From NCBI GenBank assembly GCA_003224055.1, contig QHYE01000129.1, forward strand, positions 1 to 51,080: a stretch of DNA of 51,080 nucleotides, given 5' to 3'. This DNA comes from Acidobacteriota bacterium. Lineage in GTDB: Bacteria > Acidobacteriota > Terriglobia > Acidiferrales > UBA7541. The position numbers and the translations under genes were made by a program. Below are positions 1-51,080 of the stretch, in pieces. The notes under the pieces are model-generated. The model saw only the letters and a program-made list of their open reading frames with translations, searched no databases and was not told where the DNA came from. The first letter of the stretch is position 1. Every line of letters begins with the position of its first letter.

Positions 1-198
1 GAGGACTTTGTGCTGGATTACTTGCCGCCGTACAGCCCCGAATTGAATCCGATTGAGCGGGTCTGGAAGCTGACGCGTCGTCAGTGCTTGCACAACCGAT
101 ACTTTCCTGTACTGGAGGAGGTCGTCGCTGTCGTCGAGACGCAGTTTGAAAACTGGCGTAACGGAAACGAAACCCTACGCTTATGCGCAATCACTTAA
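1..198 (+). CDS. IS630-family transposase, C-terminal fragment (runs off left edge)
   Basis: The window opens inside this reading frame, so only the last 65 residues are visible. They contain LPPYSPELNPIERVW, the signature around the final catalytic Glu of the DDE domain in IS630/Tc1-type transposases, followed by the usual short helical tail. The enzyme would cut and join the ends of its own insertion sequence. Whether the upstream part is intact cannot be seen. No convincing terminal inverted repeat was identified in the 120 bases that follow. Family assignment is firm; activity is unknown. Confidence 0.85.
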   Translation, partial: EDFVLDYLPPYSPELNPIERVWKLTRRQCLHNRYFPVLEEVVAVVETQFENWRNGNETLRLCAIT

Positions 199-264
199 GA
201 CGCTATGTTTAGAAACCCCCGAGGAGGCATGGCAGGCGACGAGCACAGTTTCCGCTCCCTGGTG

Positions 265-284
265 GCACAGGCTTCAGCCTGTGC
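265..284. repeat. Short perfect palindrome (REP-like)
   Basis: Nine-base arms GCACAGGCT and AGCCTGTGC enclose a two-base loop. It lies between the transposase and the convergent methyltransferase gene. It has the same architecture as palindromes at 50714-50729 and, with a longer loop, 22140-22163. There is no T-run, so it is more likely an interspersed palindromic repeat than a terminator. Confidence 0.6.
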
Positions 285-317
285 TAACCACAACTCAACT
301 GCCATTCCGCAAGGACT

Positions 318-1445
318 CTAAATCCGCGGCTCAATCCCTGACAAACCGGTGAGCCGTGCCCCAGACGCTCCCTTTTGCTGGATGAGCACTTGGAACCGTT
401 CTCCCATCCCTTCGGGGTGGATCAGCGTCTTGAGTTGCAGCCGCGCTTTTGTGCCCTCGGCCTCACCTTGTCCTTCATCGTACAAGTCTGCAAATTCATT
501 TCCCTGCCCGAGCGCCAGCAGAAATGCCGTCTGCGATGTGAGCCCGGAAGTCTGCAGCCCGGATCGCTTGCCCCAAGTTTCGAGCGCGGTGAAATTGACG
601 TGCGCGGTCAGGTCTTGCTGACCGGGCGAAGCATAATAATTCTCTGTCGCGCGATGATCCTGGTACGCGAGGAGCGTACCGCGCATGTGATGGTGGTCGA
701 AGAGTTCCGCGGCGCGATGACCGTAGTCGATCGTGAGAACGTATCCGCGCTCGAGACGGCGCGCGACTTCCGTGATCCAGTCGCAGGCCTCGAGTCCCGA
801 TTCGGCTTGCTGGCCATCGCAAAGAGTAATTTCCTGCGCCGCAAAGTATTCAGTGATGGCGCAAGTGGACAGTTCCGCGATGTGATCCGCAAATCGCCCG
901 TCCGCAAACCCAACGAAGATTTCCTTGGGCGCGCCGCCTAGCAGGACCACGCGGTGCACCGGCAGCGCGTCAACCAACTCATTGGAGAAAAAACAGCCGG
1001 CGGAAACGTGGAGCGGGATCTCGGCGGAAACGATCGCATGTCCCGCCTCGGCGTGCCGCTTCAGGCATCCTGCAGTCTGTTCGCGGCGTGAAGCAGATCG
1101 CTCCACGGCCACGTAGTCTAGCGCCCGGTAAAAATCGGAAAGTTTTGAAGCGCTGAAATCGAGAATGTGGGACGCGAGCCGTCCAACACCGGCGCCGGCT
1201 TCGACGAGAGTGAATTTCTCTGGCCGGCCAAGGTTTTCCCACATCTCCGCGAACTGCCGGGCGAGCAGTCGTCCAAAGATAGGGTGGAGGTCGACGCTCG
1301 TGTAGTAGTCGGCAAAACGTTTGGCTTCCGCTTTGCTGTAGTACCCGTGAGTTGGGTGGTAGAGGCATTCGCGCATGTAGTCGGCGAATGTGAGCGGGCC
1401 GTAGCGCCGAATCCGGTCGGCGAGCAATTCCGCGAGCGGCGTCAC
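318..1445 (-). CDS. SAM-dependent methyltransferase, MidA/DUF185 family
   Basis: A 375-residue class I methyltransferase of the MidA (NDUFAF7-like, DUF185) family. The N-terminus PLTFADYMRECLYHPTHGYYS is the family hallmark, and the SAM-binding glycine motif VEAGAGVGRLA follows at about residue 85. Mitochondrial members methylate an arginine of a complex I subunit; the bacterial substrate is not established. I chose the GTG at 1445 because it overlaps the stop of the upstream macro-domain gene (GTGA), indicating translational coupling, and it starts just before the conserved domain. It is the last gene of a tight minus-strand run. The family call is strong; the target is unknown. Confidence 0.85.
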   Translation of the reverse strand: MTPLAELLADRIRRYGPLTFADYMRECLYHPTHGYYSKAEAKRFADYYTSVDLHPIFGRLLARQFAEMWENLGRPEKFTLVEAGAGVGRLASHILDFSASKLSDFYRALDYVAVERSASRREQTAGCLKRHAEAGHAIVSAEIPLHVSAGCFFSNELVDALPVHRVVLLGGAPKEIFVGFADGRFADHIAELSTCAITEYFAAQEITLCDGQQAESGLEACDWITEVARRLERGYVLTIDYGHRAAELFDHHHMRGTLLAYQDHRATENYYASPGQQDLTAHVNFTALETWGKRSGLQTSGLTSQTAFLLALGQGNEFADLYDEGQGEAEGTKARLQLKTLIHPEGMGERFQVLIQQKGASGARLTGLSGIEPRI

Positions 1446-1999
1446 GCGCCTTTCGCTCCCGCGGCGTCCGAGACGGGCTCCGCCAGGATCTTGTTCCACA
1501 CGCGCTTGAAGATTCCTTCCGCGGCTTCATCGAAAAGCACGAAATAAACCGTTTCGATCGAAGTTTCGCCACGCAGGTGCTGCACTGCTTCTCGAACCAT
1601 AATCTCCGCGCATTCTTTCAGCGGGAACCCGGCGATGCCGGTGCCGACAGCAGGAAATGCGATGGATTTGAGGCCGCGGTCATTGGCAATTCTTAAGGAG
1701 TGCGCTGTGGAATTCCGCAGACTGCTGGCGCTGGTTTTTCCGCCGAGTTGCATGCTGGCCGCATGAATCACGAAGCGTGCCTTCAGTTTTCCACCGGTGG
1801 TGATGGCCGCGTAGCCGACAGGAATACTGCCGATGGCGTCGCACTCGCGCTGAATCTGTTCGCCGCCTTTGCGGCGAATCGCTCCGGCTACGCCCGCACC
1901 GAGAACCAAATCGTTGTTTGCGGCATTGACGATGGCGTCCGTGTCCATCTCGGTCAGGTCGCCCTGCCGAATGACGATTCTTTCTGCCAACGGTTTCAT
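1442..1999 (-). CDS. Macro-domain protein (ADP-ribose / O-acetyl-ADP-ribose hydrolase type)
   Basis: A 185-residue stand-alone macro domain. The residues DAIVNAANNDL near position 21 followed by GAGVAGAIRRKGG form the ADP-ribose binding loops, and FPAVGTGIAGFP near position 115 is the second conserved loop. Known relatives bind ADP-ribose and often deacetylate O-acetyl-ADP-ribose or remove ADP-ribose from proteins; which applies here is not decided by sequence. The ATG at 1999 was chosen over longer in-frame extensions because the domain begins ten residues later and the extension is low-complexity. Its stop overlaps the methyltransferase start by four bases, and it lies 28 bases after the dehydrogenase gene. 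Confidence 0.88.
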   Translation of the reverse strand: MKPLAERIVIRQGDLTEMDTDAIVNAANNDLVLGAGVAGAIRRKGGEQIQRECDAIGSIPVGYAAITTGGKLKARFVIHAASMQLGGKTSASSLRNSTAHSLRIANDRGLKSIAFPAVGTGIAGFPLKECAEIMVREAVQHLRGETSIETVYFVLFDEAAEGIFKRVWNKILAEPVSDAAGAKGA

Positions 2000-2027
2000 G
2001 AGGGATTCTCTTCGTTCTCCGGGCCGG

Positions 2028-2906
2028 CTAGGCCTTTTTCTCAGCGGCGGATTGCTGTGAGTAATCGTAGACGCCGCGGCCCGTTTTGCGGCCCAGGCGT
2101 CCTTCCTGCACGTACTGGCGCAGCAAGGAATTGGGACGATACTTCTCGCCGAGCGTGCGATGCAAATACTCAAGAATATTGAGCCGCACGTCGAGACCTA
2201 CGAGATCCACCAGCTCGAACGGACCCATGGGGTGATTGAGGCCGAGTTTCAGCGCTTTGTCGATGTCCTCCGGGGACGCGACGCCAGCTTCGAGCATGTT
2301 GAAGGCTTCGTTGCCGATGAGCGCGTTGATGCGCGTGGTGATGAATCCGGGAGCCTCGTTGACGATGACAACTTCTTTTCCCATCCGGCCCGCAACTTCG
2401 CGGCACGCCGCAACCGTTGCATCGGATGTATGCGGCGTCCGCACGAGTTCGATGAGTTTCATTTTCGGAACCGGGTTGAAAAAGTGCATGCCGATGCAGC
2501 GATCGCGTGAAACCGTGACGTCCGTAAAATCTGTGATCGAAAGAGATGAAGTATTACTTGCAAAAATAGTGCCGGTTTTCGCGAACTTGTCGAAAATAGT
2601 GAAGAGCTCGAGTTTCATCTCCAGTTCTTCCGGAACCGCTTCGATGATGAGATCGGCGTCGCGTATCGCCTCCTCGACGTTACTCGCAGTGCTGATCAGT
2701 GAAAGAGCCTTGTCGCGTACGCTGGCTTCGACTTTCCCCTTCGCAACTCCTTCATCAAAAGATTGCCGGATCCAAGCGACCGCCTGTTCAAGCATGGGAC
2801 GCGAAATATCTTCGAGGACCGTGTTGTAGCGCCCGAAAGCCGCGGCATGCGCGATCCCCCGCCCCATCGTCCCCGCACCAATCACCGCAATCGTCTTCAC
2901 GCTCAT
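2028..2906 (-). CDS. 3-hydroxyacyl-CoA (3-hydroxybutyryl-CoA) dehydrogenase
   Basis: This 292-residue NAD-dependent enzyme oxidises 3-hydroxyacyl-CoA to 3-oxoacyl-CoA, or runs in reverse in butyrate-type pathways. The N-terminal Rossmann motif is VIGAGTMGRGIAHAAA. The segment DLIIEAVPEELEMK, then SNTSSLSIT and GMHFFNPVPKMKLIE (with the catalytic His), and GFITTRINALIGNEA, are in family order. Length matches single-domain HbdA/FadB2-type proteins. The ATG at 2906 is preceded by GGAG about eight bases away; a longer in-frame start lacks support. It sits with two enoyl-CoA hydratases, so a role in acyl-CoA degradation is likely, but no thiolase or acyl-CoA dehydrogenase is in the window. Confidence 0.92.
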   Translation of the reverse strand: MSVKTIAVIGAGTMGRGIAHAAAFGRYNTVLEDISRPMLEQAVAWIRQSFDEGVAKGKVEASVRDKALSLISTASNVEEAIRDADLIIEAVPEELEMKLELFTIFDKFAKTGTIFASNTSSLSITDFTDVTVSRDRCIGMHFFNPVPKMKLIELVRTPHTSDATVAACREVAGRMGKEVVIVNEAPGFITTRINALIGNEAFNMLEAGVASPEDIDKALKLGLNHPMGPFELVDLVGLDVRLNILEYLHRTLGEKYRPNSLLRQYVQEGRLGRKTGRGVYDYSQQSAAEKKA

Positions 2907-2937
2907 GCAAAGATCTCCGGTCCCCAGAGGCACTTTT

Positions 2938-3261
2938 TCAATATCGCGGAACGTTTGGATCGACCTCGAGCGACCAGCGCTCGATCCCGCCCGCCAGCGA
3001 CTTGGCTTTTTCAATTCCCTGAAACCGCAGCCACGCTGCCGCGTCCAGACTGCGCATGCCGTGATGGCAGTAGCAGATCACTTCGTCCACATCGGGAAGC
3101 GTCTGCAAACTCGCGGCCAGCGAGCCCAACGGAATCAGTGTTGCGCCCTCGATTTTGCAGACCTGGTGCTCCCAGGGCTCGCGCACATCAATGAGAACCA
3201 ATTTTTCGCCGCGGTCCAGCCGCGCCTTCACGTCCGCCGGTGTAATCTCCAATTCATCCAT
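2938..3261 (-). CDS. Rhodanese-like domain protein
   Basis: A 107-residue single rhodanese domain. It shows LVLIDVREPWEHQVCKIEGATLIPLG at the front, the active-site loop CYCHHGMRS with the catalytic Cys near residue 66, and GGIERW at the end. Such proteins transfer sulfane sulfur to acceptors such as cyanide or thiols, or serve as sulfur carriers. The ATG directly abuts the TAA of the upstream enoyl-CoA hydratase. Its place inside an acyl-CoA gene run suggests co-transcription but not a specific job. Confidence 0.9.
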   Translation of the reverse strand: MDELEITPADVKARLDRGEKLVLIDVREPWEHQVCKIEGATLIPLGSLAASLQTLPDVDEVICYCHHGMRSLDAAAWLRFQGIEKAKSLAGGIERWSLEVDPNVPRY

Positions 3262-4032
3262 TTAGTTTGCCTTCCAAACTGGTTTGCGCTTTTCCAGAAA
3301 AGCGCGAATGCCTTCCTGCGCGTCATGCGTCTTCATCAGCACTGATAAGTATACGCGTTCCACTTCTTCGAGTTGCTTCGCGAATTCAGCGGAGTGGAGG
3401 TTCCAGAAGGTTTTGCGCGTTAGCTGAAGGACGCTGGGGCTCAACGCGCGCAATTCTTCAAGCAATTTGCCAACGGCGTCGCGGAGTTCCGAATCTGGAA
3501 CGACGCGCGTAACCAAGCCGAAACGCTGTGCCTCTGCGGCGCCGATTTGGCGCCCGGTGAGGATGAGATCGGCGGCGGCGCGCATGCCGATCAGGTGAGG
3601 TAAAGTCACCATCGCAACGGGAGGAAAACAACCCAGCTTGATTTCCGGCTGGCCGAACTGCGCGGATTCGGTGGCAATTACAAAATCGCAAAAAGTTGCA
3701 AGCTCCATTCCGCCACCGAGACAGAATCCGTGCACGGCGGCGATTTTCACGCAATCGGCTTTCGAAAGCCGGCGAAAAATGGCGTGGAATGCGGAGAGCA
3801 TTTTGCCGACGCGTTCGGAAGTGTGATCCGCGATTTCCGCGCCGGCGGAGAAAGCTTTGGGGCCCGCGCCCTGAAAGACCACGAAATCCGATTCCGGGAG
3901 AGCGCGTTGCAGCGCCGCATCCAGCGCTTCCATCATTCGAATGTCCAGAATGTTGAGCGGTGGCCGGTTAAGAGTAACCCACGCCGTGCGGCGTTCGATA
4001 CGAATCGAAATGGTTTCGCGGGAGTCGGTCAC
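3262..4032 (-). CDS. Enoyl-CoA hydratase/isomerase family protein, dienoyl-CoA hydratase-like
   Basis: A crotonase-fold protein of about 256 residues. RPPLNILDIRMMEALDAAL at the front, the oxyanion-hole region GAGPKAFSAGAEI and HGFCLGGGMELATFCDFVIA are typical of the superfamily. The segment FGQPEIKLGCFPPVAMVTLP recalls cyclohexa-1,5-dienecarbonyl-CoA hydratases (Dch/BamR) more than ordinary beta-oxidation hydratases, but that is from memory and untested. The start is uncertain: GTG at 4032 leaves 28 bases after the upstream gene, while a longer frame would overlap that gene by over 100 bases. No strong ribosome site was seen. Confidence 0.8.
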   Translation of the reverse strand: MTDSRETISIRIERRTAWVTLNRPPLNILDIRMMEALDAALQRALPESDFVVFQGAGPKAFSAGAEIADHTSERVGKMLSAFHAIFRRLSKADCVKIAAVHGFCLGGGMELATFCDFVIATESAQFGQPEIKLGCFPPVAMVTLPHLIGMRAAADLILTGRQIGAAEAQRFGLVTRVVPDSELRDAVGKLLEELRALSPSVLQLTRKTFWNLHSAEFAKQLEEVERVYLSVLMKTHDAQEGIRAFLEKRKPVWKAN

Positions 4033-4060
4033 AATTGTGGAAAAGCGCGAGTCAAAGAAT

Positions 4061-4876
4061 TTACTTGCCCTGAAATTTGGGAGGGCGCCGTTCGAAAAAC
4101 GCTCGAATCCCTTCCCTGCAATCCTCGGAGAGATAGCAACGAAGCTGTTCCTGAACTTCGTTGTCGAGAGCACGAGCGAGATCCTTCTCGCCTCTGGCGA
4201 AAAGCTCTTTCTTCACCGCGCGAATGGCCAGATACGGACCCTGCGCAATCTTCTGCGCCAGCGTTTTCACTTCCGATTCGAGCTGCGCGGCAGGAACGAC
4301 GTGATTGACAATCCCGATTGCGCGCGCGGTTTTCGCGTCAATCATGTCTCCAGTGTAGAAAAGCTCGGCGGCTTTCGCGGGGCCAACCAGTTGCGGCAGC
4401 AAATACGTTCCACCGAAATCGGGAAACAAGCCGACCTTGGCAAAGTTTTGGCCGAACGTCGCCTCTTCGGATGCGATTCGTATGTCCGCAGCGAGCGCGA
4501 CGTTCATACCGGCGCCTGCCGCGGCACCGTTTACCGCGGCAATGACGGGCTGCGGCATCGTGCGCATCTTCAGGACGATTTGCATGCCCGCGCGCAGCAG
4601 AGGCTCCAGTTCCTTGGTTGCTCCGGTCTCGCGGCCCTTGCCTAAAAGCGCGAGATCCCCTCCCGCGCAGAAGGCGCGGCCCGCCCCGGTGATCACCACC
4701 ACGCAAACCTCGGGGTCCGCCGCAATACGGCCAAGCGCTTCATCCATCGCTACGCCGAGCTCGTTATTGAGCGCGTTCATCCGGTCGGGGCGGTTCATCA
4801 CCAGAGTGACGACGCCGTCATGCTTCCCCTCGAGGAGGACGGGCGTTGATGGAGCAGCTTGGGGCGTATGGCTCAT
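4061..4876 (-). CDS. Enoyl-CoA hydratase/isomerase family protein, PaaG-like
   Basis: A 271-residue crotonase-fold enzyme. VVTLVMNRPDRMNALNNEL leads, followed by the oxyanion-hole segment GAGRAFCAGGDL, then NGAAAGAGMNVALAADIRIA and FAKVGLFPDFGGTYLLPQLVG. The aspartate in LFPDFGG at the acid/base region is typical of isomerase-type members such as PaaG, whereas classical hydratases carry Glu. It therefore may isomerise rather than hydrate its substrate. It ends with CREGIRAFFERRPPKFQGK, the usual family tail. It follows the glycosylase gene by 13 bases on the same strand, consistent with one transcript. Confidence 0.88.
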   Translation of the reverse strand: MSHTPQAAPSTPVLLEGKHDGVVTLVMNRPDRMNALNNELGVAMDEALGRIAADPEVCVVVITGAGRAFCAGGDLALLGKGRETGATKELEPLLRAGMQIVLKMRTMPQPVIAAVNGAAAGAGMNVALAADIRIASEEATFGQNFAKVGLFPDFGGTYLLPQLVGPAKAAELFYTGDMIDAKTARAIGIVNHVVPAAQLESEVKTLAQKIAQGPYLAIRAVKKELFARGEKDLARALDNEVQEQLRCYLSEDCREGIRAFFERRPPKFQGK

Positions 4877-4889
4877 GAATATTCCTGCG

Positions 4890-5420
4890 TCAATGTTTTG
4901 GCGCGATCCGCTCTTTTTCGATGCGCGCGATCAGTTGCGCAAGCTTTCGAAAATGCCGGAGTTTTTCGCTCCTGCCCTGGGCGTTCGCCCCGCTGGTGGA
5001 GGGCAGGACGTAGACTCGGGCGCCATAGAGCGATTCTTTCTGTATGCCGTATTTGCACTTGCGCTGGGAGAACTGTTCGTACGTGAGCTTCCCATTGAAG
5101 GCCACGACGTGCGGTGCAAATTCCTCGAGCTTCTGCGAAAGCACGATGCGGCCCTCGGCGAAATCTTCACGCTTCAGCTCTTCGATGCCCTTCGTCGGGC
5201 GCTTCACGAGATCGGTGAGTCCAATGCCGAATTCAATGACCCGCTTGTCATCGTGGTAATCGAAGGGCTCCGGGACCACACCGCCTGCATAGAGCATGGG
5301 CCAGAATTGATTCGCGCGGCCGGCGTAGTAGTGGCCTACGCGCACGGACGACTCGCTCGGATTGCAGCCGACGATTACGAGCTTCATGCCTTTGCGAAGA
5401 TGGTCCGGGAGTGTTCGCAT
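4890..5420 (-). CDS. mug: G/U mismatch-specific uracil/thymine-DNA glycosylase, Mug/TDG family
   Basis: A 176-residue member of the uracil-DNA glycosylase superfamily, which removes uracil or modified bases from mismatches and starts base excision repair. The first motif is IVGCNPSESSVRVGHYYAGRAN, where Mug/TDG proteins carry G-x-NP-[GS]. The second is LPSTSGANAQG, matching the family segment that probes the complementary strand. GIGLTDLVKRPT lies between them as in Mug. The catalytic Asn of TDG/Mug corresponds to the Asn in GCNPS. It is the first gene of the minus-strand run, with the divergent sigma factor beyond its start. Its pairing with acyl-CoA genes may be incidental. Confidence 0.88.
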   Translation of the reverse strand: MRTLPDHLRKGMKLVIVGCNPSESSVRVGHYYAGRANQFWPMLYAGGVVPEPFDYHDDKRVIEFGIGLTDLVKRPTKGIEELKREDFAEGRIVLSQKLEEFAPHVVAFNGKLTYEQFSQRKCKYGIQKESLYGARVYVLPSTSGANAQGRSEKLRHFRKLAQLIARIEKERIAPKH

Positions 5421-5753
5421 TACGCCAGCTTACTATGCCTTGGGGACGAAGTTTTTCCCCTCAAAAACTGTGCGCGCGATTCGACATCAGCAGCCAGGTC
5501 TGGCCGGCCGTTGCAAAACTATGGCGCCCACGTCCAAATCATTATGCCGCAACGACTTACGAAGGAAAAGTCTCGCCCCGTGCGCTGATGGGAAACCATC
5601 CGTCCGAAACTCTAGGTGGCCGTAAAACGGTTGTCAAGAGCTTGTGATTGCAGAATGAGCGTAACTTTTGTGGCTTTTTTGAATCCCAAGAGCAAGGCGT
5701 ACATCCAAACAAGGGTACTTCAGAGAGGTGTTTCGTTGCTCTGTGTTACCTTA

Positions 5754-6425
5754 ATGGATGGGAAAGCGAGGCGGTGGCCGGTCATCGGCCCCCTTCAACT
5801 CTTGAGCGCGACAAACCCTCACCGATTACCCTCCGGAATTGCCAAGGAGGATGAGCACCTGCTCGTGGCTGCCGCCAAGCGGGGCGATGCAGCTGCGTTC
5901 GAAGAGCTGGTCAACCGCTACGAGCGGAAGATTTTCCGGCTGACGATGAACATCACCCGGAATCGCGAAGACGCCGAAGATGCCATGCAGGATGCTTTTC
6001 TCAAGTCCTACGCACATTTGAAGGACTTCCAGGAGGATTCGCGTTTCTATACCTGGCTGGTGCGCATCGCGGCGAACGAAGCATTGATGCGCTTGCGGAA
6101 GCGGCGGCCCAATCAGTTCTCGCTGGACGAGCCGATCGAAGGCGATGAAGATTTGATGCCGCGTGAGCTGGAGGACTGGGGGCCCAGCCCCGAGCAACGG
6201 TTCGCCCAAACCGAAATGCACGAAATTTTGTCCGACGTGATTGACAAGCTCGAACCCGATTTTCGCGTGGTTTTTGTGCTGCGCGACATCGAAGAACTTT
6301 CCACGGAAGAAACCGCCAAAACGCTTGGGATTTCCGTTCCGGCGGTAAAATCGCGGCTCCTGCGCGCGCGGCTCAAACTCCGGCACAAGCTGAATCGTTA
6401 TTTCAGGCAGGGTGATACAAATTGA
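5754..6425 (+). CDS. ECF-type RNA polymerase sigma factor (RpoE-like)
   Basis: About 223 residues with the two-domain ECF architecture. Region 2 reads GDAAAFEELVNRYERKIFRL then NREDAEDAMQDAFLKSYAHL and FYTWLVRIAANEALMRLRKRR. Region 4 is LEPDFRVVFVLRDIEELSTEETAKTLGISVPAVKSRLLRARLKLR. It would direct RNA polymerase to a small stress-type regulon and be held by the anti-sigma factor encoded next. The N-terminus is uncertain: ATG 5754 gives a normal length, while in-frame starts at 5655 and 5616 would add residues without recognisable homology. The gene stop overlaps the anti-sigma start. Confidence 0.9.
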   Translation: MDGKARRWPVIGPLQLLSATNPHRLPSGIAKEDEHLLVAAAKRGDAAAFEELVNRYERKIFRLTMNITRNREDAEDAMQDAFLKSYAHLKDFQEDSRFYTWLVRIAANEALMRLRKRRPNQFSLDEPIEGDEDLMPRELEDWGPSPEQRFAQTEMHEILSDVIDKLEPDFRVVFVLRDIEELSTEETAKTLGISVPAVKSRLLRARLKLRHKLNRYFRQGDTN

Positions 6426-6661
6426 ATTGCAAGAGCGTCATTCGCGAGATTTCGAACTTTATCGATGGCGCACTCGAGCCAGCGGAAAAGCAGGATCTGG
6501 AGCGGCACTTGGAGCATTGCGGAGATTGCAAGATAGTGGTGGATCAGACGAGGCTGACGATAGATGTTTTTTGTGACTCGGAACCTGTCGAACTTCCCAG
6601 CGACGTGAGATCGCGGTTGCACGAGGCCCTGCGCCGCAAAATCACCGAAAAAACACGATAG
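6422..6661 (+). CDS. Zinc-finger anti-sigma factor (zf-HC2), cytoplasmic type
   Basis: A 79-residue protein with the HxxxCxxC zinc-binding motif (HLEHCGDC near residues 29-36) of anti-sigma factors. It begins with MNCKSVIREISNFIDGAL, typical of the family, so TTG at 6422 is very likely the true start. That TTG overlaps the sigma stop (TTGA), implying coupled translation and near-equal amounts of both proteins. There is no transmembrane segment, so it should be a soluble, possibly redox- or zinc-responsive regulator rather than a membrane-tethered one. Confidence 0.85.
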   Translation: MNCKSVIREISNFIDGALEPAEKQDLERHLEHCGDCKIVVDQTRLTIDVFCDSEPVELPSDVRSRLHEALRRKITEKTR

Positions 6662-6699
6662 CATTCAGAAACTACCTACCGGGCGCTTGAGATGTCGGT

Positions 6700-7656
6700 T
6701 CAGAGCGGCAATTCCCTTCCCAGTTTTTTCTCCCGCGCCAAGGCATACACTTTCATCGCCACGGCCAGATCCCACGACGCAATTCCGTTGGATTTGAAGA
6801 GCGTCACTTCGGCATCGCTGGTCCTGCCGCTGGTTTTCCCGGCGACTACATCGGAAAGTTTTTTGACGCCGGTCCAGCAGATTTCATCGCCGTGAAACGC
6901 AATGATGAGGTCGCCCGCTTCCTGGCGCGACTGCTCGACGGAATCGACTACGATGACGTCGGCGCTGGCCACCGCTTCGTCATCAAGTTCGCGCTTGTGC
7001 GCATGGTTAGCGCCAATAGCGTTGATGTGGACACCCGGCGTCAGGTCCGCACCGCTCAGGACGGGCTGCGAAGCAGTAGTTGCGGTCGACACAATGTCCG
7101 CGCCACGAGCCGCTTCCCCGGCGGAGGCAGACGGAAGCACGGGAATCCCGAGCCGCTCGGACATCTCTTTGCAAAACTTCTCGCGCCTGGCTGCGTCGCG
7201 GCCGTAGGCTCGCGCCGATTTGAGCTTTCGAACAGCGGCCACCGCTTCGAGCTGAGTTCTTGCCTGTCCACCCGTGCCGATGATGGCGGCGATGCGAGCT
7301 TCTTTGCGGGCCAGATATTTGGTAGCCACGCCGGAGGCTGCGCCCGTGCGCAATTGGCCCATATAATCGGCTTCGATCAAAGCGAGCAGGTCACCCGTGG
7401 CCATTTCGTAGAGCGGAACAAGGAAGCAAAGTTTGCCACGGACGTAAGTGTATTGCTTCATGGCGATGAAGCCGCGCGAGTAATCGGCCGCGGCCATGTA
7501 ATGGAAAAAGCCTCCGCCTGGCAGTTCGAATCGCCGGCGCGGATGCACTACGACTTCGTCCAAGGCCTGTTTGCGCGAGACCTCCTCGACCACCTCAATG
7601 GCCAGCGGCATGTTTAGAACTTCACGTACCTCGGCTTCGCTGATATGCAGCGCCAT
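6700..7656 (-). CDS. Ornithine cyclodeaminase / mu-crystallin family protein
   Basis: A 318-residue member of the OCD/mu-crystallin family, NAD(P)-dependent enzymes that include ornithine cyclodeaminase, alanine dehydrogenase and imine reductases. Visible are the central Rossmann motif [15 protein letters not shown] near residue 120, [10 protein letters not shown] in the substrate half, [22 protein letters not shown] and [16 protein letters not shown]. The substrate cannot be read from sequence. ATG 7656 is preceded by GGAGAG at good spacing; a GTG start eight residues earlier is less likely. It is convergent with the anti-sigma gene and 33 bases downstream of the SH3b gene on the same strand. 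Confidence 0.87.
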
Positions 7657-7689
7657 CGTTTCGCTCTCCAACTTGTTCACTTACGGATT

Positions 7690-8760
7690 CTATTGCTTTG
7701 TTGTAGGCTTTGCAGTTCTCACAGAACTCCGTTTGGCAGTTGAATCATTGGCTTCGCGAACGCGTCGTACAACCGTCTGGTTCAACCGGTACACGCGCTC
7801 TTCCTTGATGTTATCCATCACGCGAAAACGGAACTCCGGTTCGCCCTTTGGCCCCTTGCCAACGCGCACGGGCAATTGGCCGCAGAGGTTATTTTCGATG
7901 AATGCCGTCTCGTAGCGGCTTTTCTTCGGATACCAGGTGTAGACGCGAAGCGCGCTGAAGTCACAAGCCTGGCCTTCGGGTCCGCGGGCCGCGGCGACGA
8001 GATATTGCGGCTTATCACCGGAGGGATCGCTGACGCGATTGAGTTCGAACCAGGCGAGAGGACGCAAGTTGGCAGAGGCGGCGCCTTCACGAACGGCATC
8101 CGGAAGGTCGAGTTCGATGAAACGCCCAATTACCCAGCCGGAGATCGGAACGGTTTGATCTCCAGGCTGCGTAGTCGTATTGGCCTCAGCCGCACGAGAA
8201 GCGTTTTCACCGGGCGGACGAGTGGCCAATCCGCGAACGAGAAACCAATCTTCCTTTTTCGTTTCCGCCGGCTCGCCGGAGGAATCTTTTTCCTCCATGC
8301 TTTGCACCCAATCGGCAGTGGCGCGGCCGACGATCTCAACGGGAACGCCGCGGCTAAAATGGTAGAGGCGCGGCGTCGCTCGTCCGGGTTCGACGTGAAG
8401 ATTTGTGGCCGTTTTGGTACGGCCGCGCGCCTGGACAGGCATCGTGCGAACCTGGTTCAGAAGTTTGACGCTGCGCTGCCACAACACCGGATCCATCAGA
8501 TTTCGGGCGTCCACCCAGCCGACAGCGCCGGCAGCGGTGCGGACTTCGACGTTGTCATTGCGGCGAGCGATTATGGAGACGCGATCGCCATAGTGCAGCA
8601 TCCCGAGCGGCTCGCGCACCTGCGCGACTCTGCCCCAGAGAGTCACGCTCCGCTCGCTGACGAAGGCTTCGCCCAGCGTTTCGTGCTTCGGCCGGAACCA
8701 CCAGGCAAAGAAGCCCACGAGGCAAAGCAAAGGCACGGCAATGAGGAGTTTTCTCTTCAT
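7690..8760 (-). CDS. Membrane-anchored or exported bacterial SH3-domain protein
   Basis: 356 residues starting with a lysine/arginine-flanked hydrophobic segment (KRKLLIAVPLLCLVGFFAWWF), a signal anchor or signal peptide. SH3b-like modules follow: one near residues 35-90 (LWGRVAQVREPLG, then VGWVDARNLM) and a second near 115-210, interrupted by a low-complexity acidic insert. Such modules bind peptidoglycan or partner proteins outside the inner membrane. The C-terminal half (residues 230-330) has no domain I recognise. The tail is basic and Ser/Thr-rich. No enzymatic motif is visible. Confidence 0.65.
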   Translation of the reverse strand: MKRKLLIAVPLLCLVGFFAWWFRPKHETLGEAFVSERSVTLWGRVAQVREPLGMLHYGDRVSIIARRNDNVEVRTAAGAVGWVDARNLMDPVLWQRSVKLLNQVRTMPVQARGRTKTATNLHVEPGRATPRLYHFSRGVPVEIVGRATADWVQSMEEKDSSGEPAETKKEDWFLVRGLATRPPGENASRAAEANTTTQPGDQTVPISGWVIGRFIELDLPDAVREGAASANLRPLAWFELNRVSDPSGDKPQYLVAAARGPEGQACDFSALRVYTWYPKKSRYETAFIENNLCGQLPVRVGKGPKGEPEFRFRVMDNIKEERVYRLNQTVVRRVREANDSTAKRSSVRTAKPTTKQ

Positions 8761-8940
8761 GCGCCGTCAACGACATCCACGTTCATGGCCTTCGCCGTCA
8801 TTCCGCGTCCGTCTCGGTTGATTCCATAAAGATTGTACCTGAAAGTTTGCCAGCGCCACGGCCACTGAGGGCATTGCGTTTCTGCTAAGATGCGGGTGTG
8901 CAGAGCGCGAAATTTTGGATTGGATCGCGGAGGACACTCG

Positions 8941-9378
8941 ATGAAGTCGTTCAATTCCCTTCAGCCAGTGGGTTTGCTAGCCCTGCGGCTGGCCCTGGGG
9001 ATCATTTTCTTCTCTCATGGCTACCCGAAACTGGCACATCAGGGCGCTGGGATGCAGGGATTCTTTATGCAGCATGGGCTGCCGGGGAATTTCGTGTACA
9101 TCGCAGGAGTCTTGGAAGTCTTCGGTGGGCTGCTGCTGGTGCTGGGGTTGTTCACGCGGGGAGCCGCGCTGCTGTTGGCGATTGAAATGGGAGTGGCGAT
9201 CTGGAAAGTACACAGCAGCGGCGGCTACTTGGCCGTGCACGAGTACGAATTTCCTTTGACACTGCTGACGGCCTGCTTCGCGCTGGCTACCATAGGAGCA
9301 GGAACGATCTCGCTCGATTACCCGCTGTTTGAAAACGGAAAGAGCCGGACAAGGTTTTCCCAAAAGTCGAAAGTTTGA
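8941..9378 (+). CDS. DoxX family membrane protein
   Basis: A 145-residue protein with four hydrophobic helices. ALRLALGIIFFSHGYPKL at the front and GVLEVFGGLLLVLGLFTRGAALLLAIEMGVAIW in the middle are classic DoxX/SURF4-like segments. DoxX proteins are found in respiratory or redox membrane complexes, but many members have no proven role. ATG 8941 is preceded by GGAGG at about seven bases, which decides it over a start 17 residues upstream. It is transcribed away from the SH3b gene and towards the PspC-domain gene. Confidence 0.85.
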   Translation: MKSFNSLQPVGLLALRLALGIIFFSHGYPKLAHQGAGMQGFFMQHGLPGNFVYIAGVLEVFGGLLLVLGLFTRGAALLLAIEMGVAIWKVHSSGGYLAVHEYEFPLTLLTACFALATIGAGTISLDYPLFENGKSRTRFSQKSKV

Positions 9379-9405
9379 AGGTTTCGCCCCAGGAAAGAAT
9401 GAGAA

Positions 9406-9738
9406 CTAGGACGGCGCTGCGGTCGATGTCGCGGACATTCCCGTGTAGCCCTCCGGCACGGCAATCCAGAGGATGATATAGAGCAAGACACCCGTCCCCG
9501 CACAAAGGACCGCCAGCGCCCACAGCACCCGAACCAGGAGCGGGTCGAGATCGAAATAATCGGCCACTCCGGCGCACACACCCGCGATTTTTCGATCGTT
9601 GATCGAGCGCACAAGCCTCTTGCGCGAGTTGTAAGCAGGAGGGGCAGCTGGCGCCGCGACTTCCGGCTGTTTTGCGCCGCAGTTGTAGCAGAATTTCGAT
9701 CCAGCCGCGATGTCCTTTTGACAATTTGGGCAATTCAT
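9406..9738 (-). CDS. Zinc-ribbon and PspC-domain membrane protein
   Basis: A 110-residue protein with two parts. Residues 1-23 form a short zinc ribbon (CPNCQKD, then CYNCG), and residues about 40-95 form a PspC domain: VRSINDRKIAGVCAGVADYFDLDPLLVRVLWALAVL followed by a second hydrophobic helix ending in LWIAVPEG. PspC proteins take part in envelope-stress sensing in enterobacteria; zinc-ribbon versions are widespread and mostly uncharacterised. It lies 27 bases from the convergent doxX-like gene. Confidence 0.87.
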   Translation of the reverse strand: MNCPNCQKDIAAGSKFCYNCGAKQPEVAAPAAPPAYNSRKRLVRSINDRKIAGVCAGVADYFDLDPLLVRVLWALAVLCAGTGVLLYIILWIAVPEGYTGMSATSTAAPS

Positions 9739-9839
9739 CGAGTCACCCCCACAGAGTAGCTCCGACTTGCATTCCTATACCTAATACGTAAAGGAATCAA
9801 GGAAAGTTTCCCGAATCGACGGTCTAAACCCAAATTGGC

Positions 9840-11996
9840 TCAATACTCCAAGAGCTGCTTCACCGCCGCCGTGATATGGCCCGTCTGCGGGAGGATCACG
9901 TCCTCGAGCTTCGGCTGATACGCGCAAAACGTATCCATGGCGGCGACGCGCTTTACGGGGGCGTCCAACTCTTCGAAGAGTTCGTCCGCGATGCGCGCAG
10001 CGATTTCCGCGCCGTAGCCCCAGCTCAGCATGTCTTCATAGGCCACGATGACCCGGTGCGTCTTTCGAACCGTGGCGGCAACGGCTTCCCAATCATACGG
10101 AGAGAGTGAACGAAGATCGACGATTTCGACGGAGATGCCTTCGCGTTCGAGCTGCGCGGCGGCCACTTCCGTGCGATGGACCAAGGCGCCGTAGGTGATG
10201 ATGCTTACATCCGTGCCTTCTCTTACCGTGCGCGCCTTCCCGAAGGGAATCGTAAAATCCGGCCCGGGATTTTCCGAGCGGTTGTAGGGCTGGCGGTACA
10301 GGTGCTTGTGCTCGAGAAACAGGACCGGGTCATCGCAGCGGATGGCCGTGCGCAAAAGGCCGGCTACATCGAGGGCGGTGGAAGGCATCACCACGCGGAG
10401 GCCTGGACAGTGCGTGAAGATCGATTCGCCGCTCTGGCTATGATAGACGCCGCCGCCGGTGAGGTAGCCGCCGATCGGCACGCGAAGAACCACCGGCGCT
10501 TTGAAGGCGCCGTTCGAACGCCAGCGCATCACGCAAAGCTCGTCGCGAATCTGCATCATGGCAGGCCAGATGTAGTCGAAGAATTGAATTTCGGCAACGG
10601 GCTTTAGCCCGCGGGTCGCCATGCCGATGGCGCGGCCGACGATGCTGGCTTCCGCCAGCGGCGAATTGAAAACGCGATCGCTCCCATACTTGCGTTGCAG
10701 CCCCGCGGTCGCTTTGAAGACCCCACCCTTCCCCTTCACGTGCTTGAGGCTGTCTTCACGGCTGGCGTCGGCCACGTCTTCGCCAAAAATCGTGATGCGC
10801 TCGTCCCGCGCCATTTCGTCGGGGAGCGTTGCGGCAACCATTTCGACCATGGTCTTGGGTGCGCCGTGAAGATGCGGTTGCGATTCGAATGCGGGAAAGG
10901 TGGGATCCACCTCAGGCGAATAGACGTTCGTCCGAACGGAGTCGACCGAAGGCTCTTCTGCGGCAAGAGCCTGATCGGCGGCTTCGCGGACTTCGTTGTC
11001 GATTTCGGCTTCGAGAGATTCAATCTGCTTCTGGTCGAGGACGCCTTCGCGGACCAGGACGAGGGCAAGTTTTGAAAGCGGATCGCGTCGAGCCTCCTCT
11101 TCGCGCTCTTCCGCGGATTTGTAGAGCTTCTCATCATCGGAGAGCGAGTGGGAATAAGGACGCGTCACATGCGCGTGGATGAGCGCCGGGCCGCGGCGCT
11201 CGCGGCAATACTCCACCGCCTCTTTGCAGGCGGAATAGCTTTCGAACGGATCCGTGCCGTCAACTTCCGAAACGTGCAATCCCGGAAAACCACGGACGAG
11301 TTTGGAAATGCTTCCGCCGGCGGTCTGTACTTCAACAGGAACAGAAATGGCATAGCCGTTATCTTCGATGAGGTAGAGGAGCGGAAGCTTTTTGGCGCAA
11401 GCGACGTTCAGGGACTCCCAGAATTCGCCCTCGCTGGTGGAGCCTTCACCACCTGAGACGTACACGATTTCATCGGGCTCGTGATTCACGTGTTCCCCGA
11501 GCGGCGCCTTCTTTGCCTGCGCCAGAGCCTTGGGGCGGCCTTCGTAATACAGAGTGGCTTCAGCAGCGCCCACGGCTTGGACGAATTGCGTGCCCGTGCA
11601 GGAGGACTTGCTGACGATGTTCCATTTTGCATGGCCCCAGTGGGAGGGCATCTGCCGGCCGCCGGAACTGAGGTCATCCTTTGCTCCGACTGCGGCGAGA
11701 AGGTTCTCCAAAGGAGTTACGCCAAGCATCAGGCAGAGAGCGCGGTCGCGATAGTAGGGGTAAAACCAGTCGACGCCGGGGCGGAGGAAGAGGCCCATAA
11801 CGGCGGTGATCGCTTCATGCCCGGCGCTGGAAATCTGAAAATAGATTTTGTTCTGCCGCTTCAGCTGGATTTCGCGATCGTCCAGCCGCCGCGATAGGTA
11901 CATCGTGCGGTAAAGGCGTATCAGGGTTTCGTGATCGAGGCCGTGAACTTTGGGGGCGTCAAGTTTTCCCACTTTGACGCGCGTTTGTGACGCCAT
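9840..11996 (-). CDS. 2-oxoacid dehydrogenase E1 component, alpha and beta subunits fused
   Basis: 718 residues combining both halves of a thiamine-diphosphate-dependent E1. The alpha half (about 1-360) has the motif [18 protein letters not shown] and later DNGYAIS, the ThDP/Mg site. The beta half (about 385-718) has [27 protein letters not shown] and the transketolase C-terminal domain ([12 protein letters not shown]). The reaction is oxidative decarboxylation of pyruvate or branched-chain 2-oxoacids onto an E2 lipoyl domain. No E2 or E3 gene is nearby. ATG 11996 has GAGGG about nine bases upstream and was preferred to a TTG 17 codons earlier. The substrate class is not resolved. Confidence 0.9.
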
Positions 11997-12171
11997 TCGT
12001 TCTGCCCTCGCCTTTGGGATCGGGGTTCTTGCGTCCGCGGGATTCAATTATAGCGGATTTCGTTGTTCGCCTGCTTAAATTGACCCGTCAAGCGCATCCT
12101 AGCCGTGCCAGAAACAGACCAAATTGGCCTTATGATGACTTGTTCCAACACCAAGCGTTTGTGGGGTCGCG

Positions 12172-12612
12172 TTAATCGAGCGATTCGAACTGCTGGTCGG
12201 CTTTCTCGAATTCCGGGTCGAATTGCTGAATTACCTTCGGGGAAGCGCTCTTGAAAGGCTCCTCCGACGGGATACGCGCAACCCAGCGCTGCTCCGAAAG
12301 TCTTTCGTGGGAGGAAAAGTACAAACGCACGAGCAGGCCTACTTTGCCGTCGGCGGCGGATTTAGACTTTTCTGTAACGGACTCACTTGGCTTGTCCTTC
12401 GACTTTCCCTTGGCCTTGGGAGAAGGCGCCGGATTTTCCGCGGCCACCGTCTTGGCGGCCGGTTCTCCCGCGGGGCCCCCGGGGCGATCGAGTTTGTAGA
12501 GGAGTTTCTTGTCCAAGCGGAAAGCTTGCTTCCAGCCGTCGAGCTTGTGGCGCGCCAACTGCGCTTTTTCTTCGTCCGTGCCAAAGTCCAATCGGATGTA
12601 AATGTGGGACAT
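12172..12612 (-). CDS. Hypothetical protein with lysine-rich central linker
   Basis: A 146-residue protein not matched to a family I know. The first 45 residues (MSHIYIRLDFGTDEEKAQLARHKLDGWKQAF) look folded. A Pro/Ala/Lys/Ser-rich linker runs from about 50 to 90, and the C-terminal part (VGLLVRLYFSSHERLSEQRWVARIP) looks like a strand-rich half-domain. No signal peptide or membrane segment is visible. The ATG at 12612 was preferred because upstream in-frame sequence is unlike the rest. It lies upstream of the E1 gene on the same strand, separated by 175 bases without visible genes. Confidence 0.6.
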   Translation of the reverse strand: MSHIYIRLDFGTDEEKAQLARHKLDGWKQAFRLDKKLLYKLDRPGGPAGEPAAKTVAAENPAPSPKAKGKSKDKPSESVTEKSKSAADGKVGLLVRLYFSSHERLSEQRWVARIPSEEPFKSASPKVIQQFDPEFEKADQQFESLD

Positions 12613-12766
12613 ACTTTGAGTCTGCGACGCGCTCGAACCTAAGTCAAGTTGGCCAGCCGAAAGACGTCGCGCGAATCGGAGCATCGGTCGGCCTTGTAAA
12701 TTGGACTTGCAAACTATGGCGTTTCACGCCATAGTATTTCCTCGACTGGCCTCGGATTGGGTTCGA

Positions 12767-13183
12767 ATGGAACTACCACGTCACAAGCGCTGGCGTTCGA
12801 TCTCCGCGAGCATTTGCTTGCTCGTTGTCGTTATGCTTTATGCGCCCTTGGCGGGGGCAGCGTGGTTCTCGTATCAAGCTTCTTGCTGTACTTCTGATCA
12901 ATGCCCGATCGCGGGGCATCACCACCAAAAAACTCCCGCAGCCCCTGCGAATCATATGGATTGCGGACATGACATGCCCGGAATGATGGCGTGCTCGATG
13001 TCTTGCTGCCACGATTCGGAACGCTCGATGCTTAGTGCTGTCGCGTTTGTGCTGCCTTCGCCAGTCGTGGTCGTGGTGCCGGCCGCGAGCAAGTCGCCTA
13101 TCGAGACCACGAAACCCATGGATTTTCTGCGTTCCCTCGAACCGCTTTCTCCTCCTCCTCGACTCGACCCTGCGGCTGCCTGA
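12767..13183 (+). CDS. Exported Cys/His/Met-rich protein, possible copper or other metal binder
   Basis: A 138-residue protein with a basic start (ELPRHKRWR), a hydrophobic helix (ICLLVVVMLYAPLAGAAWF) and then a metal-ligand-dense region. That region has CCTSDQCP, HHH, HMDCGHDMPGMM and CSMSCCHD within about 60 residues. A second hydrophobic patch follows, then a Pro-rich end. The MDCGHDMPGM stretch recalls copper-binding periplasmic proteins, but no defined family was recognised. An in-frame start at 12701 is possible. It lies 88 bases before a TonB-dependent receptor on the same strand, consistent with a shared transcript and a metal-handling role (inference). Confidence 0.65.
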   Translation: MELPRHKRWRSISASICLLVVVMLYAPLAGAAWFSYQASCCTSDQCPIAGHHHQKTPAAPANHMDCGHDMPGMMACSMSCCHDSERSMLSAVAFVLPSPVVVVVPAASKSPIETTKPMDFLRSLEPLSPPPRLDPAAA

Positions 13184-13271
13184 GGCACCGCTCACTCTAC
13201 TCACGTTCGCTGAGTCACCCGCGTCGCGGCGTCATCGCTGCGCAGTAACCCCATTACGAGGAGAAAAGTTC

Positions 13272-15551
13272 ATGTCAGGCCATACTCGATTGTGCGGTTC
13301 CGCTTTTCGCAAACTGTTTTTGCCAGGCATAGTTTTGGTTCTAATTCTTCAAGGAATCGCCTTGGCCGGAATCTTCGGCACTGTTCGCGGCATCGTTCAC
13401 GATGCGCAACACCGGCCCATTGAGAACGCGACTGTTGTGTTGCAGGCAAAGCAGTCCGATTGGAAAAAGGAGGCCGCCACGGATGGAGAAGGACGTTTTC
13501 AGATGGATGCCGTGCCTGCCGGCTTGTACACAATCCACATCGTGCGAGACGGGTTTCGCGACGTGAAGAATGACCTTACCGTCCTCCCTGATTCCGCGCC
13601 GCTGCTTCACTTTCCGATGGAACTGGCGCCGGTGCATCAGAGTGTGGAGGTCAGTGATTCCGCGCAGCCGGTTGACGCAGGATTCTCCACTGCCTCGGCA
13701 ACACTGACGCGTGAGGATATTCAGGCTACGCCGGGCGCTTCCCGGACGAACAGCCTCGAATTCATTACCGCCTACACACCCGGCGCCTATATGGTTCACG
13801 ATCAACTACACATCCGCGGCGGCCACCAGGTTTCCTGGCTGATCGACGGCGTACCCGTTCCGAACACCAACATCGCTTCCAACGTCGGCCCACAATTTGA
13901 TCCCAAGGACATCGACGTCGTGGAGATCCAGCGCAGCGGTTACTCCGCGGAGTACGGCGATCGGACCTACGGTGTTTTCAACGTGATTCCGCGCTCGGGT
14001 TTCGAACGCAACCGTGAAATCGAACTCGCCGCCACCTACGGCAGTTTCCATTCCACCGACAGCCAGATCAGCTTCGGCGATCACACGGATCGTTTCGCCT
14101 ATTACGCCAGCATCAGCGCTAATCGCACCGATGTGGGCCTGATGACGCCGGAGCCGCAAGAGCGGCACGACAACAACAACGGCGTTGGCGGCTTCACTTC
14201 GCTGATTTTCAACGCGACGAAGGCAGATCAACTTCGCTTCGTCGGGTCGGCTCGAGCGGACTATTTTAAAATTCCGAACACGGCCGATCAGCAGTTCATC
14301 GGCGTGCGCGATATTCAGCGCGAACGGGATGTCTTCGGGAATTTCTCCTGGGTGCACACCGCCAAGCCGGGCATTCTCGTTACGCTCGCGCCGTTCTACC
14401 ATTGGAATCGCTCCGCCTATGACGGCTACGATCGCCCGGATCCAAGTCTGCCTCCCGGCAACCAGGACACACGGATCATTCCAAGCGATCACCATGACTC
14501 TCACTATGAAGGTGGCCTCGCGACTCTAGCTGTCACGCGCGGTAGGCACAATGCACGCGCCGGTCTCTATGGCTTCGCGCAGCAGGACGACGCATTCTTT
14601 GGTCTCGTGGCTGCCGACGGCTCCAGTGCGCCGCTCAGCCAAACGGAACGCCCAAGAGGCGGGCTCTTTTCTCTCTTCGCCGAAGACCAGTACCGCGCTA
14701 CCGACTGGCTCACGCTCAATGGCGGGTTCCGCTACACGCATTTTTCTGGCGGGCTCTCCGAAGACAACGTCAATCCGCGCGTCGGCGCTGCGCTTCGCGT
14801 GCCGAAGCTTCACTGGGTCTTCCGCGCCTTCTACGGCCGCTACTATCAGGCTCCGCCTCTTCTCACGGTTTCCGGACCGCTCTTGCAGCAAGCCATCGAT
14901 CAGGGGTTTGACTTCTTGCCGCTGCGCGGCGAAAGGGACGAACAGCGCGAATTCGGCCTGACCATTCCCATCCGCCGCTGGGAGTTTGATATTTCCAATT
15001 TCCAGACGCACGTTCGGAATTTCTTCGATCATGAGGTGCTCGGCAATGCCAATATATTCTTTCCGCTGACGATCGATCGTGCCCGCATTCACGGTTGGGA
15101 ACTGACCACGCGCTCACCGCGCATCGCGAATCGCCTCCAGGTTTATCTGACCTATTCCCATCAGTTCGTGGAAGGCTCCGGAGCGGTCACGGGTGGCCTC
15201 ACCGATTTCACACCGCCGGACCAAGGATTTTTTCTCCTCGACCACGACCAGCGAGATACGCTTGGCATCGGCTTTCACGGCACTTTGCCGTGGCGCACGT
15301 TCGCGTCCGGGAATCTGAGCTACGGATCCGGATTCCTCGACGGCGATGGCCCCAACCATCGACCCGGCCACACGGAGTTTTCGCTCTCGCTCGGAAAATC
15401 CTTCGGCGAGCGTTTCTGCGTGTCATTCACCGCGCAGAACATCAGCGATTCGCACTACCTGCTCGACAGCGCGAATACACTCGGCGGGACGCACTGGAAT
15501 TATCCCCGGCAATTCACCGGAGAGCTTCGCTACCGCTTTCATTTCCGATAG
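13272..15551 (+). CDS. TonB-dependent receptor with N-terminal carboxypeptidase-regulatory-like domain
   Basis: A 759-residue outer-membrane receptor. A signal peptide (about 1-33) is followed by a beta-sandwich domain (GTVRGIVHDAQHRPIENATVVLQ, about 35-115), then a plug (LTREDIQATPGASRTNSLEF, with HIRGGHQVSWLIDGVPV and VEIQRSGYSAEYGD). The rest is a beta barrel with alternating aromatic strands, ending FTGELRYRFHFR. It imports a large or scarce ligand using energy from TonB. The substrate is unknown. The upstream Cys/His/Met-rich protein hints at a metal. ATG 13272 is preceded by AGGAG. It is shorter than the two Oar-like receptors later in the window and of a different subgroup. Confidence 0.88.
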   Translation: MSGHTRLCGSAFRKLFLPGIVLVLILQGIALAGIFGTVRGIVHDAQHRPIENATVVLQAKQSDWKKEAATDGEGRFQMDAVPAGLYTIHIVRDGFRDVKNDLTVLPDSAPLLHFPMELAPVHQSVEVSDSAQPVDAGFSTASATLTREDIQATPGASRTNSLEFITAYTPGAYMVHDQLHIRGGHQVSWLIDGVPVPNTNIASNVGPQFDPKDIDVVEIQRSGYSAEYGDRTYGVFNVIPRSGFERNREIELAATYGSFHSTDSQISFGDHTDRFAYYASISANRTDVGLMTPEPQERHDNNNGVGGFTSLIFNATKADQLRFVGSARADYFKIPNTADQQFIGVRDIQRERDVFGNFSWVHTAKPGILVTLAPFYHWNRSAYDGYDRPDPSLPPGNQDTRIIPSDHHDSHYEGGLATLAVTRGRHNARAGLYGFAQQDDAFFGLVAADGSSAPLSQTERPRGGLFSLFAEDQYRATDWLTLNGGFRYTHFSGGLSEDNVNPRVGAALRVPKLHWVFRAFYGRYYQAPPLLTVSGPLLQQAIDQGFDFLPLRGERDEQREFGLTIPIRRWEFDISNFQTHVRNFFDHEVLGNANIFFPLTIDRARIHGWELTTRSPRIANRLQVYLTYSHQFVEGSGAVTGGLTDFTPPDQGFFLLDHDQRDTLGIGFHGTLPWRTFASGNLSYGSGFLDGDGPNHRPGHTEFSLSLGKSFGERFCVSFTAQNISDSHYLLDSANTLGGTHWNYPRQFTGELRYRFHFR

Positions 15552-15669
15552 TGTGAAAGAGGGTTCGTTGCACGGGCGGGGGATTTGGAAAAATCGTCTT
15601 GCTCAAAAGGGCCGCACCAGTTCCAATGACTGCGGCGCGTTCGAAGCCCTAGTGGGCAGGAATACATTC

Positions 15670-16377
15670 GTGAACCTGATTCAAGAATCAAAAAGCCTCT
15701 TTCGTCTGACTCGCTTTGGCATGGTTAATTGCTTTCTGGTGAGAGAAGAGGACGGCCTCACTCTGGTTGATACAGGTCTCGCCGGCTCAACAGTTGGGAT
15801 ACTCCGAGCAGCAAGCGCTTTGGATTCGACGATCTGCCGAATCGTTCTGACACACGCTCATATTGATCATGTGGGCTCTGTTGACGCGCTCCTCCGCGAG
15901 CTTCCGGCAAGCGAATTCTTCGTTGGGCAACGTGAATCTCGCTTGTTGACTGGTGACTTCACATTGGATGCTGGCGAAAATGGTAAGAAACTTCTTGGTT
16001 TCCCAGGCGTGAAATCTCGGCCGAACCGTTGCCTCAACGATGGCGACCGTGTCGGCTCTCTGCAAACTATCTCCTCCCCCGGACACACGCCGGGCCACAT
16101 GGCGTATCTGGATGTCAGGGATGGTTCCCTGTTGGCAGGCGATGCGTTTACAACCCAGACTGGCGTGGTTGCCGCCGGCGTACTTAAACTCTATTTTCCG
16201 TTCCCTTGGATGTTCTCCTGGAATCGCGAATTGGCCGCCGAGAGCGCTCGGAAACTCCATAACGTGAAACCAGCCCGTCTTGCCGTCGGTCACGGAAAAA
16301 CGATTAAGTCTCCGCTTGCGGCGATGGACCGAGCCGTTGAATTGGCCTTCCAGCAGTGCGGGAAAATGTTAGACTGA
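15670..16377 (+). CDS. Metallo-beta-lactamase-fold hydrolase
   Basis: About 235 residues with the MBL-fold metal motif HAHIDH (in VLTHAHIDHVGS), later SPGHTPGHMAYLD (His ligand), LLAGDAF (Asp ligand) and VGHGKTI (final His). These bind two metal ions in a broad hydrolase superfamily that includes glyoxalase II, lactonases and sulfur dioxygenases; the substrate is unknown. GTG 15670 was chosen because an AGGAA sequence lies about eight bases upstream and the fold begins soon after. In-frame sequence extends further back to the receptor stop, so a longer form is possible. The fluoride riboswitch starts 14 bases after its stop. Confidence 0.78.
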   Translation: MNLIQESKSLFRLTRFGMVNCFLVREEDGLTLVDTGLAGSTVGILRAASALDSTICRIVLTHAHIDHVGSVDALLRELPASEFFVGQRESRLLTGDFTLDAGENGKKLLGFPGVKSRPNRCLNDGDRVGSLQTISSPGHTPGHMAYLDVRDGSLLAGDAFTTQTGVVAAGVLKLYFPFPWMFSWNRELAAESARKLHNVKPARLAVGHGKTIKSPLAAMDRAVELAFQQCGKMLD

Positions 16378-16391
16378 CGTGACTTTCGGAT

Positions 16392-16446
16392 GGCGATGGA
16401 GTTCGCCACAACCGCCCCGGCGATTTTTGCCGGGGCTGATGACTCC
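16392..16446 (+). promoter_or_regulatory. Fluoride riboswitch aptamer (crcB motif)
   Basis: All parts of the crcB RNA are visible. Stem P1 pairs GGCG 16392-16395 with CGCC 16404-16407, enclosing the conserved ATGGAGTT loop. Stem P2 pairs GCCCCGGC 16414-16421 with GCCGGGGC 16429-16436. TGATG then leads to ACTCC 16442-16446, which forms the pseudoknot with loop strand GGAGT 16398-16402. In known examples fluoride, held by magnesium ions, stabilises the pseudoknot. The next gene encodes a CrcB/Fluc fluoride exporter. The aptamer call is strong. Confidence 0.95.
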
Positions 16447-16475
16447 TGGCAGCCTAGCGGCTCCAGGAGTTTTTT
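16442..16475 (+). terminator. Riboswitch expression platform: intrinsic terminator
   Basis: ACTCCTGG 16442-16449 pairs with CCAGGAGT 16463-16470. An inner AGCC/GGCT stem closes a TAGC loop, and a run of Ts from 16470 follows. The first arm contains ACTCC, the same bases the aptamer uses for its pseudoknot, so the two structures are mutually exclusive. Fluoride binding should prevent the terminator and switch on crcB; absence of fluoride should stop transcription. Confidence 0.92.
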
Positions 16476-16502
16476 GCTTAATAGGTCGCAAGGTATTCTC
16501 TG

Positions 16503-16907
16503 GTGCGCCCAGCCGGGCCGCGGATTGGAGCAGCATTGCGTATTGCACTGATTGCGATCTTTGGCGCGATTGGCACGCTTGCGCGTTACGGCCTTCAGGG
16601 CGTCGTGCAAATTCGTCTGGGGAGCACCTTTCCCTACGGCACGTTGGTGGTTAATTTGTCGGGGTGTTTCCTCCTGGGCTTGATCGGGCAATTCACGATG
16701 AATCACATGGTGATTTCTCCGGACTGGCGCGTGGCCATTGCCGTTGGTTTCTTCGGCGGTTACACGACGTTTTCCAGCTTTGGCTGGGAGACGGCAAAAT
16801 TGCTGGAAGAAGGCGCGTGGCTCCGCGCGTCAGCTTATGTGGGCGCAAGCGTCGTCGCCGGCCTCCTCCTGAGCGTCGCCGGAATTCGCCTGGCAAACAA
16901 GTTTTGA
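16503..16907 (+). CDS. crcB: Fluoride ion exporter CrcB/Fluc
   Basis: A 134-residue, four-helix membrane protein of the Fluc channel family, which works as a dual-topology dimer to expel fluoride. Family marks are GAIGTLARYGLQ near the front, YGTLVVNLSGCFLLGLI (with the conserved Asn) and GFFGGYTTFSSFGWE with the phenylalanine-box region. GTG 16503 has AAGG about ten bases upstream; a TTG at the first helix is an alternative. It is controlled by the riboswitch 60 bases upstream. DUF190, its common partner, follows after 72 bases. Confidence 0.95.
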   Translation: MRPAGPRIGAALRIALIAIFGAIGTLARYGLQGVVQIRLGSTFPYGTLVVNLSGCFLLGLIGQFTMNHMVISPDWRVAIAVGFFGGYTTFSSFGWETAKLLEEGAWLRASAYVGASVVAGLLLSVAGIRLANKF

Positions 16908-16933
16908 GAGCCCGACGGTAAGCCTGGGTTCAC

Positions 16934-16971
16934 GAGTCACCAGTCACAAGTCACCAGTCACGAATCACGAG
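16934..16971. repeat. Short AGTCAC direct repeats
   Basis: Four close AGTCAC copies, spaced by two to three bases, and one variant AATCAC lie in the 72-base gap between crcB and the DUF190 gene. The last copy ends eight bases before the DUF190 ATG. The pattern looks like tandem slippage of a short unit. It offers no hairpin, so it should not stop transcription. Confidence 0.6.
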
Positions 16972-16979
16972 GTTCACCC

Positions 16980-17327
16980 ATGACACACGAAAAATTCGAA
17001 GGTGAGCGCACCCTGATGCGCATCCACATCGGCGAATCGGACAAATGGCACGGAAAGCCGCTCTACGACGCCATTGTGGAGATGCTGCGCAAAGACGGCT
17101 TTTCCGGCGTGACCGTGCTGCGCGGCGTGGCGGGCTACGGCGGGTCGAGCGTCTATCACACCGACAAGATTCTCCGTTTGTCCCAGGACCTGCCCATCGT
17201 GCTCGAGGTCATTGAATCCACCGAGCGCATCGAGAAAATTCTTCCCCGCCTCGACGAAATGGTCGAAGGCGGCCTCATCACCCTTGAGAAAGTCCGCGTC
17301 ATCCTCTACCGGGCCGCCAAAAAATAA
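16980..17327 (+). CDS. DUF190 (PII-like) protein
   Basis: A 115-residue DUF190 protein. Marks are RTLMRIHIGESDKWHGKPLYDAIVEMLRKDGFSGVTVLRGVAGYG, followed by LSQDLPIVLEVIESTERIEKILP. The fold is of the PII/CutA ferredoxin-like type, and the family is often encoded beside crcB, as here, suggesting regulation of fluoride export. Its ligand is not known to me. It lies downstream of the same riboswitch with no terminator between. Confidence 0.92.
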   Translation: MTHEKFEGERTLMRIHIGESDKWHGKPLYDAIVEMLRKDGFSGVTVLRGVAGYGGSSVYHTDKILRLSQDLPIVLEVIESTERIEKILPRLDEMVEGGLITLEKVRVILYRAAKK

Positions 17328-17358
17328 CGCAACTCTTGCCTTGGAGCAGTGTATAAAG

Positions 17359-17826
17359 ATGACGATGAGAATTCTAAGTCGGGTATTACTCATCCTTTTC
17401 CTGTCAGAGTCAGTTGCGGACTCGGACGCGAGAATTTCTTTCTGTGATCTAGTCCGAAATCCCGGAAAGGTCAACGGGAAGGAAGTCACCATTCGCGCTA
17501 CGCACCGCTATGGATTTGAGTGGGAGGAACTTTACTGCCTTGACTGCTTGGACAAAGGCAAGGCCTGGCTCGAGATACCTGCCGACATAGATGACGCTTC
17601 TCAGAAGGCGCTGAAGCGCGCTCCCAAAGGCGCAGGCATCATCAATCTCACAGTCAGCGGAACTTTCATGAGCGGTAGTACCCATGGCCACCTCAATGGT
17701 TATCGATATAAGTTTGTGGCGAAAAAGATCACCGATGTCTCGGTGATCTTAAAGGGTATGAAATCACCAGCGGAAGAGAAAGAAGCGGAGAAGCACTGGG
17801 CATGCGGGGGAACTAACCCCAAATAG
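17359..17826 (+). CDS. Small exported protein of unknown function
   Basis: 155 residues with a signal peptide (MRILSRVLLILFLSESVADS). The mature part begins ISFCDLVRNPGKVNGKEVTIRATHRYGFEWEELYCLDCLDKGKAWLEIP, which resembles an OB-like strand pattern, and it carries the cysteine pairs C-x2-C (CLDC) and a late HWACGG. No defined family was recognised. It sits 31 bases after the DUF190 gene and 22 before the MFS gene, so it is probably part of the same transcript as crcB. Confidence 0.65.
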   Translation: MTMRILSRVLLILFLSESVADSDARISFCDLVRNPGKVNGKEVTIRATHRYGFEWEELYCLDCLDKGKAWLEIPADIDDASQKALKRAPKGAGIINLTVSGTFMSGSTHGHLNGYRYKFVAKKITDVSVILKGMKSPAEEKEAEKHWACGGTNPK

Positions 17827-17848
17827 TCCGCTACCGCAGAATCTCTTC

Positions 17849-19039
17849 ATGGCCGACGCTCCCCAAGAACAATCCTGGCTGAACCGCACCGTCCTCGGAG
17901 TGGGACTCACCAGCCTCTTCAGCGACTGGGGCCACGAGATCGCGACCGCAGTGCTGCCTGCCTTTCTGGCGACCATCGGCGCAGGGCCGGTGTGGCTCGG
18001 CGCCATCGAGGGCATCGCCGACGGCCTCTCCAGCTTCACCAAACTCGCCGCCGGCCACTACACGGACCGCCTGAAACGCCGCAAGCCTCTCGCCGTCTTC
18101 GGCTATGCGTTCACGGCGATTTCGACGGCATCATTCGCGTTCGCCGCGCACGCGTCTCATGTGCTTTTGGCGCGATCCGCGGCATGGTTGGGCCGCGGCG
18201 TTCGCTCGCCCGCGGAGAAAGCACTGCTTGCGGCGGATGTGCCACCGAACGCTTACGGCCGCGCCTTCGGTTTCGAACGATTGATGGACACGGTGGGCGC
18301 GATCGCTGGCCCACTTACGGCTCTCTGGCTGCTAGAAGCGACCAACCATTCCTATCGCAAAGTTTTCCTCTGGACGCTCCTCCCCGGGATGGTCGCAGCA
18401 GCAATCTTCTGGATCTTCGTGCGCGAGCGGCCCATCGCGGCGCGGCCTCAGCGCACTTTCTTACTGGACCTCAAAGCGCTGCCGATTCCCTTCCGGCGCC
18501 TGCTGCTGGGCGTCGGCATTTTCGGCGCGGGCGATTTCTCGCACTCCCTGCTGATCCTCTACGCTTCGCGCATGCTGGCGCCAGTGCACGGCATGGCGCG
18601 CGCCGCGAGCATTGCCGTCGGCCTCTACGTGTTGCACAACGTCTTCTATGCGTGCTCAGCGTATCTCAGCGGCTGGTTGAGCGACCATGTTCCAAGCCGC
18701 AAAGTCGTCCTCGCAGCAGGTTATGGTCTCGCCGGAGTCACTGCGATTCTTCTTTGCACCGGCACACAATCGCTTTGGCTGCTGGCGGTGATCTTTGTCT
18801 TCGCCGGCGTTTACGTCGGCACGGAAGAAGCGCTCGAAGACTCTCTTTCCGCCGAGCTTGTCCGCAAAGAGCAGCACGGCATGGCCTTCGGCACCCTCGC
18901 CGCGGTCAATGCCGTCGGCGACTTCCTGTCCAGCCTCCTTGTGGGATTCCTCTGGAGCGCCTTCAACGTCCAAACCGCTTTCGGCGCCTCCGCGCTCCTT
19001 TTCATCATCGGTGCTATATTGATTCTGCGGCTTCGCTAA
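17849..19039 (+). CDS. MFS transporter
   Basis: 396 residues with about twelve hydrophobic helices. The first loop carries GHYTDRLKRRKPL, the MFS motif between helices 2 and 3. AAWLGRGVRSPAEKALLAADVPPNAYGRAFGFERLMDTVGAIAGPL is the typical helix 4-5 segment of a drug/metabolite-efflux type. The C-terminal half repeats the pattern (GWLSDHVPSRKVVLAAGY). The substrate is unknown. It is 22 bases from both neighbours, in the row led by the fluoride riboswitch, so co-regulation by fluoride is possible but not shown. Confidence 0.88.
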   Translation: MADAPQEQSWLNRTVLGVGLTSLFSDWGHEIATAVLPAFLATIGAGPVWLGAIEGIADGLSSFTKLAAGHYTDRLKRRKPLAVFGYAFTAISTASFAFAAHASHVLLARSAAWLGRGVRSPAEKALLAADVPPNAYGRAFGFERLMDTVGAIAGPLTALWLLEATNHSYRKVFLWTLLPGMVAAAIFWIFVRERPIAARPQRTFLLDLKALPIPFRRLLLGVGIFGAGDFSHSLLILYASRMLAPVHGMARAASIAVGLYVLHNVFYACSAYLSGWLSDHVPSRKVVLAAGYGLAGVTAILLCTGTQSLWLLAVIFVFAGVYVGTEEALEDSLSAELVRKEQHGMAFGTLAAVNAVGDFLSSLLVGFLWSAFNVQTAFGASALLFIIGAILILRLR

Positions 19040-19061
19040 GAGTCCGGTTCAAACCTTCGCC

Positions 19062-19874
19062 ATGCCCGACGAGTCCACAGCCACTCCCCGCGACTTTCTC
19101 GCCGTCGAGCGAACCTTTCTCGCCTGGATTCGCACCGGACTCGCTCTCATGGGCCTCGGCTTCGTCCTCGCCCGCTTTGGAATTTTCTTGCGGGAATTCA
19201 ACCTCAATCAGCCCAATCTTCCATCGCGATCATACGGCCTCTCCCTGTGGTTAGGTACCGCGCTGATTTTTCTGGGTGTGCTGGTCTGTCTGCTTTCGCT
19301 TGTCCGTTACCGCCGGCTGCTGCAGCAGCTCCAGCGGCCCGGAGCCTTGCTCTCGCGCCCTTCGGCGCTGGCCATCACGGCCGCGCTGGTCCTCGCCATC
19401 CTTGGAGTGGCCATGGCGGTTTATCTGATTTCCGTGCGACCCCTCGCCCAGAATAATGCTTCCAAATCTCAGGAGACTTCCATGGCGATTCCAGAGAGCG
19501 GCATTCTTCGCACTGCCAGCAATCATTCCGTCGACGAAACCGTCGCCCGACTGCAATCCATCCTGCAAGCCAAAGGCGTCAAGCTCTTCACCATCGTCGA
19601 CCACAGCGGCGAAGCCGCAAGCGCCGGCCTGAAAATGCCAAACACCAAGCTGCTGATCTTCGGCAATCCCAAGGCCGGCACACCGCTGATGCTCGCTTCG
19701 CCCAGCTCCGCTCTCGACCTCCCGCTCAAAATCCTCGTCGCCGAGGACGCCGCCGGCAAAGTCTGGATCTCCTACAATGCGCCTGCCTATCTGCAGACAC
19801 GCCACCACTTCCCTCCCGACCTCCTTCCCAATATCGCCGTGATTGAAGTGCTCGCCGCCAAAGCTGCCGAATAG
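19062..19874 (+). CDS. DUF202 membrane domain fused to DUF302 domain
   Basis: 270 residues. The N-terminal part (about 1-130) is a YidH-like DUF202 domain: RDFLAVERTFLAWIRTGLALMGLGFVLARFG and two more hydrophobic helices (GLSLWLGTALIFLGVLVCLLSLV and LAITAALVLAILGVAMAVYLI). After a linker, residues about 150-270 are a DUF302 domain: SVDETVARLQSILQAKGVKLFTIVDHSGEAASAGLKMPNTKLLIFGNPKAGTPLM. Both are usually separate genes of unknown function. The third helix would place the DUF302 part outside the inner membrane if the N-terminus is cytoplasmic. It ends the same-strand row downstream of the fluoride riboswitch. Confidence 0.85.
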   Translation: MPDESTATPRDFLAVERTFLAWIRTGLALMGLGFVLARFGIFLREFNLNQPNLPSRSYGLSLWLGTALIFLGVLVCLLSLVRYRRLLQQLQRPGALLSRPSALAITAALVLAILGVAMAVYLISVRPLAQNNASKSQETSMAIPESGILRTASNHSVDETVARLQSILQAKGVKLFTIVDHSGEAASAGLKMPNTKLLIFGNPKAGTPLMLASPSSALDLPLKILVAEDAAGKVWISYNAPAYLQTRHHFPPDLLPNIAVIEVLAAKAAE

Positions 19875-20022
19875 AAAACTGCCCCTCTTCCCTCGGGATG
19901 TCTTTGAATTCTGTGGACTGTGTGCGCTCTGCGTAAAATCCGTGCATTTTCTGTCTTGCACCGCAATACGCCGCATGGTAGCCTTGGCGAATAAAAGGCG
20001 AATTCAATGAAAGGGGCTTTTG

Positions 20023-22461
20023 ATGCCGGAATCGCTTGCCGTCCGAAGAGCTGGCATTTCGACAGCAGTCACGCCCGTCCATGAGGCCCTGGATGCCTTC
20101 GCCTCGCGCGATCATACCGGCGAGGTACTCACCGCAGTCCGCCATTTTCCTGCGCGCGAGGCGCAATGGGCAGAATTTCCGGCCTGGGTGCATCCGAACC
20201 TCGTTTCCGCGTACGCCGCCAAGGGCATTCGCCGCCCCTATACGCACCAGGCTGCGGCGGCGGAGGCGGTTCACGCCGGCAAGAATGTGGTCATCGTCAC
20301 GCCCACGGCTTCTGGCAAAACGCTCTGCTACAACCTGCCAATCCTGAATGCCATTCTCGAGAACTCAGATACGCGCGCGCTCTATCTCTTTCCAACGAAG
20401 GCCCTCGCGCAGGACCAACTCGCAGAACTCTACGATCTCAACCAGCGCCTGGAGAACTGCTTTGGCGTTTTCACCTACGACGGCGACACGCCCGCCGACG
20501 CGCGCAAAGCCATTCGCGAAAAAGGCCACGTCGTCCTGACCAACCCGGACATGCTGCACACTGGGATCCTCCCGCACCACACGCGCTGGACGCGCCTCTT
20601 CGAAAATTTGCGCTACATTGTAATCGACGAGCTGCACACCTATCGTGGCGTTTTTGGCAGCCATTTGTGCAACGTGCTCCGGCGTCTCCGCCGCATCGCG
20701 CGCTTCTACGGCCGCGACCCGCAATTCATTTGCTGCTCCGCCACAATTGCCAATCCCGGAGAGCTGGCAAGGCGGCTTCTCGAATCGGACGTCGAAGTTT
20801 TGGACGCCAACGGCGCGCCTGCAGCGGAAAAAACTTTTGTTTTCTACAATCCACCTGTCGTCAATCGCGCTCTTGGCATCCGCCGCAGCTACATCAATGA
20901 ATCCTCGCGCGTGGCGCAGGAATTTCTGAATCGCGATCTGCAAACGATGGTCTTCGCGAATTCCCGCTTGCACACCGAAGTCCTTCTTACCTATTTGCAG
21001 CAGGCCAATCCACAACCTCCGGGAAAACCGGAGTCCATTCGCGGCTACCGCGGCGGCTACTTGCCGAACGAGCGGCGCGAAATCGAGCGCGGCCTACGCG
21101 ATGGAAAAATTCGCGGCGTGGTTTCGACCAGTGCGCTCGAGCTAGGCATTGATGTCGGCTCGCTCGATACCGTCGTCATGGCCGGCTACGCCGGCACCAT
21201 CGCCGCTACCTGGCAGCGTGCGGGGCGCGCCGGACGCCGCGGCGGAAGTTCCTGCGCCGTGCTGGTCGCGTCCTCCGCGCCACTCGATCAGTTTATCGTG
21301 CGCCATCCGGACTATTTTTTCGGCAACACTCCCGAGCACGCGTTCATCCAGCCAGATAATCTTGAAATCCTCATCAACCACCTGAAATGCGCCGCGTTCG
21401 AATTGCCCATCGCCCCGGGCGAAAGATTCGGCGATGCGGATTTGCCCGATCTGTGCGCAAGGCTCGCCGAGGCCGGTTTTCTGCATCTCGCCGGCGAAAA
21501 CTACCACTGGACGCAGGAAGCCTATCCCGCCGATACCATCAGCCTGCGCTCGGTGACCAGCGACAATTTTGTGATCATCGATATCACCGGCGCGCCAAAC
21601 GTCATCGGCGAAATCGATTTTCCAAGTGCGCTGGTCTTCCTTCACGAAAAAGCCATTTACCTTCACGGCGGCCAGCAGCACCACGTCGAGCATCTCGATT
21701 TCAAAGAGCGCAAGGCCTACGTCAAGCACGTCGACGTCGACTACTACACCGATGCGGTTCGACACACGCAAGTCCGTGCCCTGGAGATTGCCGAGCAAGC
21801 ACGCGTGAGTGAATCCCATCGAGAGGTCCCTGCAGCGCGGGCGCACGGCGATGTCCTCGTTCGCTCCCAAGTCGTCGGCTTCAAGAAAATCAAATTCTTC
21901 ACCAACGAAAACATCGGCGACGGCAAGCTCGAACTTCCCGAAAACGAAATGCACACGACGTCTTACTGGATCACGCTGGAGCGCCCGCTGCTCCAATCAC
22001 TTCCCTTCTCTGTGAGCGAGCGCCAGAGTGGGATGTTTGGTTTGCTGCACGCGCTCGAATCCGTAGCCACGTTCCTCCTCATGTGCGACCGGCGTGACCT
22101 CGGCACCGCTATCGGCGAGCGTCCTCCCGATGCTTCGGTGGGACAGACATTCCAGTCTGTCCCTTCACTCGATCCGCTCTCGAGCCGCGATTTCACTCCA
22201 TCCCGCATGGAAGATGTTATCTCCGCCAACACGAAGGAATTCTTCGAGCCAAATTTGTATCTCTTCGATGCCTACCCTGGTGGCATCGGCTTTTCCGAGC
22301 CGCTTTTTCGAACACACCATCTGCTCGTCCAGAAGACGCGCGAGCTAATCTCTTCCTGTGGCTGCGAACAGGGTTGCCCATCGTGTGTGGGCCCCGCAGG
22401 TGATCTTGCCCCGCGCGCAAAAGAAGCGGCCCTCGCGATTCTCGACCACTTGTGTGCCTAG
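20023..22461 (+). CDS. mrfA: DEAD/DEAH-box helicase with C-terminal four-Cys domain, MrfA/YprA-like
   Basis: An 812-residue superfamily 2 helicase. Walker A is TPTASGKT near residue 92, box II is DELH (VIDELHTYRG), then CCSATIANP, VSTSALELGIDVGSLD and QRAGRAGRRGGSS. The C-terminus holds the DUF1998-type region with CGCEQGCPSCVGP, the four-cysteine cluster described for B. subtilis MrfA, which acts with MrfB in repair of mitomycin C damage. ATG 20023 has AAGGGG upstream. A palindrome at 22140-22163 lies inside the coding sequence and adds VGQTFQSVP to the protein. The exonuclease gene starts immediately after the stop. Confidence 0.88.
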   Translation: MPESLAVRRAGISTAVTPVHEALDAFASRDHTGEVLTAVRHFPAREAQWAEFPAWVHPNLVSAYAAKGIRRPYTHQAAAAEAVHAGKNVVIVTPTASGKTLCYNLPILNAILENSDTRALYLFPTKALAQDQLAELYDLNQRLENCFGVFTYDGDTPADARKAIREKGHVVLTNPDMLHTGILPHHTRWTRLFENLRYIVIDELHTYRGVFGSHLCNVLRRLRRIARFYGRDPQFICCSATIANPGELARRLLESDVEVLDANGAPAAEKTFVFYNPPVVNRALGIRRSYINESSRVAQEFLNRDLQTMVFANSRLHTEVLLTYLQQANPQPPGKPESIRGYRGGYLPNERREIERGLRDGKIRGVVSTSALELGIDVGSLDTVVMAGYAGTIAATWQRAGRAGRRGGSSCAVLVASSAPLDQFIVRHPDYFFGNTPEHAFIQPDNLEILINHLKCAAFELPIAPGERFGDADLPDLCARLAEAGFLHLAGENYHWTQEAYPADTISLRSVTSDNFVIIDITGAPNVIGEIDFPSALVFLHEKAIYLHGGQQHHVEHLDFKERKAYVKHVDVDYYTDAVRHTQVRALEIAEQARVSESHREVPAARAHGDVLVRSQVVGFKKIKFFTNENIGDGKLELPENEMHTTSYWITLERPLLQSLPFSVSERQSGMFGLLHALESVATFLLMCDRRDLGTAIGERPPDASVGQTFQSVPSLDPLSSRDFTPSRMEDVISANTKEFFEPNLYLFDAYPGGIGFSEPLFRTHHLLVQKTRELISSCGCEQGCPSCVGPAGDLAPRAKEAALAILDHLCA
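22140..22163. repeat. Palindromic repeat inside the helicase gene
   Basis: Arms GGGACAGAC and GTCTGTCCC flank a six-base loop. It is in frame within the helicase coding sequence and is translated as part of a presumably flexible stretch between RPPDAS and LDPLSS. It resembles the palindromes at 265-284 and 50714-50729 in architecture. Confidence 0.6.
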
Positions 22462-23817
22462 ATGGCTGCGATCGCCGACAAATTCTCGAGACTCTCCGCT
22501 CTGAAACCCGCGCGCCCCGTGGCGGCGAGGCCCACCGCCCTTAGAGCCCCAGACGAGGAAGACTCCCTCGCGCGCCTGCTCGGCGCGGGTGTTGCCAAGA
22601 ATCATTTCGGTGAACATCTTTCGGTCCGCAATTGGTTTTCCACGCCTGAATATTTGGAAGCTTCCTCCGCCTCGCTCGACTTGCTCTCTCGATCACGCGA
22701 TGAATCGCTCTCCCGCAGAACGCGCGCGGCGTTAACAGATCCGGAAAAATGGCTCTTCCTGGATACCGAAACGACGGGGCTTTCAGGAGGCACGGGAACC
22801 TACGCGTTTCTCGTGGGCCTGGCCTGGTGGGATGCCGGCGGCCTGCAGGTCGAGCAATTCTTCATGCGCGATTTCTCCGAAGAACATTCCCTTCTTCATG
22901 AGCTCTGCGGGCGTCTCGCCGAACGCCCGGTCCTCGTCACCTTCAATGGAAAATCTTTCGATTGGCCGCTCCTGGAGAGCCGCTTCACGATGACGCGCTC
23001 CATCGCCGTGCCAAAACTGGCGGCGCATCTCGATTTGCTACATCCGGCGCGGGCTCTCTGGAAGCTTCGGCTCGGCTCCGTCCGCCTCGTCGAACTGGAG
23101 CGCCACGTCCTCGACGTGCCAAGGCTTGGCTGGCGCCGCGATGATGACGTCTCGTCAGCGCTGATCCCACAATTTTATTTTGACTACCTGCGCGGCGGCC
23201 CCATGGAGCCCCTTGCAGGAGTTGTGCGGCACAACCAGATGGATTTACGCGGCCTCGCCGCTCTCTTCGGCAAAATCAACACCTTGCTTTCCGAACCGGG
23301 CGCCGCGGCGGAGACTCAAAGCCTCGATCTTTTCGGCCTATCAAGATTTCTGCAACGCCGGGGAGAGACCGACCGCGCACATTTGGCGTGTTCTCAAGCG
23401 TTAGAGATCGGACTCCCGGCTGAGTTTCGCCCAAAAGCGCGCCGCGAGCTCGCGCTGATGGCGAAACGCAGGGGCGAACACGAACGCGCCGCTGAAATCT
23501 GGCAGGAGATTGTTGCCGATCCCCAAGACGGGATCTACGCCTGCGAGCAGCTTGCCATCCACTTCGAACGCCACGCCAGGAATCTGAGCCGCGCGGCGGA
23601 ATTCGCGCACCTTGGTCTGGCAAAACTCAGGTGTCAGCGCAGTGCCTCGCGCGATCCATTCCTCGCTGCTCGTTCCACATGGCTGGAGCAAAAATTCTTG
23701 CATCGGATTGCACGTTTGCAGCATCAGATGCCAATCAGCGACGGCTTGGCAAGGCCGCTTGCTCTTTCACGCTCCACCGGTGAAACGGAAGCGGAGAGCC
23801 GATACCGACACCGTTAA
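22462..23817 (+). CDS. mrfB: RNase H-like exonuclease with TPR-like tail, MrfB/YprB-like
   Basis: 451 residues. The exonuclease core (about 90-290) shows LFLDTETTGLSGGTGTYAFLVGL with the first catalytic Asp and Glu, then LVTFNGKSFDWPLLESRF, and HNQMDLRGLAALF with a late catalytic Asp. This is a DnaQ-like 3'-5' exonuclease set. The C-terminal part (about 300-430) looks helical and TPR-like (AHLACSQALEIGLPAEFR). In B. subtilis MrfB with MrfA excises mitomycin adducts. ATG 22462 directly follows the helicase stop, so the two are one transcriptional unit. Confidence 0.85.
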   Translation: MAAIADKFSRLSALKPARPVAARPTALRAPDEEDSLARLLGAGVAKNHFGEHLSVRNWFSTPEYLEASSASLDLLSRSRDESLSRRTRAALTDPEKWLFLDTETTGLSGGTGTYAFLVGLAWWDAGGLQVEQFFMRDFSEEHSLLHELCGRLAERPVLVTFNGKSFDWPLLESRFTMTRSIAVPKLAAHLDLLHPARALWKLRLGSVRLVELERHVLDVPRLGWRRDDDVSSALIPQFYFDYLRGGPMEPLAGVVRHNQMDLRGLAALFGKINTLLSEPGAAAETQSLDLFGLSRFLQRRGETDRAHLACSQALEIGLPAEFRPKARRELALMAKRRGEHERAAEIWQEIVADPQDGIYACEQLAIHFERHARNLSRAAEFAHLGLAKLRCQRSASRDPFLAARSTWLEQKFLHRIARLQHQMPISDGLARPLALSRSTGETEAESRYRHR

Positions 23818-23856
23818 CCCTTTTCCCCTGTCCCTCAATTCAAAGGAGGAAATCGG

Positions 23857-24879
23857 ATGGAAAGTTCAGCCGCAAAACAGCAACCTATGGCAGGAGGTAG
23901 TATGGCCACTGCCGAACAAGCGTATCTGCGTACCGAACTGGAACAGCGCCGCGAGCGCCTTCACGCGGCTTTGCATTCGCCCGCCGCCGATGCTTCTCTT
24001 TCGCAACTGCTGACGGCTGTGGATGCGGCGCTGAGCCGAATCGATCAGGGGACATTCGGGCTCTGTGAGAAGTGCCACGATTCCATCGAAGCGGAGCGCC
24101 TGCTGGCCGATCCTTTGGTGCGGTTCTGCCTCGATCATCTTACGAGTGCCGAGCAGCGAGCCTTGGAGAGTGACCTTTCCCTGGCCGCACGCATCCAGCG
24201 AAGGCTCTTGCCGAAGCTTAGTCTGGCGCCGCCAGGCTGGGGCGTTCGCTATCACTATCAACCCGCCGGGATGGTGAGCGGCGATTACTGCGACCTCCTT
24301 GAAGCAGAAGGCGGCCTGCTCTTTATGATCGGGGATGTCTCCGGCAAGGGTGTTGCTGCGTCGATGCTCATGAGCCATCTCCATGCCACATTTCGCAGCC
24401 TCGCCGAGGCCGGCCTCCCACTCGATCACATGGTAGAAGACGCCAACCGCATATTCTGCGAAAGCACTCTTGCCGGACAATTCGCGACTCTCGTCGTAGG
24501 ACGAGCTGCGCACGATGGTTCGGTGGAATTTGTAAGCGCGGGCCATCTCCCTTTACTTCACATCCATCGTGACGGAGCGACGCCGAAGGATTCCACGGGA
24601 GTGCCTTTGGGAATGTTCTGTAACACACGATTCCCGGTCCATCGGCTCACGTTGTCTCAGGGTGACACCCTTTTTCTCTATACCGACGGTTTGACGGAAG
24701 CACGAAATCTCGCAGGCCAAGAGTATGGTCTCGAGCGAATCCGCACTCTGGCGGCGCGGCACACTGGGATAGAACCTGATGGGCTAATCTCCAAATGTCT
24801 CGAAGACCTCTCGATCTTTAGGGAGGGATTGAAGCAAACGGACGATTTGACGCTTCTCGTCGTTCGCCGTGCGGATTAA
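23857..24879 (+). CDS. DksA/TraR-type zinc finger fused to PP2C (RsbU/SpoIIE-like) phosphatase
   Basis: 340 residues in two domains. Residues about 20-98 resemble the DksA/TraR C-terminal region: a helical hairpin, then LSRIDQGTFGLCEKCHDSIEAERLLADPLVRFCLDH. The zinc ligands would be C70, C73, C91 and H94, so the last ligand is His instead of the usual Cys. Residues about 105-340 are a PP2C-type serine phosphatase with GDY near 142, GDVSGKGVAASMLMSHLHA, FATLVVGR, AGHLPLL, YTDGLTEARN and TDDLTLLVVRR. Such enzymes dephosphorylate anti-sigma-factor antagonists in partner-switching pathways. No partner gene is adjacent. Its 3' end overlaps the next, convergent gene by 96 bases. Confidence 0.85.
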   Translation: MESSAAKQQPMAGGSMATAEQAYLRTELEQRRERLHAALHSPAADASLSQLLTAVDAALSRIDQGTFGLCEKCHDSIEAERLLADPLVRFCLDHLTSAEQRALESDLSLAARIQRRLLPKLSLAPPGWGVRYHYQPAGMVSGDYCDLLEAEGGLLFMIGDVSGKGVAASMLMSHLHATFRSLAEAGLPLDHMVEDANRIFCESTLAGQFATLVVGRAAHDGSVEFVSAGHLPLLHIHRDGATPKDSTGVPLGMFCNTRFPVHRLTLSQGDTLFLYTDGLTEARNLAGQEYGLERIRTLAARHTGIEPDGLISKCLEDLSIFREGLKQTDDLTLLVVRRAD

Positions 24880-26334
24880 GAATCCCTGGCTCTGAAAAAA
24901 TTGAAGACTTAGAGCTACGTCGCTTGCCGCGAAATTGTTTTCTGCGAATCCAAAGATCATGGTGGTCTTCGCGGGAGCCGTAGACTCGAGCCGTTGCGAC
25001 GGCTGTGGCGCCATCGGCCAGTCGATCGCTTTCGTGAGGCCGTCAAACACCTTGCGCGTCGTGCCTTCCATCGTCACGCACTCGGCTCCGAAGCAGTACA
25101 GGAAAACGCCGCCATCAGGGCCATCAAAGGAAAAGAACTTTGGCCGGCGGAACAGATTCGAACGGTCCGAGTATTTCTTTTCAAGCGCCTCTGAGTACTG
25201 TCCGGAGAAACGCGTTGCATGTTCTTCACTGTCCAGGCGCAGCCGCGTAACAAGCACAATTCGCTTGCTCTGCTTCTCTTCGTACAGCGCATACTTGTCG
25301 CCACCCCAGGCAGCTGCAAGGGTTTTCGCGCGCGTGTCGTCAAGGAATTGCTTCAGGACTTCCTTCCAACCGAACTCGCCCATTACGTTTTCGTCGAGCT
25401 TTGACCAGCCGCTGCCGAGCAATTTCTCGAGAAGCGGCAACGTGACGCCCTGTGGAACTCTGCCGGAGCGATAGAGCGCGGGGTGGAGAATTTGTTGTGT
25501 GGAAACGGGTGGCCTCTCGAACAGACCGGGAAGTCCCGACCATCCGGTATCTTTCAGAATTGCCGCCGAAAACGTTAAACCACCCAGATACGGAAAGATC
25601 AAGGCATCCTTGATGAAGGGAGGCGCCTTCTGAAGCGTTGGCGAGCTGCCCAGATCGCCCATTAACATGGACGGATCAAATTCCGGGAGATCCTTGAGGG
25701 ATCTTCCCGTGCCGAGCATGAGGTAGTCGATCATGGCGACCATCGCGCTGCCTTCCAACACGGCATCGCGCGCCAGCTCGGCATCTTCGTTGGGACGGGC
25801 CACCTTCAGCCACACCTCAATCTGAAAATGTTGATCCTCCAGGGCATGGGTCAATTCGTGGGCCATCACCATGCGCTGTTCCGAGAGCGGGCTCCAATCC
25901 GCGATATAAAACTCCCGCGTCTTCGGATCGTAGAGCCCCTCTACCTGTTCCGTAAGCACGTTTACCATAAAGGCGTCCAGGTCGAAGCCTTTGGGAATCA
26001 AGCCGAATGCTTCCGCGCTGCGCGCGCCGGCGTAGCGTTCAGCGAGCGTTTTCTCTTCATTCATCTGCTTGATGACATACGCGCGAATCTCCTCGCGCGC
26101 ACGCAAGGATTTCTTCAGGGGTGTGCGCAGCTTCAGGCCGGTAATCTCACTCATCTTGCTGAGAACTTCGTCGGCGGCAGCAATAAATTCGGCATCCGAT
26201 GTGACCTTGGCATCCCCGGAAGGGGAAGCGACAGCCGCTGCCTGCCCGCGCACACGAGTCGTGTTGAAGAGGCAGACGGCGCCCAAGAAGAGAACATAGA
26301 GTCTGAAAGGGATGAATTTCACTTGAGAAGCCAT
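24784..26334 (-). CDS. Exported protein with HExxH metallopeptidase motif
   Basis: 516 residues with a signal peptide (about 1-31, ending RVRGQA). MVMAHELTHALEDQHF at about 156-170 is a zincin HExxH motif, and DAVLEGSAM about 30 residues later could supply the third ligand Glu, as in gluzincins. The remainder, including GWSGLPGLFERPPVSTQQILHP, is not assigned to a named family. Its role is likely envelope proteolysis, but no substrate is indicated. ATG 26334 was preferred to a TTG seven codons upstream. Its last 31 codons lie antisense to the end of the phosphatase gene, an unusual arrangement. Confidence 0.75.
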   Translation of the reverse strand: MASQVKFIPFRLYVLFLGAVCLFNTTRVRGQAAAVASPSGDAKVTSDAEFIAAADEVLSKMSEITGLKLRTPLKKSLRAREEIRAYVIKQMNEEKTLAERYAGARSAEAFGLIPKGFDLDAFMVNVLTEQVEGLYDPKTREFYIADWSPLSEQRMVMAHELTHALEDQHFQIEVWLKVARPNEDAELARDAVLEGSAMVAMIDYLMLGTGRSLKDLPEFDPSMLMGDLGSSPTLQKAPPFIKDALIFPYLGGLTFSAAILKDTGWSGLPGLFERPPVSTQQILHPALYRSGRVPQGVTLPLLEKLLGSGWSKLDENVMGEFGWKEVLKQFLDDTRAKTLAAAWGGDKYALYEEKQSKRIVLVTRLRLDSEEHATRFSGQYSEALEKKYSDRSNLFRRPKFFSFDGPDGGVFLYCFGAECVTMEGTTRKVFDGLTKAIDWPMAPQPSQRLESTAPAKTTMIFGFAENNFAASDVALSLQFFQSQGFLIRTANDEKRQIVRLLQSLPKDREVFETFGD

Positions 26335-26477
26335 GTTCTTTAAGAGTATGACCAAGTAGCAGGCAACTCGGAAAGAGGAATGTTCTCCCCAATCCGGGCG
26401 GCTTGTTCCGAATCCTTAACAAGATGGTAATGCTGCTATAATCCGACCACTGCAGTTATCTCTCTGTTGGGGTATAC

Positions 26478-27275
26478 ATGCATCCTGGTCTTCGTCTGCG
26501 GCAGGCCCGCGAGCGACTCGGACTGACCTATCGAGAAGTGGAGAGCGCGAGCTACGAGCTGGCAGCGCGCCGGGGGCGTTCCGAATTCATATTGCACATC
26601 AGCCGGTTGGCGGAAATCGAAAACCGGGGAGTTGTACCCGGCTTGCACAAGCTCTATACGCTTGCCGTTGTTTACCATTTGAATCCGCACGACATCTTGC
26701 GATGGTACGACATTCCGATTGATGAGTGCTTCAATGACGGAACCACGATCCCATCTCCGCAAACCCATTTAATGGCACCGCCGGCCTCCCTACGGATCCC
26801 CATGAGATTTGATCCCGCCTTCGATCCGCGGCGCACGGAGTTTTTGTCGCGCATGGTGGAGAAATGGGGCCACTTTGAGGGCGTTCTTACAAATGGCGAT
26901 AGCCATCACGTATATGGCTATATTGGGACGTCGGACCGGCGCATGGTGCCGCTGCTGCGGCCAGGCAGCATCGTGCTCGTAGATGTATCGATGCGCAAGA
27001 TTGACAGTGACTGGACTACCGAACATGACCGCCCTATGTACTTCGTCGAAGTACGCAATGGCTACCGCTGTGGATGGTTCCACCAGGATGGTGCGCGGCT
27101 CGTGATGCAGCCGCACCCGCTTTCTCATTGCCTGCCTGAAACATGGCGCGTGCCGGAAGAGGCGGAAGTTGTGGGCCGTGTGACCGGCGTGGTCACGCGG
27201 TTGAACGGGCCTGGGTGCATTCCTCCTGCAGAATTTCAAGCAGCACGCGGAGATTCGAACAGAAAAGCTCCTTAA
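26478..27275 (+). CDS. XRE-type regulator with S24/LexA-like C-terminal domain lacking a clear Ser-Lys dyad
   Basis: 265 residues. The N-terminal helix-turn-helix (about 1-80) reads LRLRQARERLGLTYREVESASYELAA, then ISRLAEIENRGVVPGLHKLYTLAVVY, with a longer than usual loop between helices. The C-terminal part (about 150-250) resembles the S24 fold of LexA/CI repressors: RRMVPLLRPGSIVLVD and VVGRVTGVVTRL. At the usual Ser position the sequence is GTSDRRMVP, and the usual Lys region is GYRCGWF, so self-cleavage is doubtful. It probably represses nearby genes. Its 3' end overlaps a convergent gene by 83 bases. Confidence 0.7.
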   Translation: MHPGLRLRQARERLGLTYREVESASYELAARRGRSEFILHISRLAEIENRGVVPGLHKLYTLAVVYHLNPHDILRWYDIPIDECFNDGTTIPSPQTHLMAPPASLRIPMRFDPAFDPRRTEFLSRMVEKWGHFEGVLTNGDSHHVYGYIGTSDRRMVPLLRPGSIVLVDVSMRKIDSDWTTEHDRPMYFVEVRNGYRCGWFHQDGARLVMQPHPLSHCLPETWRVPEEAEVVGRVTGVVTRLNGPGCIPPAEFQAARGDSNRKAP

Positions 27276-27642
27276 GGTAGTCCGGCGACTGCTCCGGCAT
27301 TAGAACGCGGTACGATTCCATGTTGCGCCAGTGAATGATCGCGCTCTGCAATCCCCCCTGCATGGTGGACAGGCAAGTTCGTAAGTCTTGTTGCTGAACG
27401 GAAAGCGGCGTTTCGAGAAACCTTTCAAAAACCTGTTCATGGCAGAGTCCGATGGCCTGCTGTAGCGCTTCATCCGGATACAGCGCGGCCAGCCCCGCGT
27501 GTTCGTACCGGCCGCTGGAGAGATCCCGCAAGGAAGCGACATACATCAGACGCGCCAGGAGTCCTGGAATCCCCGCCAGTGTAGTTAGCGTGAAATCCTG
27601 AACGATTTTGCGGTTTTGCTGGAGTTGCGTCAGCGTTCTCAT
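27193..27642 (-). CDS. Hypothetical helical protein, convergent with the XRE-type regulator
   Basis: 149 residues, no recognised family. The sequence is predominantly helical, with amphipathic stretches (DEALQQAIGLCHEQVFERFLE and DYLKELFCSNLRVLLEILQEE), and has no signal peptide or membrane helix. Codon use looks like the neighbours. The last 27 codons are antisense to the regulator's end. One of the two overlapping ends may be a wrong stop or the overlap may be real; both reading frames are open. A role linked to the regulator is only a guess. Confidence 0.5.
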   Translation of the reverse strand: MRTLTQLQQNRKIVQDFTLTTLAGIPGLLARLMYVASLRDLSSGRYEHAGLAALYPDEALQQAIGLCHEQVFERFLETPLSVQQQDLRTCLSTMQGGLQSAIIHWRNMESYRVLMPEQSPDYLKELFCSNLRVLLEILQEECTQARSTA

Positions 27643-27729
27643 GCGGCCGTGTGTTCCGTAGACAGAACGTTTTGAGACCCAGATCCCTGCCCAAGTGGCC
27701 CCCTCTTCATGATTATCACGAGGAGGGCC

Positions 27730-27909
27730 ATGCCCTTGAAAAAGACAACATTAGTCCTGGCAGTTTCCGCCTTGGCAGCTTTGATCGTACTTCCCGTTAT
27801 TCACTCAGTCAACCACTTGGCTGGCATCGACCGGACGCTCCGGGCGGATGGTGCACCGCTGCCGCCGCCCATTCCGCCAAAATCAGGTTATCTAGATTTC
27901 GCAGCATGA
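27730..27909 (+). CDS. Small exported or membrane-anchored peptide
   Basis: 59 residues: a basic start, a hydrophobic helix (LVLAVSALAALIVLPVIHSV) and a Pro-rich, otherwise featureless end (PLPPPIPPKSGYLDFAA). GAGG upstream of ATG 27730 supports translation; an in-frame ATG at 27709 is also possible. A strong hairpin follows 18 bases after the stop. No family was recognised. Confidence 0.45.
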   Translation: MPLKKTTLVLAVSALAALIVLPVIHSVNHLAGIDRTLRADGAPLPPPIPPKSGYLDFAA

Positions 27910-27927
27910 GTGTTTTCTAATCTGTGT

Positions 27928-27952
27928 GACGGCCGGAGTGGCTCCGGCCGTC
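27928..27952 (+). terminator. Strong hairpin, probable terminator
   Basis: Perfect eleven-base arms GACGGCCGGAG and CTCCGGCCGTC enclose a three-base loop, 18 bases after the small-peptide gene and about 78 before the next start. Only a short TT and no long T-run follows, so termination is probable but not certain. Confidence 0.55.
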
Positions 27953-28029
27953 TTACTACCTGGGGGCCATTTCTCGGATCGCGTTAACTATGTTCTAGAC
28001 AGTTGCAAACGTGCTAAGATGCGCCCGGA

Positions 28030-28818
28030 ATGGCCAAGATCGTCACTCTTGAAAACGGGCTCTGGGCGCTTGCCGTTCTGCTCATGGCGGGACTCTTTGC
28101 CTTGCTCCTCTACCGCGCGAATCATCGGGTGTACCCATACCTGTCCGGCTACGTACTGATTGCCCTCTTGCAGAGCCCGCTTCTCTTCACGACTTACAGA
28201 GTCTGGGGATTTGATTCCCGTACTGCGAGTAATATCGCGTGGGGGATACAGGGTTTGGTCATCACCGCTCGAGCGCTCGCCGTAGCTGAGATTTGCCGGC
28301 GAGTGCTGGCAAAGTATCGCGGCATCTGGGCGCTGGCCTGGCGCATGCTCCTCGCTATTGCCGGTCTCGTCCTGGTCTACGCTTGGGCGGTTTCCAGACT
28401 AAACTGGCCACAAGCTGTCTTGAATGCCGACCGCGGACTCGAACTTGCAATTGCCGTCGCGATCGTCATTCTGTTTCTATTCGTGAAATACTACGAGATC
28501 ATCGTGGAACCAACAGTTCTTTACTTGTCCATCGGTCTTTTCCTCTTTTCATGTTTCTCTGTCTTGAACAACACGATCTTGGAGAATTGGTTGCACTCCT
28601 ACGCAACGCTCTGGAATCTGCTCGGCACGCTGGCGTTTATCGCAAGTTTGCTTCTTTGGATTTGGGCCGTCCGCGAGGAGCAGCCCGAGACTCCGTTGGA
28701 ACCGGAATTGATTCCCAAAGGTGCGTATCACGCTCTCGTGCCGGAGATCAATTATCGCCTCAAGGCTTTGAATGAACAGCTGAGCCAATTCTGGCGTGTG
28801 GAGGCAAATAGATCTTGA
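28030..28818 (+). CDS. Integral membrane protein of unknown function, about seven helices
   Basis: 262 residues with roughly seven hydrophobic segments between residues 10 and 215, an acidic/Pro linker, and a helical cytoplasmic-looking tail (INYRLKALNEQLSQFWRVE). No enzymatic or transport motif is seen. The layout resembles the N-terminal sensor regions attached to histidine kinases, and such a region is present in the kinase encoded nearby. The stop overlaps the start of the next gene (TTGA), implying a coupled pair. Confidence 0.65.
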   Translation: MAKIVTLENGLWALAVLLMAGLFALLLYRANHRVYPYLSGYVLIALLQSPLLFTTYRVWGFDSRTASNIAWGIQGLVITARALAVAEICRRVLAKYRGIWALAWRMLLAIAGLVLVYAWAVSRLNWPQAVLNADRGLELAIAVAIVILFLFVKYYEIIVEPTVLYLSIGLFLFSCFSVLNNTILENWLHSYATLWNLLGTLAFIASLLLWIWAVREEQPETPLEPELIPKGAYHALVPEINYRLKALNEQLSQFWRVEANRS

Positions 28819-29384
28819 GCTTGTCTTTTTACGCTTTCTTCGGGCTGGTTGGCATTCTCTTGTTGCTGTTCGTGTGGGCGGCACGAAAGAGCGGCAAACA
28901 GGAAAGAACAGCTAGAGCTCTCGAGGAGTGTGGACGCGGGCATGTCGGTCATTTGCCGCAGATAAGGCAAGCTCTTGCAGAGACCGATAGGCTTTATATT
29001 TCCCGGAAAGCACCAGCTTTCGTGGCGAGGCGCGTGCGGCAGGAGCGCCGCCGCGTCGCCCTGGTTTATCTTGCTGCAGTACGCGACGATTTCCAAAGTC
29101 TATTGCGGACGGCAAGGATAATCGCCCGGCTTTCGCCGGAAGTGGTACCGCTGCATGAATTTGAGAGGGTTCGTCTGACGGTAGTGTTTGCCTGGCACTA
29201 TCAGATGGTTCGCTTGCAATTGCGTGCGGGGCTGATCCCGATTCTAGGACTGGATGGCTTGAGCGACCTTGTCAGCGGTTTGAGCGTTCGAATGGAAATA
29301 GCCATGAATGAACTCGGAGAACGCGCCGCGCTCGCTGCTGAGATGGCGTCATCGCTCGATGGGCGTGGCCCCCACGTTGCTTAG
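28815..29384 (+). CDS. Membrane-anchored helical protein of unknown function
   Basis: 189 residues: one N-terminal transmembrane helix (FYAFFGLVGILLLLFVWAARK) followed by an Arg-rich, mainly helical cytoplasmic part (VARRVRQERRRVALVYLAAVRDDFQSLLRTARIIARL). TTG 28815 overlaps the upstream stop by four bases, which is why it was chosen. Probably works with the seven-helix protein encoded before it. Its 3' end overlaps the convergent kinase gene by 36 bases. No family recognised. Confidence 0.6.
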   Translation: MSLSFYAFFGLVGILLLLFVWAARKSGKQERTARALEECGRGHVGHLPQIRQALAETDRLYISRKAPAFVARRVRQERRRVALVYLAAVRDDFQSLLRTARIIARLSPEVVPLHEFERVRLTVVFAWHYQMVRLQLRAGLIPILGLDGLSDLVSGLSVRMEIAMNELGERAALAAEMASSLDGRGPHVA

Positions 29385-32300
29385 CAGAATCTCGTCCACA
29401 GCGGCAAGCAACTCGTTTGCCTTAAAAGGCTTCTGCAGGACGTGACGGCCGACACCGGCGCCTTTCTCCCCCGCGTTTCCCGGTGAAGCGACGGCGCACA
29501 TCCAGATCACCCTGCGATTTAGAGCGGGCTTATGTTGCGACAGCCACTTTTCCAGGTGGTCTCCGTTTGCAGTATCGAGAACTTCCACATCCGCGACGAT
29601 CAAATCGAAATCCACTTTCTCAAGCAAAGTCCGCGCTTCTTGCGTGTCCCTCGCCGTCTGAACTCGATGCTCGCGTCCCCTCAGAATCGTTCCGACGGCC
29701 TCCAGGACGGACTCGTCCTGATCCACGAGTAGAATTCGCCCTTCCCTCCCGCTGGCCGTCGCTTGCGCCGGCGCGAACGTCGGCATTGACACCGTGGTTT
29801 GAAAGGGCAATTCGATGGTGAACGATGCGCCGCGCGTTGGGATATTCCTGACCCGGATTGTTCCGCCGTGCTCGGTGATAATTCCGTAACAAATACTTAA
29901 TCCCAGCCCCGTTCCTTTGCCAACAGGTTTGGTCGTGTAAAAGGGATCGAAGACGCGGGAAGCGTCCTGCACGCCGGGACCGCTGTCTGTGAACTCGATA
30001 GAGATGCGGTCGCCATTGGTTCCCGTGCGTACCCAAAGGTCGCCGTCTTTGGATTGCTCCAGGATCGCATCCACTGCGTTGTTCACCATATTCAGAAAGA
30101 CCTGCTGCAACTGATAAGGATCCGCGGCGGTGACCGGCAGATCCGGCGCCAGGTCCAGGTGGACGCGGATGTTGCTCATGCGCAGGTCATAATCGCGAAG
30201 CGCCAGCGTGTCTTCCAGGATCTGGTTAATTCTTGCTGCAACCCTCTCCGGCTTGTGCTGCCGTGCGAAGCTCAGGAGGTTTTGTACGATGCGGTGCGTG
30301 CGCTGCGCCTGTTTGTAGAGTTTGTCTGCGTACTCGATTCCCTGCTGCCCCATTTGCCCGCTGGAGGTTAACAACTGGCTGTAGCCCAGAATGGCCGTAA
30401 GCGGATTATTTAGTTCGTGCGCCACCCCCGAGATGAGCTGTCCCACCGCCGCGAGCTTCTCGCTGTGAAGTAGCTGTTCCTGGGTGCGGCGCAGATTTTC
30501 GTACGCCTGGCGCGTTTCTTCGTAGAGAATCGAACGCTCAATGGCGCTGGAGATTTGACTGCCCACGGCAATGAGCAAGTTCATGTCGGCGGGAGAGAAT
30601 TCACGGGGCGTGCGGCTGCCGACGAGGAGTCCGCCGATGACGCGATCCTTCGACCAAAGAATCACGATGTAGGCGACAACCAGATCTTCTTTCTGTTGCA
30701 TTTCTCGAAAAACAGGCGGCAGCGGCAATCCCTGCGTGGAAAGAAATGTCGCATGCACCGCCTTAATATGCTGCATCAACTCAAGTTTCACGGCCACCGG
30801 AGGAAAATGCCGTGAATGCTCCGAACGGTGGCCCACCGCCGCGACTCGCCGCAGCTGCGTGCCCTCTTGATCAAAAAGGTAGAGCGACGTAACGTCCAGT
30901 TTGAAGAGCTCCGCCATCTGGCGCAGGGTACGATGCAGCGAATCGCTGAGGTCGAGCGATTCCGTCAGCGTCTGGGCGATCGAATTCAGCACCAGGAGTT
31001 CGCGGTTGCGCCGCCGTATTTCATGCTCCGCTTGCTTCCGCTCGGTGATGTCGAGAATAAATCCCTGATACGCGGTGACATTCCCCGCCGCATCCCGCAC
31101 GGCGATCGACGACTCCAGCATCATGCGAACTTCACCGTCCTTGCGCCGCATTTCAAATTCAAAATCGGCCACCGAACCGTGTTGGTCGAGCAGCTTCTTC
31201 AGCCTCTCGCGGTCCGACTGGTTGCCATAGAACGCGCCCGGAATGTCGATCGCCATCAATTCTTCGCGCGTCTCATAGCCGGTCATGCGGAGAAGCGCCT
31301 CGTTGAAATCGAGAAAACGTCCCTGCGGCGTGGAAATAAACACGCCCTCCTGTACGCTCGAAACGAGGGTCCGGTATTTCTCTTCCGCGCGCTTCCGGTC
31401 GGTGATGTCCTTTAGGACGTGCACCGTCCCCAGTTGGCGTCCGCTTGGATCGGCAAACGTGGAGTTCGACGACAAGAAGTAGCCCTGCAACCAGGGATCA
31501 GGATCGTCACCTTCGCCGGCAAGTCCCTCGCAGTACGGGCAAATCTTGTAAGGGGAATTCTTACCGGGCAGAAGTTCTGTCACGCTCCGCCCAACCAGCC
31601 CACCGCCTTCACGCCCCAGCAAATGGCTGAGCCGCTGATTGCTTCGCAGGATGCGTCCCTGCCCATCGTGAACTAAAATTGGATCACCGATCGAGTCGAA
31701 CGTGTACTCCCACTGTTGCTGAACCGTATTGACCTGCTCGAACAAACGGACGTTCTGCAGCGTCATTCCCAACAGGTTGGCGATGTTCAGCAAGTAAGAA
31801 AGCTCGTCCGACTGGAACTTCACTCCGCGTGTCGACCCAACCGCAATCACTCCAAGTGCCCCTTCTTTCCCCGGGAGCGCCAGCGTCACCAATGATTTCA
31901 ATCCGGCTTCGGCAATTCTTTGCCGCGCGGCCATGTCCTGTTCTTCGTCGGCTTGTACAAACTGAACGTTTCCTTTCAGGATTTGCTGTACCCAGGATTC
32001 TGCGACCGGAATTTTGGCGTGCCGCGCCAGAAACGCCTTCGCGAATCCAACTGAAGCCCGCACGGTCAGCTGCGCCGATTTCCCTTCTCCTTCAATGAGC
32101 CGGATAATTCCGTGTGTGGCCCCAAGGCTCTCGACAAGATTTGCCAGCACCCGGTCGATCACTTCCTGCACGGAAAGCGTTTGCGTGCTCGCTGCTGTCA
32201 GGAGCGTCAAGCGGCGCATCTTATCGTTGAGTTCTTCGGTGCGGGTGCGCGCGCCTTCCAGAACTACGACAACCATCGAGATCCCCAGGGCCACTCCCAA

Positions 32301-32867
32301 TAAATGGTCGAAGGCGACGCGCAACAAAAAAAGCGGGTTTTCTGGCCACAGCGGACGGTCCAGCCCGTGCAACCCACTCAACATAAAAATTCCTGCAAGC
32401 AGCTGCGCACCGTGCCCGCGCCGCGCCATCGTTGGCCTTAACATCAGCCACCCCGCGAACAGGCAGATGACACTCTCAAGAATGGTGGTTTCCCAATGCG
32501 GCGAAGCAAAATGACGGGCGCCCTGGCGCTCCACGTAATAAATGCCTGCCAGAACCAAGCCAATCAACGGTAGAAGAGACGAGATACGCCGGTCCGAACC
32601 TGTAACACACTGCACGACCCAAACCAGAAACAAGAGGAGCGCCGCTGCCTGCGCCGCCAGAAGAGTCAGATTCAATGCGGGTATTGGGCGAACCAAGAAC
32701 GCGACTTCGCACAGCGATGAAAAAGTGAGGCAGCACCATCCGGCCAGCCAAAACCGGAAATGGCCCACGCTGTGATCCCGCCGGAAAAGCAAAAACAGGA
32801 CCAGCATGATAATGAAGGCGGTCGCTTCGAAGAGCGCGATGCCGAGCAAGCCCTGATTCTCCAACAC
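29349..32867 (-). CDS. Hybrid sensor histidine kinase with 7TM, GAF, PAS and receiver domains
   Basis: 1172 residues. Order: membrane region of about seven helices (5-210), GAF-like (about 230-375), PAS (about 385-500, with a CPYC insertion), PAS (about 505-630), GAF (about 640-790), HisKA with ISGVAHELNNPLTAILGYSQLL (phospho-acceptor His), HATPase with the N box NMVNNAVDAI, then DSGPGVQ and GKGTGLGLSICYGI, and a C-terminal receiver (ILLVDQDESVLEA, LIVADVEVL, LQKPFKANELL). It autophosphorylates on His and may relay through its own receiver. GTG 32867 has GAGG nine bases upstream. A two-component response regulator is encoded divergently 189 bases away, a likely partner. Confidence 0.9.
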   Translation of the reverse strand: MLENQGLLGIALFEATAFIIMLVLFLLFRRDHSVGHFRFWLAGWCCLTFSSLCEVAFLVRPIPALNLTLLAAQAAALLLFLVWVVQCVTGSDRRISSLLPLIGLVLAGIYYVERQGARHFASPHWETTILESVICLFAGWLMLRPTMARRGHGAQLLAGIFMLSGLHGLDRPLWPENPLFLLRVAFDHLLGVALGISMVVVVLEGARTRTEELNDKMRRLTLLTAASTQTLSVQEVIDRVLANLVESLGATHGIIRLIEGEGKSAQLTVRASVGFAKAFLARHAKIPVAESWVQQILKGNVQFVQADEEQDMAARQRIAEAGLKSLVTLALPGKEGALGVIAVGSTRGVKFQSDELSYLLNIANLLGMTLQNVRLFEQVNTVQQQWEYTFDSIGDPILVHDGQGRILRSNQRLSHLLGREGGGLVGRSVTELLPGKNSPYKICPYCEGLAGEGDDPDPWLQGYFLSSNSTFADPSGRQLGTVHVLKDITDRKRAEEKYRTLVSSVQEGVFISTPQGRFLDFNEALLRMTGYETREELMAIDIPGAFYGNQSDRERLKKLLDQHGSVADFEFEMRRKDGEVRMMLESSIAVRDAAGNVTAYQGFILDITERKQAEHEIRRRNRELLVLNSIAQTLTESLDLSDSLHRTLRQMAELFKLDVTSLYLFDQEGTQLRRVAAVGHRSEHSRHFPPVAVKLELMQHIKAVHATFLSTQGLPLPPVFREMQQKEDLVVAYIVILWSKDRVIGGLLVGSRTPREFSPADMNLLIAVGSQISSAIERSILYEETRQAYENLRRTQEQLLHSEKLAAVGQLISGVAHELNNPLTAILGYSQLLTSSGQMGQQGIEYADKLYKQAQRTHRIVQNLLSFARQHKPERVAARINQILEDTLALRDYDLRMSNIRVHLDLAPDLPVTAADPYQLQQVFLNMVNNAVDAILEQSKDGDLWVRTGTNGDRISIEFTDSGPGVQDASRVFDPFYTTKPVGKGTGLGLSICYGIITEHGGTIRVRNIPTRGASFTIELPFQTTVSMPTFAPAQATASGREGRILLVDQDESVLEAVGTILRGREHRVQTARDTQEARTLLEKVDFDLIVADVEVLDTANGDHLEKWLSQHKPALNRRVIWMCAVASPGNAGEKGAGVGRHVLQKPFKANELLAAVDEILLSNVGATPIER

Positions 32868-33056
32868 GTTGCGCCGCCTCCCGGCCGGAACTGCCGTCCT
32901 CTCGCTCCGCTTTTCCTCCGCGACACTCGGTCTGGACGGCCTGAAATTCTCGAGTGGAAGCCTTTCTCCGACGCTAACACGTTATTTTCTAAGTGGACAA
33001 GGGTACCCACATTACTTTGTGCCGTCACATATAATGCCTAGGGGGAGCCAACCGAC

Positions 33057-34142
33057 GTGGAGATCGAAAACATATTGGTCGTGGATGACGAGGAAGCGAT
33101 TCGAGAAGTCGTCTCGACGATGCTCGAGTCCAAAGGGTATCGCTGCACCGCCGTGCAGAACGGCCGCGTGGCTCAGGAGCAGGTCAAGAAATCCACGCCC
33201 GATCTCGTCCTGAGCGACATGATCATGCCCGAGATGGACGGCATCAAGCTGCTCGAATGGATGCGCCAGTACGATCCCGAAGTCCCGGTGATCATGGTCA
33301 CCGCAATCCACGACATCTCAACGGCCCTTGAAGCCATTCGTCGCGGCGCCTATGACTACATCCTTAAGCCCTTCGAGAAAGACCAGCTGTTTCTCGGCGT
33401 AGGCCGCGCGCTCCAGCACAGGCGTCTCGTCATCGAAAACCGGAGCTACCAAAGCAACCTTGAGCAACTCGTGGAAGAACGCACCGCGCAGCTTACCGGC
33501 GCACTGGCGCAGCTCGAACAGTCTTACGACGATACCTTAGAGGCCTTGGGTAGCGCGCTCGACTTGAAAGACGCAGAAACGGAAGGCCATTGCCAACGCG
33601 TCACCGCGTTCTGTATTTCCATCGCAAAAACGATGCCTGTGCCCGACCCATACCTCCCGGTTCTGGCTCGCGCCGCCTTTCTCCACGACATCGGCAAGAT
33701 GGCCATTCCCGACAGCATTCTCCGCAAGCCCGGTCCCCTGGATGACGCGGAAAAAAGGAAAATGCGCGAACACTGCCAAATCGGATACGACATGCTGACA
33801 CGCATCCCTTTTCTCCGCGACGCCGCGGAGATCGTGCTGGCCCACCAGGAGTTTTTCGACGGCTCCGGCTATCCGCGCGGCCTGAAGGGCGAGCAAATCC
33901 CTCTGGGAGCGCGCATATTCACCATCGCCGACTCCCTCGACGCCATGATCAGCGATCGCCCCTATCGCCGGGCTTTGCCGATGTCACACGCCCGCGAGGA
34001 AATTCGGCGCTGTTCCGGCAGCCAGTTTGATCCCCAAGTCGTCGACGTCTTCATGTCCATCCCCGAACAGCACTGGCTCGAACTGAGAGAAAACCTGGGC
34101 TCTCCTTTCCGTCTTGCCCATCTGAAAAACCTGCAGGTCTAG
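33057..34142 (+). CDS. Response regulator with HD-GYP phosphodiesterase domain
   Basis: 361 residues. The receiver (1-120) has D10, D11, phospho-acceptor D54 (VLSDMIMPEMDG) and K104 (LKPF). A helical linker follows (QLVEERTAQLTGALAQLEQSY). The HD-GYP domain (about 160-340) has HDIGKMAIPD at 210-219 and DGSGYPRG at 268-275, the set that hydrolyses cyclic di-GMP. So phosphorylation probably tunes cyclic di-GMP levels. GTG 33057 begins directly at the receiver. Divergent from the hybrid kinase. Confidence 0.93.
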   Translation: MEIENILVVDDEEAIREVVSTMLESKGYRCTAVQNGRVAQEQVKKSTPDLVLSDMIMPEMDGIKLLEWMRQYDPEVPVIMVTAIHDISTALEAIRRGAYDYILKPFEKDQLFLGVGRALQHRRLVIENRSYQSNLEQLVEERTAQLTGALAQLEQSYDDTLEALGSALDLKDAETEGHCQRVTAFCISIAKTMPVPDPYLPVLARAAFLHDIGKMAIPDSILRKPGPLDDAEKRKMREHCQIGYDMLTRIPFLRDAAEIVLAHQEFFDGSGYPRGLKGEQIPLGARIFTIADSLDAMISDRPYRRALPMSHAREEIRRCSGSQFDPQVVDVFMSIPEQHWLELRENLGSPFRLAHLKNLQV

Positions 34143-34336
34143 CCGAGTTCCCACGCGCATCTATCCCGCCCGCGACGATCGCGTAGCGCCGGTATCCCTG
34201 CTGGCTCTCTGCGTATCTTGTAGGGCTCGCCTTCCGAGGCCAGCCGCCATTTCTTGCCCTCGCCACGCCCTGCGTGCTGCCTCTTGTCCCTTGCCCTCTT
34301 GCATTGATGGACTCGAAAACGTACTATCTGGCTGCT

Positions 34337-34594
34337 ATGGCACTCGTTCCTATCAAGACGGCGTCTGAGACCGGCTACTGCGATTGCATCTGCGGCTGCT
34401 ATGAACTAGCCAGCCTGCGCGACGAAGATACCGGCAAAGGCTACTGCCCCGCCTGCGCCAAGGACCACGCCGATCTAAACGCCGGCGCCGGCATCCCCCA
34501 GCCCGCCCCCGTAAACGTCTCTGCCAATCCCCCCACCAGCGGCAAATCCGCCTCCATGCCCACCCCCGCCGATCCCCCCGGCCGCCTCCGATAG
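34337..34594 (+). CDS. Small cysteine-rich protein, possible zinc-binding
   Basis: 85 residues from ATG 34337. The N-terminal half contains CDCICGCYE and, 19 residues later, CPACAKDH, enough ligands for a zinc ribbon or treble-clef-like site. The C-terminal half is Pro/Ala/Ser-rich and probably disordered. In-frame starts further upstream exist. No family recognised, and no ribosome site stands out, so the gene itself is moderately certain. Confidence 0.45.
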   Translation: MALVPIKTASETGYCDCICGCYELASLRDEDTGKGYCPACAKDHADLNAGAGIPQPAPVNVSANPPTSGKSASMPTPADPPGRLR

Positions 34595-34992
34595 GCTACC
34601 ACTTCTTCCAGTCCGCCCACTCACCCCGCAGGTCCGTACGCCAGCCAATCCCGCCCATTTCTCCCCGAATCGCGAACTCCCACCCTTCCTAAATTTGCCA
34701 ACCCGCTCCGCTTTACGACATAACAGACTCGAAATTATCAGAAATTTATGAAATTCCATATAGCGCTCTCAAAAACCGCAGATTACCTCAGGGAAATCAC
34801 CTATTTATACTCCTAATACGCTGATAATAAACAAGTTAAATTTGAACGTAAATTGGCCTGGAATGTGCTTAATTTATTATCACGTTACGGTCGGATCCCG
34901 GCGGGGGTATGCAAATTTTAGCGGGGATAGCCTTCAAAACAAAAAGCGGAAGAATTCGAAATACGCAACACCTCAAGGAGGAATACGCAAAC
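34595..34992. other. Intergenic region upstream of the Oar-like receptor
   Basis: About 400 bases without a supported gene. The part from 34720 to 34910 is clearly richer in A and T than its surroundings, as expected of a promoter region, but no convincing -35/-10 pair was fixed. AGGAGG at 34977-34982, ten bases before ATG 34993, is the ribosome site of the receptor. Confidence 0.5.
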
Positions 34993-37900
34993 ATGCGAAA
35001 AGCGTTGATTTTGACCTTTGTGGCATTGCTGCTTGCCTTCACAGGCACAGCTTTGGCACAAACGGAAACCGGCCAGATCAGCGGTACGGTTCTCGATCAA
35101 CAAGGCAATGGGATACCTAAGGCAAAGATCATCATCCGCAACTTGGGAACCGGCGCCTTGCGCGAAACAGCTTCCGATGACCATGGCGGCTTCGTTGTCA
35201 CTAGCCTTCTCCCGGCGAGGTATGCGGTTCTAGCGGAAGCACCGGGCTTTACTAAGCTCAGCGAGCAGGTTGACCTGGCTCCGGGCGGAAGAGTAGCCTT
35301 GGAACTAAGACTCCAGGTCGGAAACATTAGCCAAACCATTGAAGTTACTGCGACCGCGGTTGCGGTCAACACCGAATCCCAGACCTTGGGTCAGGTGATC
35401 GATGCGAAGAGCCTTCAAGATCTACCCCTTCTGACTCGGAATCCATATAACCTCGTCGGAACTGCGGGCAACGTCGCCGTGGACGAAGACACAGCTCGGG
35501 GAGCAGGGTTTGTCATCAACGGATTGCGTTCCTCGGGAACCAACATCTTATTGGACGGAGCGAGTAATAACGACGAATTCGTGGCCTCGGTCGGACAAAG
35601 CATTCCGCTCGACTCGGTACAGGAATTCAGCGTGCTGACAAACAACTTCACCGCAGAATACGGGCGCGCAGCCGCCGGAGTTGTGAACCTTGTTACCAAG
35701 TCTGGCTCCAATGCCTTTCACGGAACCGCGTATGAGTTCGGTCGGTATTCCAGACTGGGTACAAACTCGTTTGACAACAATGCGAATGGCGTCCCTAAGC
35801 CCGTCTATACGCGGAACCAATTTGGTTACTCCGTTGGTGGACCGGTCATTAAGGACAAGCTCTTCTTCTTTTCCAGTACCGAATGGCTGCGAGTTCGCTC
35901 CGGCCGCACCGAGATCGTAAACATCCCGGCGCCGGAGTTTATCGCGGCTTCACAACCGGCAACTCAGGCCTACTTCGCAGCGTACGGTGCGCAACGGTCG
36001 GGCATGGCCACGTTGGGCACCTTCACGCAAGCTGATGTCTGCGCTGGACTTTCGGCAGGTTGTGGCACTGGCTCATTCTCGACGCTGGCTCCCACCACCC
36101 CTATTTTCAACGAAGTCGCGTATCAGCGTCCTGGCGATTCTGGAGGAGGCCTGCCTCAGAACGACACCGAGAGCGTCGCACGTGTGGACTACAACCTTAG
36201 CTCCAAGACTCAGATCTACGGCCGCTATGCCATAGAAAAGGGCGAATTGCTCTCCGGCGCCGTAAGTCACAGCCCCTATGCCGGCTACGACTCGGCCCAA
36301 ACCGTCATGAATCAGAATGCGCTATTCTCGCTGACCCACTCGTTCAGCTCTCACTGGGTTACGCAATCGAAGCTGGTACTCAACAGGTTGAACCTTCAGC
36401 AGCCGTTCGGGAAGAACCCGGTTGGCCCAACGCTGTACTTCCGCGACTCTGTCGCTGCCACCTTTGCGAGTCACCGAATTGCACTGCCGGGCTACTTGCC
36501 GTATAGCCCCGGAAGCGCAATTCCTTTCGGCGGCCCCCAGAACTATGGACAGGCGTACCAAGACGTGAATTTCACCAAGGGTTCACATCAGTTCCGCTTT
36601 GGTGGTTCTTACGTATACATTCAGGACAACCGGGCTTTCGGGGCTTACGAAGGAGCCGTGGAGGCACTGGACTCCGCTGCTCTGCGGGCCAGAGGTCTCA
36701 ACCGCTTCGTGGACGGCCAATTGCTCCGCATGCGCGTTGCGATTGATCCGCTGGGGAAGTTCCCATGCAAGTTCTCGAGTAACCCGATCGTTCCTTTCAG
36801 CGCCACTAATCCCGCCAACTTGGATCCAAGCTGCCGTATCAACACGCCAGCTGTCGCTCCGGACTTCACGCGCAGCAACCGCTATCACGAATTTGCGTTC
36901 TACGCTCAAGATTCGTGGAAGTTCAACCGCCACCTGACCTTCAACCTGGGTGTACGGTGGGAGTATTTCGGCGTTCAGCACAACAAAAATGCGAATAAAG
37001 ACTCCAACTACTATGACGGCCTGAGCGGCAACATTTTCAACCGCATCCTCACAGGCGACATGCAGACTACGCCACTGAGCCCCGTTGGCGGCCTTTGGCA
37101 AAAGGATTGGAACAACTTCGCTCCCCGGGTCGGCTTCGCGTGGGACGTCTTTGGCAACGGCAAGACCAGCCTGCGCGGCGGTTACGGGATCGGATATGAA
37201 CGGAACTTTGGAAACGTCACCTTCAACGTGATTCAGAACCCTCCGGCATATTCGGTGCTTCAGCTTGACTTGCTCCCCGTTCAGGTGAATAACTTCGGAC
37301 CTTTGGGCGGGAGCATCGGGACACAGCCGCTGCGAATCTCGAGCGCGCGCAACGTGGTCTCGAATATTCGCACGGCCTACGCTCACCTGTGGAGCATGAG
37401 CATTGAGCGTGAGCTCTTCAAGAACCTTTTGCTCGCGGTCGATTACTCTGGCTCCAAGGGCGTCAAGCTGTACTCGCTTGAGAACCCGAACCGCGCCGGT
37501 TCAGGTAACCACTATATGCCATCCGTGTACGGGGCGCTCCCCGGAAACGGATTTGCTACATGTGTCGACCCGCAAGGGTTCGGAGTCTGCGCCGACCGAA
37601 TCCGGGACACGCAATACACGGCTCTAAACCGCCGGGCCAACAACGGCGAATCCCATTACAACGGTCTGAATGTCCGCCTGCAAGGCAACAACTTCGGCAA
37701 CACCGGGCTGACACTCTCGTTCAACTATACCTATAGCCACGCTTTTGACAACCTGAGTTCGACCTTTAGCGAATCAAACAACAATTTTAACCTGGGCATC
37801 CTGGACCCGTTCAACCCGCATCTCGATCATGGAAATGCGGATTTCGATGTGCGCCACCGCGCTTCATTTAGCGCAGTCTGGGCGATTCCGTTTGCCAAGA

Positions 37901-38478
37901 ACACTTCTGGCGTGGCAAAGCGTGTCTTTGATGGCTGGCAGGTATCCCCAATCTTCTCAGCTCAGACGGGTAACCCGTTCACCATCTTCGACTGCACGAA
38001 CATCCTGTTTGAGGTCTGCCCCAGAATGTTCCAGGTGGGTCCGGTAAATCACAGTGCTTCCAGCAGCTTGGGTGCCATCGCTGGCGAGGCAAACCGATTC
38101 TCCATCGTCAACATTCCTCTTACTTCGTTCGACACCAGCTATTTCGACCCGCTGACCGGGCTCTCGGAGTTCGGCCCGTATCCATCCACGATGAATACGC
38201 GGAATTCGTTCTATGGGCCGGGTATGTGGAACTTGGACATCGGCTTTATCAAGAACACGAAGATCACCGAGCGTTTCTCGTTGCAGATCCGCGGGGAACT
38301 CTTCAATGCGTTCAACCACTCCAACCTCTACTTCATTGGCGAGGACCAGGACGTGTCCGGCCTTGGCACCGACGCGGCCGGCACTAGCTTGCAGTCAACA
38401 GCGCGCCGCGGAATCTCACCGACGCAGAACACAACGGAGCGTCGCAGCGTCCAGCTTGCTCTGAAACTTATCTTCTAG
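34993..38478 (+). CDS. Oar-like TonB-dependent receptor with carboxypeptidase-regulatory domain
   Basis: 1161 residues. A signal peptide (1-23, ending ALAQ) precedes a beta-sandwich domain (GQISGTVLDQQGNGIPKAKIIIRNLGTG), a linker (QTIEVTATAVAVNTESQTLGQVID) and a plug with INGLRSSGTNILLDGASNNDEF and FTAEYGRAAAGVVNLVTKSGSN. A long barrel follows, ending VQLALKLIF with the terminal aromatic expected for barrel assembly. Such receptors are expanded in acidobacteria and probably bind large polymers or peptides; the ligand is unknown. ATG chosen by AGGAGG at 34977. It is followed by a clean terminator. Confidence 0.92.
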   Translation: MRKALILTFVALLLAFTGTALAQTETGQISGTVLDQQGNGIPKAKIIIRNLGTGALRETASDDHGGFVVTSLLPARYAVLAEAPGFTKLSEQVDLAPGGRVALELRLQVGNISQTIEVTATAVAVNTESQTLGQVIDAKSLQDLPLLTRNPYNLVGTAGNVAVDEDTARGAGFVINGLRSSGTNILLDGASNNDEFVASVGQSIPLDSVQEFSVLTNNFTAEYGRAAAGVVNLVTKSGSNAFHGTAYEFGRYSRLGTNSFDNNANGVPKPVYTRNQFGYSVGGPVIKDKLFFFSSTEWLRVRSGRTEIVNIPAPEFIAASQPATQAYFAAYGAQRSGMATLGTFTQADVCAGLSAGCGTGSFSTLAPTTPIFNEVAYQRPGDSGGGLPQNDTESVARVDYNLSSKTQIYGRYAIEKGELLSGAVSHSPYAGYDSAQTVMNQNALFSLTHSFSSHWVTQSKLVLNRLNLQQPFGKNPVGPTLYFRDSVAATFASHRIALPGYLPYSPGSAIPFGGPQNYGQAYQDVNFTKGSHQFRFGGSYVYIQDNRAFGAYEGAVEALDSAALRARGLNRFVDGQLLRMRVAIDPLGKFPCKFSSNPIVPFSATNPANLDPSCRINTPAVAPDFTRSNRYHEFAFYAQDSWKFNRHLTFNLGVRWEYFGVQHNKNANKDSNYYDGLSGNIFNRILTGDMQTTPLSPVGGLWQKDWNNFAPRVGFAWDVFGNGKTSLRGGYGIGYERNFGNVTFNVIQNPPAYSVLQLDLLPVQVNNFGPLGGSIGTQPLRISSARNVVSNIRTAYAHLWSMSIERELFKNLLLAVDYSGSKGVKLYSLENPNRAGSGNHYMPSVYGALPGNGFATCVDPQGFGVCADRIRDTQYTALNRRANNGESHYNGLNVRLQGNNFGNTGLTLSFNYTYSHAFDNLSSTFSESNNNFNLGILDPFNPHLDHGNADFDVRHRASFSAVWAIPFAKNTSGVAKRVFDGWQVSPIFSAQTGNPFTIFDCTNILFEVCPRMFQVGPVNHSASSSLGAIAGEANRFSIVNIPLTSFDTSYFDPLTGLSEFGPYPSTMNTRNSFYGPGMWNLDIGFIKNTKITERFSLQIRGELFNAFNHSNLYFIGEDQDVSGLGTDAAGTSLQSTARRGISPTQNTTERRSVQLALKLIF

Positions 38479-38506
38479 TTCGGGGCGAAAACCAAATCAT
38501 GCACCG

Positions 38507-38536
38507 GGGAGCCTTCGGGCTCCCAGGTCTTTTTTC
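38507..38536 (+). terminator. Intrinsic terminator of the Oar-like receptor gene
   Basis: GGGAGCC pairs with GGCTCCC around a TTCG tetraloop, followed by AGGTC and six Ts. It lies 28 bases after the receptor stop, so the TPR gene that follows should have its own promoter. Confidence 0.9.
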
Positions 38537-38625
38537 TGCTGAAATCCCTGCCTGCTTGTCTGTCTTGCTCTTGGTGATTTTTGAGAGTAGGCTTGTTGGA
38601 AATCCTCAACTCAGGTCGACCTTTT

Positions 38626-39687
38626 ATGAACTCGGCCGAAGCAAATCGCGTGATTCACAATACCTCAATTCATAAGATGTGTAATCCGCTGTGGGTTGCT
38701 ACCTGGACTTTACTAGTCCTCTTCCAAATCGTCCTCCACGCACCCGCTGCCCGTGGTCAGGTGGGATCCTCGGCCGCGAGCCTCAGGGTCCGCGTCACTG
38801 ATTCCCTAGCAGAGACCCCCATCGAGCGCGCCCGCGTAGAACTGATGAAATTCCCGGATGGAGTCATGCAACAAGGCTTTTCGGATTCGAGTGGCTCTCT
38901 GGAGTTCTCCGGCCTGGCGGCTCAAACGTATGTGCTTCGGGCTACCAAGCACGGTTACCTCGACGCAGAGTTGCAGGTGGATGTGCGCCGAGGGGAGTTC
39001 GCGAAATCCGTTGGCCTTTCGATGCAAAGGACTCAAGCGGAAAGGAATGAGCCCGCCCAGGGAAGCGTCGCTGCGCGAAATCTCTCAATTCCGGACGCAG
39101 CTTTAAGGGAGTTCCAGCTGGGAGCCAAATTCCTGAACACGGAGAAGAACCTTTCCCAAAGCATTGTGCATTTTCAACGCGCCATCGAACTGTACCCGGA
39201 TTACTCTGACGCCTATTTCCTGCTGGGCACGGCCCAGATGCAGTTGAATGACGCAAAGGCTGCCGAAACTTCGTTGCGCAAGGCGATCGCGCTGGACGCG
39301 CATCGCACCGGCCCGTATTATCCCTTGTCCATGCTTCTGTTCGGCCAGCGGCGCTTCAACGATGAGGAAGAACTCCTCCTGTCGGCCCAGAAGCAGGACG
39401 CCGCGGATTGGCGCTGGCCCTTCGAACTGGCCCGTTGCCACGCGCAGCAGAGCCGATGGGACAGGGCGCTACAATACGGGTTGGCGGCCACCGGGATCGC
39501 CAATGCGCCCTCGAAGGTGCACCTCTTGCTCGCGGATATCTACGCAAATTCTGACAAGCCGCGCGAGGCGGTAGCGGAGCTCGAGCTATTCGCTCAACTC
39601 GACCCCCAAAGCGCTTACATGGCCCGTGTGCGCGAGGTACTTCCCGCTCTTCGCCAACGCGCCGCCGCAGCGCCGCAGCCTCGCTGA
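38626..39687 (+). CDS. Exported TPR protein with carboxypeptidase-regulatory-like domain
   Basis: About 353 residues. A hydrophobic signal (PLWVATWTLLVLFQIVLHAPAARGQ) precedes a beta-sandwich domain (SLRVRVTDSLAETPIERARVELMKFPDG, about 50-135). A TPR series follows from about 165 (LSQSIVHFQRAIELYPDYSDAYFLLGTAQMQLNDAKAAETSLRKAIAL), with degenerate repeats to the end. Such proteins are typical scaffolds near acidobacterial TonB receptors. The start is unsettled: 38626 gives a long pre-signal, 38677 places the Met right at the signal helix. No ligand or partner is indicated. Confidence 0.75.
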   Translation: MNSAEANRVIHNTSIHKMCNPLWVATWTLLVLFQIVLHAPAARGQVGSSAASLRVRVTDSLAETPIERARVELMKFPDGVMQQGFSDSSGSLEFSGLAAQTYVLRATKHGYLDAELQVDVRRGEFAKSVGLSMQRTQAERNEPAQGSVAARNLSIPDAALREFQLGAKFLNTEKNLSQSIVHFQRAIELYPDYSDAYFLLGTAQMQLNDAKAAETSLRKAIALDAHRTGPYYPLSMLLFGQRRFNDEEELLLSAQKQDAADWRWPFELARCHAQQSRWDRALQYGLAATGIANAPSKVHLLLADIYANSDKPREAVAELELFAQLDPQSAYMARVREVLPALRQRAAAAPQPR

Positions 39688-39719
39688 CCTAACGCCGCGA
39701 TGGCTCTGGCAGCTTGTTT

Positions 39720-41168
39720 TTAGCGCTCGCGGCCGTACCACACAATCCGGTCGCCGTCTGTCTCCCGCGTCGAATACTCCACAGAAACATAATCTACCGA
39801 TTTCATCTTCGACGAGGGCAATTCCAGCAACAGATTATTTGTCAGCAGGAAGCCGCCGGGCCGCAGCATCGTCTGGACATTCGCCAGCGCCAGCGACTGC
39901 TCAAACGTGTCGTAATAAACCAGGATGTTCGTCGCGACCAACAAATCAAACTTCTTATCCCCCGGCCCCTCTTCCCGCTGCAGCACTACATTTAGATCCA
40001 GCGCCCGCATCCCGCGTACGAATTCTGGCCGAACGCGCACCGCTCGCAGCACCGTTCCCTGCAAACTAGCGGGCACAGCCACAGGCGCTGCCGGACTCCC
40101 AATCTGGTCGCCGAATCGCTTCCAATACGCCACAAGCTCGGGCTTCCACCCCCGCGAAGGCTCGTGCGGCAGTTGAATCGTGTACCCGCGCCCCTGCACC
40201 GCCGCGCGCCGCGAGCGTTCAATGTGGTCATTCACCCGCGGGCTCAAATCGAGTGAATCCACCTCCAGCTCTCCGGCTCGCGCCAGTCCCAGCCGCAGCA
40301 ACGAATCCATCACCGCAAACGGCTGTACCGTCTGCGTCGGATAAAAATCGTAACCTTCCTGTTTGTCCGTAAAATCTAGCCCCGGCCCTATGATCCCGAC
40401 TCGCCGCACGCTGCCAGGAGCCAATATGCCACGTTCGCGCATCGCAGCCATCGCCACTTCCAGGGCAAAATCCGGTGGCAGCGAGGTATCCAACGAGAGC
40501 CCGCGCTCCTTGTAAAGCTTCGATCGTTCTGCAAACTCTTCCGTTGGATCTCCCAGGCTGTGCGCTGCGCCCAGCACCTGCTGGTAGCTTCCCTGTTCTT
40601 TCAAGACGCGCAGATAATTTTCGTACAAATACCGCGCAGCTTTTTTACGCTCCGCTTCGTCAGTAGATTTGATTCCCGCGCGCTCGGCGACTTTTCGCGC
40701 AAAGATCAGCCGCTCATTGTTTCCCGGAGCGCTCATACGGCTTACCAGGTCCTGCACTCTTTTCTCGACGAGTTGCCGGAATTTTCCGGCAGCTTCTTCT
40801 CCCGCGGTACCGCCGGTGTCGCCCGCGATTTCCCGCAATTGCTCGCTCGTCACCCGCGGCTGCTTCGTGAACGAGGTGCCGAAAAGCAAGAAATTCACGA
40901 CCGTGTCTTCATCGCCCCTCGTCAGCCGCTCGCGAATCTCCGCATCGCGAGACTTCACCCAGGCGGGCCACAGCGATTCGAGTTTTTCCGGTGTCTGCCC
41001 GCTCAAGCCCGCCGGAAGGGCCTCAGCCATGGCCTCGAGAATCGGTTTCGCTTCGGCAAAAGGGATGTATCCAACTTTTCCTGGAACAGGCCCCGCCGCA
41101 AGGGCCAAAGAACCGAGGAGTGCGGCTAGAACCAAGAGGCCGCTGCTTTTTGCGCTGCGCATCGCCAA
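39720..41168 (-). CDS. Exported protein with class I SAM methyltransferase-like C-terminal domain
   Basis: 482 residues. A plausible signal peptide (about 1-25, LLVLAALLGSLALAAGPVP) is followed by a helical region of unknown function to about residue 250. The rest is methyltransferase-like: VGIIGPGLDF resembles the SAM glycine motif, VDSLDLSP carries an acidic motif II residue, and FDLLVATNILVYYDTFEQSLALANVQTMLRPGGFLLTNN matches the post-motif region of CheR-type and other class I enzymes. Export of a SAM-dependent enzyme would be odd, since SAM is cytoplasmic. Either the signal is an internal anchor or the enzyme has lost that activity. Confidence 0.65.
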   Translation of the reverse strand: MAMRSAKSSGLLVLAALLGSLALAAGPVPGKVGYIPFAEAKPILEAMAEALPAGLSGQTPEKLESLWPAWVKSRDAEIRERLTRGDEDTVVNFLLFGTSFTKQPRVTSEQLREIAGDTGGTAGEEAAGKFRQLVEKRVQDLVSRMSAPGNNERLIFARKVAERAGIKSTDEAERKKAARYLYENYLRVLKEQGSYQQVLGAAHSLGDPTEEFAERSKLYKERGLSLDTSLPPDFALEVAMAAMRERGILAPGSVRRVGIIGPGLDFTDKQEGYDFYPTQTVQPFAVMDSLLRLGLARAGELEVDSLDLSPRVNDHIERSRRAAVQGRGYTIQLPHEPSRGWKPELVAYWKRFGDQIGSPAAPVAVPASLQGTVLRAVRVRPEFVRGMRALDLNVVLQREEGPGDKKFDLLVATNILVYYDTFEQSLALANVQTMLRPGGFLLTNNLLLELPSSKMKSVDYVSVEYSTRETDGDRIVWYGRER

Positions 41169-41189
41169 AAGTATAACATTCGCGAGACT

Positions 41190-41337
41190 TCAAAAAATCT
41201 CCAGCAACCGGCTCGTCCCTTCCGCGAATTCGTTTGCCGGTGTCATCAGACTCAGAACCATGCATCCCGTGCCGGGAAAATCATAGAAGTGGCCCGGGTG
41301 AACGTAGACACTCCTGGCCGCCAGTTTTGTCCCCGAG
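41190..41337 (-). pseudogene. Relic C-terminus of a class I/II aminotransferase
   Basis: The minus strand reads TKLAARSVYVHPGHFYDF, continues about 30 residues and ends EGTSRLLEIF at a stop at 41190-41192. This matches the end of the intact aminotransferase at 45117-46277 (TAKSVYVHPGHFYDFQ to the stop), and a 37-base core differs at only two positions. There is no start and the homology stops near 41337, so this is a truncated remnant lying just beyond the second Oar-like receptor. Confidence 0.7.
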
Positions 41338-41362
41338 CAAGCGACATGCCTCTGAAGACACG

Positions 41363-41394
41363 AGAGCGCCGCCCATGTAGCCGGGCGCCGCTCT
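41363..41394 (-). terminator. Long hairpin after the second Oar-like receptor gene
   Basis: On the minus strand, twelve-base arms (AGAGCGGCGCCC and its near complement, one mismatch) flank an eight-base loop, about 30 bases after the receptor stop. No T-run follows, so it may slow or stop transcription or protect the mRNA end. Confidence 0.5.
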
Positions 41395-41422
41395 TGTTAG
41401 GAACGAATTTTGCTTGCGACCC

Positions 41423-44400
41423 TTAGAAGATGATCTTCAGGGATGCCTGCATCTTCCGTTGATCCGTTGCTGTGGTTGTGTAGGTTCCGAAGAAGGCTGA
41501 GGTCAACGTGTTCTGGAAGCCCGAGAAGTTTGCGTGGTTGAAGACGTTGTACATCTCCCATCGGAATTGGAAATTCACCTTCTCGGTCAACCGCGTGTTC
41601 TTGAGGATTCCCGCGTCGAAGTTAACTAGGTTGTCGAGCCGGAGCGAGTTCCGCGGGCTCGTCCCGAAATTCCCGAGTAGTGGCTGCCTCAACGGGAACC
41701 CGCTGGCGTTGCCGCAAGCGACGGTTCCACCAGTACCAGGTACGTTCCCTACTTGGCGTCCGCAAAGAGTTCCGGGGCCGCCTGGAACACCTATGCCTGG
41801 ATTGTCTGGGTTACCGGGAATATTCGCGGCTGCAGGGCTCCCGAAAGGCACTGGTGTAAATTGCGTTGGATCGCCATCCGCCCGTACTGTTCCTCCACCC
41901 AACAAGGCAACGTCTGCAACTCCTCGTCGGGTCCCGCTGAAGATCGAGCTCGGGAATCCCGACTGGATTGAAAAGATTCCACTGATTGCCCAGCCGTCGA
42001 GCGCTTTGCCCGCAACTCCGTGGAATCTCTTCGTCCACGGAATTTCCCACACATTGCTGGACACGAATCGATGGCGGATGTCGAACTGGGAGCTCGCCCG
42101 GTTGGACGCCGGATTGCGCGGATCCTGGAAGTTCGCCGAGTCGTTCACCAGCACACCCAGCACGTCGGAGATGTCGTCAATCGCGTGGCCGTAGGTGTAG
42201 GAAGCGTCGAAGCTGAGCCCATGACTGACCCGCTTCAGCACTTCCAGTTGCGCCCCATGATAGATCGACGTCCCCAGGCTCTGGACCTGCGTCACCGCGT
42301 TAAACCGGTGGTCGAGGCGAATGTTGAGAGGGCTTCCAAGCGCCGCCTGGCCATTCTCCTGGGCAAACGCCCCGGTGAACTGTGTGCGCCGGTTGTCCTC
42401 GTCCGCGAGGCTGGTTGCCGGTGCGGGCCGGACCTCTTGGGGAATAAGGTTGATCGGAATCGAGGCCTGCAGGAACTTCGACTGCGTCGCGACGTAGCTT
42501 GCCTTGATCACGAAGTCCTTGAATAGCCGCGTTTCAACGCCGGCATTCCATTGCGCTGTGCGCGGGTTCTTCAAGTTCTGGTCGACCGGCGAAATCGCAC
42601 CGAAGTTCTGTTGCGTCGTCAGGAAGGACCCAACTGCCGCTTGGGCATCCACTTGCGCTTTCGCTGTGCCAGCCATTAGATTGGCGTATGAGTTCGCACC
42701 GGTTATCGCGGATCCGTTCAGGCTGATCGAAGGCATGAACGGCGAGGAGAACCGCAGGTTTGTGATCGGGTTCAGGAAGATATAATCATATGCCCATCCG
42801 TATCCGCCCCGGATCACGAATCTCCCGTGATTTGGGTTCCAGGCTGCGCCCAATCGCGGGGCCCAGTTGTTGTTCCGTGCGAATGCAGTCCCGCCGAGAT
42901 CCATACTGCCGAGTGGGCCAGTGCCACCGCCGCCAATGGGGCTGAATCTGTTCCGATTCAGGTTTGCGAGGATGTTGTGCACTTCGGATACTCCACCGGA
43001 CGATTCGAGGCGAATTCCAAGGTTCAGCGTGAAGGTGCTCGTCACCCGAAAGTCGTCTTGAGCGTACAGAAAAAGGTCCGTCGCGCGGTTCCCGCGTCTG
43101 GAAGTTCCAAAGCGTTGGGTATACGCGTTCGGAACGCCATTCTGGAAATCCGCTAGGTTCGCAAACGTAAGCGTGCCACGAAGATTTGAGTCAAAGACGC
43201 TATTTGCCTGGTAACGGAGAATGTCCAAACCAAACTTCAGCCCGTGGCTTCCCTTGGTCACGGAAACTGAGTCACTGTACTGGAAAGTGTTCTGAACGCG
43301 TCCCTGAGGCAGGCCGGACCAAACGCCAAACCCATCAAACCCGGAAATTGTGGTCTGCGGCGCATACGGTTTCGAAGTTGTCGTGAACGGCGGAAAGTTC
43401 GGATTGCTCCGGCCAAACGCAAAGCGAAATTGATTGACTACGGCCGGCGAAAAAATGTGCGTGTGCCCGAAGTTAAACGCACGGTCCGTGGTAGTGACGT
43501 TGGCCCCAAAGTTCGGCAAGTTCGTGAAGATAAACGTGAGACCGGGACTTACTGACGTAACCGGGTTCGTCCCATACCTGGACGTTATCGAGTCCTTGCC
43601 GTTCCGGAACGTCTCGTCAATTCGCACCGACCACGCGTACTGATCGCCTGCATTCGGAGCCGCAGCGTTTAGGCTCCCGGAGGGGGCGGTCGGCGCTCCA
43701 ACGGAGGCGAAAAGCGCCTTCGAAGTTGGATCGGTGATGGCAGCCGCTTCCGCAGGGGTCAGCACGCTTGCTGCGCTGCTGGACCCGGCGCCCCGGTTCT
43801 TTATGCCTTCATAGTGCCCGAAGGCAAACAAATGGTTCTTGACGATAGGCCCACCCGCCGTGAAGCCCCATTGGTTTTGGATGAACGGCGTGGCCTTCCC
43901 CGTAGTATCGAAAAAGTCTCGGGCGTTGAACGCCGCGTTCTGATGAAACCAGTACGCCGTCCCATGGTAGTTGTTCGTCCCGCTTTTGGTGATGATCTGC
44001 ACCTGGGAACCGCCGTTCCGTCCGAACTCGGCCGAGTAGTTGTTCGTGATCAGCTTAAATTCTTCCACGGCGTCAAGGCTGAATGTGCCCGTGCCGGAGG
44101 ATCCCGTCGTCGAAATATCCGTCGCAGTGCTGTTGTCCACGGTGATGTTGTTCCCGCGGCCTCGCTGGCCGTTGGCGTTGAAACTGCCCGATCCCAGGAA
44201 CGGGTTGTCCTTGCTCACCGGCGCAACCCCTGGTGCCAAAGTCGCATACGCCACCGGATCCCGGCCCAGGTTGGGGAGATCCAAAACGGTCTTGGAATCT
44301 ATCGAAGTGCTTATTTGTGCGCTCGAAACGTCCAAGAGAGTTGCCGCACTCGCTTCGACCGTGACCACTTCGCTCACGGCTCCGACTTCTAGTGAGAGGT

Positions 44401-44749
44401 TTAGGCGTGTTACTTCGCCGCTGCGGATGACGATTGTGGTTTCCACTAGCCTGAAACCTTGCTTCTCAATCCGTACTTCGTAAGCTCCAATGTCCAACTG
44501 CTGTGAGGAGAACTCGCCGGCGTCGCTGGTGCTAAGCGTCCGCGTAGTTCCGGTCGCCAGATTCTTAATTGTGACCGTTGCCTGGGACACCGGTAGTCCC
44601 TTCGGGTCAAAAATCGTACCCTGCAGGTCTCCCGTCAGCGCCGCGAGTACCGGTATTGCCGTTAACAACAGCATCGCGCATAACGCCAAAAGCTGACCTA
44701 TCCCTATTTTCCGATCACTTCTTAGACTTCCCACGTCGCTTCGCTTCAT
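41423..44749 (-). CDS. Second Oar-like TonB-dependent receptor
   Basis: 1108 residues. A basic N-terminus and signal helix (QLLALCAMLLLTAIPVLA) precede a carboxypeptidase-regulatory domain (GDLQGTIFDPKGLPVSQATVTIKNLATG), linker, and plug (FNANGQRGRGNNITVDNSTATDIS; FSLDAVEEFKLITNNYSAEFGRNGGSQVQIITKSGTN). The barrel ends MQASLKIIF with terminal Phe. Related to the receptor at 34993 but clearly distinct. ATG 44749 is preceded by GGAGG at about nine bases, which favours it over a GTG ten codons upstream. Its ligand is unknown. A palindromic operator candidate lies 220 bases upstream. Confidence 0.92.
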   Translation of the reverse strand: MKRSDVGSLRSDRKIGIGQLLALCAMLLLTAIPVLAALTGDLQGTIFDPKGLPVSQATVTIKNLATGTTRTLSTSDAGEFSSQQLDIGAYEVRIEKQGFRLVETTIVIRSGEVTRLNLSLEVGAVSEVVTVEASAATLLDVSSAQISTSIDSKTVLDLPNLGRDPVAYATLAPGVAPVSKDNPFLGSGSFNANGQRGRGNNITVDNSTATDISTTGSSGTGTFSLDAVEEFKLITNNYSAEFGRNGGSQVQIITKSGTNNYHGTAYWFHQNAAFNARDFFDTTGKATPFIQNQWGFTAGGPIVKNHLFAFGHYEGIKNRGAGSSSAASVLTPAEAAAITDPTSKALFASVGAPTAPSGSLNAAAPNAGDQYAWSVRIDETFRNGKDSITSRYGTNPVTSVSPGLTFIFTNLPNFGANVTTTDRAFNFGHTHIFSPAVVNQFRFAFGRSNPNFPPFTTTSKPYAPQTTISGFDGFGVWSGLPQGRVQNTFQYSDSVSVTKGSHGLKFGLDILRYQANSVFDSNLRGTLTFANLADFQNGVPNAYTQRFGTSRRGNRATDLFLYAQDDFRVTSTFTLNLGIRLESSGGVSEVHNILANLNRNRFSPIGGGGTGPLGSMDLGGTAFARNNNWAPRLGAAWNPNHGRFVIRGGYGWAYDYIFLNPITNLRFSSPFMPSISLNGSAITGANSYANLMAGTAKAQVDAQAAVGSFLTTQQNFGAISPVDQNLKNPRTAQWNAGVETRLFKDFVIKASYVATQSKFLQASIPINLIPQEVRPAPATSLADEDNRRTQFTGAFAQENGQAALGSPLNIRLDHRFNAVTQVQSLGTSIYHGAQLEVLKRVSHGLSFDASYTYGHAIDDISDVLGVLVNDSANFQDPRNPASNRASSQFDIRHRFVSSNVWEIPWTKRFHGVAGKALDGWAISGIFSIQSGFPSSIFSGTRRGVADVALLGGGTVRADGDPTQFTPVPFGSPAAANIPGNPDNPGIGVPGGPGTLCGRQVGNVPGTGGTVACGNASGFPLRQPLLGNFGTSPRNSLRLDNLVNFDAGILKNTRLTEKVNFQFRWEMYNVFNHANFSGFQNTLTSAFFGTYTTTATDQRKMQASLKIIF

Positions 44750-45116
44750 TGCTGGTTTCCTCCGTCTTAGACCTTTCACTTCTCGCTAAAATGGGCAGAC
44801 ACAACTCAACGTTTACGGCTTGGAGTTGCAAAATTCGAAAACACTCCCGGACTATTGGACACGAGAACAGACCCACCACTCGTCAAGGAGAAAACGCTGC
44901 AAGGTGCTTTCCAATCTGTGGTTTATATCGTGCTCAGGTGAAATGCTGCTAACCTCTTTGTTTAGTATGTTGGTACTGGTACCGACTGTGGCGATTTAGA
45001 TTGAGTTTATTCCAGATTCCGTATGTAAACTGCTCTCAACCTTCCAGATTATGGACCCTCAAAGAAGCGCTTATAGTCGGATTGCGCCGCCTACAAGTCT
45101 CAGAGGACAGGCTCCA
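44750..45116. other. Intergenic region between aminotransferase and receptor
   Basis: 367 bases upstream of the receptor, without a supported gene. It holds the receptor's GGAGG ribosome site near 44760 and the palindrome at 44969-44986. A promoter probably lies between them, but no firm -35/-10 pair was identified. Confidence 0.45.
44969..44986. promoter_or_regulatory. Palindromic operator candidate
   Basis: GTTGGTAC-TG-GTACCGAC is an 18-base imperfect palindrome; the outer seven of eight positions match their complements in each arm. The GGTAC/GTACC core spaced by two bases is typical of LacI- or GntR-type operators. It lies 220 bases upstream of the Oar-like receptor start. No such regulator gene is adjacent. 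Confidence 0.45.
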
Positions 45117-46277
45117 TCAGCTTAGAAGCTGGAACACCCCAGTGATTCCTTTTGAAAAAATTGTTTCTGGAGTGATCACGCTAACGACCAGAAATCCATC
45201 GGACTGAAAGTCATAGAAGTGGCCTGGGTGAACGTAGACACTCTTGGCAGTCAGAAGTTCAAGGGCGAGATCTTCATCGGATCGAATCGCGGGGACGCGC
45301 AGCACCGCGTACCAACCGCCTTCCACCTCTAAGCGGCTGCACGCGTTCTGCCTGGCCAACTGACGATCCAGCTCCGCAAGATTTCCGCGGACGCGCGGCA
45401 ATAATTGCTCCTGGAAACCGTGACGTTGTCCCAGGAACGCAGGCATCGCCAGTTGCACTGGCGTGTTCGGCGAGAGGTACGTATCGGCGATCACTTCGAG
45501 CCGCGCGACCGCTTCCCTCTTAAAATTCTGCGGCCCGCTCACGGTCAGCCACGCAGCCTTCATTTGCGGCAGGCCTGCAATCTTGGAAAGCCCGCTCAAG
45601 GCAAACGTAAGCACACTGGAATTCGTCACGAAGCTCTCAGCGCGGCTTCCATTCAGCGCAAAATCGAGGAACACTTCATCGGCGACAATCGCCATCTGGT
45701 GTGCGCTGCAGATGGCGTTCAGCTTTATCCTCTCCGGCGCCTTCATGAAATGCCCTGTTGGATTGTTCGGGTGAACCACTATGACGGTACGCGTCCGCGC
45801 CGTGACGGCCTGCTCCAATGCATGAAAATCGATCCGCCACCCATGATGGTAAAGAAGAGGATAGCGCACCAGCCTCACGTCCTGGATCTCCGCCAGAAAA
45901 TCGAACAGCGGATAACTCGGTGAAGGAATCAGCACTTCGTCCCCAGGATTGCAGAGCGTTCGAAACGCATACGAGTACCCTTCACTCGTGCTGGTCGTGA
46001 GGAAAATATCCTCGACGGAAACCGCCTCGTTCCGAGCTGCGTAATACCCGGCGACAGCCCGGCGCGCGCTCTCTGCCCCCCTTGGATTTGGTTCATAGCG
46101 GAGCGCCGCAGGATTGCTCAGCGCCTCCAAAATGGCTTTGCTGTCGTATGAAAAACCGCATTCCGTGGGATTCGAAACGGTAAGATCGAGCAGCGGCTTC
46201 CCGGCGGCGCGATGCGCCGCAAGAGCTTCGCTGAGCCGGTTCGGCGACAAGTCCCAGTTGGTGCGATTGGCAAACAT
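45117..46277 (-). CDS. Class I/II PLP-dependent aminotransferase
   Basis: About 386 residues, fold type I. Visible are LDLTVSNPTECGF near the front, TTSTSEGYSYAFRTLCNPGDEVLIPSPSYPLFDF, VVHPNNPTGHFMK (with the conserved Asn), ADEVFLDFAL (Asp) and ALSGLSKIAGLPQMKAAWL with the PLP Lys. It transfers amino groups between an amino acid and a 2-oxoacid; substrate unknown. Start 46277 (MFANRTNWDLSPNRL) leaves 92 bases to the divergent gene, whereas the longest frame to 46361 would leave 8, too little for two promoters. Its C-terminus is duplicated as a relic at 41190. Confidence 0.88.
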   Translation of the reverse strand: MFANRTNWDLSPNRLSEALAAHRAAGKPLLDLTVSNPTECGFSYDSKAILEALSNPAALRYEPNPRGAESARRAVAGYYAARNEAVSVEDIFLTTSTSEGYSYAFRTLCNPGDEVLIPSPSYPLFDFLAEIQDVRLVRYPLLYHHGWRIDFHALEQAVTARTRTVIVVHPNNPTGHFMKAPERIKLNAICSAHQMAIVADEVFLDFALNGSRAESFVTNSSVLTFALSGLSKIAGLPQMKAAWLTVSGPQNFKREAVARLEVIADTYLSPNTPVQLAMPAFLGQRHGFQEQLLPRVRGNLAELDRQLARQNACSRLEVEGGWYAVLRVPAIRSDEDLALELLTAKSVYVHPGHFYDFQSDGFLVVSVITPETIFSKGITGVFQLLS

Positions 46278-46369
46278 GTTTGCGCGGCAATCCAGCATTA
46301 TAGCCGCTGAGTGTTCGTAAACCTCCATTCGAACCGTTGACGTATACTTGAGCCCGCCCATTTGAAATT

Positions 46370-47509
46370 ATGAGCACGCATCCACACGCCAGTCCTTCTT
46401 TCGAATCGGTTCCCCAGCTCGATCTCGCCGCGCAGTATGCGGTGATCGGCGGCGAAATTCGCGCAGCGATCGAAAAAGTCCTGGCTTCGCAGCAGTTTGT
46501 CCTTGGCCCCGAAGGCGCCGCGCTGGAGCAGGAGATCGCCAGTCTATGCGGCGTCGCCTACGGTGTGGGAGTTGGGTCAGGGACGGACGCCCTGGTATTG
46601 GCCTTGCGCGCCTGCGGCGTGCAAGCCGGTGACGAAGTGCTTCTCCCCCCGTTCACGTTTGTAGCCACCGGCAGCGCCGTGAGTGCCCTCGGAGCAAGAC
46701 CGGTTTTCGCGGACATTCGGCCGGAAACCTACAACGTCGATCCCGCTGAACTGGAACGCCGCGTGACGCCGCGCACGCGTGCGATTGTGGTTGTACATCT
46801 TTATGGACTCGCGGCGGATATGGATCCAATCCTGGCATTCGCGAAGGCCCGCCGCTTACCGGTGATTGAGGACAATGCCCAGGCGATCGGCGCTTCCTAC
46901 AGGGGCCGCCGGACCGGATCGCTGGGCGATGCCGCGTGCCTCAGCTTCTACCCGACAAAGAATCTGGGCGCTTACGGCGACGCGGGCATGGTCGTTTCGA
47001 ATTCAAAGGAACTCTCGGAGCGCATTCGAACGCTGCGCAACCACGGCCAGACGGCGAAATACTTCAGCAGCGAGCCGGGCTGGAACAACCGCTTGGACGA
47101 ATTGCAAGCCGCTATTCTGCGCGTCAAACTCCGCCATCTTTCGAATTGGCAGCGCGCGCGCCAGGCCAGCGCGGCCGAGTACACGCGTCTATTGAATCAA
47201 GTTCCCGGCGTGATGCCGCCGGTTACGCCGGAAGGATTCGAACACGTCTTCCATCAATATACGATTCGCGTGGAGCGCCGCGATGCTCTTCTGCAATTCC
47301 TGAACGAACGAAAAATCGGAAGCACCGTCTATTATCCGTATCCCTTGCATCTGCAACCGCTCTACGCGTCGCTCGGTCACAAGCCGGGTGACTTCCCGCA
47401 TTCTGAGCGCGCCGCGCAAGAAGTGCTGTCGCTCCCGATGTATCCGGAATTGCGCAGGGAACAAATTGCGCGCGTCGTCGAGGCCATCGCCGATTTTTTG
47501 AAGTGTTAA
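46370..47509 (+). CDS. DegT/DnrJ/EryC1/StrS-family aminotransferase
   Basis: 379 residues. DLAAQYAVIGGEIRAAIEKVLASQQFVLGPEGAALE is the classic start of sugar aminotransferases. LPPFTFVATGSAV, PVIEDNAQAIGASYRGRRTGSLGDAACLSFYPTKNLGAYGDAGMV (PLP Lys in PTKNLGAYGD) and NNRLDELQAAILRVKL follow. These enzymes aminate keto-sugars for cell-surface polysaccharide or antibiotic sugars. No sugar-pathway partner is adjacent. It ends 17 bases from the convergent oxidase subunit III gene. Confidence 0.93.
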   Translation: MSTHPHASPSFESVPQLDLAAQYAVIGGEIRAAIEKVLASQQFVLGPEGAALEQEIASLCGVAYGVGVGSGTDALVLALRACGVQAGDEVLLPPFTFVATGSAVSALGARPVFADIRPETYNVDPAELERRVTPRTRAIVVVHLYGLAADMDPILAFAKARRLPVIEDNAQAIGASYRGRRTGSLGDAACLSFYPTKNLGAYGDAGMVVSNSKELSERIRTLRNHGQTAKYFSSEPGWNNRLDELQAAILRVKLRHLSNWQRARQASAAEYTRLLNQVPGVMPPVTPEGFEHVFHQYTIRVERRDALLQFLNERKIGSTVYYPYPLHLQPLYASLGHKPGDFPHSERAAQEVLSLPMYPELRREQIARVVEAIADFLKC

Positions 47510-47526
47510 TTTTTATTTGGTTAGAA

Positions 47527-48207
47527 TTATTTTCCCAGGTAAAGAAGCGCCAAAAGAAAAACCCAAAGCCCATCCATGAAATGCCAATAATACGAAGTGA
47601 TTTCCGCGGCGGTGCTGAGCGAAATTCTTTTTTGATCGGATTTGCGGAAGGAAACGTAAAGAAGTGCGCCCACGCCGCCCAGGAGATGCACTGCGTGGGC
47701 GCCCGTGAAAATATAAAAAAAGCTGCTGGCCTGGTTGCTGGCGATATACACCCCTTGCGCGACCAGTTGCCGCCAGGCAACAAGTTGTCCTGCAACAAAT
47801 AAGATCCCCAAGCCCGTGGTAAGCAGCCAGAACTTTCTGAAACCGGATGGGTCGGCGAGAGAGAGCCGCCGCCGTGACGCTTCCAGAGTGAAACTGCTCG
47901 CGAGAAGAATCAGTGTGTTCGCCAAAAGAATTGGCGGCAGATGCACAGTCACCCACACTTCGCTGCCGCGCCGTAAAACGATGAAGGCGCTGGCGAGAGC
48001 CATGAAGAACATCAATATAGATACGAGAGCGATCGTGATTGCCGTGGAGTAGCGCTTGGGCGAGGGAGATTGTTTGCGACCACGATTGTCGTTGTCCCCG
48101 CCCCCGTCGCCGCCATTGTCGTCATCGCCTGGGGGCGGATTTCCACGGCCACCGCCGATGTCTTCGATGATCAGTTCGATTTCAGGAGGTGAGGTTGTGC
48201 CGGGCAT
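47527..48207 (-). CDS. Heme-copper oxidase subunit III-like protein
   Basis: 226 residues. An acidic/Gly/Pro/Asn-rich N-terminal extension (about 1-55) precedes the subunit III core. That core has ITIALVSILMFFMALASAFIVLRR, then LPPILLANTLILLASSFTLE, FYIFTGAHAVHLLGGVGALLYVSFR and SYYWHFMDGLWVFLLALLYL, which are family marks in order, with about five transmembrane helices. Subunit III supports oxidase stability and proton uptake. It starts 20 bases after the subunit I stop on the same strand. The N-terminal extension is unusual. ATG 48207 is the first in-frame Met with a plausible N-terminus; longer in-frame sequence overlaps subunit I. Confidence 0.88.
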   Translation of the reverse strand: MPGTTSPPEIELIIEDIGGGRGNPPPGDDDNGGDGGGDNDNRGRKQSPSPKRYSTAITIALVSILMFFMALASAFIVLRRGSEVWVTVHLPPILLANTLILLASSFTLEASRRRLSLADPSGFRKFWLLTTGLGILFVAGQLVAWRQLVAQGVYIASNQASSFFYIFTGAHAVHLLGGVGALLYVSFRKSDQKRISLSTAAEITSYYWHFMDGLWVFLLALLYLGK

Positions 48208-48227
48208 GATGAAATTTCGAGCCTCGA

Positions 48228-49910
48228 TCAGCGCGCCTTGGATACTTGTTCGGGCGACAGGTGCTGGGGAACGAAATCTTCGGCGACGCCGAGCACGCTG
48301 AATTCGTAAGCTCCACGATACACCACCGGGCCGGTGGCGCCAAAATCCCCGGCGGGCGGCGGAGAGGAGACGCTCCATTCGAGCGTGGTCGCGCGCCAGG
48401 GATTGCGTTCTTCGATTTTTTCGCCGCGGAAAAGACTCCACAGAAAATTGAAGAGAAAAATTCCTTGCGCGAGAACCAGGAGGATTGCGGCGACGGTGAT
48501 GAAGGCGCGGACGGGCGCGACCATCGCTGAGATTGCGGCGATGCGGCTGCCGGAGTAGAGGTTGGCGTGTGTAAGCAGGCCGAGCCAGTGCAGGGGCATG
48601 AAGACAAGATAGACGCCGGCGAAGGTGAGCCAGAAATGAATCTTGCCAAGCGACTCGTTGAGCCGGCGGCCGAAGAGTTTTGGAAACCAGAAAAACAGGG
48701 CGCCAAGGATGGCGAAGGTGGCGGCGACGCCCATGACGAGATGGAAATGTCCGGTGATAAATTCGTCGCTGACGGCTGCGGCGGCGAGATCGCGGCCTGC
48801 AAGGAAGATTCCAGAAATTCCGCCGGCCATGAATAGCGAAACGAAGCCGATGGCGAACAACATGGAGGTGTTGAGCTGGATGCGCGCGTTCCAGAGCGTG
48901 CCGAGCCAACTGATCAGCAGAATCGTGGCGGGCAGGCCGAGCGAGGAAGCCAGGAGCGAAAAGACAAGCGGGGAAAACGGGTTCATGCCGCTGGCAAACA
49001 TGTGCTGGCCCCAAACGCAGAATCCAAAGAGGCCTACGCCGCACAATGCCAGAACTACGAGGCGTTCAATCCAAACGGGCTTGCGGGAAAACGTGGAGAG
49101 GAGATGGGTGGTGAGCCCGAAGCACGGGAGCATGGCAATGTAGACTTCGGCTTGGGCGAAAAACCAGAAGAGGCGCTGCCAAAGCACAGGAAGAAAATTC
49201 GCGACAAAACTTGCGGGTTGACCGGCAAGAAAATTCAGCGGTGGAAAAAAGTGCGTGCTCGAAAGGCGATCCGATAGCAAGCAGACGGAGGCGGCGAGGA
49301 GAATGCTGAAAATCAATGTGCTCAGAATTCCGTTGATGAACCAGGCCCAGACGGTGAGCGGGAGCCGCGGCAGGGTCATGCCACGGGCGCGGAGATCGAT
49401 GGTGGTGACGCTGAAATTGATGCCGTTGCAAAGAGAGGCGAGGGAGAAGAGCGCGACGCTGGCGGTCCAGAGGGTGATGCCTGTTTCCGGGGCGGCCAGG
49501 AACGCGATGGTCAGACCGATGAGCGAGGCGGCGGTGGCCCAGAAGGAGAGCCGGTTCAGTTTGGGGAAGGCCATTTCGCGCGCGCCGATTTGCAGCGGCA
49601 GGAAATAGTTGCCGAAGCCGGCTTGCGGCGCGGCGGTTAGCACCAGAAAAACCATGAGCGAGCCGTGAAATGTGGTGAGAGCGGCGTAGCGTTCCAGAGA
49701 GGACCCGGACAAGAACGGAAGTCGTATGCCGGGCCAGACGAGATGGATGCGCATGAGGAGCGACATCGCCAAGCCGAGAAAAACGCTGAACAGCGCGAGC
49801 CAGAGATAGTTCAGCCCAATCACTTTGTGGTCGGTGCTGAGCAGAGTGCGCCCCAGGAAGCCGGGTTGCGACGTTTCTGCTTGATTTGCTGCGCTCTCGT
49901 CGTTGGCCAT
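48228..49910 (-). CDS. Heme-copper oxidase subunit I-like protein with altered CuB site
   Basis: 560 residues, with about twelve helices and subunit I marks: LGRTLLSTDHKVIGLNYLW, TTFHGSLMVF, GAREMAFPKLN, and GHFHLVMG. Low-spin heme ligands would be H82 and H390, and high-spin heme ligand H388; all three are present. The helix VI motif HPEVY reads QAEVY (Q253, Y257 kept), and the helix VII HH pair reads QH (Q302, H303), so two of three CuB ligands are lost. The K-channel Lys position is Leu (L331). E255 of the HPEVY motif is kept. The D-channel entrance Asp aligns with Glu (E112). It therefore cannot bind CuB normally and may not reduce oxygen. No subunit II lies nearby. ATG 49910 was chosen because the fold starts soon after. 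Confidence 0.9.
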   Translation of the reverse strand: MANDESAANQAETSQPGFLGRTLLSTDHKVIGLNYLWLALFSVFLGLAMSLLMRIHLVWPGIRLPFLSGSSLERYAALTTFHGSLMVFLVLTAAPQAGFGNYFLPLQIGAREMAFPKLNRLSFWATAASLIGLTIAFLAAPETGITLWTASVALFSLASLCNGINFSVTTIDLRARGMTLPRLPLTVWAWFINGILSTLIFSILLAASVCLLSDRLSSTHFFPPLNFLAGQPASFVANFLPVLWQRLFWFFAQAEVYIAMLPCFGLTTHLLSTFSRKPVWIERLVVLALCGVGLFGFCVWGQHMFASGMNPFSPLVFSLLASSLGLPATILLISWLGTLWNARIQLNTSMLFAIGFVSLFMAGGISGIFLAGRDLAAAAVSDEFITGHFHLVMGVAATFAILGALFFWFPKLFGRRLNESLGKIHFWLTFAGVYLVFMPLHWLGLLTHANLYSGSRIAAISAMVAPVRAFITVAAILLVLAQGIFLFNFLWSLFRGEKIEERNPWRATTLEWSVSSPPPAGDFGATGPVVYRGAYEFSVLGVAEDFVPQHLSPEQVSKAR

Positions 49911-49976
49911 GGAAGCCGGACAAATAGAATACATCGGAGAGGAAAAGGCAAGGGACGCGGAAGTGTGGTCGGATAG

Positions 49977-50032
49977 TGCAAGAGTTGAAGGGTTCAAGAG
50001 TCGAAGAGTTGGAGAGTTGGAGAGTCGGAGGG
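49977..50032. repeat. GAGTTGGA-type degenerate tandem repeat
   Basis: Units of eight to nine bases such as GAGTTGGA, GAGTTGAAG and GAGTCGGA follow each other. It lies upstream of the oxidase subunit I gene. Confidence 0.6.
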
Positions 50033-50452
50033 CGCAGCGGTGACTGGGATAGTCTTGGCCGCGATAAGCTGGCTGGCATGTTCCATTTTGGGAAGAGTTG
50101 GTATACACCCGGCAGTTTTCGTAAGAGTGGCAAGCAAAGGAGTTACGGGATACGAAACTTGGAAGAGTGTGTAAGCCGTAGAAAAGAGAGGACGAAAAAA
50201 GTGGCCTTTCGGCGCTGTGTCCTGCGAACAATTCCCAGAATGGAAATTGTTGGGCGACACCCCGGCAATTTTGTGAAAGAGTGCGGAACCGCTTGGTTGT
50301 AAAAGAATTGTAAAACGCTCTTGGTGCACAGCAGTACAGAAGAGTGAGTCCGGAGAAGAATCCTTCGGCTCCTCCGCCGTTGGCGAACTCAGGATGCGCA
50401 TCGTTGTCGGAGCGCGCGAATAGGGGAGCACCCCCCACCCCCCTGTTTTTTG

Positions 50453-50575
50453 TAAGTGTTGCAGCTAAAGGACTTAGCTCTGCCGTAAGTCTTTTGTTTG
50501 CAACACTTGCGGGGAGATCCATAAGTGTTGCCGCTAAAGGACTTATGCGGACAAAGTGTTGGCGAGAAAGTAACT
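50453..50575. repeat. Direct and inverted copies of a 24-base unit
   Basis: Copy 1 at 50453-50476 and copy 3 at 50522-50545 share TAAGTGTTG-C-GCTAAAGGACTTA with one difference. Copy 2 at 50486-50508 is an inverted, diverged version, so copies 1 and 2 can form a long hairpin. Copy 4 near 50552-50575 is more degenerate. Spacing is not regular and there are no similar-length spacers, so this is not a CRISPR. Confidence 0.7.
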
Positions 50576-50713
50576 GGGTGGGGGCTGAAGATTCTGAAGG
50601 AATTAGCTTCATCGGATGTGTTGCGAATTTTCCGCACTTTTCGGCACGGCCCTTCGTACCTCAGCTAACATCTGGCGCGCCTACGGCGCTTGCGGCGAAG
50701 GAAGCGCAGAACA

Positions 50714-50729
50714 CCGGTCTCAAGACCGG
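50714..50729. repeat. Short perfect palindrome (REP-like)
   Basis: Arms CCGGTCT and AGACCGG with a two-base CA loop, the same plan as at 265-284. No T-run follows. Confidence 0.55.
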
Positions 50730-50748
50730 CCACTACATGCAAGGAGAT

Positions 50749-50802
50749 GCCGGGCTTCCTGACATAAGTCGTCAGGACCCCCACACAGGGGGAAAGCCCG
50801 GC
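50749..50802. repeat. Three-way-junction palindrome
   Basis: A nine-base closing stem (GCCGGGCTT 50749-50757 with AAGCCCGGC 50794-50802) encloses two hairpins: CCTGAC 50758-50763 with GTCAGG 50771-50776, and CCCCC 50778-50782 with GGGGG 50788-50792. All stems are perfect, with single-base joints. The fold is well supported by complementarity; its nature as mobile repeat or structured RNA is open. Confidence 0.7.
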
Positions 50803-50891
50803 GCTACAACGGCACGCGTTGGGCTCGTTCGATGGCTGCAGCGAGTTTCTTCATTCCTTCGGGCGTGGAAATTCAAACTAGAAACTAGAAG

Positions 50892-51080
50892 CTATTTCAA
50901 AACCCTCCGTAAGACGATGATGAAGCAGGCGATATGAAAGAATGCGCTGTAAATCGTGAGCGAGCGGTCATAGCGAACCACCAGATGCCGGAAGTTGCCG
51001 AGCCACGCGAAGGTGCGCTCGACTTTCCAGCGCCTGCGGTAGCGCCGCAGCGCTCGTCCGTCTTGGGTCACCGGTTTGCT
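50892..51080 (-). CDS. IS5-family transposase, C-terminal fragment (runs off right edge)
   Basis: The minus strand codes for 62 residues ending at a stop at 50892-50894. The stretch RRYRRRWKVERTFAWLGNFR, then VVRYDRSLTIYSAFFHIACFIIVLRRVLK, is the typical C-terminal end of IS5/IS1182-like DDE transposases, including the last catalytic Glu in VERTFAW. The start lies beyond the window. No convincing inverted repeat was identified at this side. Confidence 0.88.
   Translation of the reverse strand, partial: SKPVTQDGRALRRYRRRWKVERTFAWLGNFRHLVVRYDRSLTIYSAFFHIACFIIVLRRVLK

Follow-up and report, generated by a model that had tools for sequence, protein, structure and literature searches.

We found that the oxidase subunit I (COX1) gene in the 51,080-nucleotide stretch of DNA analyzed here (the window) is, by its sequence, an A1-type COX1 paralogue that is kept within one genus of soil bacteria, is under purifying selection, and is paired with a subunit III (COX3) gene, with no adjacent subunit II (COX2) gene found. 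The clade that it represents is a variant of the heme-copper oxidase superfamily, and its function is something that we infer. Its role is probably not one in ordinary respiration. By established enzymology, the loss of two CuB ligands along with the Tyr-His cross-link, the K path, and a CuA subunit makes ordinary O2 reduction and pumping very unlikely, so that the protein is unlikely to serve as a normal terminal oxidase or pump.

The window gene (P0001; positions 48228 to 49910, minus strand) encodes 560 amino acids plus a stop. Its ATG (49908-49910) and TGA stop (48228-48230) were verified by codon check, and the start is supported by the many relatives that share it and by an alignment spanning residues 1-560. 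Residues were mapped by alignment to P. denitrificans subunit I (1ar1_A), whose His and Arg residues we take to have their customary roles in that numbering. By this mapping, Q253 (CAA, 49152-49154) and Q302 (CAG, 49005-49007) occupy the positions of the CuB ligands H276 and H325, L331 (CTG, 48918-48920) occupies that of K354 in the K path, H303 (CAC, 49002-49004) is the retained CuB ligand H326, and Y257 (TAC, 49140-49142) is the retained active-site Y280, all on the minus strand. E255 (GAA) corresponds to E278, and H82, H388, and H390 (CAC, CAT, and CAT) correspond to H94, H411, and H413, while N450-L451 (48558-48563, minus strand) stand in place of the heme-propionate pair Arg473-Arg474. 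The coordinates and codons that a preliminary description had given for Q253 and Q302 proved exact; it had missed the COX3 partner and the absent COX2, and also that the Mg-site His and Arg473/Arg474 had been lost and the D path retained. Its interpretation is partly supported, and its observation is confirmed and extended.

The protein retains the COX1 fold, with a match to PF00115 at an E value of 2.3e-96. An AlphaFold2 model of the window COX1, made with 42 window and locus sequences, reached a pLDDT of 82.7 and a pTM of 0.87, and its best PDB match by Foldseek was the oxidase 7ate_A, an A-type subunit I (TM score, 0.79). Against TIGR02891, the CtaD/CoxA equivalog, the protein scored 422.5 bits versus a cutoff of 670.75, but the normal oxidases L002 (629.9) and L030 (614.9) also fell below it and L001 (686.8) alone among six comparison proteins passed; because normal relatives fall short too, we dropped this shortfall as a sign of nonmembership. 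Scores against the quinol oxidase profiles CyoB (TIGR02843) and QoxB (TIGR02882) were 273.7 and 270.9 bits, far below the cutoffs of 1020.35 and 1015.5, respectively.

The changes at the active site are shared across the clade. Among 25 intact copies, position 253 is Gln in 24 and Leu in 1, and position 302 is Gln in 16, Glu in 4, Tyr in 4, and Leu in 1, whereas both are His in all 23 sequences of the comparison set, which excludes the partial L092, L099, and L100 and counts among its members six A1 sequences that lack the K-path Lys. Only four of the six His residues of A-type oxygen reductases (two for the low-spin heme, one for the high-spin heme, and three for CuB) are therefore retained, and close relatives with His at 253 or 302, which the preliminary description had named as the sign of a sequencing error or a decaying single copy, were not found (0/25). 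The cross-link partner of the active-site Tyr is the CuB ligand His276; the Tyr is kept in 25/25 copies, but the partner position is Gln or Leu, and the Tyr-His cross-link is lost. Invariant in all 25 copies are the three heme His residues, H303 (the third CuB His), Y257 (Tyr280), W249 (Trp272), E255 (Glu278), R54 (Arg54), and N165; of these, the Trp, the Tyr, and H303 are on the distal side of the heme. Such invariance of the heme ligands and of residues in the pocket suggests that hemes are bound, and the earlier proposal of two hemes without a normal CuB holds at the level of sequence, as the heme ligands are kept and the CuB positions changed in 25/25.

Further losses lie outside the binuclear site. 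An Arg-Arg pair at Arg473/Arg474 is present in 0/25 clade members (11 of which keep an Arg at the first position only) versus 23/23 comparison sequences, and the Mg-site His is kept in none of the 25. A loop stretch after residue 141 is missing in 26/26 clade rows, a count for which both sets comprise 26 rows and still include the broken L025 and partial rows. The loop, the Arg pair, and the Mg site all belong to the face of the protein that carries CuA and subunit II. Moreover, the invariant His preceding the HPEVY motif is replaced by R246 in 25/25 members. The clade also carries Cys residues on helices VI and VII (C263 in 24, C290 in 25, and C298 in 24 of 25), compared with 0, 1, and 0 of 23 at these positions in the comparison set.

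The two proton paths, with residues listed as in the accessible text of PMC3084760, have fared differently. Six D-path positions are retained in at least 23 of the 25 members: Y35 (24), N101 (24), E112 (the Asp124 position; Glu in 24 and Asp in 1), N119 (23), N165 (25), and E255 (25), with S122 (S134; 17/25) and S159 (S193; 10/25) being weaker. In the K path, position 331 (Lys354) is Leu in 25/25 members, the Thr351 position is Ala in 23 and Ser in 2, and the Ser291 position is Thr in 16, Ser in 8, and Ala in 1; Tyr280 is kept. The loss of the Lys does not define the clade by itself, since position 331 in the comparison set is Lys in 17, Ile in 3, Val in 2, and Met in 1, so that 6 of 23 A1 sequences also lack it. 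Five A1 oxidases from the same genus (L086, L098, L102, L103, and L105) form one clade of their own (100/100), in which all three CuB His residues are present, the K-path Lys is replaced by V, I, M, I, and V, respectively, and HATY is found instead of HDTY.

The clade gene was found in 27 of 36 genus genomes, the window's included, at 57 to 100% identity by tblastn, and is intact in 25. The two broken copies are in G012 (interrupted by TAG), which still has Q/Q/L at 253, 302, and 331, and in G029 (interrupted, in two pieces), which has Q, D, Q, H, and L at 253, 255, 302, 303, and 331; the corresponding loci L025/L050 (G012, also truncated where the contig stops) and L057/L114 (G029) were left out of the 25. 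Nine of the 36 genomes yielded no relative, although completeness reaches at least 96% in four of these (G007, G009, G010, and G033), and the gene is therefore dispensable. A contig scan returned 30 loci, of which 24 (L034-L057) fall in the clade (L034 being the window's closest relative, at 86% identity), many being duplicates of the genus genomes under public names; 22 are labeled Acidobacteria bacterium (12 of these 'gp2'), 1 Candidatus Acidiferrum typicum, and 1 Betaproteobacteria. The last (L049) is identical to the G006 member over the compared stretch, and its label looks wrong. Genomes were also screened with a degenerate nucleotide pattern encoding WFFxQxE[VIM]Y, which matched 21 of 89 family genomes, all within one of 13 genera, and 2 of 396 genomes in a phylum sample, one hit being that of the window genome and the other arising by chance in a nonoxidase frame; these counts are lower bounds, as the pattern misses variants such as LAEVY (G028) and WYFAQAEVY (G034). 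With 2/396 matches, one of them by chance, we dropped the idea of a wider spread across the phylum.

When 54 COX1 rows were placed in a maximum-likelihood tree, the 25 clade members occupy a single branch (100/100) with a stem length of 1.01, in agreement with the prediction that Q253, Q302, and L331 would be shared by a clade. This branch is nested within the A1 oxidases, where its neighbor (89/82) is L030, which comes from a different genus in the family, and it does not group with L002, the window genome's own A1 oxidase. The best BLAST matches of the clade COX3 outside the clade are likewise the COX3 proteins of L030-L032 (48 to 53%), compared with 38% for the own-genome copy at L115, an affinity that parallels the COX1 tree and fits descent of COX1 and COX3 as a pair. 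Nei-Gojobori dN/dS ratios were 0.09 to 0.15 for 12 clade pairs versus 0.02 to 0.07 for 8 other A1 pairs, the pairs being hand-picked and, with some overlapping, not all independent. By these ratios the clade COX1 is under purifying selection and less constrained than a respiratory oxidase.

The gene neighborhood points to a two-gene unit. In the window, COX3 (47527 to 48207, minus strand; 226 amino acids plus a stop; PF00510, E value of 7.6e-12) lies 20 bp past the COX1 stop, with start and gap verified, and COX3 lies downstream on the same strand in 26/26 clade loci examined, one per genome, excluding G012, where the contig ends. COX2 was detected by BLAST in 0 of 33 clade loci, which overlap (several genomes are counted twice) and are in some cases short (L050, 3.4 kb; L046, 6.2 kb), and in 24 of 25 comparison loci, which include the sources of the COX2 queries (L115, L116, and L058) and two Binatota-related loci; the sole exception, L099, is truncated where its contig stops. 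A CuA subunit II partner was thus not found at the clade loci. An unlinked partner elsewhere is possible, but the window genome has two COX2 genes for three COX1 genes, each COX2 beside another COX1. In G014 a COX2 gene lies on the clade gene's contig, about 75 kb off. All 27 genomes that carry the clade gene also have other COX1 and COX2 genes. The other COX1 genes of the window genome are one of A1 type and one of HPAVY type, and those of G023 are an A1 type without the Lys and one further COX1. The normal A1 operon of the window genome reads COX2-COX1-COX3-second COX3-COX4-like, the last two being named by eye. The preliminary suggestion of an electron carrier is weakened by the COX2 count (0/33) and because the Arg pair, the Mg-site His, and a loop are missing.

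Other neighbors vary. About 1 kb upstream of COX1, at the window end, lies the 3' end of a DDE transposase (50892 to 51080, minus strand; PF01609, E value of 6.7e-7 on 50895-51080). In several loci gapA-pgk-tpiA-secG lie upstream of the pair (L054:1716-5515 and L056:627-4293); they are absent from some loci, and we rejected them as meaningful neighbors, as their location looks like chance. Just upstream of the pair in L047 (6456-7082 and 7433-7783) are a Cap15-type cyclic-dinucleotide receptor and a superinfection-immunity-like protein, and frames related to these two proteins occur in some other loci.

Taken from sequence, the account that we tentatively favor, at somewhat less than even chances, is that COX1 and COX3 make up a two-heme membrane protein that binds gas at a heme without CuB and serves as a sensor or regulator or as a slow redox protein. 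COX1 and COX3 would form a membrane complex with two hemes that is incapable of four-electron O2 reduction or normal pumping. Its high-spin heme would be five-coordinate, with the distal side lined by Gln, His, and Tyr, and would bind a diatomic gas, most likely O2, while the D path and COX3 would deliver protons to Glu278 and the heme pocket. Such a complex may be a membrane gas or redox sensor or regulator; alternatively, it may be a slow one- or two-electron redox protein with a donor other than CuA. Several observations count against this. The long stem (1.01) and the faster evolution mean that heme binding itself could be relaxed, and loss of the Arg473/474 pair could weaken it. No sensor output domain was recognized, the conserved neighbor being COX3 only. 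Of the 36 genus genomes, 34 have a heme A synthase family gene, which favors the account, but G014, which carries the clade gene, has no heme A synthase match, which speaks against a reading in terms of heme A.

Taken more broadly, there is a nearly even chance that these proteins form a new class of membrane heme protein, made of COX1 and COX3 without CuA or CuB, that acts as a gas sensor or a redox-neutral gas enzyme. If so, they would offer an oxidase core that naturally lacks CuB, the K path, and the pump-gate residues but still has its D path, and that perhaps makes use of a new site formed by the Cys residues of helices VI and VII. In the clade, selection has in effect taken apart the proton-pumping oxidase that is best known, with the heme sites, Tyr, Glu278, D path, and COX3 retained and the CuB ligands, K path, propionate Arg pair, Mg-site His, and CuA shed, and the outcome tests the role of the D path and COX3 in the absence of a binuclear center.

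The main rival is a noncatalytic partner of normal oxidases, that is, a pseudoenzyme scaffold of COX1 and COX3 that assembles, dimerizes, or down-regulates them, with hemes that are structural or absent. It would account for a fold and a COX3 partner that stay under purifying selection after the active site has gone, and for the presence of other COX1 and COX2 genes in 27/27 carrier genomes. We nonetheless consider it doubtful, as heme ligands and several pocket residues are invariant in 25/25 copies, which is more than a scaffold seems to need, and the co-occurring normal oxidases vary, as seen in the window genome and G023.

It is unlikely that the clade is a nitric oxide enzyme, reductase or dismutase-like, derived from an A-type oxidase and needing no external electrons. 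The clade does share the logic of the putative NO dismutases as described in the available text of PMC3413370, position 302 is Gln or Glu in 20 of 25 members, and the only NirK genome, G004, carries the clade gene. On the other side, NirK was found in just that 1 of the 36 genus genomes, no fourth COX1-family gene, and hence no NO reductase of that family, was found in the window genome beyond its three, and residue 302 varies among Gln, Glu, Tyr, and Leu, unlike a catalytic ligand. The Tyr is also retained, whereas the NO reductase families tabulated in PMC8756737 differ there. Cytochrome d1 (NirS) was found in 0/36 genus genomes and equally in 0/14 control genomes. The NirK count, the three COX1-family genes, and the retained Tyr weaken the suggestion, made in the preliminary description, of an enzyme acting on nitric oxide.

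A different metal or thiol center, in which C263, C290, and C298 replace the CuB and K-path chemistry, is also improbable; the near-complete conservation of these Cys residues in the clade and their near absence from the comparison set speak for it, but C263 and C298 are each missing from one member, and Cys also occurs at 290 in a single comparison oxidase. We give still less credence to a proton-conducting leak, with the D path open to the pocket and the pump-side gate (Arg pair and Mg site) gone, which would suit a largely retained D path combined with the loss of the K path, the Arg pair, and the Mg-site His, but which is purely inferential and has no need of invariant heme ligands and Tyr. 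Least credible of all is a decaying remnant or an assembly or sequencing artifact: in its favor, 2 of 27 copies in the genus are disrupted, the window has the end of a transposase gene some 1 kb upstream, and evolution is faster than in normal oxidases, but 25 intact copies in 25 genomes that share the changes, with COX3 adjoining and a dN/dS of 0.09 to 0.15 in the 12 pairs, led us to reject both sequencing error and the decay of an isolated copy and already contradict this reading at the clade level.

CuB depletion has arisen a second time. Two Binatota-related loci, L058 (Candidatus Binatus soli; operon at 7240-12380) and L059 (operon at 7162-12365), encode a COX1 with QPEIY and QH motifs, at only 38% identity; it has Gln at H276 and H325, keeps H326, and has Glu or Val at Lys354. 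They were the only matches to a pattern search among 98 genomes of the Binatota-related class. Both form a separate branch in the tree, which requires two changes to the CuB-depleted state, and their depletion is independent of that in the genus clade. Unlike the clade, they have COX2 beside COX1, with the CuA motif CAELCGFGHSGM, and the COX1 Arg pair is retained; in L058 the order by Pfam is COX2-COX1-CtaA-UbiA (CtaB-like)-COX3, with CtaA and CtaB-like genes adjoining. Contigs from a viral collection (L135-L138, one of 134 kb) encode four COX1 proteins at 31 to 35% identity.

In a literature search that took in few subscription papers or preprints, we recognized no paper on a CuB-depleted COX1-COX3 pair. 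According to the available text of PMC3084760, the heme-copper oxidase classifier described there discarded sequences without six His residues, a rule that the clade COX1 fails. With such filtering, proteins of this kind can be missed by surveys or mistaken for ordinary cytochrome c oxidase. Compared with the A1 aa3 oxidase (1ar1/7ate), the clade has the same fold, three heme His residues, H326, Tyr280, Glu278, most of the D path, and the COX3 partner, but it lacks two CuB His residues, K354, the Mg-site His, Arg473/474, the loop, and an adjacent COX2.

The clade also resembles eNOR and the alternative NO reductases in being part of the heme-copper oxidase superfamily with an altered active site. 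As tabulated in PMC8756737, eNOR has a diagnostic Gln in place of the active-site Tyr and a cupredoxin subunit II, the alternative NO reductases have a non-Tyr residue (Q, N, or D) at that position, and cNOR and qNOR have Glu. In the clade the position is Tyr in 25/25 copies, Gln replaces a CuB His instead, and no subunit II was found; since the tabulated enzymes differ at the Tyr position, the clade is not eNOR, sNOR, gNOR, cNOR, or qNOR as they are given there. We likewise rejected the clade Gln as a mark of eNOR, as it sits at a different position.

In its logic, the clade is closest to the putative NO dismutases as portrayed in the available text of PMC3413370, which are qNOR-like proteins with one metal-ligand His changed to Asn, electron entry lost, and the proton path altered. 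Both are descendants of heme-copper oxidases in which a metal-ligand His has been replaced, electron entry lost, and the proton path changed. They differ in that the clade has Asn at no ligand position and is nested in the A1 oxidases (in a tree built without qNOR): it is an A1 oxidase that has lost two His residues, has kept its Tyr, and remains paired with COX3.
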